Of a stretch of DNA of 44,856 nt, positions 1 through 44,856 are shown piece by piece (positions within the stretch are counted from its first letter, which is position 1; every line of letters starts with the position of its first letter). This DNA comes from an uncultured Lachnospiraceae bacterium. Its GTDB lineage: Bacteria > Bacillota > Clostridia > Lachnospirales > Lachnospiraceae. The translations under genes were made by a program, and so were the position numbers. A model generated the notes under the pieces. That model was not told the DNA's origin, searched no databases, and saw nothing but the letters and a program-made list of their open reading frames with translations. The stretch covers positions 1 through 44,856 of the forward strand of contig CALWRE010000235.1 in NCBI GenBank assembly GCA_944383835.1, in the 5' to 3' direction.

Positions 1-147
1 GCTATTTCCGCCTATCGCCGGATGAAGGTTTCCGACGGAAAGATAGTGGAAGAATTGATGACAGTCTTTCATCTGTCGGAGGATGAGGCAAAGTCCTATC
101 TGGAGGGTGGGATTCCTGTAGAGGCATATTGCGTATCTGGAATATAA
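1..147 (+). pseudogene. C-terminal tail of an unknown gene, cut by the window start
   Basis: Frame +1 is open from the first base and stops at a TAA at 145-147, giving 48 residues with no start. The segment contains IVEELMTVFHLSEDEAKSYLE, a helix-rich stretch I cannot assign to a family. The last dozen or so residues probably do not belong to the original gene, because the opposite strand between about 120 and 143 already borders a GH1 glucosidase fragment. It is therefore likely a broken gene fused to foreign sequence, although a normal C-terminus that happens to abut the fragment cannot be excluded. No function is proposed. Confidence 0.4.
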
Positions 148-668
148 GGATTCTTTACCCCTCCCGCAATATTTCCTTCAGACCTAGCCAAATCTGTTTC
201 AACGGAAACACAAGTTGTCGAATAATAACTTAATGAGTAGAAGTCAACCGTTCCTTTTTTGAGAATTTGCTCATCACCTTCTTGCATTTGGATCGTAATA
301 TGATTATCCTTGAAATATTTCTTGATGTAATTTGGGTATACGCCTTTACATTGAACATCACTAACAAACCAAACCATCTTACGCATCTGTTTTTGGTTTT
401 CTAAAATATCTTTAGGTCTGCAGCTAAAAGGATAGCTTGTAAGGAAACAAATCATATTTCCCATCATGAAATGAGGATAATGGTCATGGGCATAAGTTAC
501 GCACATGGCACTAGCAACAAGTTGATGATGTAAAGCCTAATATCTTTTTTGCGGGATATCCACTGGATTGCTATATTCAACTGTTCCTTCATTTAAGATT
601 CCTAACGAGGGGTAGCCAGCCCTAGAAACATTCGCACAATTGATTTTATTGAATGTAATATAAAACCT
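120..668 (-). pseudogene. Internal fragment of a GH1 6-phospho-beta-glucosidase
   Basis: Read on the minus strand, this matches the middle of family GH1 6-phospho-beta-glucosidases (BglA type): ITFNKIN, then ALHHQLVASA, YPFSCRPKDILENQ, VQCKGVYPNYIKKYF, GTVDFYSLSYY and GGVKNPY, all in the expected order. Three things mark it as dead. The N-terminal portion and the whole C-terminal nucleophile half (ENG motif) are absent. An in-frame TAG at 537-539 splits it. The acid/base glutamate of the TFNE motif is a lysine (AAA). Homology fades near 141-143 on one side and stops near 668 on the other, exactly where the aldo/keto reductase remnant begins on the opposite strand. Downstream sugar-PTS partners are absent, so this is a stray fragment. 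Confidence 0.8.
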
Positions 669-669
669 G

Positions 670-1357
670 GAACAGCAAATAGAGAACCGCCTTGACGCTT
701 CTCTGAAACGCCTCCGCACCGACTATGCGGATTTATATTACCAGCACCGGAATGAGGCGGGTGTTTCGCCGGAGGAAGTTGCCGGAATTATGGGGAAACT
801 CATCCAAAAGGGGAAGATTCGCGGCTGGGGACAGTCCATGACGACTGCGGAAGAAATCCGGCGGGCGAATGCGGTAACGCCCCTTTCCGCCGTACAGAGC
901 GAGTACTCCATGATGGAGCGAATGTTTGAAAAAGATGTCATTCCCACCAGCAGCGAATTGGGCATTGGCTTTGTAGCGTTTTCACCTATGGCAAGCAGCT
1001 TTTTGAGCGGCAAATACCGGAAAACAGATATATACCGGCGACGATGTGCGCCGTGTCATAACCCGCTTTGCCCCGGAAAATATGGACGCCAATCAGCCGC
1101 TATTACGCATGCTGCAGGAATTTGCGGAGCAGAAACACGCAACCCCTGCGCAAATATCCCTTGCGTGGATGCTGCATAAGTACAGCTTTGTTGTTCCTAT
1201 CCCCGGCATGAGAAAAGAAGAGCGGTTGAAAGAGAATTTTGGGGCGGCAGAAATTACTTTGACTGAAAATGAGTTTGATGAAATTGAAAAGGCGCTTTCC
1301 ACTATTACTATTTACGGGAATCGTACAGATGAAGATATTGCAAAGCTGCGAGAATAA
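670..1357 (+). pseudogene. 5'-truncated, frameshifted aldo/keto reductase
   Basis: From about 670 the plus strand reads as an aldo/keto reductase from its middle onward: SLKRLRTDYADLYYQHR, GKIRGWGQS, SAVQSEYSMMER and VAFSPMASSFLSGKY in one frame. It then continues as GDDVRRVITRFAPENMDANQPLL, AQISLAWML and VVPIPGMRKEERLKEN in the next frame, up to a TAA at 1355-1357. The frame changes around 1026-1040, near the short alternating run GATATATA. The first roughly 100 residues, which in this family carry the catalytic Asp, Tyr and Lys and the first barrel strands, are missing; the GH1 fragment sits in their place. There is no usable start or ribosome site. The remaining part is otherwise well conserved, so the loss looks recent. 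Confidence 0.85.
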
Positions 1358-1412
1358 AGCAAAGCCAGCCAGATCAGCAGGCGATCAGGCTAAACGGCTT
1401 CCATTGCAAATG

Positions 1413-1440
1413 CGGGAGAAGGGTTATGACCCTTCTCCCG
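1413..1440. terminator. Perfect 11-bp hairpin at the 3' end of the PBP gene
   Basis: CGGGAGAAGGG (1413-1423) and CCCTTCTCCCG (1430-1440) pair perfectly around a six-base loop. The TAA stop codon of the minus-strand PBP gene lies inside the loop (1424-1426). There is no clear T-run on either side, so termination efficiency is uncertain. The position between the decayed reductase and the PBP suggests a two-way terminator. Confidence 0.6.
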
Positions 1441-4075
1441 TATTCGTCGTATCGGTGTAAGTTCCGGCCCACCAGAGGTTTTCCCCTTCGGGGTAGTAGC
1501 CGCCGGAGTGAATGTGGCAGACATTCCCATTGATGAAGTCCTGCGGCAGGGCGTAGGTGGTGTCGGAGGTGGGGCCGGTGGTATTCTCCGGGAGAATCCG
1601 GAAGACCCGCTCCGCCCGCCGTTCAGCCGGGCAGTTCGCCCCGGCCGCCTGCCCGCTTTCGGTGCAGATGGTTACGACCGTATGGCAGTCGCAGTATTCG
1701 GTCGGCACGGTGCCGGGGGCGAAATATTCGGTGTAAACCTGGGAGCCCTCGGGATCCTGATCGCACACCCCTGCCACGGCCAGCTTGCCGGAGATGCGGC
1801 AGATTTCAGCCGTTTCAATGGAAGAGGGCATTTCGATTACGGCAGGCTCCTTATCCTCGTGGATTGCTTCCATGACCTCTTTCCAGATGGCCCGATGGAA
1901 ACTGCCTGTGTTGCTCATCGCAATATTGTTGTCATAGCCGGACCAGATGGCGGCGGTATAGTAGGGGGTAAAGCCGACAAACCATACATCGCGGGTGTCG
2001 GTGGTGGTGCCGCTCTTTCCGGCCACATACATATCGCCGAAATTCATGTCCAGGCCGCTGGAGGATACCAGACGGTCCTGGTAATACTGGCTGTGAGGAG
2101 TAGCACCCTCGTGCATCGCATCGGTCAGAAGCCAGGCGGTTGTCTCTTTAATTACCTGGCGGGTCTCCGGCTCATTTTCCAAAAGTATCCGGCCGTTGTT
2201 ATCCAGAATCTGCGTATAGAAGATCGGCTCGGTATATAAGCCTCCGTTGGCGATGGCAGCATAGGCGGCGGTGAGCTCCAGGTTGGTGACGCCGTTGGTG
2301 ATGCCACCCAGGGCAAGGGTCAGGCCGGTATCGGTTTCATCCACCAGGGTGGTAAAGCCGTAGTCCTTCAAATACTGCATGCCCAGCTCCGGCGTCACCG
2401 TCTCCATCAGACAGCGGGTAGCCAGGATATTGGAAGAGTAGATGATAGCCTCGCGGATCGAGCCGTAGCCGCCGTAGTAGGCTCCCCACCAGTTCGAGAT
2501 GGGCTGGCCGTAATAGCTGTAAGGCTCGTCATAGTAGGTGGTGCCCAGGGTGGCTCCGCACACGTCCAGGGCGGCCGAGAAAGCGGCCAAAGGCTTGAAG
2601 GTGGAGCCAGGCTGGCGCGTAGTGCGGGTAGCGCGGTTTAAGCTCAGGCTGGTTGTCTTTTCTCCGCGGCCTCCGGCAATGGCGACGACTTCACCGGTGC
2701 TCTGGTCCATGATCACCATAGAAGCCTGGGGCTGCAGGGTGATGTCCCAGCTGTGTCCCCACATGGTGTCGCCTTCCGCGCCGTTTTCCAGGATATAGTT
2801 TTCAAATTCTTCGATACAGGCCAGAATTTCCTCCTCCGTATCGAAAATGAGCTGGAAGGTAGAGCGTTCCTGCACTTCCCGGTAATACCGGGTGATGTGG
2901 CCTTCGCTGTAATTGGTGGTGGTGCCGTCGGCATGGGTGATGGTCATCTGATAGGTGAAGGTCAGGTCGTCCATATATTCGCCGTTGGTGCCGATATAGT
3001 TTTCCGGGTCGCTGATGGCCGTATCCACAGCTGCCTGCACATCCGGATCCTGGGTGGTGATGATCTTCAGACCGCCGCTGTAGAGGGCTGTCCTGGCCTG
3101 GGCCTCGGTATAGCCCAGCTTCGTCTGCAGGTCGGAGAGAACCTGGCTGATCAGCTCGTCCACGAAATAGGAGTAGGGCGAAGAGGATTCAATCACCGTC
3201 GTATTTACATCCTGGATGCGGGAATAGACGTCGTCGGCCAGAGCCGCATCCCATTCCTCCTGGGAGATCATGCCCTGTTCATACATGTTCTGCAGAACCT
3301 GGGCCCGCCGTTCGGCATTCTGCTCCGGATAGGTGATGGGATTAAGGCTGTAGGGATTCTGCGTGATGGCGGCGATCACTGCGCATTCCGACAGGGTGAG
3401 ATCGGATACATCCTTGCCGAAATAACGCTGGCTGGCCGCCTGGACGCCCAGGGTGTTGCTGCCCAGGTTGATGGTGTTCAGATAATATTCCAAAATGATC
3501 TGCTTGCTCATGACCTTTTCCAGCTGCACGGCCAGATACTGCTCCTGCAGCTTGCGGACCAGGCGGTCGCCGAAGTTGGTCTCTGCTCCGCCGCCAAAGA
3601 CGTTGTTTTTGATCAGCTGCTGGGTGATGGTGCTGGCGCCCTGGTCGAATTCGCCGTCCAGTATGCCTAGGATGCCGGCGCGGACGATGCCTTTGATGTC
3701 AATGCCCTGATGGATCCAGAAGCGCTCGTCCTCAATGGCGACGAAGGCGTCGATCAGATCCTGGGGCAGATCGCTGTAGGAGCAAAGCTCCCGGTTGGAG
3801 CCTTCCTCCACCAGGGTCTGGATCAGGTTGCCCTCGCGGTCATAGATCGTGGTGGCGAAGCCCTCCGGCGATACGTTGATCTCGTTGATATCGGGCGTGG
3901 CATCGATTACGCTTTGATAAAAACCAAGGCCGGCGCTGATGCCGACGGCCCCCAGAAACAGAACAGCAATGACTGACAGCCGGATTAAGATCAGCCCAGT
4001 CTTCGTTTTCAGCTTTTTCGAGATGGAGTTAGTGGCTTTCAGCCTCTGTGCAGTCCCCCGTTTGCTGTAGTTCAT
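1424..4075 (-). CDS. Class A penicillin-binding protein 1A (transglycosylase/transpeptidase)
   Basis: 883 residues. It polymerises and cross-links peptidoglycan at the outer face of the membrane. A short basic cytoplasmic segment is followed by a membrane anchor (about 28-52). The GT51 glycosyltransferase domain comes next, with the catalytic glutamate motif EDERF at 115-119 and QGASTITQQLIKN at 145-157. The transpeptidase domain has the serine motif STFK at 491-494, SSN at 547-549 and KSGT at 687-690. A C-terminal extension of about 120 residues carries several cysteines (CDCHTVVTIC, NCPAERR), as seen in other clostridial PBP1A proteins. The ATG at 4075 has AAGGAGG six bases upstream. It is a single-gene unit with its own promoter. 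Length and motifs are complete, so it should be active. Confidence 0.95.
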   Translation of the reverse strand: MNYSKRGTAQRLKATNSISKKLKTKTGLILIRLSVIAVLFLGAVGISAGLGFYQSVIDATPDINEINVSPEGFATTIYDREGNLIQTLVEEGSNRELCSYSDLPQDLIDAFVAIEDERFWIHQGIDIKGIVRAGILGILDGEFDQGASTITQQLIKNNVFGGGAETNFGDRLVRKLQEQYLAVQLEKVMSKQIILEYYLNTINLGSNTLGVQAASQRYFGKDVSDLTLSECAVIAAITQNPYSLNPITYPEQNAERRAQVLQNMYEQGMISQEEWDAALADDVYSRIQDVNTTVIESSSPYSYFVDELISQVLSDLQTKLGYTEAQARTALYSGGLKIITTQDPDVQAAVDTAISDPENYIGTNGEYMDDLTFTYQMTITHADGTTTNYSEGHITRYYREVQERSTFQLIFDTEEEILACIEEFENYILENGAEGDTMWGHSWDITLQPQASMVIMDQSTGEVVAIAGGRGEKTTSLSLNRATRTTRQPGSTFKPLAAFSAALDVCGATLGTTYYDEPYSYYGQPISNWWGAYYGGYGSIREAIIYSSNILATRCLMETVTPELGMQYLKDYGFTTLVDETDTGLTLALGGITNGVTNLELTAAYAAIANGGLYTEPIFYTQILDNNGRILLENEPETRQVIKETTAWLLTDAMHEGATPHSQYYQDRLVSSSGLDMNFGDMYVAGKSGTTTDTRDVWFVGFTPYYTAAIWSGYDNNIAMSNTGSFHRAIWKEVMEAIHEDKEPAVIEMPSSIETAEICRISGKLAVAGVCDQDPEGSQVYTEYFAPGTVPTEYCDCHTVVTICTESGQAAGANCPAERRAERVFRILPENTTGPTSDTTYALPQDFINGNVCHIHSGGYYPEGENLWWAGTYTDTTNTGEGS

Positions 4076-4149
4076 TCATTGCCTCCTTTTATAAAGAATC
4101 GGATATGCAAAGCCTGCATCGAATTTTGACTTAGGAATCCTAGTATCTT

Positions 4150-4158
4150 ATTATACCA
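4150..4158 (-). promoter_or_regulatory. Extended -10 promoter for the PBP1A gene
   Basis: On the minus strand the sequence reads TGGTATAAT, a perfect -10 with the extended TGn element. A weak -35 (TTTATT) lies 17 bases upstream. It is about 75 bases before the PBP start. Confidence 0.6.
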
Positions 4159-4192
4159 AATTGTACCTTATAAATAAAGACTGAATTCTTTC

Positions 4193-4221
4193 TTGCATAT
4201 TAAATTTCTGTGTATTACAAT
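4193..4221 (+). promoter_or_regulatory. SigA-type promoter for the DUF6514-like gene
   Basis: TTGCAT (4193-4198), a 17-base spacer and TACAAT (4216-4221) match the housekeeping consensus. The promoter is back-to-back with the PBP1A promoter in the divergent 4076-4345 intergenic stretch. The leader to the next gene is about 120 bases long and shows no obvious structure. Confidence 0.55.
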
Positions 4222-4345
4222 GATGCCAGGGTCAGAAAATGGCGGTTTGTGCGGTGTAATCTACTTTTCAGCTTCCAGTGGGGAGGGTATACTGGCTTCA
4301 CAGGGACAGGCAGATTCTGCCTGCTGCAGGAAAGGATGGAGCAGT

Positions 4346-4642
4346 ATGAAGATTAAAACACTTTTTGGCGTGCGCAAGGTGACGGATGAGGCCGGCAGGG
4401 AGCTGAACCTGGCCTACTATCTGACGGAGGATACCCGAGAGAAGGTACAAGAGGGCCCGCTCTACGGGGCGGGCATTGTAAAGAGATCGAGGGAGGGGGA
4501 AGAGTCCGAATGGCTGGACGGCCTCTCCTATCTGAGCAGCGAGGTGGAGGAACTGCTTTCCCGGATGATGCGGGGGGCCGTGACTCCGATATCCATGGCC
4601 GCTGTCGCCGACGATTTCATCGGGGATACCGCAAGAGCCTGA
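4346..4642 (+). CDS. Small DUF6514-like protein of unknown function
   Basis: 98 residues, soluble, with no signal or membrane segment. It starts MKIKTLFGVRKVTDEAGRE, then LAYYLTEDTR, a pattern I associate with the DUF6514 family found in Lachnospiraceae; the name is from memory and not checked. The ATG at 4346 is preferred because AGGAAAGG lies just upstream; the reading frame stays open further 5' without a plausible start. YigZ follows 54 bases downstream on the same strand, so the two may be co-transcribed. Members of this family are short and uncharacterised, and nothing in the sequence suggests a mechanism. Confidence 0.65.
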   Translation: MKIKTLFGVRKVTDEAGRELNLAYYLTEDTREKVQEGPLYGAGIVKRSREGEESEWLDGLSYLSSEVEELLSRMMRGAVTPISMAAVADDFIGDTARA

Positions 4643-4696
4643 AAGGCTGGGATAGGGCGGGATACCGACTACTGCAAAAGAGAAAGGAAAGATGGA

Positions 4697-5371
4697 ATGG
4701 AGAAAGAGAACAGCCGGGCACTTTGCTACCGGACGGTCTATCAGGGCGGGGAAGGAGAACTGGTGGAGAAGAAATCCCGGTTTATCGCTACGATACGGCC
4801 GGTGAAAACCCAGGAGGAGGCCCTGGCCTTCCTGGAGGAAATGCGGAAAAAATACTGGGACGCCACGCACAACTGCTTCGCCTATATCATTGGAAAGAAG
4901 AGCGAGCTGGCACGGTTTGGCGACGACGGGGAACCGGCGGGTACCGCAGGCCGCCCGATGTTAGATGTGCTGGCCGGGGAAGGCTTGTGCGATACCTGCG
5001 CGGTGGTGACCCGGTATTTTGGCGGAACCCTTCTTGGCACCGGCGGCCTGGTACGCGCTTATTCCCAGGCGGTGAAGGCGGGGCTTGCAAACAGCGTGCT
5101 GATTACGAAGAAGCTGGGAGTCAAGCTGCGGCTGTCCTGCGATTATTCCGATCTGGGAAAGCTGCAGTACCGGCTTGCCCAGGATGGATTCCAAACGGTG
5201 GACAGCGAATACACCGACCATGTAGAACTTACGGCCCTGGTCCCGGTGGAGGAAAAGGCAGGACTCCTTTCCCGGATTACCGAGGCCACGGCCGCACGTG
5301 TTCAGACAGAAGAGATGGGAGAGGTGTATTTCGGAGAGGCCGGAGGCCAGATCCGGCTTTTCGACGATTGA
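4697..5371 (+). CDS. YigZ/IMPACT family protein
   Basis: 224 residues, full length for the family. The N-terminal UPF0029/IMPACT domain shows KKSRFIA (about 26-32), the AYIIG and DDGEPAGTAGRPML signature, and VTRYFGGTLLGTGGLVRAYS (about 104-123). The C-terminal ferredoxin-like DUF1949 domain covers about 140-210. Eukaryotic IMPACT modulates translation through GCN1, but the bacterial role is not settled. The gene ends nine bases before the convergent argH stop, with no hairpin between them, so transcripts from the two strands probably overlap. Confidence 0.92.
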   Translation: MEKENSRALCYRTVYQGGEGELVEKKSRFIATIRPVKTQEEALAFLEEMRKKYWDATHNCFAYIIGKKSELARFGDDGEPAGTAGRPMLDVLAGEGLCDTCAVVTRYFGGTLLGTGGLVRAYSQAVKAGLANSVLITKKLGVKLRLSCDYSDLGKLQYRLAQDGFQTVDSEYTDHVELTALVPVEEKAGLLSRITEATAARVQTEEMGEVYFGEAGGQIRLFDD

Positions 5372-5380
5372 CAGAGGACG

Positions 5381-6766
5381 TCAGAGCCTGCCCTCTTCCT
5401 CCAGCTCTTTTTTATACTGGGAAATGACCTCCCGCATGGCGTCAGGGCCGGGGGCTCCCAGGGTGATGCGCTTTTCCACACAGGTTTTTAAGGAGATAGC
5501 TTCGTAGATCGATGCGTCGAATACGGGGCTTATTTTTTGGTATTCTTCCAGGGGCAGCTCGTCTAAGGAAATGCCCTTTTCCAGGCAGAGCAGAACCAGC
5601 CGGCCTACGATCCCGTGGGCGTCGCGGAAAGGCACGCCCCTCCCCACCAGGTAATCGGCGGCGTCGGTGGCGTTGGTGAAGCCTCTGGCGGCGCTTTTTT
5701 CCATCACGTCGGTGCGGAAGGCGGTGGTGGCCAGCATGCCGGTAAACAGGCGGATGCAGCTGCGGGCCGTGTCCATGGCGTCAAAGGGCAGTTCCTTGTC
5801 CTCCTGCATATCTTTATTGTAGGCCAGGGGCAAACCTTTCATTACGGTGAGCAGGTCGGCGAGGGCGGCGTAGACCCGGCCGGTTTTGCCCCGCACCAGC
5901 TCCGCAATATCCGGATTCTTTTTCTGGGGCATGATGCTGGAGCCGGTGCTGTAGGTGTCGTCCAGCTCGATAAAGCCGTATTCATTGGAGTTCCAGAGAA
6001 TGAATTCCTCGCTGAAGCGGCTCAAATGCATCATAATGAGGGAGAGATCGCTGATAAACTCGATCAGATAATCCCGATCCGACACGGAATCCATGGAATT
6101 TCTCGTAGGCCCGTAAAAGCCCAGCACAGAAGCGGTGTATTCCCGGTCCAGGGGATAGGTCGTTCCGGCCAGGGCTCCGGCCCCCAGAGGGCAGTAGTTC
6201 ATCCGCCGGCGGCAGTCCGCCAGGCGGTCCCGGTCGCGGGAAAACATTTCAAAATAAGCGCCCAGGTGATGGGCCAGGGTCACCGGCTGGGCCTTCTGCA
6301 GATGGGTAAAGCCGGGCATATAGGTTTCCACGTGCTTTTCCATCTGGCCGAGAAGGACCGTCAGCAGCTCCTTTAAAAGGGAGGAGATTTCATCGATCTG
6401 CTCTCTGGCATAGAGGCGCATATCCAGGGCCACCTGGTCGTTGCGGCTGCGGCCGGTGTGAAGCTTTTTGCCGGCTTCGCCGATGCGGGCGGTGAGAACC
6501 GTCTCGATAAAGCTGTGAATATCTTCGCAGCTTTCGTCAAATTCCAGCGTTCCCTCTTCCAGATCGCGCAGAATTCCTTTTAAGCCTTCTGTGATCTGTC
6601 CGGCTTCTTCCGGCGAGATAATGCCCTGACGCCCCAGCATGGAGGCGTGGGCTATGCTTCCCTCGATATCCTGGCGGTACAGGCGGCGGTCAAAGGGCAG
6701 GGAGGCATTGAAAGCAAATACCTCTTGATCGGTTTCCCTGGTAAAGCGTCCGCCCCAAAGCTTCAT
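5381..6766 (-). CDS. argH: Argininosuccinate lyase
   Basis: 461 residues. It catalyses the last step of arginine synthesis, splitting argininosuccinate into arginine and fumarate. The fumarase/aspartase superfamily signature GSSIMPQKKNPD is present, together with LHTGRSRNDQVALDMRLY, FTHLQKAQPVTLAHHL near the N-terminal third and DYLIEFISDLS. Length is standard and the protein looks complete. The start ATG (6766-6764) overlaps the TGA of the upstream yfhO-like gene in an ATGA arrangement, and GGAGGG inside that gene's end serves as ribosome site. argH is thus the last gene of an envelope glycosylation operon, not of an arginine operon; argG and other arg genes are absent. Confidence 0.97.
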   Translation of the reverse strand: MKLWGGRFTRETDQEVFAFNASLPFDRRLYRQDIEGSIAHASMLGRQGIISPEEAGQITEGLKGILRDLEEGTLEFDESCEDIHSFIETVLTARIGEAGKKLHTGRSRNDQVALDMRLYAREQIDEISSLLKELLTVLLGQMEKHVETYMPGFTHLQKAQPVTLAHHLGAYFEMFSRDRDRLADCRRRMNYCPLGAGALAGTTYPLDREYTASVLGFYGPTRNSMDSVSDRDYLIEFISDLSLIMMHLSRFSEEFILWNSNEYGFIELDDTYSTGSSIMPQKKNPDIAELVRGKTGRVYAALADLLTVMKGLPLAYNKDMQEDKELPFDAMDTARSCIRLFTGMLATTAFRTDVMEKSAARGFTNATDAADYLVGRGVPFRDAHGIVGRLVLLCLEKGISLDELPLEEYQKISPVFDASIYEAISLKTCVEKRITLGAPGPDAMREVISQYKKELEEEGRL

Positions 6767-9594
6767 TTCTTATTCCCTCCTAAATCTTTTATCATCTGGT
6801 CAAAGGCTCGGAGCCTTTCGGGATCCTCCTTGCGTGAAGGCTCTTTTTGCGCCGAGGAAACGGGCTCCTCTGCAGGCGATTTTTCTGCAGGTAATTTCTC
6901 TTCGGACGGCTCCTCTTCGGGCTGCGTCTTCTGCGTTTCCGGGTTTTCCTGCGCGGCCTGCGCGCCCTCCGCTTTTTCTTCCGGTTCGGCGGCAGGACTT
7001 TGGGGAGCAGGACTCTGGGGCGCAGGAATCTGCGGCGTTTCCGCCTTGGGGAAACGAAGCTTGCGCTGCTCGTCCAAAGAGAGCTGATTTTCCCCTTTCT
7101 TCCGTATCACATGGACGGCGATAATAATCAGCAGGATCAGCAGGCTTGCCAGGGAGATGATGGCTCCCTCGGTTAAGCCGGCAGGGCTGTAGCGCATATT
7201 GACGGTGTGCTCTCCGGCCGTCAGGGAGACGCTTAAGAAAGCCCCCGCATAAGCCTCCGCCGTTACGGCATGCCCGTCCACATACACGGTCCAGCCTTCC
7301 TCATAGGGGATGGAGGTAAAGAGGATGCCGTCTTCCTGCACGGAAATATGGGCGTTGATCTCGGTCTCATTGTAGGAATCCACGACGAGGCCCTCGGCGT
7401 TCAGCTGCCCGATGGCGTCGATGAATTCATTCTGAAGCAGGCGGTAGACATTGACGCTGACCAGCTCGCTGTTTCCATCGGAGGAAGTCAGGGTGGCCTG
7501 CTCGCCGGATTCTAGATAGCCCAGATCCAGAATAAAATCCCGGTTGGTATTGCTGAAGGTGGTGGAGCCGTCGGGCAGGACGGCGCGGATGTTTTCAACC
7601 GACAGGTCGGTCAGCACTCCGTAGTAGTAGCCGCTCTGCGGGGCGGTGAAGGTATAGGAGGAGCTGCTGCCCGAATCCACCATTGTAAAGATGGAGCCGA
7701 CGGTGGTGGTGGCGGCTACGAAATTATTCTGCACCTGGATCGGATTGGTATCCTGATAATTCCACTGGGTGGCAGTGGAGGGAATCATAAAGCCCAGAGG
7801 CAGGGTATAATCGTTGCGGTACAGGGACACGGCCCCGTCGGTGGCCACCAGAGTGGTCAGCGGGGTCTCGGCGCTGTCGTTTTCCACCAGCATGTACTTT
7901 ACCGATAAAAGAGCGGAGGTAAAAGGCGTCGCCCCGGTGAAGCTGTAGGCGTTGGTGCTCCCCTCCATGCCCAGATCTTCATAGATAGAAGTGATGGCCG
8001 CGTTGGTGGTGGAGGAGAAGATGGAGGCCGAACGGTAGCCGGCCCAGGCCCCATCGTTTTTCGTCTTCTTTACGGCCTTTTCGATCCGGAAAAAGCTGCC
8101 GCACTCCAGCTCGTCCGCGTAATCGGACAGGCGGGCAAAGGATTCGGTATTGCGCAGATAGGCGCTGCGGCTGGTGATCGTGATGCTGGTAATCCCCATA
8201 TTCAGCCCCATTTCCAGGAAGGCCAGGGCGAAAGCCAGGATCGCCAGGTTGGAGGCGGAAACCCTTCTGCGTTTGTGCAGGTAGAGGAAGAGACCATAGA
8301 GGCCGACCAGGACGATGTTGATGTAAAAGACGTAGAAGCGGATTTCCTCTGCCTCCACCACCTGCTCGCACAGGAAGATGAAGGCGATGGCTCCCCACAG
8401 GCTCCCGACAATCTGTCCCACAGAGACGGTCCGCAGGTTGTGAAGGGCCTCAAAGCACATGGCCAGCAGCACAATAATGTATAAGAAGGACTGGCGGCAG
8501 GGCAGGCTGTTGGGATAGTGGAAACCGTGCCAGATGAAATTGGGAATGTTCCAGGCAAAGCTGACCAGCAGGAACAGAAGAAGGCTGCACTTGACGATCT
8601 TCTGCCGGAACGGAATATTTTTGTTCATGATGTACAGAGGGAAGAGGACGAAAACAGCCGCGCAGCAGTAGATGTTGGGCCAGTGCTCCAGGCCGATCTC
8701 CGTCTCCACCCCGGCCATATGCCGGGCCAGCATATCGAACATCGAAAAATAGGACGAAAGGCTGTCCGGAAAATTGATATTGGCGGAGGCCGTCGTCTTT
8801 AAGGCCAGCATGACCGGCAGCAAAAGCACGGCGGCAATCCCCCCGGCCAGCAGGGAGTAAAAGACGAAAAGCCCGCATTTGCGCAGGTAGGTTCCAAACG
8901 TCGGCCTCGTCTGCCCCACTGTCTCCGTGGTCTTGCGGGAGGGGTACATGATGAGCAGGCAGATGAAGTAGAGGACCAAAAAGAGGCAGAGCATGATGGA
9001 GATGTAGTAGTTGGTCAAAATCGAGAGGGCCAGGGTAATGCAGTACATTAAGCCCCGGTTTTCCTCCACCAGCTGCTCCAGCCCCCAGAGGACCAGGGGC
9101 GCCAGCCAGATGCAGTCCAGCCACATGATATTCCAGCTGTAGGCAGCCATATAGCCGGAGAGGGCGTAGGCCATGGCAAAAAGGGCGATGATGGGCGAGC
9201 GGGTGTCAAACTTGCGGGAAAGGTACCAGGCCATCGTAAGGCCGGCCAGCCCGGTTTTGACGACGATCAGATAGGTCATGAACTCAATGACCGAGGGGCC
9301 GGAGACAAGCAGCAAAAGGAGATTGAAAGGGCTGCACAGATAGTAGGCAAAGAGGGTGATGAAATTGGAGCCGATGCCGATCTCCCAGGAATACAGCAGG
9401 CTCTCGCCGTTTTGCAGCTTCTCGGCAAATTCGGCGAAGAAAGGAGCATACTGGTGATACATGTCGGTGCGCAGGAAGCTGTTGTCGCCGAAGGGATAGA
9501 TCCCCTTCACGGCGAAGATTAAAATCAGCGCAGCGACGGGCAGAAGAAAGGAAAGGACGTAAACCGGCTGCAGGCCGGATTTTTTCTGATTCAT
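6763..9594 (-). CDS. YfhO family polytopic membrane protein (GT-C type)
   Basis: 943 residues. It begins with a transmembrane segment after MNQKKSGLQPVYVL, followed by the family hallmark FGDNSFLRTDMYHQYAPFF on the first outer loop. About a dozen membrane helices follow to about residue 470, then a large extracytoplasmic domain, and a final helix (IISLASLLILLIIIAVHVI). YfhO proteins are GT-C-like transferases that, with CsbB and a GtrA-type flippase, decorate teichoic acids or other surface polymers. The cytoplasmic tail after the last helix is about 110 residues of Pro/Glu/Ala/Ser repeats (APQSPAPQSPAAEPEE), which is unusual. The ATG at 9594 is chosen for its AAGGAG site; the open frame extends 5' without a ribosome site. 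It lies 17 bases after the GtrA gene. Confidence 0.9.
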   Translation of the reverse strand: MNQKKSGLQPVYVLSFLLPVAALILIFAVKGIYPFGDNSFLRTDMYHQYAPFFAEFAEKLQNGESLLYSWEIGIGSNFITLFAYYLCSPFNLLLLLVSGPSVIEFMTYLIVVKTGLAGLTMAWYLSRKFDTRSPIIALFAMAYALSGYMAAYSWNIMWLDCIWLAPLVLWGLEQLVEENRGLMYCITLALSILTNYYISIMLCLFLVLYFICLLIMYPSRKTTETVGQTRPTFGTYLRKCGLFVFYSLLAGGIAAVLLLPVMLALKTTASANINFPDSLSSYFSMFDMLARHMAGVETEIGLEHWPNIYCCAAVFVLFPLYIMNKNIPFRQKIVKCSLLLFLLVSFAWNIPNFIWHGFHYPNSLPCRQSFLYIIVLLAMCFEALHNLRTVSVGQIVGSLWGAIAFIFLCEQVVEAEEIRFYVFYINIVLVGLYGLFLYLHKRRRVSASNLAILAFALAFLEMGLNMGITSITITSRSAYLRNTESFARLSDYADELECGSFFRIEKAVKKTKNDGAWAGYRSASIFSSTTNAAITSIYEDLGMEGSTNAYSFTGATPFTSALLSVKYMLVENDSAETPLTTLVATDGAVSLYRNDYTLPLGFMIPSTATQWNYQDTNPIQVQNNFVAATTTVGSIFTMVDSGSSSSYTFTAPQSGYYYGVLTDLSVENIRAVLPDGSTTFSNTNRDFILDLGYLESGEQATLTSSDGNSELVSVNVYRLLQNEFIDAIGQLNAEGLVVDSYNETEINAHISVQEDGILFTSIPYEEGWTVYVDGHAVTAEAYAGAFLSVSLTAGEHTVNMRYSPAGLTEGAIISLASLLILLIIIAVHVIRKKGENQLSLDEQRKLRFPKAETPQIPAPQSPAPQSPAAEPEEKAEGAQAAQENPETQKTQPEEEPSEEKLPAEKSPAEEPVSSAQKEPSRKEDPERLRAFDQMIKDLGGNKK

Positions 9595-9611
9595 AGCGTT
9601 TCTCCTTGCAT

Positions 9612-10025
9612 TCAGGCGAAGATAAAGAGTTTGCTGGCAATATAGTTGACGATCATCACGATGACGTTGGAGCATGTCTTGGAGACGATATCGTTCCAAT
9701 GCAGTTTTTCTACCGTAATATAGACAAAGACCACGTCAAAGCCCAGGGTCAGAAGCCTGGCGGAGACGAAGCCCAGTATTTCCGGCACGATCACCGACAG
9801 GGCCCAGGACGGGGACTGGAAGACAAAAATCTTATTGCCCACATAGGCGAAGGCCACTGCCGCAATCCACGAAATAATATTGGATAGGACGGTGCCGAAT
9901 TTTAATTTGCGGTGGCAGGCGGCGAAGACGCCGATGCTTACCACCGTGGTCAGGACGCCTACAATCAGATAGCTGATAGTTTCGTAATTGATGAATTTAG
10001 CGAACAGTGTCTGAAGCATTTCCAT
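9612..10025 (-). CDS. GtrA family membrane protein
   Basis: 137 residues with four predicted membrane helices (NYETISYLIVGVLTTVVSIGVF, IISWIAAVAFAYVGNKIFVF, LGFVSARLLTLGFDVVFVYI, VIVMIVNYIASKLFIF). NKIFVF is characteristic of the GtrA/DPMS flippase-like family, thought to move undecaprenyl-phosphate-linked sugars across the membrane. The start overlaps the end of the upstream glycosyltransferase gene by 29 bases and has AAAGGAG six to seven bases before it. It sits between the GT2 and YfhO genes, which is the usual three-part arrangement for building and transferring a lipid-linked sugar. Confidence 0.9.
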   Translation of the reverse strand: MEMLQTLFAKFINYETISYLIVGVLTTVVSIGVFAACHRKLKFGTVLSNIISWIAAVAFAYVGNKIFVFQSPSWALSVIVPEILGFVSARLLTLGFDVVFVYITVEKLHWNDIVSKTCSNVIVMIVNYIASKLFIFA

Positions 10026-10971
10026 TGGATTTCTCCTTTTTTATCTCAAGATTGGTCTGGCGCAGGATGAAAATCGGACGATCCTTTGCCTCCATATAAA
10101 TGTGGGCCACATATTCGCCGAGAATCCCGACGGACAATTCGATGATGCCGCCTAAGAACAGAACGGCGCACAGGGTGGTCACATAGCCGGGGACGTCGAT
10201 GCCAAAGAGGAAGGTCTGGATGAGCGTCACCAGAATATAAAGGCAGGCGAATACAAAGATGAAAAAGCCCATGCCGGAAACCAGGCGCAGGGGGGTGATG
10301 GAAAAGGAGGTGATGCCGCTTAAGGCATATTTGACCAGCTTCCAAAAATTCCATTTGGTCGTTCCCAGGGTTCTCTCCACATTCTCATAGGGCAGCCACT
10401 TGGTCTCGAAGCCGACCCAGGCGAAAATTCCCTTGGAGAAACGCTCTACCTCGGACAGAGACAGGATGGCGTCCACCATGTCCCGGCTCATGATCCGGTA
10501 GTCCACGGCATTCTGCGGCATCTTCACATCGGTCATCCGATTGCTGAGACGGTAGAAGGCCTGGGAAAACCAGCTGCGGATCTTGGATTCGCCCTCCCGG
10601 CTCACCCTTCTGGCCGCGCAGCAGTCATAGCCCTCCTCGACGCCGGCTATCATATCGGGAATCATGGCCGGAGGGTGCTGCAGGTCGGCGTCCATCAGAA
10701 TGACATAGTCGCCGTCGGAGTAGGAAAGGCCGGCATACATGGCGGCCTCCTTGCCGAAGTTCCGGGAGAAGGACAGGTATTTGACGTTATCATGCTCCTT
10801 CGCCAGCTGCTTCATGATGACGATGGTATTGTCGCGGCTCCCGTCGTCCACGAGCAGAAAGCGGAAGGAATAATCCGGCAGCGTCGCAAGGACGCGGGCC
10901 GTTTCGTTATAGAAAGCCTGCAGTGCCTCCTGCTCATTGTAGCAGGGGACTACGATATCAATTTTCTTCAT
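9997..10971 (-). CDS. Polyprenyl-phosphate glycosyltransferase, CsbB/GtrB type (GT2)
   Basis: 324 residues. The GT2 domain begins KKIDIVVPCYNEQEAL and carries DDGSRDNT, FSRNFGKEAAMYAGL, the metal-binding motif MDADLQHPP and the family motif FSKGIFAWVGF. Two C-terminal membrane helices (about 235-258 and 270-293) and LGEYVAHIYMEAKDRP anchor it in the membrane. Enzymes of this type move a sugar from a nucleotide donor to undecaprenyl phosphate on the cytoplasmic side. It is the first gene of the four-gene operon GT2-GtrA-YfhO-argH. The sugar cannot be told from sequence; Glc or GlcNAc are the usual options. Confidence 0.93.
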   Translation of the reverse strand: MKKIDIVVPCYNEQEALQAFYNETARVLATLPDYSFRFLLVDDGSRDNTIVIMKQLAKEHDNVKYLSFSRNFGKEAAMYAGLSYSDGDYVILMDADLQHPPAMIPDMIAGVEEGYDCCAARRVSREGESKIRSWFSQAFYRLSNRMTDVKMPQNAVDYRIMSRDMVDAILSLSEVERFSKGIFAWVGFETKWLPYENVERTLGTTKWNFWKLVKYALSGITSFSITPLRLVSGMGFFIFVFACLYILVTLIQTFLFGIDVPGYVTTLCAVLFLGGIIELSVGILGEYVAHIYMEAKDRPIFILRQTNLEIKKEKSNGNASDTVR

Positions 10972-11219
10972 AGACAGCTCCTTAGTCGAATGCCCTGTCG
11001 GGGCAATACTCTTCTATATTCTAGTATAGGTCGCCGGAATTGTAAATGAAAAAATATTTTGTTCTAATATGGGAAAATCTGCATATATATAGTAACAGCC
11101 AGCAATACTATACCTGCCTGGGCAATCCGTTTGCGCCCAGAGCGAAAGATACGGATACCCAGGTGGGTACAAAAGGGGTCGCTGACCTCAATACCACAAA
11201 AAATGGAGGAGAAAATACA
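10972..11219. other. Divergent intergenic region between GT2 and ssb-like genes
   Basis: This 248-base gap holds the minus-strand GT2 promoter and the leader of the plus-strand SSB-like gene. The plus-strand leader contains a hairpin, CTGGGC pairing with GCCCAG across CCTGGGCAATCCGTTTGCGC around 11118-11141, but no T-run. A plus-strand promoter is probably in the AT-rich stretch 11050-11090; I could not pick one confidently. No small gene is evident. Confidence 0.35.
11023..11052 (-). promoter_or_regulatory. Candidate promoter for the GT2-gtrA-yfhO-argH operon
   Basis: On the minus strand TTTTCA, an 18-base spacer and TATACT are found about 50 bases before the GT2 start. The leader between them contains a short hairpin (GCCC/GGGC around 10992-11004). 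The -35 matches four of six positions, so this is a moderate call. Confidence 0.4.
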
Positions 11220-11855
11220 ATGTCAGAAAAAAATCTGGAAAACAACAAGGTAACGGTAATCGGGCAGGTGGTGTCTCTGTTTACCTACAGCCATGAAGTC
11301 TTTGGCGAGGGCTTCTACATGGTGGATTTGGCGGTCAACCGCCTGAGCGATCAGGAGGACATCATTCCGCTGATGGTGTCGGAGAGGCTGATCGACGTAA
11401 AACAGGACTACCAGGGGCGGACGCTGGAGGCCGCCGGCCAGTTCCGGTCCTACAACCGCCATGAAGGGAACAAAAACCGCCTGGTGCTGTCCGTGTTTGT
11501 CAGAGAACTGCGTTTTCTGGAAGAGTTTACGGATTATACAAAGACCACCCAGATATTCTTAGACGGATATATCTGCAAAGAGCCGATCTACCGCAAGACG
11601 CCCCTGGGCAGGGAGATCGCCGATCTTTTGATCGCAGTGAACCGCCCCTACGGCAAATCCGACTATATCCCCTGCATTGCCTGGGGACGCAACGCCAGAT
11701 ATGCCTCCGCCTTTCAGGTGGGGAGCCGGATCCGGATCTGGGGACGGGTGCAGAGCCGGGAGTACACGAAAAAGCTGAGCGAGGCGGAAAGCGAAAAGCG
11801 GATTGCCTATGAGGTGTCGGTAAGCAAGCTGGAGTGTGGGGAGGCTGCCTCATAA
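11220..11855 (+). CDS. SSB-like protein with two OB-fold regions
   Basis: 211 residues. Two stretches each resemble the OB fold of single-stranded DNA-binding proteins: about 10-100 (VTVIGQVVS, FYMVDLAVNR, LEAAGQFRSYN) and about 108-205 (IFLDGYICKEPIYRKTPLG, ADLLIAVNR, IPCIAWGRNA, IRIWGRVQSREY). The second half is the more canonical. The long acidic C-terminal tail of replicative SSB is missing; it ends LECGEAAS. The ATG at 11220 follows a strong GGAGGAG; the frame is open 58 codons further 5' without a good start. It is probably an accessory SSB paralogue rather than the main replication SSB, which usually sits with rpsF and rpsR. Confidence 0.75.
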   Translation: MSEKNLENNKVTVIGQVVSLFTYSHEVFGEGFYMVDLAVNRLSDQEDIIPLMVSERLIDVKQDYQGRTLEAAGQFRSYNRHEGNKNRLVLSVFVRELRFLEEFTDYTKTTQIFLDGYICKEPIYRKTPLGREIADLLIAVNRPYGKSDYIPCIAWGRNARYASAFQVGSRIRIWGRVQSREYTKKLSEAESEKRIAYEVSVSKLECGEAAS

Positions 11856-11869
11856 AAGACTGAAAACAG

Positions 11870-11898
11870 TTGCCATTTGGCAGAAATAATGGTAAACT
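11870..11898 (+). promoter_or_regulatory. SigA-type promoter for the CobO-like gene
   Basis: TTGCCA (11870-11875), a 17-base spacer and TAAACT (11893-11898) lie about 40 bases before the start at 11941. Confidence 0.6.
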
Positions 11899-11940
11899 GA
11901 TACAATAATAGCAACAGTGCCCACACAGGAGGAGCAAAAG

Positions 11941-12435
11941 ATGAGTAGAGGGATGATACAGGTTATCTGTGGAGACGGACACGGGAAAACGGCCGCCGCC
12001 ATAGGAAGAGCCATCACCAGCGCGGAGCATGAAAAGAGTATCATCATGATACAGTTTTTGAAGGGGAACCAGGTGCAGGATTCCGCCTTTTTGCGCCGTC
12101 TGGAACCGGAGTTTAAGGTCTTTTCTTTTGAAAAGCGGCCGGAGGCCTTTGACCGGCTGTCGGAGGAAGAAAAGAAAGATGAGGTCGCCAATATCCAGAA
12201 CGGCCTCAATTTTGCCAAGAAGGTTATGGTCACCGGCGAGTGCGACGTTCTGATTCTCGACGAGGTTCTGGGACTTTTGGAATATCGGATTATCGGGGCG
12301 GAGGTTCTTCGGACTTTGCTGGGGGCGAAGAATGAGGAGATGGAGCTGATTCTCACCGGCCGGTGTTTCCCGTCCGACTTGTATGACTGCGTGGACGAGA
12401 TTTCCCGCATCAGCAGTGAAAAGCTGTCGGATTGA
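11941..12435 (+). CDS. CobO/BtuR-like P-loop ATPase, short form
   Basis: 164 residues. The P-loop CGDGHGKTAAAIGRA is near the N-terminus, followed by IIMIQFLKGN and a Walker-B-like LILDEVLGL, as in ATP:corrinoid adenosyltransferases of the CobA/CobO/BtuR family. The C-terminal part of true CobO proteins, with the KHPY/GIKAR segment, is absent; the protein stops soon after LTGRCFPSDLYDCVDEIS. No cobalamin gene is nearby. The family name is therefore secure only at the fold level and the substrate may differ. The ATG at 11941 is preferred over the GTG at 11917 because GGAGGAG lies just before it. Confidence 0.75.
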   Translation: MSRGMIQVICGDGHGKTAAAIGRAITSAEHEKSIIMIQFLKGNQVQDSAFLRRLEPEFKVFSFEKRPEAFDRLSEEEKKDEVANIQNGLNFAKKVMVTGECDVLILDEVLGLLEYRIIGAEVLRTLLGAKNEEMELILTGRCFPSDLYDCVDEISRISSEKLSD

Positions 12436-12447
12436 GTGCAAAACCGG

Positions 12448-12476
12448 TTGACAGGCAGGGACCGTGGTGTTAAGAT
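12448..12476 (+). promoter_or_regulatory. SigA-type promoter for the lysine riboswitch-dapAB transcript
   Basis: TTGACA (12448-12453), exactly 17 bases, then TAAGAT (12471-12476). Transcription would begin around 12483, just before the first riboswitch helix. Confidence 0.75.
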
Positions 12477-12489
12477 GACCATATAAGTT

Positions 12490-12665
12490 AAATAAGCGAG
12501 TAGAGGTTGCGTTGCCCATCAGTAGGCAGAGGGATATGGCAGGCATAGATGAAGCTGCCGAAAGGGGACGACGCCGAAGATGGTTGTGCCTGTACATTCC
12601 CATCTGGGCGCAGAAGCGAACAGCGCTGCGACTGTCATCCCAGACGGATGGAGAGCTATGAGCCA
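12490..12665 (+). ncRNA. Lysine riboswitch (L-box) controlling dapAB
   Basis: The conserved lysine-aptamer blocks are present in order: AGTAGAGGTTGCG at the P1/P2 start, GATGAAGCTGCCGAAAGGGG then ACGACGCCGAAG in the core, and CTGTCAT followed by GGAGAGCTATG closing P1. An intrinsic terminator follows at 12688-12722. The arrangement (promoter, aptamer, terminator, then lysine-pathway genes) indicates transcription attenuation: lysine binding favours the terminator and lowers dapA and dapB expression. The dapA start is about 240 bases past the terminator because of an intervening structured element. Confidence 0.9.
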
Positions 12666-12687
12666 GATATATGTATCCATATGTATC

Positions 12688-12722
12688 AAAAGGAAGCTGT
12701 CTGTCTGTCAGTTTCCTTTTTT
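12688..12722 (+). terminator. Intrinsic terminator of the lysine riboswitch
   Basis: AAAAGGAAGCTG (12688-12699) pairs with CAGTTTCCTTTT (12709-12720) with one G-T pair, followed by a T-run (12717-12722). It serves as the expression platform of the riboswitch. Confidence 0.85.
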
Positions 12723-12920
12723 ATGATACCAGGGTTAAAAGGTCAAAATCCGACGCAAGCTTGCTTGCAGGAGGATTTTTGACCTTGGAACCCGCAAAAA
12801 TATGAATAAGCAGCCATTTTTCGTAGAAAAATGCGTGGATTATGAATATTTTTGCAGATTGCGAGAGCACGCAGTGCGGAGCCCTAAAGGACTAGCTTCG
12901 CGTCGCAATCTGGTATCATA
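12722..12920. repeat. Cloverleaf-like inverted-repeat element between riboswitch and dapA
   Basis: A perfect 11-base outer stem, TATGATACCAG (12722-12732) with CTGGTATCATA (12910-12920), encloses three consecutive arms. Arm A spans 12732-12793 (GGTCAAAATCC with GGATTTTTGACC, inner GCAAGC/GCTTGC). Arm B spans 12794-12855 (GCAAAAATATGAATAA with TTATGAATATTTTTGC, inner CATTTTTC/GAAAAATG). Arm C spans 12856-12911 (AGATTGCGA with TCGCAATCT). There is no open reading frame or ribosome site. This resembles a non-autonomous, MITE- or REP-like intergenic repeat. Only one copy is seen here, so repeat status is inferred from its structure. Confidence 0.65.
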
Positions 12921-12965
12921 GGGGTCAAAAATACAAGGCCCGCAGGGCCGTGAAAGGGGTAGGAT

Positions 12966-13850
12966 ATGGCTGTTTTTGAAGGAGCAGGAGTGGCTCTCAT
13001 CACACCGATGCACCAGGATGGGAGCGTCAATTATGACAAGCTGGAAGAAATCATCGAGGATCAGATCGCAGGAGGGACGGACAGCATCATCATCTGCGGC
13101 ACCACCGGGGAGGCGGCCACGCTGACCCATGAGGAGCACCTGGACGTGATCCGGGCCTGCGTAAAATTTGTAAGAGGCCGCATTCCGGTAATCGCCGGCA
13201 CCGGTTCCAACTGCACGGAGACAGCCATCTATCTGTCCAAGGAGGCGGAGGCTGCCGGTGCGGACGGTCTTTTAGTGGTAAATCCCTATTATAATAAGGG
13301 GACGCAGAAGGGACTGATTGCCCACTATAAGGCAATCGCTTCCGCAGTCTCCCTGCCGATTATTTTGTACAATGTACCCAGCCGCACCGGCTGCAATATC
13401 CTGCCGGCCACAGTGGCGGCTCTCTGGAAGGATGTGGACAACATCGTCGGAATCAAGGAGGCCTCCGGGAACATTTCCCAGATTGCGGATCTGATGGCCT
13501 TGACCAAGGGGAAAATCGATTTGTATTCGGGCAATGACGACCAGATCGTGCCGATTATGTCCCTGGGCGGCAAGGGGGTTATCTCCGTCCTTTCCAATGT
13601 GGCTCCGGCCCAGACCCATGCGATTGCGGCGGCCTGCCTCGCCGGGGATTATAAGAAGGGGGCGGCCCTGCAGCTGGCGGCCCTGGAGCTCTGCCATGCC
13701 CTGTTCTGTGAGGTAAATCCCATCCCGGTAAAGGCGGCGATGAATCTCCAGGGCTGGGAGGTAGGCCCTCTTCGCGCTCCGCTTACGGAAATGGAGCCGG
13801 AGAATCAGGAACGGCTGAAAAAAGCGATGGCTGCTTACGGCGTATTGTGA
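12966..13850 (+). CDS. dapA: 4-hydroxy-tetrahydrodipicolinate synthase
   Basis: 294 residues, complete. It condenses pyruvate with aspartate semialdehyde, the first committed step of the diaminopimelate/lysine pathway, in the cytoplasm. The GTTGEAATLTHEEH motif, NPYYNKGTQKG, the catalytic tyrosine in LYNVPSRTG and the Schiff-base lysine in VGIKEASGN are all present. The ATG at 12966 has AAGGGG upstream. A small GGCCC/GGGCC hairpin (12937-12949) lies just before the ribosome site and might affect translation. It is under control of the upstream lysine riboswitch and followed 20 bases later by dapB. Confidence 0.97.
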   Translation: MAVFEGAGVALITPMHQDGSVNYDKLEEIIEDQIAGGTDSIIICGTTGEAATLTHEEHLDVIRACVKFVRGRIPVIAGTGSNCTETAIYLSKEAEAAGADGLLVVNPYYNKGTQKGLIAHYKAIASAVSLPIILYNVPSRTGCNILPATVAALWKDVDNIVGIKEASGNISQIADLMALTKGKIDLYSGNDDQIVPIMSLGGKGVISVLSNVAPAQTHAIAAACLAGDYKKGAALQLAALELCHALFCEVNPIPVKAAMNLQGWEVGPLRAPLTEMEPENQERLKKAMAAYGVL

Positions 13851-13870
13851 GAGCGGACAGGAGGTACGAA

Positions 13871-14623
13871 ATGATAAGAATGATTATTCATGGCTGCAGC
13901 GGGGCCATGGGAAAAGTAGTGGCTGAGATGGCAGCCGAAGACGCAGAGGTGCAGGTTGTGGCCGGAGTGGACCGAATGGATAACGGCAGCTGCAGCTTTC
14001 CGGTGTATCCTTCCGTAGCGGCGTGCAGCGAAGAGGCGGACGTGGTGGTGGATTTCAGCAATGCGGCCGCGGCAGATCAGCTGCTGGCCGACTGCGTGGA
14101 AAAGAAGCTTCCTCTGATTCTCTGCACGACGGGCCTGTCCGGGGAGCAGGACGAGAAAGTGAAGGAGGCGGCAGGGATCATTCCGATTCTGCGCTCCGGC
14201 AATATGTCCCTGGGAATCAACCTCCTTTTGAAGCTGGTGACGGAGGCGGCCCAGGTCCTGCTGGCGGCGGATTTTGATCCGGAGATTCTGGAGATGCATC
14301 ACCGCCGCAAGGTGGACGCTCCCAGCGGCACGGCCCTGATGCTGGCTGAGGCGGTAAAGCGCGGCAGCGATGAGCCTTACGAGATCTGCCTGGACCGCCA
14401 CGAGCGCCGGCAGAGCCGCCCGGATAAGGAGATCGGGATTCAGTCCCTACGCGGGGGCACAGTGGTGGGCGAGCACGACGTGATCTTCGCCGGCCCCGAC
14501 GAGGTGATCGAGATCCGTCACACGGCTTATTCACGCCGCATTTTTGCCAACGGCGCCCTGCAGGCGGCTAAAGTGCTGCCGGGCCGCGCGCCCGGAATCT
14601 ACGATATGGGTTCGGTGGTGTAA
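13871..14623 (+). CDS. dapB: 4-hydroxy-tetrahydrodipicolinate reductase
   Basis: 250 residues, complete. It reduces the DapA product with NAD(P)H. The nucleotide-binding motif HGCSGAMGKVV is at the start; VVDFSNAAAA, CTTGLSGEQ and the substrate and catalytic signature MHHRRKVDAPSGTALML (about 145-161) follow, then GEHDVIFAG. The ATG at 13871 has AGGAGG six bases before it; a GTG at 13847 overlapping the dapA stop is possible but adds residues not usual for the family. It forms a two-gene operon with dapA under the lysine riboswitch. Confidence 0.96.
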   Translation: MIRMIIHGCSGAMGKVVAEMAAEDAEVQVVAGVDRMDNGSCSFPVYPSVAACSEEADVVVDFSNAAAADQLLADCVEKKLPLILCTTGLSGEQDEKVKEAAGIIPILRSGNMSLGINLLLKLVTEAAQVLLAADFDPEILEMHHRRKVDAPSGTALMLAEAVKRGSDEPYEICLDRHERRQSRPDKEIGIQSLRGGTVVGEHDVIFAGPDEVIEIRHTAYSRRIFANGALQAAKVLPGRAPGIYDMGSVV

Positions 14624-14673
14624 AAATAATAAAAGGAAATGAAGCGTTCGCGATAAGCAAATCTAAATGCAGG

Positions 14674-14701
14674 AGGCCATCCTCACTTATGGGGATGGCC
14701 T
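14674..14701. terminator. Hairpin after dapB
   Basis: AGGCCATCC (14674-14682) pairs with GGATGGCCT (14693-14701). No strong T-run follows in either direction. It lies between convergent genes (dapB and the FakA-C-like gene), so it may terminate both. Confidence 0.5.
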
Positions 14702-14740
14702 TCGCTGTCAAAAATGGGATAAAAGAATAATTGCGGGAAA

Positions 14741-14992
14741 TCAGCCGTGCAGTCCTTCGGTCTGGCGCTCCATATTTTCCACCACGATATCGTAGATATC
14801 GCCCAGGGAAGCGCAGTATTCCAGGACCTTCCAGGGGGTGTTGGTGTGAAAATGAATTTTGATCAGTTCTTCATCGCCGACGGCTAACAGGCAGTCGCCT
14901 TCGATGTTTTTCGTAATATACTCGTTGATATCGTCCTCCGACAGGTTCTCTCCTTCGATCAATAGCTGCGTGTCAAAGCGGTATTCCAGCAT
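14741..14992 (-). CDS. Stand-alone FakA C-terminal-like domain protein
   Basis: 83 residues. The sequence EYRFDTQLLIEGE, then GDCLLAVGDEELIKIHFHTN and VLEYCASLGDIYDIVVENM, matches the last domain of FakA (DhaK-like fatty acid kinase subunit), where the usual form is GDSLVVVGDE..VKVHVHTNDPG. The ATP-binding DhaL-like domain and the middle domain of FakA are absent. The ATG at 14992 is chosen because the domain begins there and its own promoter lies upstream; a longer open frame to 15067 crosses the promoter. In FakA this region contacts FakB. Here its role is unknown; it could bind a FakB/DegV-type fatty-acid carrier without phosphorylating it. The family match is from memory. Confidence 0.6.
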   Translation of the reverse strand: MLEYRFDTQLLIEGENLSEDDINEYITKNIEGDCLLAVGDEELIKIHFHTNTPWKVLEYCASLGDIYDIVVENMERQTEGLHG

Positions 14993-15037
14993 GATTTTTC
15001 CAATCCTTTCTATGTTATTTTTTGGCTTCCGGCTTCG

Positions 15038-15067
15038 ATTATACCATATCGCAGCCAATGGATGCAA
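15038..15067 (-). promoter_or_regulatory. Promoter for the FakA-C-like gene
   Basis: On the minus strand TTGCAT (15067-15062), an 18-base spacer and TATAAT (15043-15038), with TGG just before the -10. This fits a strong SigA promoter about 45 bases before the start. Confidence 0.65.
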
Positions 15068-15162
15068 TTTTCCCTGAAAACTTTTCTTTTTTCTTTTCCT
15101 TTCCTTTAGTATTTGCCGCTAAAACCGTAGTATATAGATGAAGCCGGAAAGGAGGCGCCCCG

Positions 15163-15621
15163 ATGATGGATGATGAAAAAATTATTGCGTTGTTTTTCGA
15201 GCGTTCCGAGCAGGCCATACGGGAATTGGACATTAAATACGGAAAAATTTGTCATACCCTTTCGTATAACATTGTGAAAATTGTTCGGAATATTTCTCTC
15301 AAAATCTATTGGAGAAAGGAAGCGGCTAAACGAAGCGGACATTATACGATTGCCTTAGAGGAAATCGAAGCCTGTATCGCAGACCGGAAAACCGTGGAAA
15401 ATGAAATGGAAGCCAGAGAATTAGCCCGTATCATTGAGAAATTTTTGGATACGCTGACCGTAAAAGAACGCGTCATCTTTATGCGCCGCTATGCGTATGC
15501 AGATACCTATGCAGACATAGCAAGGCGCGTAGGTATATCCAAAAAAAATGTATCCGTCCGGCTTACTCTAATCCGCCGGAAGCTGAAAGAACATTTGATG
15601 GAAAGAGAGGTATTCGTATGA
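15163..15621 (+). CDS. Sigma-70 family factor with an apparent region 2 deletion
   Basis: 152 residues. It opens like the small clostridial sigma factors (EKIIALFFERSEQAIRELDIKYGKICHTLSYNI). At about residue 37 it jumps straight to VKIVRNISLKIYWRKEAAKRSG, which in relatives lies some 40 residues further on. The skipped part normally reads like an EECVNDTYL..W segment and includes the core of region 2 that binds RNA polymerase and melts the -10. Region 4 (about 95-145: LTVKERVIFMRRYAY, YADIARRVGISKKNVSVRLTLIRRKL) is intact. The frame is preserved. RBS GAAAGGAGG precedes the ATG. The next gene starts within its stop (ATGA). It is more AT-rich than its neighbours. It may be a disabled sigma factor or a region-4-only regulator. 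Confidence 0.8.
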   Translation: MMDDEKIIALFFERSEQAIRELDIKYGKICHTLSYNIVKIVRNISLKIYWRKEAAKRSGHYTIALEEIEACIADRKTVENEMEARELARIIEKFLDTLTVKERVIFMRRYAYADTYADIARRVGISKKNVSVRLTLIRRKLKEHLMEREVFV

Positions 15622-16514
15622 ACGCTAAATTGTTTTCCGAAGCCATGAGCGAAGTGGGCGATACGTATTATGAGGAAGCGGCAAACTATTACTGCAAAAA
15701 GCATGGGTGGATAAAGTGGACTGCGATGGCGGCCTGCCTTGCCGCTGTGCTTTTTACTGCCTTTTCCGTTCTTTCTAATTATTCCCGCCAGCAGGGTGCA
15801 CTGCCGCCGGCTCATCCGAACGGAGGGATTGTTGACACCCCCGCTGACAATCCTGCTGACAATCCCGCTGATGATACTGCGTCTGTGACACCGGAAATCC
15901 ACATTCGTTTGAGTAATCTCCATTTCAATGAAATGGAAGGAATTTCAGATGCGGCACTCAAATGGTATGATCCGGAATTATACGATACCGATGTTGTCTG
16001 GGACAAAGACGAAGTGACGGATTATTACGGGAAGGACTTAACGCCGGCGTATATTCCGGACGGATTAACCGCAGCCTCCGGAAACGGTACGGCAAGAGTT
16101 GTCCTTGATAAAGATGGTAAAGTTGCGGAAGATACCGTAAGACTCAATTTTTACCATGACTATTACGAGGACGGAAGCCCGAAGCTGACAGAAGATGTGG
16201 CGGCAGTCAAAGGATTTTCTATTACGGTTTCAAAAATCGGTCTTTTGAATGATTGCTTATATGTTCTGCCGGAAAACGAAGTGAAAACCTCTGACATCGG
16301 CGGAACGGCGGTCACCTTTGGGTATCGTTCCATGCCCTTTGGCCCGTACGATCCTGATACGCACGAACCGTCCGGCTATTATGATATCTATGTGGCCGAA
16401 TTTGAATACGACGGGATCGAATATGAGATCGTCGCGGAACAAATGGAAGCGGAAGAAGTTGTAAAAGTTGTATCGTCTATCATCTATGGGAAAGAAGTAA
16501 TCGTTGAGGAATAA
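15618..16514 (+). CDS. Membrane-anchored partner of the sigma factor, unknown function
   Basis: 298 residues. A cytoplasmic N-terminus (MNAKLFSEAMSEVGDTYYEEA) leads to one membrane helix (about 33-53, WTAMAACLAAVLFTAFSVL) and an extracytoplasmic domain of about 240 residues. Genes of this shape commonly follow small sigma factors in Lachnospiraceae and are presumed anti-sigma factors. The ATGA overlap with the sigma gene implies translational coupling. A short Pro-Ala-Asp-Asn repeat (about 75-88, PADNPADNPADD) forms a linker after the helix. The outer domain (YIPDGLTAASGN, GFSITVSKIG, YRSMPFGPY) is not one I can name. No enzymatic motif is visible. Confidence 0.7.
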   Translation: MNAKLFSEAMSEVGDTYYEEAANYYCKKHGWIKWTAMAACLAAVLFTAFSVLSNYSRQQGALPPAHPNGGIVDTPADNPADNPADDTASVTPEIHIRLSNLHFNEMEGISDAALKWYDPELYDTDVVWDKDEVTDYYGKDLTPAYIPDGLTAASGNGTARVVLDKDGKVAEDTVRLNFYHDYYEDGSPKLTEDVAAVKGFSITVSKIGLLNDCLYVLPENEVKTSDIGGTAVTFGYRSMPFGPYDPDTHEPSGYYDIYVAEFEYDGIEYEIVAEQMEAEEVVKVVSSIIYGKEVIVEE

Positions 16515-16654
16515 ACGATTTTTGCGTTCCGATAATCCAATAGCACAGGACGGGCCGATGCGAAACAAGCAAATGGGCATAAATGGATTATTACTGCGCC
16601 GGAAAAAGGTGCACACTATTCAGAGAGAAACTTTGGAGTAAAGGAGATATGACG

Positions 16655-17011
16655 ATGAAAAAAATGCGAAGCACAATATTAGGACTGACGTTGCTGGCCG
16701 TTGTATTTGCAGCGGCAGGCTGCGGGAACGACCGCAATGAATCCACAGCCGGATCCACCCAAAATCCCACGATGTCCGAGTCCGCACCTGCCGGTTCCAC
16801 AGCTGCAGAGTCCACAGCTGCCGAGTCTGCGGGTACGGAATCCATGGCGCCTGAAACCGCCGGAATGACGGAAACAAATGCCGGGGATACCGGAACGGAT
16901 ATGGATTTGACGGATGGCTTGGATCAGATGGGCGACGATATCTCCCATGCTGCGGACGACCTGATCGATGACTTGACGGAAGGCATGACTGGTACGGACA
17001 GCGGGAGATAA
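16655..17011 (+). CDS. Small Ser/Thr/Ala/Glu-rich lipoprotein
   Basis: 118 residues. A signal peptide ends in a lipobox, LAVVFAAAGC, with cysteine near residue 21. The remainder is low-complexity: GSTAAESTAAESAGTES repeats, then an acidic C-terminus (MDLTDGLDQMGDDISHAADDLIDDLTEGM). The ATG at 16655 is favoured by AAAGGAG eight bases upstream; the ATG at 16649 is too close. It follows the sigma/membrane-protein pair by 140 bases and likely belongs to the same unit. Its role is unknown; surface-exposed flexible lipoproteins of this type are common in this family. Confidence 0.7.
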   Translation: MKKMRSTILGLTLLAVVFAAAGCGNDRNESTAGSTQNPTMSESAPAGSTAAESTAAESAGTESMAPETAGMTETNAGDTGTDMDLTDGLDQMGDDISHAADDLIDDLTEGMTGTDSGR

Positions 17012-17039
17012 TCCGGCCGATATTATTGTATCGGTATGC

Positions 17040-17071
17040 GGGGGCGGCATGGGTTCGGACATGCCGTCCCC
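17040..17071 (+). terminator. GC-rich hairpin after the lipoprotein gene
   Basis: GGGGGCGGCATG (17040-17051) pairs with CATGCCGTCCCC (17060-17071) with one G-T pair. The downstream T content is modest (ACAGTCTTTCTA). It lies between the lipoprotein gene and the convergent truncated sensor gene. Confidence 0.6.
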
Positions 17072-17102
17072 CTGCGTTACAGTCTTTCTACTAAGAGGAA
17101 GG

Positions 17103-18260
17103 CTAAAAGGATGCATCTGGCCAGAGATACTTTCGGATGCGGCTGCGGACAAACAGGAGCATTGCCAGGGTCAGTAATCCGGCTGCGATATAAATGTTCT
17201 GGAGTGCGCTTACGGCGCAGGCAAGCGGATTGCTGCGGATCGCCGTAACCAGGTAAAAATCAATCGTATATTTCCCCGTATCTTGATATTCCGCTTCGCT
17301 GAATGCGGAACCAATCCATCGGTCAAATATCAATAGCTCGTTCAGATCTCCTATGCTGCTGTCAAGATATTCTGCGCTGTCTTTTAACGGCAGTTCCAGT
17401 GTTTCCGTTAAAGCAGCGAGACTGTCATATTCCTGCCCTTTATACGTAAGGGGCTTGCCCGGATAGTCCCACATCTCAGGATAGGTGATGTATACTGTCA
17501 CAAGATCCTGGTCTTTATATTCCTGGCTGCGGTCGAACAGAAGCTGCCATTCCCCTTCTCCGGTTTGATCCACGGCAGAATTAAAAATTGGCGCGTCAGA
17601 GACATAGTGCAGGGTAACCGGTTTTAATTCGCTGCCTTCAAAATAGCCGGAGGCGCGTATCGCTGCGATGTCCCGTAAGCTGTGGGAGTCTGCGTACATA
17701 CTGCGAAACAGGAAATAGGGATCTTCCTGGTTTGACAGACCTTTTCCTTCGCTCATGTTGATCCAGCCATAATGCAGGCCGGCGGCGGTATCCGTTCCTG
17801 CGTCCCACTCCTCCTGGGTGTAGTAGTTGAAGTACAGGATATCTTCTTCGCTGCCGTGCAGAAGGTTTCCGTTGGCGTCGTAGACCAGAACAGCGGTTTC
17901 CAGCGGATAATTGATATCGCGAATCAGTTTGCTCTTTTCTCCGCTGCCGTAGTACCCGCTGGTATAATACGAGGCAGAAACATTATTGCCAATGGCAAGG
18001 AGCATTTGATGTTCCAGGAAGTCCGGCCGTTCGTCCTGATATCTATAGCGGTCGGAAGCAGGATCGTAAAAAGTCGAGAGGAGGCTGTACTGACTGACGG
18101 AATTGGCAAATTCCAAGCTTCTCTGGTACAAAGCGTCGTAGAATTCCTGCGCCGTTACGACAGTAAGGACAACCATGGAAACAAGCCATGTGCCAACAAA
18201 GAAAAAAGTTAAAAGGCAGGTAACTGCGGATATGGATTTGAGTCTGCATCTTCTTTTCAT
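17103..18260 (-). CDS. Sensor domain of a histidine kinase without the kinase part
   Basis: 385 residues. A first membrane helix (about 10-35), an extracytoplasmic domain of about 315 residues, and a second helix (about 352-371, IYIAAGLLTLAMLLF) are followed by only 14 residues, RSRIRKYLWPDASF, then a stop. The layout matches sensor histidine kinases of Lachnospiraceae cut at the start of the HAMP linker; DHp and ATPase domains are missing. The ATG at 18260 has GGGAGGG upstream; the frame is open further but runs into the promoter region of the response regulator. It is divergent from a complete VanRS-like pair. The 3' end abuts the more AT-rich sigma/lipoprotein block, suggesting a past rearrangement. 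It could be a remnant or a signal-binding co-receptor. Confidence 0.7.
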   Translation of the reverse strand: MKRRCRLKSISAVTCLLTFFFVGTWLVSMVVLTVVTAQEFYDALYQRSLEFANSVSQYSLLSTFYDPASDRYRYQDERPDFLEHQMLLAIGNNVSASYYTSGYYGSGEKSKLIRDINYPLETAVLVYDANGNLLHGSEEDILYFNYYTQEEWDAGTDTAAGLHYGWINMSEGKGLSNQEDPYFLFRSMYADSHSLRDIAAIRASGYFEGSELKPVTLHYVSDAPIFNSAVDQTGEGEWQLLFDRSQEYKDQDLVTVYITYPEMWDYPGKPLTYKGQEYDSLAALTETLELPLKDSAEYLDSSIGDLNELLIFDRWIGSAFSEAEYQDTGKYTIDFYLVTAIRSNPLACAVSALQNIYIAAGLLTLAMLLFVRSRIRKYLWPDASF

Positions 18261-18362
18261 GGCTTTATCCCTCCCACTTGGCAAGCGGCTGTCCACGGTG
18301 CTTTGTAAGTATAATAACATACGGGACATATGGACTGCAATCGTAAGAAAAAATAAAAGATA

Positions 18363-18390
18363 TTTGCGGGGAAATGTGGTAGGATAAGAA
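18363..18390 (+). promoter_or_regulatory. Candidate promoter of the VanRS-like operon
   Basis: TTTGCG (18363-18368), a 16-base spacer and TAAGAA (18385-18390) lie about 40 bases before the response regulator start. The match is moderate. Confidence 0.35.
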
Positions 18391-18432
18391 TAGAAATTAC
18401 CTGAAAGCAGAAAGAAAGTGGGAGATTGGGCC

Positions 18433-19134
18433 ATGGCACAGACGAAAATTCTTGTGGTGGATGATGAGAAGGAAATTGCGGATCTGGTGGAGATCTATCT
18501 GGTCAGCGATGGGTATGAGGTATTTAAGGCTGCCAGTGCGGAGGAAGGGCTTGCTGTCCTGGACAAAGAGGATATCAAGCTGGTGCTGCTGGATATTATG
18601 ATGCCCGGTATCGACGGCCTGGAAATGTGTCGCAGGATACGGCGCACGAATAATATTCCGATTATTATGCTCAGCGCAAAATCCTCGGATCTGGATAAGA
18701 TTCTGGGGCTGTCAACCGGGGCGGACGACTATGTAACGAAGCCCTTTAATCCGCTGGAACTGACAGCCAGGGTTAAATCCCAGCTGCGGCGGTACATGGA
18801 GCTCAATCCGGGAGCCGGCCCGGATTCTTCCGGCAGCGTCCTGTGCGTCCGGGGACTGGAGATCAATAAGGACAACCATCAGGTGACGGTTTACGGGGAG
18901 GATGTGAAGCTTACGCCGATTGAGTTTGATATCCTCTATCTGCTGGCGTCCAATCCCGGACGGGTGTTCAGCACCGATGAAATCTTTGAGAAGGTTTGGA
19001 ATGAAAAGGTTTATGAGGCCAACAACACGGTGATGGTCCATATCCGCAGGCTGCGCAGCAAGATGAAAGAGGATACCAGGCAGGATAAGATTATCACGAC
19101 AGTATGGGGAGTGGGGTATAAGATTGAAAAGTAA
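18433..19134 (+). CDS. OmpR/PhoB-type response regulator, VanR-like
   Basis: 233 residues. The receiver domain has ILVVDDE (acidic pair D10-D11), phosphoacceptor D54 in LLDIMMPGIDG, and K103 in VTKPFNPLEL. The C-terminal winged helix (about 130-232) carries LTPIEFDILYLLASNPGRVFS, VMVHIRRLRSKM and the terminal TVWGVGYKIEK. It is closest in style to the VanR regulators. The ATG at 18433 has GGGAG eight bases before it; a GTG at 18418 would add five residues. The partner kinase overlaps its stop codon. It probably controls its own operon, including the ABC transporter downstream. Confidence 0.93.
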   Translation: MAQTKILVVDDEKEIADLVEIYLVSDGYEVFKAASAEEGLAVLDKEDIKLVLLDIMMPGIDGLEMCRRIRRTNNIPIIMLSAKSSDLDKILGLSTGADDYVTKPFNPLELTARVKSQLRRYMELNPGAGPDSSGSVLCVRGLEINKDNHQVTVYGEDVKLTPIEFDILYLLASNPGRVFSTDEIFEKVWNEKVYEANNTVMVHIRRLRSKMKEDTRQDKIITTVWGVGYKIEK

Positions 19135-20290
19135 GAAAGGGGATATCCGAAGCAAATTCCGCCGCCGGGTGCTTTACGATATCGTGGCCAGCGCGGTGAT
19201 CACCTGCGTTGCGGAGGCATTTCTGGTGCTGAATATCAATATAGTGACCGGATTTCTGCGCCAAAACGGGTATCAGTCCGGGCTTCTGGGTATGCGAAGC
19301 GCCGATATCCTTACCTGGATCTTTCTTTATCTTTTGATCGGAATTGCCATTTTCTGCATCAGTTTTCTCCTGCTGCAGGAAAGGGTCGCGAAATATATCG
19401 GGGAAATTTCCGACGCTATGGAGGAAATCTCCGACGGAAACCTTAACCTTTCCCTGGAGGTGAAGGGTGACGACGAGTTTGCCCAGATGGCTTCGAGCCT
19501 GAACCGGATGGCGGAGGATATCCGTGATCTGATGGAGAGGGAGAGGGAGTCGGAGCGGACCAAAAACGAGCTGATTACCAATGTGGCCCACGACCTGCGC
19601 ACTCCTCTGACCTCCGTGATCGGCTATCTGGAGCTTCTCTTGGCGGATAAGGTTCCCTCCGATGAGAAAAGAAAGGAATATCTGCAGGTTACCTACAATA
19701 AGGCCAAGCACCTGGAGCATCTGATTGAGGATTTGTTCGGGTTTACCAAGCTGAATTACGGAAAAATTTCCATGAAGGTGACCCAGGTGGACATTGTGCA
19801 GCTTCTGACGCAGCTGCTGGATGAATTCTATCCGAATTTTTCCGACAGCGATATGCATTATGAGATACACAGCAGCGAGAGAAGCATCCTGTTAAACGGC
19901 GATGGGAACCTCCTGGCCCGCCTTTTTGAAAACCTGATCGGCAACGCGATCAAATACGGGAAAGAGGGAAAGATCGTAAATGTGTATATAAGCCGGAAGG
20001 ACAACATTGCCGTCATATCGGTGGTGAATTATGGGTATGTGATTCCGGCCGATGAGCTGACGCATATCTTTGATAAATTTTACCGGGTGGATCAGGCCCG
20101 TTCCAGTTCGACGGGCGGAACCGGCCTGGGGCTTGCCATAGCAAAAAACATTGTGGAGATGCACGGCGGCTCCATTGAGGCGCGGAGCGATTTAAACGGT
20201 ACGGTATTCGAGGTAAGGCTGCGGACGGATTTTGACGTGAACCGGGAAAATTTTGAATTTCCCGGCAGTCCGGCGCCAGGGAAAGGATAG
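19124..20290 (+). CDS. Sensor histidine kinase, VanS-like
   Basis: 388 residues. Two membrane helices (about 15-40 and 62-86) flank a very short outer loop of about 20 residues, so it probably senses something within the membrane or through a partner. HAMP follows (about 88-138), then the H-box NVAHDLRTPLTSVIGY with H156, N-box NLIGNAIKYG and G-box STGGTGLGLAIAKNIVEMHGG. The start is a TTG that overlaps the end of the regulator gene by 11 bases; no better start exists near the first helix. The full catalytic core is present, so it should be active. The last 16 residues are non-conserved. Confidence 0.92.
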   Translation: MKSKKGDIRSKFRRRVLYDIVASAVITCVAEAFLVLNINIVTGFLRQNGYQSGLLGMRSADILTWIFLYLLIGIAIFCISFLLLQERVAKYIGEISDAMEEISDGNLNLSLEVKGDDEFAQMASSLNRMAEDIRDLMERERESERTKNELITNVAHDLRTPLTSVIGYLELLLADKVPSDEKRKEYLQVTYNKAKHLEHLIEDLFGFTKLNYGKISMKVTQVDIVQLLTQLLDEFYPNFSDSDMHYEIHSSERSILLNGDGNLLARLFENLIGNAIKYGKEGKIVNVYISRKDNIAVISVVNYGYVIPADELTHIFDKFYRVDQARSSSTGGTGLGLAIAKNIVEMHGGSIEARSDLNGTVFEVRLRTDFDVNRENFEFPGSPAPGKG

Positions 20291-20300
20291 GGCAGGCAGA

Positions 20301-22607
20301 ATGAAAAAAAGGCATCTGGCAGTTTTGGCTTTTATGCTGCTGATCTTCTTATGCGCCGGTTTTACGGCGTCGGCCAGTACATTGCAGGAGGGAAAAAACG
20401 CGGCGGAGATCGTATCAGCGCAGATAATCCCTTCGGCTGCTTCGTCCCAGGAGATACCGGTGAAGGTTACCGGCTTGGATGTGGAAATCATCTGGGATGA
20501 GAGCGGAGCCGTCAGGGTGGGCAGAGATCTCCCGATTACGGTGTGCGTAAAGAGCAGCGGCCCTGCGATTGATGGCTATGCGGCCGTCTATGCGCCGGCC
20601 AGCCAGGGAGAATATTATAAAATGGAAGAGAGCCTCAGCGTATCTGCCGGGGAGACAGCCGAGGCGTTTTTTAGTATTCCGGTGGATTACGGGACGGAAA
20701 TGCTTCTGGTCGAATTCCGCGATGCGGACGGAACCCTTTATGCCAGCGAAAAGCTGACGCTGCGGCCGGGCTATGGATACCAGGAGCTCTATGTCGGGGC
20801 GGTGAGCGAAGAAGAGGACGGCTTGGACGTCTTTGACCGGCTGGAGCTTAGCGAATACATGGGGATTACCACCCGGCTCTTCCCCCTCTCGGAGGAAAGC
20901 CTTCCGGACAGAGTCGAGGAATACAGGCTTTACGATATGATTCTGGTTGAAAACCTGGAGGAGATAACCCTGTCGGAACAGCAGCTGGAGAGCCTGGACA
21001 ACTGGGTTTACGAGGGAGGCGTGGCCATTATCGGAAACGGCGGGGCTCTGTCCGCCGCGGCTTCGGAAGGAGAGATGGTCCGGGAGCGCTGGGGAAAGGG
21101 CCTGTATGTATACTGCGTTTCCCCGCTGGGAGAGACGGCGGAGGGCTATGGGAATGAGGAGCAGGCCAGGAATTTCCTCTGCGACGCCATCGGAAGAGAG
21201 AGGCTCACGGCCCTGGAAAACAGCATTCAGATGGGAACCGAGCAGTATTGGAATGCGCGGAACATGACAGCCAGCGTAGACCCGGAGCGCCTGCCCCAGG
21301 TATGGGAGTATGCGGTTGTCCTGGGCGTCTACATCCTTGTTCTGGGGCCGCTTCTGTATGCGGTGCTGAAAAAGAAGGGACGCCAGAGCATGCTCAGGGC
21401 CTCGATGGTTGTTATCTCCCTGTTTTTTGCCGGCGTTATTTATCTGATGGGAAGCCGTACCCGCTTTACCAGCCCTTTTATGAATTACGTTTCGATTCAG
21501 GAGATACACGGCGGGACGGTGAGGGAGACTGCTTTTATCAATGTTAGCTCGCCTTACAATGCGGCGTACAGCTTCCGCGTAAATAAGAGCTTTGATGTGG
21601 CCCCGGTGGTTTCTTACGACTATCAGACAGGAACCTTTGACCCGGAAAATAATATCTGCCAGCTGGCAATCCGTTATGGGGAAGAGGAAACCGAGGTGGA
21701 AATCAATGACGATATCCCTTTTACCGCAGAGTATTTCCGCCTGAGCCGCAGCAGGGATCAGGTGTATGGGGAGGGCTTTTCGGGAGAAATCCATCTGTTC
21801 TGCGGGGAGGTTTCCGGCCGCCTGACCAACGAATCGGAAACCGCCTTTGAGAAGGTGTGCGTCTACGCCGGGGGATTCTTGATCATGGCCGGCGATATGG
21901 AGCCGGGGCAGCAGGTAGATCTGTCGCAGGTTCCGGTGTATTCCGTGCCCGCATACCGGCAGTACGAGATGGTGCAGGCTATTTCCGGCATGAACCGGTT
22001 CGAGACGGCAACGGAAAGCGTGGAGGCTTCGATTGCCGCATGGCGGAATGAGGTCGTCTCCTACTATGTGAACGATACCGTCTCGCGGGAGGATGAGGAC
22101 GCTGTGATTTTCGCCTTCCCTGCCCAGGAGACGGAGGAATTCTTAGAGGGCTCCGATTTCGATGTGAGAGGGGTAACCTTGGTCACCGCGTCGATGGATG
22201 TGGACTATACCAGAGACGGCCAGGTCTACGTCCCTATCCTTTCCCAGGCGCCGGAGGTGCTGCAGGGCAGCTATGACGCCTCCAATCATTCCACCTATCT
22301 GCAGCTGCTTGTGCTCCAGTATGACTTCGGAGATCTATTGGTGGACCGCATATTGATGGAATGGCCGGAGGAGCAGGAAGAGGACAGCTATATGAGGGCC
22401 TTCCGGGGGACGATGGAATTCTATAACTGGGAGACGCAAAGCTATGATCGGATAGAGGCGAAGGAGGAATATGACAGGGAGGAGCTGGAACCCTATCTCA
22501 GTGCGGACAACCATTTGATTGTGCGCTACGAGGACGGGGCGGCGGAAGAATATTCCTATCAGACCCTTCTTCCTGTGCTGAGCCTGGTCGGAAGGGAGAG
22601 GCCATGA
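20301..22607 (+). CDS. Large extracytoplasmic protein with two central membrane helices
   Basis: 768 residues. It has a signal peptide (1-26), an outer N-terminal region of about 300 residues containing a glutamine-amidotransferase-like or DUF4350-like fold (YDMILVENLEEITL, LDNWVYEGGVAIIGNGG), two membrane helices (about 336-355 and 366-384), and an outer C-terminal half. No catalytic motif is evident. It overlaps the ABC ATPase gene (ATGA) and sits between VanS and the transporter, so it probably acts with the transporter as a sensor or accessory subunit. The ATG at 20301 has a weak ribosome site (AGGCAG); the signal peptide begins there, which decides the start. The name beyond a general fold is uncertain. 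Confidence 0.7.
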   Translation: MKKRHLAVLAFMLLIFLCAGFTASASTLQEGKNAAEIVSAQIIPSAASSQEIPVKVTGLDVEIIWDESGAVRVGRDLPITVCVKSSGPAIDGYAAVYAPASQGEYYKMEESLSVSAGETAEAFFSIPVDYGTEMLLVEFRDADGTLYASEKLTLRPGYGYQELYVGAVSEEEDGLDVFDRLELSEYMGITTRLFPLSEESLPDRVEEYRLYDMILVENLEEITLSEQQLESLDNWVYEGGVAIIGNGGALSAAASEGEMVRERWGKGLYVYCVSPLGETAEGYGNEEQARNFLCDAIGRERLTALENSIQMGTEQYWNARNMTASVDPERLPQVWEYAVVLGVYILVLGPLLYAVLKKKGRQSMLRASMVVISLFFAGVIYLMGSRTRFTSPFMNYVSIQEIHGGTVRETAFINVSSPYNAAYSFRVNKSFDVAPVVSYDYQTGTFDPENNICQLAIRYGEEETEVEINDDIPFTAEYFRLSRSRDQVYGEGFSGEIHLFCGEVSGRLTNESETAFEKVCVYAGGFLIMAGDMEPGQQVDLSQVPVYSVPAYRQYEMVQAISGMNRFETATESVEASIAAWRNEVVSYYVNDTVSREDEDAVIFAFPAQETEEFLEGSDFDVRGVTLVTASMDVDYTRDGQVYVPILSQAPEVLQGSYDASNHSTYLQLLVLQYDFGDLLVDRILMEWPEEQEEDSYMRAFRGTMEFYNWETQSYDRIEAKEEYDREELEPYLSADNHLIVRYEDGAAEEYSYQTLLPVLSLVGRERP

Positions 22608-23554
22608 TGCTGGAAATGCACAATCTGAGAAAATCCTACGGCAAGACGGAGGCCCTTCGGGATTTGAACCTGCATATAGCCGACGGCGAGCTTTTCGGCT
22701 TTGTGGGGCCCAACGGGGCGGGAAAAACGACGACCATACGGATTCTGGCCGGGCTGCTCCGTCCCGACGCCGGTACGGTGGAAATCGACGGCCAGCCGCT
22801 GCGCTGCGGGGGAAGCGCGCTGAAAGAGAAGATTGGCTATGTCCCGGATTATTTTGGGGTTTACGATAATGTCCGGGTGTTTGAATATCTGGAATTTTAT
22901 GCCTCCGCCTACGGAATTACCGGTCTGGTGGCCCGCAGGCGGTATATGGAGCTTTTGGAGATGGTAGGCCTGGGGGGACGGGAGGAAAACTATGTGGACA
23001 GCCTGTCCAGAGGGATGAAGCAGAGGCTGGGCGTGGCCCGTGCCCTGGTGCACAATCCCCGCCTGTTAATCCTGGACGAACCGGCGGCCGGCCTTGACCC
23101 GAGAACCCGGCAGGATTTTATCCATATGCTGAAGGAGATCAATAAGTGCGGAAAGACGATTTTATTCAGCTCCCACATCTTATCGGAGCTGAGCGAGATG
23201 TGCACGGATATCGGCATTATTGAAAACGGGGCGATGGTGCTGCGCGGCAGCCTGGTGGATATTTTGGCCAGGGTGAATACCTCCAACCCGCTGGAGATGC
23301 GGATCTATAAGAATCTCTCTGCGGCTGTGGCCCTTCTTCGCAGCCATCCGCTGGTGCACAATATTACGATAGACGGCAGCCGGGTGGTGGCCGGGTTTTC
23401 CGGCGGACAGATGGATGAGGCCAGGCTGCTTAGCCAGCTGGTGACAGAGGCCGGAGCCCTGGTGGGAAGCTTCGGGCGGCAGCAGGGAGGCCTGGAATCG
23501 GTATTTATGGAGATTACCGGAGATAAGGCGGAAAGGGTGGTGGCGCGGGGATGA
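22604..23554 (+). CDS. ABC transporter ATP-binding protein
   Basis: 316 residues. A single nucleotide-binding domain shows Walker A GPNGAGKTTTIR, a signature of the form LSRGMKQRLGVARAL (R in place of the second position G), Walker B LLILDEPAAGLDPRTR and the H-loop ILFSSHILSE. The C-terminal 90 residues are the regulatory extension typical of the CcmA/NatA export group. It overlaps the preceding and following genes by four bases each (ATGA). It would power the ABC-2 permease that follows. The substrate is unknown. Confidence 0.93.
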   Translation: MMLEMHNLRKSYGKTEALRDLNLHIADGELFGFVGPNGAGKTTTIRILAGLLRPDAGTVEIDGQPLRCGGSALKEKIGYVPDYFGVYDNVRVFEYLEFYASAYGITGLVARRRYMELLEMVGLGGREENYVDSLSRGMKQRLGVARALVHNPRLLILDEPAAGLDPRTRQDFIHMLKEINKCGKTILFSSHILSELSEMCTDIGIIENGAMVLRGSLVDILARVNTSNPLEMRIYKNLSAAVALLRSHPLVHNITIDGSRVVAGFSGGQMDEARLLSQLVTEAGALVGSFGRQQGGLESVFMEITGDKAERVVARG

Positions 23555-24453
23555 AGCGTTTTCTTTCACATGTTCTTCCCGTATATCAGAAAGAGTCGAT
23601 GACCAGCAGCCGGACGACCCGTCTGACGGTTATCGTGATGGTTTTTAATTTAATACTGTCCCTGGTGGGCCTGCTGCAGCTGCTGCTGACGGTGAACGGG
23701 AGCGGCTATTACGGAGACATGTCCTACGGCTCCCTGCTGCAGATGTATACGCTGGTGGCTGCGTTTGAGGCGGCTTTCATCCTCTTTATTGTGCCTGCCC
23801 TGACCGCCGGGAGCATCTCGGGGGAGAGGGAGAGACAGACCCTGGACCTTCTTCTGTGCACCAGGCTGCGGCCGGTGGATATTATTGTGGGCAAGCTTCT
23901 GTCCTGCCTGAGCATCGTCTTTGTCCTGATGTTCAGCAGTCTTCCCGTCCTGGCCCTGGTCTATATCTATGGTGGAATCAGCGTATGGGACCTGGCTGTG
24001 CTTTTCGGCTGTCTGATGGTGACCACCCTTTATATCGGCGGCGTCAGCATTCTTTTTTCTGCCCTGGTGAAAAAGACGACGGTGGCCACGGTGCTTTCGT
24101 ATCTCGCAGTGATTTTTGCGGTGGCGGGAACGTACCTGGTATTGGTCTTCGTATTCCACATCTACAGCCTGCTTGCGGCGGATGGGGCAGGGATAGCCGA
24201 AAATGTGATGGCGCCATGGAACCACCTGCTGCTTATGAACCCGGCGGTAACCTTTTACAGCTTATTCAGCCAGCAGATCGGCAGTTCGCAGACCAGCAGC
24301 GTGCTGAATTGGTACAACTCCTATATCTTTACGGACAGGATGCTTGAACCCAGCTGGATCTGGCTCAGCTGCGGGGTGCAGCTGGCTTTTGCCATCCTGT
24401 TTGTCTGCCTTGCGGCTTACGCGATCAATCCGATGCACCGAAAATCGCAGTGA
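23551..24453 (+). CDS. ABC-2 type transporter permease
   Basis: 300 residues with six membrane helices. The amino end PVYQKESMTSSRTTRL and the segment PALTAGSISGERERQTLDLLLCTRL with RPVDIIVGKLLSCL are typical of ABC-2 permeases of the NatB type. ATGA overlap with the ATPase gene shows coupling. It likely dimerises to form the export channel. With the upstream kinase/regulator pair it forms a sensor-plus-transporter unit often linked to envelope stress or peptide-antibiotic defence; the substrate is not predictable. Confidence 0.9.
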   Translation: MKRFLSHVLPVYQKESMTSSRTTRLTVIVMVFNLILSLVGLLQLLLTVNGSGYYGDMSYGSLLQMYTLVAAFEAAFILFIVPALTAGSISGERERQTLDLLLCTRLRPVDIIVGKLLSCLSIVFVLMFSSLPVLALVYIYGGISVWDLAVLFGCLMVTTLYIGGVSILFSALVKKTTVATVLSYLAVIFAVAGTYLVLVFVFHIYSLLAADGAGIAENVMAPWNHLLLMNPAVTFYSLFSQQIGSSQTSSVLNWYNSYIFTDRMLEPSWIWLSCGVQLAFAILFVCLAAYAINPMHRKSQ

Positions 24454-24467
24454 GAGGGGATTTGACA

Positions 24468-25094
24468 TTGAAGAAAGAACAAAAGAAATCGCTGCCCCGC
24501 TTTTTGTGGCTGGCCGCTGTCATTATCATAGGTTTCTGCACCCTGGTTCTGGCCGTTTTGTCGCTGATCAACATCCTTGTAAAGCAGAGGACCGACGGGC
24601 AGATTGTGTCGGACGAGGAGGCGGCAGCGCTCGGGGCGGACTGCATTCTGGTCCTGGGCGCAGGGGTGAGAGAGGACGGTTCCCTAAGCCCCATGCTTGC
24701 CGACCGGATCCGCACGGCTGTTTCCCTCTATCAAAGCGGGGTCAGTTCCCGCATCTTGATGAGCGGCGACCATGGGAGCGAAAGCTACGATGAGGTCACG
24801 CCGATGAAGGAGGCGGCCGTGGCGGCCGGCGTCCCGTCGGAGGCTGTCTTTCTGGATCCTGCGGGCTTTAGCACCTATGACAGCGTGTACCGGGCCAAGG
24901 AAGTTTTCGGGGCGGAGAAAATTGTAATCGTCACTCAGGAATACCATCTGTACCGGGCTTTGTATATAGCGGACGCCCTGGATCTGGAGGCGGTGGGAGT
25001 GGCCGCGCCGCCGAAAAACGACCTGGGCCAGCTGTACCGCGACCTGCGGGAGTGGGCGGCGAGGGCCAAGGATTTTTTTAAAGTGATGTTTTGA
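24468..25094 (+). CDS. SanA/YdcF-like (DUF218) membrane protein
   Basis: 208 residues from the TTG at 24468, which has AGGGG nine bases upstream; a GTG at 24450 overlapping the permease stop is the alternative. One membrane helix (about 12-34) anchors a DUF218 domain: DCILVLGAGVREDGSLSPML, LADRIRTAVSLY, RILMSGDHG and VTQEYHLYRALYIADAL. E. coli SanA, of this family, affects vancomycin exclusion at high temperature; others are linked to envelope metabolism. As the last gene of the VanRS-like/ABC operon it fits an envelope function. Confidence 0.85.
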   Translation: MKKEQKKSLPRFLWLAAVIIIGFCTLVLAVLSLINILVKQRTDGQIVSDEEAAALGADCILVLGAGVREDGSLSPMLADRIRTAVSLYQSGVSSRILMSGDHGSESYDEVTPMKEAAVAAGVPSEAVFLDPAGFSTYDSVYRAKEVFGAEKIVIVTQEYHLYRALYIADALDLEAVGVAAPPKNDLGQLYRDLREWAARAKDFFKVMF

Positions 25095-25110
25095 CGTATA
25101 TCTTCGGGTA

Positions 25111-25148
25111 TACAGGGAGATGTTGATTGATCAACATCTCCCTCTGTA
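25111..25148. terminator. Long hairpin between convergent genes
   Basis: TACAGGGAGATGTTGA (25111-25126) pairs with the segment 25131-25148 around a TTGA loop, with a two-base bulge. It separates the SanA-like gene from the convergent ABC-F gene and can serve both strands. T-runs are weak. Confidence 0.7.
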
Positions 25149-25177
25149 CATATATGGACAGATGCATATGGATGGAT

Positions 25178-26812
25178 TTACAGCGCGTCCTCGTCGGTGG
25201 TTACGGTATTGATCTGGCGCTTTCTGGCCATTGCGTCGGAGGCCAGGTATTCGTCATAGGTGGTCATCTTGTCAATCAGGCCTTCCGGCGTGATCTCCAT
25301 GATCCGGTTTGCCGTGGTCTGGACAAACTGGTGGTCATGGCAGGAGAAGAGGATGACGCCGGGGAATTTAATCAGCCCGTTATTGAGGGCGGTGATGGAT
25401 TCCATATCCAGGTGGTTGGTGGGCTCGTCGAAGAGCAGCACGTTTGCCCCCTGGATCATCATCATGGACAGCTGGCAGCGCACCTTCTCGCCGCCGGAAA
25501 GCACCCGCAGCTTCTTCATGCCGTCGTCCCCGGCGAAAAGCATCCGGCCCAGGAAACCGCGGACATAGGTCATATCCTTGATCGGGGAAAACTGGGTCAG
25601 CCAGTCGGTGATCGTAAGATCCGAGTCAAAGATCTTGGTGTTGTCCTTGGCAAAATAGGCCTGGGAGGTGGTGACGCCCCATTTGTAGGAACCCTCGTCC
25701 GGCTCCATCTCACCGGCCAGAATCTGAAAGAGGGTGGTCTTTGCCAGCTCGTCGGAGCCGACGAAAGCGATCTTGTCGGTTCGGTTCACGATGAAGGAGA
25801 TATTGTCCAGAACCTTTACGCCGTCGATGGTCTTGGTAAGGCCCTCCACGGTCAGAACCTCATTGCCGATTTCCCGGTTGGGACGGAAATCGATGTAGGG
25901 ATATTTGCGGCTGGAGGGACGGATCTCATCCAGCTCGATCTTTTCCAGAGCCCGTTTTCTCGAGGTGGCCTGCCGGGACTTGGAGGCGTTGGCCGAGAAA
26001 CGCTGGATAAATTCCTGCAGCTCCTTGATCTTTTCCTCTTTCTTCTTATTAGCTTCCTTCATCTGCTTGATCATCAGCTGGCTGGATTCATACCAGAAAT
26101 CGTAGTTGCCGGCGTAGAGCTGAATCTTGCCGTAGTCGATATCCGCAATATGGGTGCAGACCTTATTCAGGAAATAACGGTCATGGGAGACGACAATGAC
26201 GGTGTTGTCAAAATTGATCAAAAATTCTTCCAGCCAGGCGATGGCGTCCAGATCCAGATGGTTGGTGGGCTCGTCCAGCAGCAGGATGTCCGGGTTGCCA
26301 AAGAGGGCCTGGGCCAGGAGAACCTTGACCTTTTCATTGCCGCCCAGTTCTTTTACCAGGACGGAATGCAGATCGGTGTCAATGCCCAGGCCGTTTAACA
26401 GGGTGGCGGCGTCGGACTCGGCCTCCCAGCCGTTCATCTCCGCAAATTCCGCCTCCAGGTCCGCGGCGCGGATGCCGTCCTCATCGGAGAAATCTTCCTT
26501 GGCATAGATCGCGTCCTTCTCCTTCATAACTTCATAGAGACGGGCATTGCCCATGATAACGGTATCCAGCACGGGATACTCGTCGTATTTAAAGTGATCC
26601 TGCTGCAAGAAGGACAGGCGCTGGCCGGGGGTGATGAAAATATCGCCCTGGGTGGGCTCCAGCTGGCCGGAGAGAATCTTTAAAAAGGTGGATTTGCCGG
26701 CTCCGTTGGCTCCGATAAGGCCGTAGCAGTTGCCCTCGGTGAATTTGATGTTTACATCCTCAAAAAGAGCTTTCTTTCCAATTCGCAGGGTAATGTTGTT
26801 GGCACTGATCAT
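25178..26812 (-). CDS. ABC-F family ATPase, YbiT/YkpA group
   Basis: 544 residues; two nucleotide-binding domains and no membrane segment. The first has Walker A GANGAGKSTFL, a signature of the form ELGGNEKVKVLLAQALFG and DEPTNHLDLDAI; a charged linker (about 235-310) links it to the second, with LSGGEKVRCQLSMMM and DEPTNHLDMESI. The second Walker A reads GSDELAKTTLF, with alanine where the usual glycine stands before the lysine; I recall this as a trait of the group. These proteins act on the ribosome, in translation quality or in antibiotic protection. The ATG at 26812 has AGGAGTG upstream. It has its own promoter. Confidence 0.93.
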   Translation of the reverse strand: MISANNITLRIGKKALFEDVNIKFTEGNCYGLIGANGAGKSTFLKILSGQLEPTQGDIFITPGQRLSFLQQDHFKYDEYPVLDTVIMGNARLYEVMKEKDAIYAKEDFSDEDGIRAADLEAEFAEMNGWEAESDAATLLNGLGIDTDLHSVLVKELGGNEKVKVLLAQALFGNPDILLLDEPTNHLDLDAIAWLEEFLINFDNTVIVVSHDRYFLNKVCTHIADIDYGKIQLYAGNYDFWYESSQLMIKQMKEANKKKEEKIKELQEFIQRFSANASKSRQATSRKRALEKIELDEIRPSSRKYPYIDFRPNREIGNEVLTVEGLTKTIDGVKVLDNISFIVNRTDKIAFVGSDELAKTTLFQILAGEMEPDEGSYKWGVTTSQAYFAKDNTKIFDSDLTITDWLTQFSPIKDMTYVRGFLGRMLFAGDDGMKKLRVLSGGEKVRCQLSMMMIQGANVLLFDEPTNHLDMESITALNNGLIKFPGVILFSCHDHQFVQTTANRIMEITPEGLIDKMTTYDEYLASDAMARKRQINTVTTDEDAL

Positions 26813-26890
26813 ATTGTATTCGCACTCCTAAAATCGATATGGCGGCCGCCCTCGTCCGGGCCGGCCGGTGTTTCATGGCACACTATTTCT

Positions 26891-26919
26891 AGTATATACT
26901 ACCGGCAGCGATTGTACAA
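26891..26919 (-). promoter_or_regulatory. SigA-type promoter for the ABC-F gene
   Basis: On the minus strand TTGTAC (26919-26914), a 17-base spacer and TATACT (26896-26891). The leader of about 75 bases is GC-rich but without a clear attenuator. Confidence 0.65.
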
Positions 26920-26985
26920 GAGATAAACTGCGGAATTTAAGCGGAATCGAGCGCTGATTTTGTCCCTATTTGCATAAAAATACAG

Positions 26986-27014
26986 TTGAGAGAACCTCTG
27001 CTTTCCTTTATAAT
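26986..27014 (+). promoter_or_regulatory. SigA-type promoter for the GlgX-like gene
   Basis: TTGAGA (26986-26991), exactly 17 bases and a perfect TATAAT (27009-27014). The start codon follows 44 bases later. Confidence 0.75.
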
Positions 27015-27057
27015 GAAAGGGAAAGGAAATGGTGCGGTTTGCCGGAAAGGAGAAAAG

Positions 27058-29043
27058 ATGGCGCAGAAAATCAGGAGGATTTCGGGTGCGGACGGTTTCC
27101 CCTATCTTTTAGGGGTGTCCGTGGAAGGAAAAAATACGAATTTTACAGCAGTGGCGTCAAAGGAGGATGAGGCGGCGCTGATTTTATATGAAAAGGGGGA
27201 GGAAAAGCCCTGTGCCAGATATCCTTTTCCGGAGGATGGCTTTGGCAATGTGAGGCGGATTACTCTGTCCGGCGTAGACCGGGAGCGGATGGAATACTGC
27301 CTGGAGATCGGCGGGGAGGAGCTGGCGGACCCGTACAGCCGGGTAGTCTATGGAAGGCCGGCCTTCGGCCAGGGACGCCCGGCCGAGCCGAAATCCCCCT
27401 ATGCCTATTACGGAATAAAAAAAGAGGAAAAGAAGGTTCCGTCGGCCCTGCGAAGCGGCTTTCTGCAGGATGGGTATGACTGGGAGGGGGACAGGCCCCT
27501 GCATCACGCCTGGGCGGACACGATTCTCTACCAGCTTCATGTCAGGGGCTTTACGATGGATGAATCCTCGGGGGTGAAAGCGCCGGGGACTTTCTTTGGC
27601 CTTGTCGAGAAGATTCCGTATCTGAAAGAGCTGGGCGTCACCGCGGTGGAGCTTCTGCCGGTTTATGATTTCAGCGAAAACGGCGCGGCCGGGCCGGTGA
27701 ATTACTGGGGCTATACGGAGGGCTATTATTTTGCGCCCAAAAGCGCCTATTGCGATAAGTCCTCCGCCTTGCCTGCCGACGTGCAGTTTAAGGATATGGT
27801 GAAGGAGCTGCACCGGGCCGGGATCGAGGTGATTCTGCAGTTTTATTTTCCTGCGGGGACGCAGCCGGAGCTGGCCGCTTCGGTCCTTCACTTCTGGGCG
27901 CAGGAATATCATGCGGACGGTTTCTGTGTGATGGGGGATTTTCCTCTGTCTCTGATTCAGCGGGATCCTCTTCTGGCCGGGTGCAAGCTTTTGAACTACG
28001 ATTGGGGGATGGAGGACTGTCCCACGAGGCCGGCCAGGCTGGACAGCAGCTTTATGGAGGCGATGCGCCGCCTGCTGCGGGGGGATGAGGATCAGCTGAA
28101 AGGCTTGACCTACCATATTAAGAATAATCCGAGGAAATGGCCGCCGGTGCATTACATAGCGGAGACCAATGGATTTACGCTGATGGACCTGGTCTCCTAC
28201 GAGACGAAGCATAATGAGGAGAACGGGGAGAGCAACCGGGACGGCTGCTGGTATAATTTCAGCGATAACTGCGGGGTGGAGGGGCCTTCTGAGGATCCGG
28301 CGGTCTGCCGGCTGCGCCTGCGCCAGCGGATGAACGCCCTGCTCCTGGTATTTTTAAGCCAGGGCGTGCCGCTTTTACAGGCCGGGGATGAGCTGGGCCA
28401 TACCAAGGAGGGCAATAACAACTCCTGGTGTCAGGACAATGAGATTTCCTGGCTGAACTGGAAGATGGACAGCGAGGAGAAGCGGGCCTTTCTGGAGTTC
28501 GTCCGCACCCTGATCGCCTTCCGGCGGGAGCATGGGGTGTTCCGGCAGGCTACGGAGCCCCAGTGCTGCGATTACCGTTCCCTGGGCATGCCGGATCTGT
28601 CGATCCACGGAATCCACCCCTGGCTGCCCCAATATGAGAATTTCCGCCGCCAGCTGGCCGTGCTCTATAATGGAGGCTACGGAGAAAAGCCAGGAGGGGG
28701 GCCGGACGACAGCTTTTATCTGGTCTTTAATTTCCATGGCTCGCCCCACGGGTTTTATCTGCCGAAGGCCCCCGGAGGCGGCGACTGGTATGTCAAGCTG
28801 GATACGGGAAGAGAAGAAGTCTGGCTGCCGGATGGAGAAGAGATAGAGACAGAGGAAGGACAGCTGGAGGCAGCTCCCCGCAGCATCGTACTGCTGGTGG
28901 AAAAGGCCGGGAAAAAAGCCGAAAAAAAGAAGAAGGCAAAGACGGGAAGGACGGCGAAGGCCGCAGAGACAGCGAAAGATAGGAAAGCGGTCCAGGTGGA
29001 AGCAGAACCGGACGGCAGCAAGAAGAAAAATGAAAAAGATTGA
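27058..29043 (+). CDS. GlgX-like GH13 protein without catalytic residues
   Basis: 661 residues. The scaffold matches glycogen-debranching/isoamylase proteins: an N-terminal CBM48-like domain, LYQLHVRGFTMDESSG, ELGVTAVELLPVYDF, NYWGYTEGYYFAPKSAY, GFTLMDLVSYETKHNEENGE, NRDG and NNNSWCQDNEISWLNW. Yet all four catalytic regions are altered. Region I reads VILQFYFPAGT (257-268), not DVVFNHT. Region II reads DGFCVMGD (287-294), without the GFRFD arginine and nucleophile aspartate. Region III reads LLNYDWG (311-317), without the acid/base glutamate. Region IV reads AETNGF (368-373), not the usual HDGF. A lysine-rich tail follows. It is probably a glucan-binding or regulatory pseudoenzyme. The ATG at 27058 follows AAAGGAG. 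It overlaps the TraX-like gene by 14 bases. Confidence 0.85.
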   Translation: MAQKIRRISGADGFPYLLGVSVEGKNTNFTAVASKEDEAALILYEKGEEKPCARYPFPEDGFGNVRRITLSGVDRERMEYCLEIGGEELADPYSRVVYGRPAFGQGRPAEPKSPYAYYGIKKEEKKVPSALRSGFLQDGYDWEGDRPLHHAWADTILYQLHVRGFTMDESSGVKAPGTFFGLVEKIPYLKELGVTAVELLPVYDFSENGAAGPVNYWGYTEGYYFAPKSAYCDKSSALPADVQFKDMVKELHRAGIEVILQFYFPAGTQPELAASVLHFWAQEYHADGFCVMGDFPLSLIQRDPLLAGCKLLNYDWGMEDCPTRPARLDSSFMEAMRRLLRGDEDQLKGLTYHIKNNPRKWPPVHYIAETNGFTLMDLVSYETKHNEENGESNRDGCWYNFSDNCGVEGPSEDPAVCRLRLRQRMNALLLVFLSQGVPLLQAGDELGHTKEGNNNSWCQDNEISWLNWKMDSEEKRAFLEFVRTLIAFRREHGVFRQATEPQCCDYRSLGMPDLSIHGIHPWLPQYENFRRQLAVLYNGGYGEKPGGGPDDSFYLVFNFHGSPHGFYLPKAPGGGDWYVKLDTGREEVWLPDGEEIETEEGQLEAAPRSIVLLVEKAGKKAEKKKKAKTGRTAKAAETAKDRKAVQVEAEPDGSKKKNEKD

Positions 29044-29704
29044 GCTGAATGGAACACAGTTAAAGAGTATCGCATTGGCGACCATGGCCGCGGATCATTT
29101 TGCCGTGGCCTTTCTGGAGCCCTGGGGCCCAGCCTGGCTGACGCTGCGCCTGATCGGTCGGCTGGCCTTCCCGCTGTACTGCTTTTTGCTGACGGAGGGC
29201 TTCTGCCATACCCGCAGCGTGGGCCGGTATCTGATGCGGCTGGGGATTTTCGCCTTGCTCAGCGAAATCCCCTTTGACTGGATGAACGGGGAGGGGCCGC
29301 TGACCTTTTCCCATCAGAATGTATTTTTCACGCTGTTTTTGGGCCTTGCCGCTCTGTGGGGATTGGTTTGGTTCATGAACCGCCAGCAGCCTGTGACCGC
29401 CGTGCTCTGGTGCGGGGCGATGGCGGTTCTGGCGGGGGTTTGCCGGACGGATTACGGGGCGGCCGGCGTGATCCTCATCGTTCTCTTATATTACTTCCGG
29501 GAGGATCCTTCCAGAAGGCTGGCCCTCGGCTATGGGGTCCTCCTTCTGGGGGCGGGGACGATGGAATTCACCGCCATAGGGAGCTTCTTTCTGTTGGAGT
29601 TCTATAACGGGGAGAGGGGCCGGGGCCCGCGGCAGCTGTTTTACTGGTTATATCCCCTGCATCTGCTGGCGTTTGCGGCTATCCGTATGCTGTTTGCCGG
29701 CTGA
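29030..29704 (+). CDS. TraX family membrane protein
   Basis: 224 residues with about six to seven membrane helices. The opening ELNGTQLKSIALATMAADHFA, RLIGRLAFPLYCFLLTEGFCHTRS and the end FYWLYPLHLLAFAAIRML are typical of TraX, named for a plasmid gene needed for pilin acetylation, but widely found in Firmicute chromosomes with unknown acceptor. No conjugation genes are near. The start lies inside the end of the GlgX-like gene, so the two are probably translated together. It is complete. Confidence 0.9.
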   Translation: MKKIELNGTQLKSIALATMAADHFAVAFLEPWGPAWLTLRLIGRLAFPLYCFLLTEGFCHTRSVGRYLMRLGIFALLSEIPFDWMNGEGPLTFSHQNVFFTLFLGLAALWGLVWFMNRQQPVTAVLWCGAMAVLAGVCRTDYGAAGVILIVLLYYFREDPSRRLALGYGVLLLGAGTMEFTAIGSFFLLEFYNGERGRGPRQLFYWLYPLHLLAFAAIRMLFAG

Positions 29705-29764
29705 GAGGCAGACGCGTAAACATGCGGAAAAGTAAGGCAGATGAAAATTTAATACAAAAAACGC

Positions 29765-29795
29765 GAAAGCTTTGCAGGTTTGCAAGGCTTTCTTT
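29765..29795 (+). terminator. Intrinsic terminator after the TraX-like gene
   Basis: GAAAGCTTTGCA (29765-29776) pairs with TGCAAGGCTTTC (29781-29792), one mismatch, then TTTG and further T-rich sequence. The 29705-29925 gap holds nothing else that I recognise; a promoter for the epimerase gene must lie there but no clear -35/-10 pair stands out. Confidence 0.75.
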
Positions 29796-29925
29796 GAAAT
29801 TTTTGCACAGAATGCTTTTTCGCCCTTGTCTCCTTCCTTCTTTTTTGTTATCGTCACTTATAGACGGATGGGTTTTGCGAAAAATAGGGCCGTAAGGCCT
29901 GCTGCTTTCAGTGAGGAGGAAGAGA

Positions 29926-30576
29926 ATGAAGAGACTGTTGTGTCCCAGCATGATGTGTGCAAATTACGGGCATTTGGCGTCGGAGGTCAGGGCCCTGGAC
30001 GACGCCGGCGCGGATATTTTTCACTGCGATATTATGGACGGCAGTTTTGTTCCCAATTTTACGATGGGGGTGATGGACGTCCAGACGATTCGCCGCTACA
30101 CCGATAAGCCGGTGGACTGCCATCTGATGATTGAAAATCCAGGGAATAAGGTGGATTGGTTTATCAAGGCAGGGGCCAATATTATCTATATTCATCCGGA
30201 GTCGGAGCGCTATGTGGTAAAAACGCTGGCGCATATCAAGGAGATGGGGGCGGCTGCAGGGATTGCGGTCAATCCGGATACCAGCGTTCCCAGCATTTCC
30301 GAGATATTGAATCTGTGCGACTACGTCATGGTCATGACGGTAAATCCAGGCTTTGCCGGCCAGGGCTTTATCGACTTTACCCGCAACAAGGTGATTCAGC
30401 TGGCCAGTCTGAAGGAAAAGTACGGATACCGCCTGATGATAGACGGGCACTGCAGCCCGGATGTGATAGAGGATCTGTCCTCCGTGGGAGCCGATGGATT
30501 TATCCTGGGCACGAGCGCCCTGTTTGGCAAAGGGCGGCCCTATGCGGAGATCGTGAAGGAGCTGCGGGGCGAGTGA
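29926..30576 (+). CDS. Ribulose-phosphate 3-epimerase family protein
   Basis: 216 residues, a complete TIM barrel. Motifs are CPSMMCANYGHL, DIFHCDIMDGSFVPNFTMG, DCHLMIENP, VMTVNPGFAGQGFI, MIDGHCSPD and GADGFILGTSALF, covering the metal-binding His/Asp residues. It is either ribulose-5-phosphate 3-epimerase (Rpe) or the closely related allulose-6-phosphate 3-epimerase (AlsE); the PNFTMG loop and VMTVNPGFAGQ suit the AlsE-like branch slightly better. The usual Rpe neighbours (rsgA, thiamine pyrophosphokinase) are absent and a LacI-type sensor protein follows 28 bases later, which also favours a sugar-specific role. The ATG at 29926 has GAGGAGG upstream. Confidence 0.85.
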   Translation: MKRLLCPSMMCANYGHLASEVRALDDAGADIFHCDIMDGSFVPNFTMGVMDVQTIRRYTDKPVDCHLMIENPGNKVDWFIKAGANIIYIHPESERYVVKTLAHIKEMGAAAGIAVNPDTSVPSISEILNLCDYVMVMTVNPGFAGQGFIDFTRNKVIQLASLKEKYGYRLMIDGHCSPDVIEDLSSVGADGFILGTSALFGKGRPYAEIVKELRGE

Positions 30577-30604
30577 GGATGGAGCGAGACGAGGAGGTGA
30601 ACAT

Positions 30605-31438
30605 ATGGGAAAAAGAAAAGTGGCAGGGATAATCATCCCCACAGTGGACAATTCCTTTTTTGCCGGCCTGGCGCATTACGCGGAGTGCTGCCTGTATGAA
30701 AAGGGCTATCGGACGATGATCTGCAGCAGTGCCAACGACGCCGAAAAGGAAAAGGAGTATCTGCGGACCCTGGCCGGGAATGAGGCGGAGGGAATCCTCT
30801 GCGTCAGCGGCTTAAGTACGCTGGAAGACGGACTTCTGCCGGAGGATTTTCCTTTTGTATGGGTGGACAGGCATCCTTCGTCCAGCCGGCCGATTCCCTG
30901 GGTGGCCAACGATGACCGGGCGGCGATGGAAGAGGCGGCGGAATATCTGGTGGAAAAAGGCTGCCGGAACATCCTGCTGATGCCGGGCTATCTTGCGGAG
31001 AAAAGCGAGAGCCCCAGAGTGGAGGGGTATCGGCAGGCCCTGAAAAAATGCGGCATCGAATGGAATCCGAAATATATTCTCAACCGCAGCGGACAGGGCA
31101 GTTCGGAGAAGGAGACGGAAGAGCTGGTGCGGGGGATAATCCGGGAAGGCTGTCCGGTGGACGGGATTATTACCAGCAGTGACCGGGCGGCTTTTGGGGC
31201 GATTGCGGCCCTGCGCAGCGTGGGCCTGTACGTACCGGAGGATGTAAAGCTGATCAGCTTTGACAATTCCCCCTATTCGGCGATGGCCTCGCCGGCGATT
31301 ACAGCCCTCGACCGCAAGCCGAAGCAGCTGGCGGAGGAGGCCTGTGAAATCCTCCTTGCCATGATGGAGGGCGGGGAGCCGCCCTGCATGGAGAAAATTG
31401 TGCCGGTTGTACTGGAAAAGAGAGATTCGACCAGATAG
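30605..31438 (+). CDS. LacI/GalR-type sugar-sensing domain without the DNA-binding domain
   Basis: 277 residues. It begins MGKRKVAGIIIPTVDNSFF, exactly where the core domain of LacI regulators starts after the 60-residue helix-turn-helix and hinge. The type I periplasmic-binding fold continues with EYLRTLAGNEAEGILCVSG, NDDRAAMEEAAEYL, RVEGYRQALKKCGI, DGIITSSDRAAFGAIAAL, PEDVKLISFDNSPYS and SPAITALDRKPKQLAEEA. A very good ribosome site (AGGAGGTGAACAT) precedes the ATG, and no helix-turn-helix is encoded upstream in any frame. There is no signal peptide, so it stays in the cytoplasm. It may bind a sugar and act through a partner, or be a truncated regulator that kept translation. Confidence 0.85.
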   Translation: MGKRKVAGIIIPTVDNSFFAGLAHYAECCLYEKGYRTMICSSANDAEKEKEYLRTLAGNEAEGILCVSGLSTLEDGLLPEDFPFVWVDRHPSSSRPIPWVANDDRAAMEEAAEYLVEKGCRNILLMPGYLAEKSESPRVEGYRQALKKCGIEWNPKYILNRSGQGSSEKETEELVRGIIREGCPVDGIITSSDRAAFGAIAALRSVGLYVPEDVKLISFDNSPYSAMASPAITALDRKPKQLAEEACEILLAMMEGGEPPCMEKIVPVVLEKRDSTR

Positions 31439-31444
31439 AAAGAA

Positions 31445-31482
31445 CGGAAGGACTGGGCCGTCACGGCAGCTCAGTCCTTCCG
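31445..31482. terminator. Bidirectional terminator spanning the aroC stop
   Basis: CGGAAGGACTG (31445-31455) pairs perfectly with CAGTCCTTCCG (31472-31482), with an inner GCCGT/ACGGC stem. The aroC stop codon (31461-31463) is inside. TATATTTT follows on the plus strand and a T-rich run on the minus strand. Confidence 0.85.
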
Positions 31483-32573
31483 TATATTTTCTGCAGATGT
31501 TCCATCCGGCTTCCCATGTTCTGGAGCAGCAGGTCGGCTAAGGTCAGGGCTGTCATGGTTTCCACCACTACCACGGCGCGGGGGACGATCAGGGGATCGT
31601 GGCGGCCGTGGATGGAGAGCTCCACGTTCTCGCCCTGGCGGCTTACGGTCTGTTGGGGGGCGGACACAGAGGGGGTGGGCTTAACGGCGGCCCGCAGGAT
31701 CAGGGGGCTGCCGTCGCTGATTCCGCCTAAGACCCCGCCGGAATGGTTGGTCCTTTTATGAATCCCGCTTCCATCGGAAAAGAAGGCGTCGTTATTATAA
31801 AGGCCGGTGGAGCGGGCGGCGGCAAAGCCGTCTCCGATTTCCACTCCCTTCACAGCCCCGATGGACAGGATGGCCTGCCCCAGGCGGGCGTCCAATTTGT
31901 CAAAGACCGGTTCTCCCAGGCCCGCAGGCAGGTGATCGACTCTGCATTCGATTACCCCGCCTGCGGAATTTTTTTCGGCCATGCACTGCTTTACGAATTC
32001 CTCCGCCCGGAGAGCGGCTCCGGCGTCGGGCAGGCAGAAGGGGTTTTGGCGGATCGCGGCGGGGTCAAAGGCGGCGGGATCCGCCTGAACGGGACCGATG
32101 GAGACGGCGTAGGCGCATAAGGTTATGCCCAGGGTCCCCAAGAGCTTAGCGGCGATGGCGCCGGCGGCTACGCGGCCGATGGTTTCCCGGCCGGAGGAAC
32201 GGCCTCCGCCCCGGTGGTCCCGAAAGCCGTATTTCCGATCGAAGGTATAGTCGGCGTGTCCTGGGCGGTATACCTCCCGCAGGGCAGAGTAGTCGGAGGA
32301 ATGCGGATCCTCATTGTATACGATCAGGGAGATGGGGCAGCCGGTGGTGCGTCCTTCAAAGACGCCGGAGAGGATGGTCACCCGGTCCTTTTCGCTGCGC
32401 TTTGTCGTGTAGGCGCTCTGGCCCGGACGGCGCCGGTCGAGATAGGCCTGGATGTCCTCCTCGCTTAGGGCCAGGCCGGCGGGGCAGCCGTCCACAACGG
32501 CTCCGACGGCTTTCCCGTGGGATTCTCCCCAGGTGGTGACAGTAAACAGAGTTCCAAAGGTTGATCCGGCCAT
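31461..32573 (-). CDS. aroC: Chorismate synthase
   Basis: 370 residues. It makes chorismate from EPSP, the last shared step of aromatic amino acid synthesis, using reduced FMN. Signatures GTLFTVTTWGESHGKAVGAVVDG, the RRPGQSAYTTKRSEKD block, RPGHADYTFDRKYGFRDHRGGGRSSGRET split across the first third, and GKFSD-like NNDAFFSDG and SGGVLGGISDG are present. The ATG at 32573 has GGGAGG upstream; extra N-terminal codons in the open frame are not family-like. It is transcribed alone from its own promoter. It is complete and likely active. Confidence 0.96.
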   Translation of the reverse strand: MAGSTFGTLFTVTTWGESHGKAVGAVVDGCPAGLALSEEDIQAYLDRRRPGQSAYTTKRSEKDRVTILSGVFEGRTTGCPISLIVYNEDPHSSDYSALREVYRPGHADYTFDRKYGFRDHRGGGRSSGRETIGRVAAGAIAAKLLGTLGITLCAYAVSIGPVQADPAAFDPAAIRQNPFCLPDAGAALRAEEFVKQCMAEKNSAGGVIECRVDHLPAGLGEPVFDKLDARLGQAILSIGAVKGVEIGDGFAAARSTGLYNNDAFFSDGSGIHKRTNHSGGVLGGISDGSPLILRAAVKPTPSVSAPQQTVSRQGENVELSIHGRHDPLIVPRAVVVVETMTALTLADLLLQNMGSRMEHLQKIYGRTELP

Positions 32574-32604
32574 ATCGATATCCTCCCGTTTCTTTCTGAA
32601 TCTT

Positions 32605-32633
32605 ATCTTACCACAACTGGGCAGACAGGGCAA
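32605..32633 (-). promoter_or_regulatory. SigA-type promoter for aroC
   Basis: On the minus strand TTGCCC (32633-32628), a 17-base spacer and TAAGAT (32610-32605), about 32 bases before the aroC start. Confidence 0.6.
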
Positions 32634-32650
32634 GGACGGAGAAAAAGGTA

Positions 32651-32679
32651 TTGAGGTTTACAGAAGAGTGGAGTATACT
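32651..32679 (+). promoter_or_regulatory. SigA-type promoter for the DUF3810 gene
   Basis: TTGAGG (32651-32656), 17 bases and TATACT (32674-32679), back to back with the aroC promoter. Confidence 0.6.
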
Positions 32680-32732
32680 GGAGAGAGCAAATCGAGAGGG
32701 TGCAAGGGGCGACGGAAAACCAGGTGGACAGG

Positions 32733-33821
32733 ATGAAAAAAAGACACAAAAAGACAACAATCATTGCGGCAGCCCTCCTTTTGGCAGCGGCAGCTTTGCA
32801 GCTGGCGGCCAGAGGGATAACCGGATTTGCCGATCTCTATAGCCAAACGGTTTACCCCGTTTTGGTGGGGGTGATAGGACGTATTTTCTCGATTCTTCCA
32901 TTTTCAGTGGTGGAAATCGGATTATATTTGCTGATTTTGTCTGCATTAGTGGGGATAGCTCTTCTGCTTATCCGGACAGCCCGCCGGCGGATCACGGCAG
33001 GGCAGGCCTTCCTGGCCGCGGGACGGACGCTTTTGCTGGCCGCAGCAGCCCTGCTTTTTTCCTACACTGCAGGCTGCGGGATAAACTATTACCGGACGCC
33101 TTTTTCGGCGGAGGCCGGTTTTTTAATGGAAGAGTCTGGCCGGGAGGAGCTTGCATCTCTCTGCCGCCTGCTGGCGTCCCAGATCAACGAGGCGGCGAAG
33201 GGGATTGAGACGGACAGCGAGGGCTGCCTAATTTTGACAGAAGACGCGGAGGAGACGGCGCGAAGAGCGATGGAAGCCCTGGGCGAACGATATGAATCTC
33301 TGCGGGGGTATTATCCCCAGCCCAAGGGCTTACTGTTTTCCCGCCTTCTGTCCGTACAGAAAATAGAAGGGGTTTACTCCCCTTTTACGCTGGAGGCCAA
33401 TTATAACCAGGAGATGCCGGAGGTGAATATTCCGTCCACCCTCTGCCATGAGCTTTCCCATCTGCGAGGGTTCATGCGGGAGGACGAGGCCAATTTCATC
33501 GCCTACCTCGCCTGCCTGGAGTCCGGCGATCCCTCGTTTGTCTACAGCGGGGCGATTCTGGCCTTTATTCACAGCGGCAATGCCCTGTATGCAAACGGGG
33601 GACAGGAGGAATACTACAATATCTATAACAGCCTCTGCGATACGGCGAAGAGGGATATGGCGGCGGACAGCGCCTTCTGGCGCCAGTTCGACGGCCCGGT
33701 TGCGGAGGCGTCCAGCCAGGTGAACGATGCTTATTTAAAAGCAAACAGTCAGGAAGACGGGGTAAGGAGCTACGGCAGGATGGTGGATCTGCTTTTGGCT
33801 TTTTACCGGGAGAGAGGGTGA
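32733..33821 (+). CDS. DUF3810 membrane protein with a zinc-protease motif
   Basis: 362 residues. Three membrane helices (roughly 10-30, 45-75 and 90-110) precede an outer domain. YYRTPFSAEAG and the strong gluzincin-like motif LCHELSHLRGFMREDEANF (near residue 235) place HExxH and a downstream glutamate as candidate zinc ligands. This agrees with the DUF3810 family, whose substrates are unknown. The ATG at 32733 follows AGGTGGACAGG; a GTG at 32700 would extend into the leader. The lipid kinase gene follows six bases downstream and the primary sigma factor after that, so the gene may share their transcript. Confidence 0.85.
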   Translation: MKKRHKKTTIIAAALLLAAAALQLAARGITGFADLYSQTVYPVLVGVIGRIFSILPFSVVEIGLYLLILSALVGIALLLIRTARRRITAGQAFLAAGRTLLLAAAALLFSYTAGCGINYYRTPFSAEAGFLMEESGREELASLCRLLASQINEAAKGIETDSEGCLILTEDAEETARRAMEALGERYESLRGYYPQPKGLLFSRLLSVQKIEGVYSPFTLEANYNQEMPEVNIPSTLCHELSHLRGFMREDEANFIAYLACLESGDPSFVYSGAILAFIHSGNALYANGGQEEYYNIYNSLCDTAKRDMAADSAFWRQFDGPVAEASSQVNDAYLKANSQEDGVRSYGRMVDLLLAFYRERG

Positions 33822-33827
33822 ACGGCA

Positions 33828-34760
33828 ATGGCACAGAAAAAGATGCTGTTTCTTTATAATCCGCATGCAGGGAAGTATGCGATCAAAAACAAGCTGATGG
33901 ATATCATCAATATTTTTGTCCAGGCAGATTATAAAATTCAAATCTATGCGACCCAGGGCCATGGAGACGCGATAAAGGCGGCGGCCAAATATGGGAAAAA
34001 TAAGGACTGCGTCGTATGCAGCGGGGGAGACGGCACCCTCAATGAGACGGTCTGCGGCCTGATGCAGCTGGAAAAGCGTCCGGTGATCGGCTATATCCCC
34101 GCCGGTACGACCAACGATTTCGCCTATACCCATAAACTGTCCAAGAACATGCTTACCGCGGCGAAGACGATTGTGGAGGGCAGGCCGGAGGCAATCGATC
34201 TGGGAAAATTCAACGACCGCTATTTTACCTATGTGGCCGGCTTTGGCGCATTTACCGACGTCCCTTATAAGACGCCTCAGGAGATGAAGGCTGTCCTGGG
34301 CCACCCGGCATACCTGCTGGAGGGCGTGAAAAGGCTCGCTGCGCTGACGCCCTACCGGATGCGGGTGGAGGTGGACGAGGAAGTGCTGGAGGAGGAATTC
34401 CTGCTGGGTCTGGTCAGCAATTCGGTCCGGGTAGCGGGGATGAAGGGGATGCAGGGCAAGGATGTGGTTACGGACGACGGCCTGCACGAGGTGCTCCTGG
34501 TGCGCAATCCGAAAAATCCTATTGACCTGCAGGAAACGCTGGTCGGCTTATTCCAGCCCTCCTCCCCCTCCGTCCATATTTTCCGAAGAAAAGTAAAAAA
34601 AATACGTTTCCTCAGCGAGACGGCAGTGGACTGGGTGCTGGACGGAGAGTACGGCGGCTCTCACACGGAGGTTACCATCGAGAATATTCCGCAGGCCGTG
34701 GAGATTTTAAAAAATCCCCCTGTTCACAAAAAAAACACTTTACAGGAGGGGCCAAGTTGA
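33828..34760 (+). CDS. Diacylglycerol kinase family lipid kinase
   Basis: 310 residues. The catalytic domain has FLYNPHAGK, the glycine-rich nucleotide site [15 protein letters not shown] and [11 protein letters not shown], as in DgkB/YegS/BmrU lipid kinases. The C-terminal beta-sandwich carries [13 protein letters not shown] and WVLDGEYGG. DgkB recycles diacylglycerol released by lipoteichoic acid synthesis to phosphatidic acid; the exact lipid here is not certain. It acts at the inner membrane face. The last 20 codons overlap the promoter of the downstream primary sigma gene. Confidence 0.9.
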
Positions 34761-34767
34761 CTATAAT
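34739..34767 (+). promoter_or_regulatory. Strong SigA promoter for rpoD inside the kinase gene end
   Basis: TTTACA (34739-34744), exactly 17 bases, then a perfect TATAAT (34762-34767). The -35 and most of the spacer lie within the last codons of the lipid kinase gene. Confidence 0.75.
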
Positions 34768-34836
34768 GTAAAGTTGTCAGAGTGTATCTCTCGTCATGGA
34801 CATTTTTTATGTACCAAAAGAAAGGGAGTTTTACTT

Positions 34837-35967
34837 GTGGAAAAAGAAAAATTTTTAGAGAATCTACAAAAGCTGGTTGAATTGGGAAAAAGCAAAAAAT
34901 CAACACTGGACAGCAATGACATTAACGAGGTCTTTGCCGGCGAAAACCTGTCCGTAGATGATCTGGATAATATCTATCAGTATCTGGAGGGCAAGGGAAT
35001 CGATGTGCTGCGCGAAATGGGGGATGACCCTGCGATCGACGACTCTTTGATCCTGGACCCGGACGGAGAAGATTTTATGGGCGACGGCGAGGAGGAAGAG
35101 GACATCGATCTGGACGCCATCGGCCTGCTGGACGGCATTGGCACGGAGGATCCGGTTCGGATGTATCTGAAGGAGATCGGCACCGTTCCTCTGCTTACGG
35201 CGGACGAGGAGCTGGAGCTTGCCAAGCGCAAGGCGGAAGGCGATCAGGAGGCGAAGGAGAGGCTGATCGAGGCCAATCTCCGTCTGGTGGTCAGCATAGC
35301 CAAGCGCTATACCGGCCGCGGCATGAGTTTCCTCGACTTGGTGCAGGAGGGCAATCTGGGTCTGATTAAGGGCGTGGAGAAGTTTGACTATACGAAGGGC
35401 TATAAGCTGAGCACCTATGCTACCTGGTGGATCCGCCAGTCGGTGACCAGAGCCCTTGCGGACCAGGCCCGTACGATTCGTGTGCCCGTACATATGGTGG
35501 AGACCATCAATAAGATGTCCAAGATGCAGAGAAAGCTGACGCTGGAGCTGGGATACGAGCCCTCGGTGGCGGAGCTGTCAAAGGCCCTCGATATGCCCGA
35601 GGAGAAGGTCATGGAGATTATGCAGATCGCCAGAGAGCCAGCCTCCCTGGAGACGCCGATCGGCGAGGAGGATGATTCCAATCTGGGCGATTTTGTTGCG
35701 GACAACAATGCGGTTACGCCGGAGGGAAATGTGGAGTCGGTGATGCTTCGGGAGCATATCGACGCCCTCCTGGAGGATCTGAAGGATAGGGAGAGGCAGG
35801 TAATCGTCCTGCGCTTTGGCTTGGCGGACGGTCATCCCCGGACACTGGAGGAGGTGGGTAAGGAATTCAATGTTACCCGCGAGCGCATCCGTCAGATAGA
35901 GGCCAAGGCTCTGCGCAAGCTGCGCAATCCGGTCCGCAGCAAGAGGATCCGCGATTTCCTGCAGTGA
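34837..35967 (+). CDS. rpoD: Primary RNA polymerase sigma factor (SigA)
   Basis: 376 residues. Region 1.1-like acidic N-terminus (about 1-100), region 1.2 [17 protein letters not shown], region 2 [53 protein letters not shown] read in blocks, region 3 with [15 protein letters not shown], and region 4 [15 protein letters not shown] with [19 protein letters not shown] are all intact. The start is a GTG at 34837 with GGGAG eight bases upstream; in-frame codons before it lack a ribosome site. dnaG normally sits directly upstream in Bacillota; here the neighbour is a lipid kinase instead. A strong terminator follows. Confidence 0.97.
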
Positions 35968-36029
35968 CGACAGCTGCATTGACTCGGATCAGGCATAAAA
36001 TCAGACGGTAGAAATAAACAGGAACAGAG

Positions 36030-36071
36030 GGACGCCCTCAGGCCGGATTTGCGGCCGGAGGGCGTCCTTTT
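36030..36071 (+). terminator. Strong intrinsic terminator of rpoD
   Basis: GGACGCCCTC (36030-36039) pairs with GAGGGCGTCC (36058-36067); an inner GGCCG/CGGCC stem and TTTT follow. It is also positioned to terminate the convergent hypothetical gene. Confidence 0.85.
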
Positions 36072-36074
36072 CGG

Positions 36075-36551
36075 TTAATTCAGGACAACGATCTTGCGCG
36101 GCGTTGTCTGAGGCGGGATGCTGCGCGTGGTGGCGCTGTAGTAGACGAAGAGAAAATGCTCCGAAGGACTGCAGCCAAACAGCTGGCCGTTCTGGGTGAC
36201 GATGGTGGTGGAGGGGGCCAGATTCAGCCGCAGGCTCTGATCCTGGGAAACCAGGCTCTGATCGAAATAGCCCAGGTATCCCTGTTCCGACGGCCGGAGC
36301 ACGGCTACCAGCTGAGCCTGGTAGCGGGGCGGATAAATCAGGGGAACGGCCAGATCCCCGTCGTAGTAGGCGACGACGCGCATTCCGACGCGCAGGCGGG
36401 TATTCCCCAGGACAACGGTGTCGTTGTCAACGATAAAGTTGACCTGGCCTCCTTCGTCGGAGGAAATGAAAAGAACCATCGTGGAGCAGTCATCCTGCCT
36501 GCTGATGTTTAAAATCGTTCCCGTGATGGGAATGAGAGAGCTGTAGTTCAT
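36075..36551 (-). CDS. Conserved hypothetical beta-rich protein
   Basis: 158 residues, no signal peptide or membrane helix. It begins MNYSSLIPITGTILNISRQ and has NFIVDNDTVVLGNTRLRVGMRVVAYYDGDLAVPLIYPPRYQA (read in blocks), suggesting a small OB-like barrel, then a second half of unknown fold. I recall similar proteins in Clostridia but none with a known role. The ATG at 36551 has AAGGA nine bases upstream; the frame is open to 36602 without a ribosome site. It stands alone, convergent with rpoD and divergent from the sugar operon. Confidence 0.7.
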   Translation of the reverse strand: MNYSSLIPITGTILNISRQDDCSTMVLFISSDEGGQVNFIVDNDTVVLGNTRLRVGMRVVAYYDGDLAVPLIYPPRYQAQLVAVLRPSEQGYLGYFDQSLVSQDQSLRLNLAPSTTIVTQNGQLFGCSPSEHFLFVYYSATTRSIPPQTTPRKIVVLN

Positions 36552-36702
36552 AAAAAATCCTTTTTCTTTTAATATATGGCTCGCTTGCGATAAAGTGCAC
36601 AAATAGAAGAATTTACATATTTTTTACCCGTTTCCGACTGGAAGTTAAAGATAGCATCATATAATAGTACTATTGCAGTGGAGGCAAGCAAAGGAGGAAA
36701 GA

Positions 36703-37620
36703 ATGACTTTACAGAAAAAGAACCTTCGCAGGCAAAACGGCCGGGCTGTGCAGAGAGCCATCCGGAGACGGAGGCAGATAAAACCCTATCTTTATCTGGT
36801 TCCTATTATTTTCTTTGCCATCGCATTTGTCTATTACCCTTTTGGAAAAACCTTTTTGTACAGTTTCTGCACGGTCAACGCAAAAGGACAAATTACCGGG
36901 TTCGCCGGCTGGGAGAATTTTGCCTATCTGTTCCAGCACCGGAATTTTAAAATTGCGCTGCTCAACACCCTGAAACTGACCGCCATGTTTGTCCCGCTGA
37001 ATCTGTGCGTTTCCCTGGGGCTTGCTCTTTTGTGCAATCAAAAGCGCAGGCTGAGCGGGGTTTATGAAACCATGTTTACCCTGCCGATGGCGGTTCCGAT
37101 GTCGGCCGCTGCCATGATTTTCAAAATTCTCTTTAATCCCACCGTCGGCTACATCAACTATTTCCTTGGGATCCAGCTCGGCTGGTTTGAGGACAGGAAA
37201 GTCGCGATGTACGGCATTTTGATCCTCTGCCTTTGGATGGGAATGGCTTTTGATTTCCTTCTGTTTTTGTCGGCTCTGCGCGCCGTACCGGATCAGCTGC
37301 TGGAGGCGGCTTCTTTGGATGGGGCCGGATTTTTCACCAAGCTGTTCCGGATTCGGATTCCGATGATAATGCCGACGGCTCTCTATGTGATATGCACCAA
37401 CATGGTACTGTCAATGATGACCTCGGGGCCGGTGATGATTATTACCGAGGGAGGGCCTTCCCGGGCGACAACCACCCTGATTTATATGATGTACACCTCC
37501 GGCTATCAGTCGTCGGATTACAGCCTGGCGGCGTGCATCAGCATTGTGACCTTCTTACTGACCTTCGGCATGACGGCCCTCGCCCTCGTGTTCGACAGCA
37601 GGAGAACTTGTTATGAATAA
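36703..37620 (+). CDS. Carbohydrate ABC transporter permease, MalF/UgpA type
   Basis: 305 residues with six membrane helices (first at about 25-45). The cytoplasmic EAA loop reads EAASLDGAGFFTKLFRIRIP (about 207-226), which contacts the ATPase. The N-terminus is very basic. The ATG at 36703 has AAAGGAGG upstream; an earlier ATG at 36673 lacks one. It is the first gene of a six-gene operon. A TATAAT at 36661-36666 lies just upstream but I see no good -35, so activation by a regulator is possible. Confidence 0.92.
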   Translation: MTLQKKNLRRQNGRAVQRAIRRRRQIKPYLYLVPIIFFAIAFVYYPFGKTFLYSFCTVNAKGQITGFAGWENFAYLFQHRNFKIALLNTLKLTAMFVPLNLCVSLGLALLCNQKRRLSGVYETMFTLPMAVPMSAAAMIFKILFNPTVGYINYFLGIQLGWFEDRKVAMYGILILCLWMGMAFDFLLFLSALRAVPDQLLEAASLDGAGFFTKLFRIRIPMIMPTALYVICTNMVLSMMTSGPVMIITEGGPSRATTTLIYMMYTSGYQSSDYSLAACISIVTFLLTFGMTALALVFDSRRTCYE

Positions 37621-37634
37621 GGAGGGCAAATCCT

Positions 37635-38471
37635 ATGACAAAAAAGGCGAAAAAACGTACGGCTGACCTTTCCGTCACCATAACGGCCCTGATTCTTGGG
37701 TGCATCATTGTTTTCCCGGTGATTTACTGCATTTTCGGGGCCTTTAAAACCCGCGTGGAATTCGGCAGCTATCCCCCTGCCTTTTTGCCGGACAGCTTTG
37801 CAAATCTGGATAATTTCAAAGAGGCTCTCGATAAAACGCCGCTTCTTCGCTATATGTTCAATTCGCTGATTGTCGCCTGCCTTGGCACGGCGGTGCGGAT
37901 GACGTTTTCCGTCCTGGCGGCCTATTCCTTTGCTTTCTTTGATTTCAAAGGGAAGAAATTCCTTTTCCTTGTGGTTCTGGCGACCATGATGCTGCCGGGA
38001 GATACGCTGATGGTGACGAACTACCTGACGGTTTCCCGTCTGAATCTGCTGGACACTTATTTGGGCATGTGCATTACCTCCTTTGTGGGGGCCTCGCAGA
38101 TGTTCATGCTGCGACAGAATTTTCGGACGATTCCGCGGGCTCTGCGGGACGCCGCCCGGCTGGACGGCTGCAGCGATCTTCGTTTCCTGCGCAGCGTGGT
38201 TTTGCCCGTTTCCCGGCCGGTGCTTCTGACCTTATGCGTACAGTCCTTTATCAATCTGTGGAATGCGTATCTGTGGCCGCTTTTGGTGACCAACCGGGAT
38301 GAAATGCGCACCGTGCAGGTGGGCGTTACAATGCTGACCGCCGTCGGGAACACCAATTATCATCTGATTCTGGCGGCAGTAACCCTGACCCTGCTTCCTT
38401 CGTTCGGAATGTTTATCATTCTGAGAAAAAACATTGTCAAGGGGATGACCTCCGGCGCACTCGTCGGTTAG
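37635..38471 (+). CDS. Carbohydrate ABC transporter permease, MalG/UgpE type
   Basis: 278 residues with six membrane helices and the EAA-loop variant RDAARLDGCSDLRFLRSVVLPVSRP split across about 176-200. The end NIVKGMTSGALVG matches the usual GAVKG terminus of this subfamily. RBS AAGGAGG precedes the ATG; it lies 14 bases after the first permease. The pair forms the channel for a substrate delivered by the binding protein encoded next. No ATPase gene is in the operon. Confidence 0.92.
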   Translation: MTKKAKKRTADLSVTITALILGCIIVFPVIYCIFGAFKTRVEFGSYPPAFLPDSFANLDNFKEALDKTPLLRYMFNSLIVACLGTAVRMTFSVLAAYSFAFFDFKGKKFLFLVVLATMMLPGDTLMVTNYLTVSRLNLLDTYLGMCITSFVGASQMFMLRQNFRTIPRALRDAARLDGCSDLRFLRSVVLPVSRPVLLTLCVQSFINLWNAYLWPLLVTNRDEMRTVQVGVTMLTAVGNTNYHLILAAVTLTLLPSFGMFIILRKNIVKGMTSGALVG

Positions 38472-38500
38472 GCATAAATAAATTCAAGGAGGAAAACGAG

Positions 38501-39919
38501 ATGAAAAGAAAATGGACGGCATGGCTGCTGGTGCTGGCGATGACTGCCGTGATGCTTGCCGGCTGCAGCCGCTCGGACAGCGAGAGCACGGCGGCTCCTT
38601 CCGGCGGTACGGAGCAGGCAGGAGGAAATGCAGCCGGAGACAGCGATGGACCCAGGACGATTGTGGTATGGCATTCCATGTCCGACGATGCCGGCGTTCT
38701 GATGGATCAGTTTGTCAGCGATTTTAATGCGGGAGCAGGAAAAGAGATGAATATCCAGGTGGAATCCGTATATCAGGGCTCTTATTCGGATACCAGCACG
38801 AAGCTTCGTACCATCCTGCAGAATGAGCAGTACGATCAGCTGCCCGATGTGATTCAGATTGACGCCACCGGCATTGTGGACTATCAGAATTCAGGCTATG
38901 CCTATACGGTGGACGATGCCCTGGCAGCCGATCCGGATTATGATCTGTCCCAGATTATGACAGCCCCTCTGATGGCCTGGAATTACGGAGGCGTTCAGTA
39001 TGGAATGCCTTTCCCTTCATCGACCACGGTAATGTACTACAACAAGACTCTGCTGGACGAAGCAGGCATTGCGCAGCCTCCGACGACCTTCGCCGAGATC
39101 ATTGAAGCGGCCGGAAAACTGCCGGACACCAATGCGGACGGAGTAGATCTGACGGTTTATGCACAGATTCCCAACACGCCTACTCTGGCGAACTGGATTG
39201 GACAGATTCCGGGAACGGACAGCGACGCCTCCTACGTGGTCAACAATCGGAACGGCAGGGACGGGACGGCTACCGAGCTGGTCTGCGATAAGGAAGGGAC
39301 GCTTAAAACCTTCCTGACGGAATGGAAGAAGATGTATGACGCCGGGGCGGTGGCGAATCTGAGCAGCGGCCAGTCCGATATGTTTTTTGCCGGCCAGCTG
39401 GTATTCTTTACGACATCCACTTCCAACCTGAATACCCTTCTGACGACGATCGACGGACGTTTTGAGCTGGGATGCAGCTATTATCCCAGGGTAAACGCCG
39501 AGGCAAATTACGGGGCCACGATTGCCGGCGCCTCGATGTGCATGTTCAATAAGGGCGACGAGAAGCAGGCGCAGGCAGCCTGGGAGTTTATCAAATACCT
39601 CTGTTCCCCGGAGGTTCAGGCGGATCTGGCCATGGGAACCGGCTATTTTGCAGTGAACACAGGGGCTGAGGAACTTCCGGAATATCAGGAATTCCTGGAG
39701 CAGTACCCTCAGTATTCGGTAGGCTTAGATCAGCTGAACCAGACCAGCACCGATATGGTGAACGTCACGGTGGGCCCCAGCACGGATTTCTATCTGACGA
39801 TCCAGGATATGATTACGATGATGCTGGAGGAGGATATGGATATCGATGAAGCGGTGGAAGAGATGAGCGCCGCCCTCAACGATCTTCTGGCTCAGTACAA
39901 CCGCAACAACGCGTCGTAA
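38501..39919 (+). CDS. Extracellular solute-binding lipoprotein for sugars (UgpB-like)
   Basis: 472 residues. The signal peptide ends in the lipobox VMLAGC with Cys22; a short Ser/Gly/Ala linker leads to the family 1 binding fold. IVVWHSMSDDAGVLMDQFV, PDVIQIDATGIVDYQNSGY, MPFPSSTTVMYYNKTLLDEAG and AAWEFIKYLCSPEVQADLAMGTGYFAVN are typical of glycerol-3-phosphate/sugar binding proteins. It captures the substrate outside the cell and passes it to the two permeases. AAGGAGG is eight bases upstream. The specificity is not predictable by eye. Confidence 0.92.
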   Translation: MKRKWTAWLLVLAMTAVMLAGCSRSDSESTAAPSGGTEQAGGNAAGDSDGPRTIVVWHSMSDDAGVLMDQFVSDFNAGAGKEMNIQVESVYQGSYSDTSTKLRTILQNEQYDQLPDVIQIDATGIVDYQNSGYAYTVDDALAADPDYDLSQIMTAPLMAWNYGGVQYGMPFPSSTTVMYYNKTLLDEAGIAQPPTTFAEIIEAAGKLPDTNADGVDLTVYAQIPNTPTLANWIGQIPGTDSDASYVVNNRNGRDGTATELVCDKEGTLKTFLTEWKKMYDAGAVANLSSGQSDMFFAGQLVFFTTSTSNLNTLLTTIDGRFELGCSYYPRVNAEANYGATIAGASMCMFNKGDEKQAQAAWEFIKYLCSPEVQADLAMGTGYFAVNTGAEELPEYQEFLEQYPQYSVGLDQLNQTSTDMVNVTVGPSTDFYLTIQDMITMMLEEDMDIDEAVEEMSAALNDLLAQYNRNNAS

Positions 39920-39979
39920 GGCGGTATGGGCCGGCGGTTTCGGATCGGCAGGGTCATATGATGGGAGGAATGAGAAGAA

Positions 39980-40885
39980 ATGGAACTTTCAACATCGACA
40001 AATATAACGGCCTTCTGTCCGGACGGGAGCAAAAATACGATGCCTTACAGCATCCGGCAGTGCGCGGCGGCCGGCTACCGGGTTCTGGATTTGAATTTCT
40101 GTGAGGCGATGACCCCCCATTCGCGTCTGCGGGACGACGACTGGGAATCCTATGTGGACGAAATCGGAGAGCTGGGAGCCAAGCTGGGCGTGAGCTACAC
40201 CCAGTCCCATCTCCCGTATTACGATCTGTTTGGGACGGCGGATACCGGCAGAATCGAGACAATGGAAAAACTGATTCGCCGTTCCATCGCCGCCTCTGGA
40301 AAACTGGGGGTAAAATGGGCCGTGACCCATCCGGGAACCTTTTATCCCGCGGGACATGATATGAGCGTTTCTCTTAGGAAAAACCTGGAGTATTATGCGC
40401 CCCATGTGGAGGAGGCGGCGAAAGCCGGCATAGGCATTGCGCTGGAGAATGATTTTGAATACCGGGCGAAGCCTTATCAGAGAATATTCTGCTCGTCGGT
40501 GGAAGAACTGTGCGGCCTGGCGGACGCCTTTGCCTCTGCGCATGTGGGAGTCTGCTATGATTTTGGCCACGCCAATTTGACGGGAGGCTTTCACAGGCAG
40601 AATCTGAACTGGATTGGGAAACGGCTGAAAGCCGTTCATGTGCAGGACAACCATGGAATGAGCGACGAGCATCTGCTCCCGTTCTTCGGAAACATTGACT
40701 GGAAGGAGGCCATGGCCGGCCTGGCGGATATTGATTATCAAGGTGAACTCACCTACGAAATTCAGGAATTCGGCCGCTATGTGCCCAACGAACTGAAGCA
40801 CTGCGTGGTGGAGCTTTCCGTCTCTGTGGGAAATCACCTGATCTCTTTGTTTAAGCAGGCAAAAGAGGAAAAAAGGAGGGGATAG
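39980..40885 (+). CDS. Sugar phosphate isomerase/epimerase (xylose-isomerase-like barrel)
   Basis: 301 residues. TIM barrel of the AP endonuclease 2/IolE group: YRVLDLNFCEA, GVSYTQSHLPY, KWAVTHPGTF, IALENDF, VGVCYDFGHANLTG, KAVHVQDNHG and GELTYEIQEFG supply the Glu/Asp/His/Glu metal ligands. It most likely epimerises or isomerises a sugar or keto-sugar after uptake. It lies 60 bases after the binding protein; the next gene begins one base after its stop. Whether the substrate is phosphorylated cannot be told, and no kinase is in the operon. Confidence 0.88.
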   Translation: MELSTSTNITAFCPDGSKNTMPYSIRQCAAAGYRVLDLNFCEAMTPHSRLRDDDWESYVDEIGELGAKLGVSYTQSHLPYYDLFGTADTGRIETMEKLIRRSIAASGKLGVKWAVTHPGTFYPAGHDMSVSLRKNLEYYAPHVEEAAKAGIGIALENDFEYRAKPYQRIFCSSVEELCGLADAFASAHVGVCYDFGHANLTGGFHRQNLNWIGKRLKAVHVQDNHGMSDEHLLPFFGNIDWKEAMAGLADIDYQGELTYEIQEFGRYVPNELKHCVVELSVSVGNHLISLFKQAKEEKRRG

Positions 40886-40886
40886 A

Positions 40887-41660
40887 GTGAAGCGTCGGAT
40901 GAACAATCTTTTCCGCCGGGATGGGTTTGCCTTTATCCTGGCAATGGACCATGCGGCGATGATGAAATCTCCCGCTCTCAGTGAACCGGGACGGATTATC
41001 CGGGAAGCAGCGGCGGGAGGGGCAGATGCTTTTTTGACCACCCTTGGCATCGTCAAACACTTTGCTTCTGATTTTGGAAGAGCTGGAATCATTCTGCGGG
41101 CCGACGGGGGAATATCCGCTCTCAAAACGCCGATGGACGCCATGGAACAGCTGTATACGGCGGAGGACGCCCTGCGGGCGGGAGCCGATGCCATGCTCTG
41201 CATGGGATATCCCGGATCGGCGGTCAACGAGCACAGCCTGAAATATCTGGCGAAACTGGCGGCAGACTGCGACCGCTGGGGCCTTCCGCTGGGAGCGGAG
41301 ATGCTGCCCTATGGATTTGAGAAGGCGGAAAACAGCCGTTCCGTTGAAAATATTGCCTTTGCCTGCCGGCAGGGGGCGGAACTGGGCGCTGATTTTATCA
41401 AGACGGAGTTTGTGGGCGGAGAGGAATTTAAAACAGTGACCGAAGGCTGCTATGCCCCTGTGCTGGTCCTGGGAGGAAACGGCGCCAAAAGCGACGAGGA
41501 GCTTCTCCTGTCGGTAAAGGGAGCGATGGACGCCGGGGCAAAAGGAGTCATTATGGGCAGGAATATCTACCGCAGAGAGAATGTGGCAGGGATCTGTGAA
41601 GCGGTGGCGGCTGTGATTCACGGCCAAGCGGCGGTGGAGGAGGCTCTTCGTCTGATATAG
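40887..41660 (+). CDS. Class I aldolase, DhnA/LsrF type
   Basis: 257 residues from a GTG start at 40887 with AGGAGGGG upstream. The barrel shows FAFILAMDHAAM, the ADGGISALKTP region, PLGAEMLPYGFEK, the Schiff-base lysine in GADFIKTEF, VLVLGGNGAKSDEELL and GVIMGRNIYRREN. These match archaeal-type class I fructose-bisphosphate aldolases and LsrF. It would cleave a ketose or its phosphate to two smaller units. It sits between the isomerase and dehydrogenase genes, suggesting the order isomerise or oxidise, then cleave. The true substrate is unknown. Confidence 0.88.
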   Translation: MKRRMNNLFRRDGFAFILAMDHAAMMKSPALSEPGRIIREAAAGGADAFLTTLGIVKHFASDFGRAGIILRADGGISALKTPMDAMEQLYTAEDALRAGADAMLCMGYPGSAVNEHSLKYLAKLAADCDRWGLPLGAEMLPYGFEKAENSRSVENIAFACRQGAELGADFIKTEFVGGEEFKTVTEGCYAPVLVLGGNGAKSDEELLLSVKGAMDAGAKGVIMGRNIYRRENVAGICEAVAAVIHGQAAVEEALRLI

Positions 41661-41701
41661 GAGCAAAAAGCGGGAGAAAAAGAGGAAAGAGAGGAGAAAT
41701 T

Positions 41702-42751
41702 ATGGCGATTACCATTCGGGCGGCTGCTGTGACAGGAGTCAGGCAGGTGGAAATATTGAAGCTGGAAACCCCGGATCTGCGGGCGGGGGAAGCCTTGATC
41801 CGGGTGCGGGCCGCAGCTCTGTGCACTTTGGAGCAGAGGGCTTTTGCAGGCGAGATGAAGATGCCCCTTCCTTTCCTGGGCGGCCACGAGGTGGCCGGCG
41901 ATATAGCGGCTCTGGGGCCGGGAACAAACGAAAAGCTGTGGCGGGTGGGAGAACGGGCGGCGGTAAGGCTTCTGTACAGCTGCGGCGAATGCTATTACTG
42001 CCGTACCGGCCATACGAACATGTGCGTTCATTCCCAGCATAAGCCGGTCCGGGAGGGAATGATACCGGGGCCGGGCGGGCTGTGCGACTGCATTGTCGTG
42101 CAGACAAAGGATTTGTATCCGATTCCCGAAAGCCTGAGTTATGAGGAGGCTTCTCTGACAGAGCCCCTCGCCTGCTGTGTACACAGCGTGGAACGGGCAG
42201 ACATCCAGTTCGGCGAGGATGTGGCGGTTATCGGAGGGGGAATCATGGGGATGAACCATGTTATGCTCGCCAAGCGCAGAGGGGCCCGCGTCATTCTCTC
42301 GGAAACCGATGAAGCCAGAAGAAAGCTGGGCCTTGCTCTGGGGGCCGATATGGCAATCGACCCTTCTCAGGAAGACCCGGTAAAAGCCGTCCGGGAACTT
42401 ACCGACGGCAGAGGGGCAGACGTTGTATTCAATACGACAGCCATCGGAAACGTGGTGCCTCAGGCCATCGAAATGTGCGGCAGGGCCGGACGCATGATTC
42501 AATACAGTTCCATGCATCCGGACGTACCGGTGGAGGTAAGCCCGCACATGCTTCATAATACCGAAAAGACGCTGACCGGTTCCATCAGTCCCACGGAGCG
42601 GGATTTCTTCAAGGCCAGCCGCCTGATATCCTCGGGGGTAGTCCGCATGGAGAAGCTGATTGAGAAAACGTATCCCTTTGAAGAGGTACAGGCCGCCTTT
42701 GAGCATGCCTGTCTGCCGGGAACATACCGCGTCATCGTAACGGCGGAATAA
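41702..42751 (+). CDS. Zinc-dependent medium-chain alcohol/polyol dehydrogenase
   Basis: 349 residues. Catalytic zinc ligands are expected at the Cys in LCTLEQRAF and in GGHEVAGDI; the structural zinc site CGECYYCRTGHTNMC has all four cysteines. The NAD-binding fold is VAVIGGGIMGMNHVMLAKRRGARVILSETDE (read in blocks), with an acidic residue that suits NAD over NADP. It resembles sorbitol/threonine-type dehydrogenases. GAGGAG lies six bases upstream. It is the last gene of the sugar operon and is followed by a terminator, consistent with oxidation of a polyol or sugar made or imported by the upstream genes. Confidence 0.92.
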   Translation: MAITIRAAAVTGVRQVEILKLETPDLRAGEALIRVRAAALCTLEQRAFAGEMKMPLPFLGGHEVAGDIAALGPGTNEKLWRVGERAAVRLLYSCGECYYCRTGHTNMCVHSQHKPVREGMIPGPGGLCDCIVVQTKDLYPIPESLSYEEASLTEPLACCVHSVERADIQFGEDVAVIGGGIMGMNHVMLAKRRGARVILSETDEARRKLGLALGADMAIDPSQEDPVKAVRELTDGRGADVVFNTTAIGNVVPQAIEMCGRAGRMIQYSSMHPDVPVEVSPHMLHNTEKTLTGSISPTERDFFKASRLISSGVVRMEKLIEKTYPFEEVQAAFEHACLPGTYRVIVTAE

Positions 42752-42785
42752 TCTGCCGCGGAAAAAGCAAATGCATATCGGAAAA

Positions 42786-42814
42786 TGCGCCGTCCGCCGG
42801 GCGGCGTATTTTTT
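42786..42814 (+). terminator. Intrinsic terminator of the sugar operon
   Basis: TGCGCCG (42786-42792) pairs with CGGCGTA (42802-42808) with one G-T pair, then TTTTTT (42809-42814). Confidence 0.75.
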
Positions 42815-42832
42815 GCGGAACGCCGCGCATTT

Positions 42833-42861
42833 TTGACAAAATAGGGAAGATGGGGTAAACT
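42833..42861 (+). promoter_or_regulatory. SigA-type promoter for queH-MATE
   Basis: Perfect TTGACA (42833-42838), 17 bases and TAAACT (42856-42861), about 38 bases before the start at 42899. Confidence 0.75.
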
Positions 42862-42898
42862 ATTATGCGCAGGGACGATGAAAGGCGGAAGAAAGCGA

Positions 42899-43549
42899 AT
42901 GAATCGAATCAATTATCAAAAGGAGCTGGATCGGATTCTGGAGAATCTTAAAGGGGAAAACAGGCGGCCGTCACTGCTTTTACACAGCTGCTGCGCTCCC
43001 TGTTCCAGCTACTGTCTGGAATACCTCTCTCAGTATTTTAATATCACGGTTTTTTATTACAATCCCAATATTACAGAGGAAGAAGAATACAGGCACAGGG
43101 CCGCGGAGCAGAGCCGGCTAACCGCAGAATTTGACTCCGTGTCGTTTGAGGAGGGCCCATATAACCGGGAGGCTTTTTTTGCCGCAGCCCAGGGACTGGA
43201 GGATGTGCCGGAGGGAGGGGCGAGATGCGCCCGCTGCTTTGCCCTTCGCCTGGAGGAGACGGCGCAGAAGGCGGCGGCCGAAGGATACGATTATTTTACC
43301 ACGACGCTGAGCATCAGTCCGTTGAAGGACGCGGAGAAGCTCAATGCAATCGGGCAGCGGATGGCGGAAAAATACGGTTCGGTGTGGCTGCCGTCGGATT
43401 TTAAAAAGCGGAACGGCTATAAGCGCTCGGTAGAGCTTTCGGCCCGGTACGGGCTGTATCGGCAGGATTACTGCGGCTGCGTTTATTCAAAGAGGGAGGC
43501 GGAGCTTCGCAGGGAAAGGCGGGAGGACGAGAATGGAAAGAAGGAATGA
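42899..43549 (+). CDS. queH: Epoxyqueuosine reductase QueH
   Basis: 216 residues. It reduces epoxyqueuosine to queuosine in tRNA, as the alternative to QueG. The family motif LLLHSCCAPCSSYCLEYL has the conserved paired cysteines, with FYYNPNI, GGARCARCFALRLEETA, FTTTLSISPLKD and RQDYCGCVYS providing the other cysteine ligands for the metal centre. The ATG at 42899 matches the usual MNRINYQKELD start; an ATG at 42878 is also in frame. It overlaps the MATE gene by 17 bases. No other queuosine genes are in the window, so the base may be salvaged or the pathway lies elsewhere. Confidence 0.93.
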   Translation: MNRINYQKELDRILENLKGENRRPSLLLHSCCAPCSSYCLEYLSQYFNITVFYYNPNITEEEEYRHRAAEQSRLTAEFDSVSFEEGPYNREAFFAAAQGLEDVPEGGARCARCFALRLEETAQKAAAEGYDYFTTTLSISPLKDAEKLNAIGQRMAEKYGSVWLPSDFKKRNGYKRSVELSARYGLYRQDYCGCVYSKREAELRRERREDENGKKE

Positions 43550-44856
43550 GGCAGGGACGAAAATAAGGGCCAGGGCGGATTTGACCCAGGGAAATCCGGC
43601 AAGGAGCCTGCTCCTTTTTGCGTTTCCTCTGATTCTGGGAAATCTCTTCCAGCAGTTTTATAATATGGCCGACTCGATGATTGTCGGCAATTTCGTCAGC
43701 GAGGACGCCCTGGCGGCGGTGGGAGCCTCCTACGCCCTGACCACGGTTTTCATTATGATTGCCATCGGCGGAGGAAACGGGGCTTCGGTGCTGACCTCGC
43801 AATATCTGGGGGCGGGGGACTACCGCAGGATGCGGACCTCCGTGTCCACAGCCCTGATTACTTTTTTGATTCTGAGCATTGTGCTGGCCGGGGCCGGCCT
43901 CCTTTTAAATCACCGGATTTTGGTTCTGCTGAAAACGCCGGACAATATCTTAGACCAGGCGGAGCTTTATCTGGGAATATATTTCCTGGGCCTTCCTTTT
44001 TTGTTTATGTACAATATCCTTGCCTCCATGTTCAATGCCACCGGGGATTCGCGCACGCCGCTGTTTCTGCTGATCTTTTCCTCTCTGCTGAATGTGGTTC
44101 TGGATATTATCTCCGTGACCTGGCTGTCCATGGGAGTGGACGGTGTGGCCATCGCCACGGTGATTGCGCAGGGCATATCGGCGGTGCTGGCCTTTATCAT
44201 CCTGATGCGCCGGCTGCAGAGCTATGGGGCGGAGGCTCAGGAGGAGGGAAGGGAGCCGGACGGGGAAACGGAGACGAAAAGCGCTCTCTTTGACCGGTCC
44301 ATGCTCTTTGCCGGAACGAAGATCGCTATCCCTACGATCCTGCAGCAGTCCATCGTGTCCATCGGCATGCTGTTGGTGCAGTCGGTGGTCAACGAATTCG
44401 GTTCGGGAGCCCTGGCCGGCTATTCGGCGGCCAGCCGCATTGAATCCATCTGTATTGTGCCGATGATTGCCGCCGGCAACGCGGTGGCGACCTTTACCGC
44501 GCAGAACATCGGGGCGGGGAAGTTCGACCGGGTACGGCAGGGATATCGGGTAAGCTACGGCATCATCGCCGTATTTGCCGTTCTCATTGCCGTGATCTTG
44601 TCCGCCTTTAACGAGCCGATTATCTCCGGTTTCCTGGGCGGGGAGCCTTCGCCGGAGGCCCTGTCCACGGGCACGGGCTATCTTTCCTTTATCGGGTATT
44701 TCGTAATCCTTCTGGGAGCCAAGGCCTGCAGCGACGGCGTGCTGCGCGGGGCCGGCGATATGGTGGTCTTTACCCTGGGCAATCTCCTCAATCTGACGAT
44801 CCGGGTTACGGCGGCTTTCTATTTTGCCCCTATTGTCGGCGTGGCGGCGGTCTGGT
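43533..44856 (+). CDS. MATE family efflux transporter, cut by the window end
   Basis: The frame opens at an ATG at 43533 and remains open to the last base (441 codons, no stop), so the C-terminus is missing. LTQGNPARSLLLFAFPLILGNLFQQFYNMADSMIVG (read in blocks) at the start and QYLGAGDYRRMRTSVS are diagnostic for MATE transporters, which export drugs or other cations by Na+ or H+ antiport. About ten of twelve helices are visible. A second MATE repeat begins near 44300 (IPTILQQSIVSIGMLLVQSVVN, NIGAGKFDRVRQGYR). The start overlaps the end of queH by 17 bases, with GGGAGGACGAGA as ribosome site. Confidence 0.92.
   Translation, partial: MERRNEAGTKIRARADLTQGNPARSLLLFAFPLILGNLFQQFYNMADSMIVGNFVSEDALAAVGASYALTTVFIMIAIGGGNGASVLTSQYLGAGDYRRMRTSVSTALITFLILSIVLAGAGLLLNHRILVLLKTPDNILDQAELYLGIYFLGLPFLFMYNILASMFNATGDSRTPLFLLIFSSLLNVVLDIISVTWLSMGVDGVAIATVIAQGISAVLAFIILMRRLQSYGAEAQEEGREPDGETETKSALFDRSMLFAGTKIAIPTILQQSIVSIGMLLVQSVVNEFGSGALAGYSAASRIESICIVPMIAAGNAVATFTAQNIGAGKFDRVRQGYRVSYGIIAVFAVLIAVILSAFNEPIISGFLGGEPSPEALSTGTGYLSFIGYFVILLGAKACSDGVLRGAGDMVVFTLGNLLNLTIRVTAAFYFAPIVGVAAVW

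Follow-up and report, generated by a model that had tools for sequence, protein, structure and literature searches.

A GlgX-like gene of an uncultured Lachnospiraceae bacterium belongs to a widespread family of putative pseudoenzymes

We have analysed a gene whose product resembles the glycogen debranching enzyme GlgX in a window of 44,856 nucleotides (the whole stretch of DNA under study) from an uncultured Lachnospiraceae bacterium. Judged by its residues, the protein, which we call pseudo-GlgX, is almost certainly a pseudoenzyme, derived from GlgX and catalytically dead. Together with its relatives it forms a family that probably, with some room for doubt, has a single origin in a GH13_11 debranching enzyme and whose members work by binding, scaffolding or regulation instead of by chemistry. 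By analogy with plant ISA2, the role is most likely that of a non-cutting binding or scaffold protein, and a role in glycogen metabolism is plausible. The features of the locus, in window coordinates, are the following.

26986..27014, forward strand: sigma-70-like promoter, TTGAGA-17-TATAAT, agreeing with 11 of 12 consensus positions (a consensus match only)
27046..27052, forward strand: ribosome-binding site AAAGGAG, 5 nucleotides 5' of the ATG, with GAGAGGAG at the equivalent place in the genus mate L010
27058..29043, forward strand: pseudo-GlgX gene, ATG at 27058 and stop codon at 29041-29043, 661 amino acids, frame free of internal stops
27826..27861, forward strand: former GH13 region I, residues 257-268, EVILQFYFPAGT, with Asp replaced by Gln261, Asn by Pro265 and His by Ala266
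27862..27867, forward strand: approximate site of a deletion of about 44 residues (the loop after region I) relative to canonical GlgX; the loop columns conserved in canonical GlgX are gapped in the pseudo rows (fraction 1.0)
27916..27939, forward strand: former region II, residues 287-294, DGFCVMGD, with Arg replaced by Cys290 and the nucleophile Asp by Met292
27988..28008, forward strand: former region III, residues 311-317, LLNYDWG, with the acid/base Glu replaced by Tyr314 and Trp316 kept
28159..28176, forward strand: former region IV, residues 368-373, AETNGF, with His replaced by Thr370 and Asp by Asn371
28171..28467, forward strand: retained block, residues 372-470 (GFTLMDLVSY, NRDG, GDELG, NNNSWCQDN), where the pseudo family keeps, at 80% or more, 33 of the 36 columns that are near-invariant in canonical GlgX
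28906..29040, forward strand: C-terminal tail rich in lysine (approximately residues 617-661), unlike GlgX and changing fast, pLDDT 41-63
29030..29704, forward strand: TraX-family gene (Pfam PF05857, E 2.8e-38), overlapping the pseudo-GlgX gene by 14 bp

The initial annotation of this gene had described a frame without a stop, preceded by a well-spaced promoter and a good ribosome site, and all three descriptions stand. The mechanically defined ORF has an alternative start at TTG 26986; the ribosome site belongs to the ATG at 27058. A promoter scan of a 301-base stretch gave two sites compared with a mean of 0.5 in shuffles, and the corresponding region of L010 aligns poorly to the window promoter. 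The motifs GFTLMDLVSY, NRDG and NNNSWCQDNEISWLNW, also listed as retained, are all present in the protein. The likeness to GlgX, reported over 660 residues, covers about 615 because the tail is not GlgX-like (its residues 616-648 are 42% identical to those of L010). This tail had been overlooked, as had the deletion of about 44 residues after region I.

Pseudo-GlgX is a GH13_11 fold-family homologue. A phmmer search of PDB sequences reaches isoamylase and GlgX at E about 2e-71 (best 1.6e-71), Foldseek reaches E 4.9e-50, and 67 columns are conserved at 90% or more in both the pseudo and the canonical groups. In the three PDB alignments shown, the match stops after residue 264-265, at region I. 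The nearest NCBIfam model is TIGR02100 (GlgX), with 301.8 bits (E 8e-90), which is far under the equivalog cut-off of 640.9 bits; some canonical GlgX proteins of the window's family also fall below this cut-off, which is exceeded in 25 of the 45 genomes that have one.

Relatives were taken from whole genomes and from named records (the best 80 of 593), their frames were read and they were aligned with canonical GlgX. Before alignment we left out L042 and L046-L053 (other GH13 proteins or duplicates) together with L083 and L136 (fragments), and L169, a reading of 14 amino acids, was excluded from the census. The resulting 203 aligned sequences comprise 137 pseudo sequences (window included) and 66 canonical GlgX. 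A sequence was labelled 'canonical' if it has the NH of region I and the Asp of region II. These columns are not independent of the label because they define it; those of the region II Arg, region III and region IV are independent. The alignment with the 66 canonical sequences sets the register of the catalytic residues, and by it the earlier statement that all four GH13 regions are altered is correct, as are the residue ranges then given for them. The AlphaFold model supports this register, since the positions of regions I to IV lie at or just past the C-terminal ends of the strands at residues 257-264, 288-293, 310-313 and 363-365.

The catalytic set for an active GH13_11 debranching enzyme (nucleophile, acid/base, stabiliser and region II Arg) is absent from the window protein, which has Met292, Tyr314, Asn371 and Cys290 at these positions. 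Five catalytic residues were scored across the family: the region I Asp, the region II Arg and Asp, the region III Glu and the region IV Asp. None is retained in 67 of the 137 pseudo sequences, one in 58 and two in 12 (at least four are therefore changed in 125), compared with all five in 65 of the 66 canonical GlgX, the exception being L171, in which region IV is gapped. Surviving single residues include the region III Glu (19/137) and the region IV Asp (27/137). The pseudo sequences compared lack the loop of some 44 residues that follows region I.

These losses are concentrated in one part of the protein. Among the 156 columns conserved at 95% or more in canonical GlgX, 73 fall within residues 257-371 and 83 elsewhere. 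The pseudo family has lost (kept in 20% or fewer) 55 of the 73, 24 by deletion and 31 by substitution, as opposed to one of the 83 (Fisher p 4e-25), and 66 of the 83 columns outside residues 257-371 are kept at 80% or more. What is kept in the family includes the fold, strands 1 and 2 with their loops, part of the barrel mouth, the segment 372-470 and the C-terminal domain.

A protein that keeps its barrel might have acquired a different catalytic chemistry. The fold is retained, and so are some residues at the mouth of the barrel: Trp217 is present in all 137 sequences, and position 219 is Tyr in 122 and Phe in the remaining 15. A new reaction common to the family would, however, require a conserved new site, and the former catalytic columns vary freely. 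Across the eight, entropy in the pseudo family averages 2.7 bits compared with 2.08 over residues 1-615, with single columns ranging from the 30th to the 96th percentile; no new conserved site has therefore formed where the old one was. Nor did a search for a catalytic Asp or Glu relocated to another part of the protein, a result by which the initial annotation would have been refuted, produce any candidate: only two columns, Gln435 and Asp505, combine conservation in the pseudo family with rarity in canonical GlgX, and Asp505 lies beyond the barrel. We consider a new enzyme very improbable. A simple displacement of the catalytic residues is rejected, since the pseudo family has no conserved acid pair of its own and the structure gives the same register as the alignment.

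The AlphaFold model (44-sequence alignment, with L158 left out) has a mean pLDDT of 83.7 and a pTM of 0.86. It consists of a confidently predicted N-terminal beta domain, the barrel and a C-terminal beta domain; low-confidence parts are residues about 381-410 and 451-460, inside the conserved block, and the tail. Only one N-terminal beta domain precedes the barrel (strands within residues 9-89). The best Foldseek matches are ISA1, ISA1-ISA2 complexes and GlgX, with TM-scores by query of 0.71-0.78 in the 50 rows shown and 0.75-0.78 in the top 45. At E up to 0.01, Pfam CBM_48 is found in 5 of 44 pseudo members, the window not being among them, and two further members gave one weak match. Eight of eight canonical controls (chosen from the 66) have the domain. 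This difference suggests that the glycogen-binding module has been eroded in sequence, although a beta domain is predicted at that place.

Some observations could point to a decaying gene, or to an artefact of assembly or sequencing: the window genome is in 244 contigs, with a completeness of 86.6%, and short frames occur in G074, G147 and G143. The latter run into contig ends, and frame lengths in the 136 relatives are 557-863 amino acids, with a median of 623. The same state is found in 137 sequences, and strain records carry it (Velocimicrobium porci, L152, and Butyrivibrio sp. WCD3002, L179), so that it is not an assembly artefact. Selection on the gene is also purifying. The window and L010, its nearest relative (79% identity), give dN 0.143 and dS 1.091 (dN/dS about 0.13) overall, and dN 0.061 and dS 1.028 (dN/dS 0.06) over residues 257-372, the dead face. 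For a second pseudo pair (L039-L041) the overall values are dN 0.089 and dS 0.690, with dN 0.080 and dS 0.661 on the dead face; three canonical same-genus pairs have dN/dS values of 0.067/0.658, 0.118/1.282 and 0.124/1.356. With a ratio of about 0.13 compared with 0.09-0.10 for canonical pairs, the pseudo gene appears to be constrained nearly as strongly as the active one, these ratios being rough because dS is near 1 (above 1 in places) and close to saturation. The values agree with the earlier proposal of selection for something besides hydrolysis. Decay or artefact is refuted by the family-wide conservation and can be dismissed for practical purposes.

A conserved pseudoenzyme clade, which the initial annotation had suggested looking for, was found in the window's family (f1 in our samples). 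From the titles of the named records, this family appears to be the Lachnospiraceae, prominent gut bacteria. A profile search (E up to 1e-100) matched 125 of 150 family genomes; one of these, G004, is canonical by residues, leaving 124 carriers, most of them assigned by profile match and not by inspected residues, and 26 genomes without a pseudo copy, five of which were assigned by elimination. Restricting the sample to genomes with completeness of 90% or more and contamination of 5% or less gives a pseudo match in 105 of 125 (G004 included). Canonical GlgX is present in 45 of the 150, a count that takes in matches of at least 600 bits and two fragmentary cases, G042 and G048. In a sample of seven genomes from the window's genus, five have a clear pseudo match (not G299 and G302), and canonical GlgX occurs too in three. 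Named carriers are by title mostly Lachnospiraceae or its genera, the rest being unplaced Clostridia or Bacillota, Eubacterium sp. and one Clostridium sp.

Wider searches, in which the best three to eight candidates per genome were scored, gave the following distribution. Single-piece matches of 600 bits or more occur in 45 genomes of an order sample of 295, all of them from family f1, of which 48 genomes are listed; 16 genomes that gave no match are outside this listing. In a class-wide sample of 391 (E up to 1e-120), matches were obtained in 14 f1 genomes and in one genome of another family, G891. The four regions of G891 are canonical by residues, so that no pseudo form was found outside the window's family in this sample. 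An unrooted tree, made by a quick method from 67 of the 203 sequences and including three long pseudo rows, parts 32 pseudo from 35 canonical sequences, the latter spanning ten phyla by record title, by one branch with SH-aLRT 100. Recent loss within the window's genus is rejected on the basis of this split. Retention of the dead form by most of the family genomes sampled makes a function other than cutting probable, and annotation of the gene as a glycogen debranching enzyme should be avoided.

The gene neighbourhood was analysed at 61 loci (60 fetched plus the window) with 509 ORFs. The next gene downstream is TraX at 17 loci and DUF5662 at 23, with DUF5662 in second position, behind TraX, at five more. 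These are the commonest downstream neighbours, one or the other being next at 40 of the 61 loci, in different genera. In 37 of these 40 cases the next gene overlaps the pseudo gene or starts within 40 bp, a count in which overlaps may be overstated because starts were taken from mechanical ORFs. The names TraX and DUF5662 come from Pfam analysis of the window's TraX and two representatives; other neighbours are what we take to be exonuclease III, LuxS, FabH, DUF1292, a UvrD-like protein and 'ABC-F'.

Such an arrangement might mean that pseudo-GlgX has left glycogen metabolism and serves some other process with TraX and DUF5662 (for example, a membrane-linked module that modifies or senses surface or storage glycans), with the GlgX fold as a scaffold. 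Against the recurrence of these close neighbours in different genera must be set the 21 loci with neither of them, the possibility that shared neighbours are inherited synteny, and a literature in which we found no role for either protein in these bacteria (DUF5662 is absent from the papers searched, and among the matches listed for TraX none bears on the point by its title). We regard this explanation as a serious candidate but an unlikely one.

The glycogen and debranching genes searched for are rare in the same neighbourhoods. A BLAST comparison with the 509 ORFs, in which the six queries were canonical GlgX, GlgB, GlgD, glycogen synthase, a GH133 protein and type I pullulanase, identified one gene only, a canonical glgX at L087. 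Both GlgX forms are held by 42 genomes, in many of them on separate contigs, and lie close together in two. The order on one strand of G126 is canonical glgX, an ABC ATPase gene, the pseudo gene and traX; genes one and two overlap, as do three and four, and about 100 bp separate the two pairs. In G133, the genome of L087, the two glgX forms converge within 2 kb.

The proximity of the two forms in these 2 of 42 genomes would suit an ISA2-like regulatory subunit in a hetero-complex with a glucan enzyme (GlgX or else GlgB, GlgA, GlgP or another GH13 protein), setting the structure or turnover of glycogen. Plant ISA2 is the closest functional parallel (PMC12510319), and the 125 of 137 sequences with at least four of the five residues changed are consistent with it. 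Nearly all the sampled genomes also have genes for glycogen synthesis: GlgA is found in 146 and a GlgD-type protein in 147 of the 150, and the window genome has GlgA, a GlgC/D-type protein and GlgB (as well as a protein that comes closest to maltodextrin glucosidase and cyclomaltodextrinase without reaching either cut-off). As glgA and glgC/D are near-universal (glycogen synthase is in 122/124 carriers and 24/26 non-carriers), their co-occurrence with the pseudo form is uninformative. Canonical GlgX is commoner among carriers (42/124 compared with 3/26, p 0.03), this being one of five tests, uncorrected for multiplicity or kinship, of which the other four gave p 0.05-0.62.

Weighing on the other side, canonical GlgX was not detected in 82 of the 124 carriers, and a pairing with GlgX of the ISA1-ISA2 type therefore cannot hold generally. 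A type I pullulanase above its cut-off occurs in 36 and a GH133 domain in 27 of the 150 genomes; none of these two and canonical GlgX is found in 58 of the 124 carriers, but the same is true of 18 of the 26 non-carriers. The window genome is among the 58, its gene absences being provisional because of the incomplete assembly. The single glycogen-type neighbour in 61 loci and the eroded CBM_48 signature add to these difficulties, and we rate an ISA2-like subunit of this kind as rather improbable. The initial annotation's suggestion of glucan binding, or of control of other glycogen enzymes, is likewise opposed by that lone neighbour, by CBM_48 in 5/44 compared with 8/8, and by the 82/124 carriers without GlgX.

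For the explanation that we prefer, a family of non-cutting binding or scaffold proteins, the following course can be proposed. An early debranching GH13_11 ancestor would have lost its catalytic residues together with the loop that follows region I. The conserved segment 372-470 and the opened cleft could serve to receive an alpha-glucan or a partner protein, as is held for ISA2, and in many genera pseudo-GlgX may work with the products of the adjoining genes (TraX and DUF5662). We have counted against this explanation the eroded CBM_48 signature, the irregular glycogen neighbours, the 26/150 genomes without the gene and the 12/137 sequences with two catalytic residues.

There are two competing targets. 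Ancestry and the glycogen-making background speak for the glycogen machinery, and the TraX/DUF5662 module has in its favour the gene neighbourhood and the finding that most carriers show no GlgX partner; taken singly, each is doubtful, to a similar degree. A fuller and tentative account, which we would lean against as a whole, is that an early Lachnospiraceae ancestor made its debranching enzyme non-catalytic, independently of ISA2, that most of the family has kept the product and recruited it into a new module with TraX and DUF5662, and that the protein now either organises glycogen without an active isoamylase partner or has left glycogen.

These results affect the way in which genomes are interpreted. 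Surveys that identify GlgX by likeness may score many Lachnospiraceae as glycogen debranchers, while 82 of the 150 genomes analysed here show GlgX in the dead form only. The route of glycogen breakdown is in question for the 58 genomes that have the dead form and none of the three debranching families searched. Second glgX copies in published genomes may belong to the pseudo family, to go by their descriptions. Two glgX homologues were counted in Blautia obeum (PMC10395257). Butyrivibrio hungatei MB2003 has a glgX1 of 726 amino acids with CBM48 and a glgX2 (bhn_I1315) of 648 amino acids, GH13 and without CBM48, published as a glycogen debranching enzyme (PMC5716241). The size and missing CBM48 of glgX2 fit the pseudo family, a likeness drawn from the published description only. 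Full-text searches, which leave most subscription journals outside, gave no paper on a catalytically dead bacterial GlgX among the matches listed, and the terms 'catalytically inactive' and 'pseudoenzyme' are absent from the part of PMC11046441 that was covered.

Among known systems, bacterial GlgX and isoamylase (GH13_11; TIGR02100; 7u39 and 2wsk) share with pseudo-GlgX the N-terminal beta domain, the barrel and the C-terminal domain, the TM-score by query of the model being 0.78 to 7u39_A and 0.71 to 2wsk. Pseudo-GlgX differs from them in its replaced catalytic residues, the missing loop of about 44 residues, the eroded CBM_48 signature, a score far under the equivalog cut-off and the absence of regular glg neighbours. 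GlgD, whose fold differs from the GlgX type, is a regulatory subunit found in the same genomes as pseudo-GlgX, but at another step of the pathway. It is described as regulating GlgC, the active GlgC being the catalytic partner (PMC10395257).

Plant ISA2 provides the nearest comparison. It is a GH13_11 protein in which at least four of the five catalytic residues are changed in every ISA2 examined, and it occurs in ISA1/ISA2 complexes (PMC12510319). ISA2 (PDB 9j6x chain C and 9xvi chain C) has an extra N-terminal beta-sandwich where the pseudo-GlgX model has one N-terminal beta domain; the Foldseek TM-score by query to 9j6x_C is 0.72. ISA2 acts in complexes with active ISA1, whereas two thirds of pseudo-GlgX carriers are without canonical GlgX, and the two proteins would have separate origins (ISA2 is outside our tree). 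What they share (PMC12510319 for ISA2) is that each is a GH13_11 protein in which change at nearly every catalytic residue goes with the loss of catalysis, and that each is old and has been retained in a whole lineage. The pseudo-GlgX family offers a bacterial system for asking what a non-catalytic isoamylase does.

In 58 of the 150 genomes sampled from the family, the pseudo form of GlgX was found but neither canonical GlgX nor type I pullulanase nor GH133, and glycogen synthase is present in 57 of these 58 genomes.

Comparison of 61 loci (those of 60 relatives together with the window) shows that the gene most commonly following pseudo-glgX encodes a DUF5662 protein (23 loci). Among the papers searched, none names this family. 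A gene that appears to resemble exonuclease III lies upstream of pseudo-glgX in 13 of the 61 loci. In one sampled genome (G126, L240:5149-11738), canonical glgX is succeeded on the same strand by an ABC ATPase gene, then by pseudo-glgX and finally by traX. Elsewhere in the window, an ORF that adjoins ABC-2 transporter genes gave no Pfam match at E <= 1e-4:

Window 20253-22604: ORF of 784 residues.

The protein encoded in the window ends in a lysine-rich tail, the initial part of which is just 42% identical to that of its genus mate (L010). The pseudo-GlgX of L158 (863 aa) carries a long and repetitive extension, and in two of the 136 relatives searched (L026 and L123, which belong to two different genera) the protein is fused at its C-terminus to a 6-O-methylguanine-DNA methyltransferase. 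The segments concerned are:

Window 28906-29040: lysine-rich tail of approximately 45 residues.
C-terminal approximately 160 residues of the L026 and L123 pseudo-GlgX frames: fused methyltransferase part (PF01035, PF02870).
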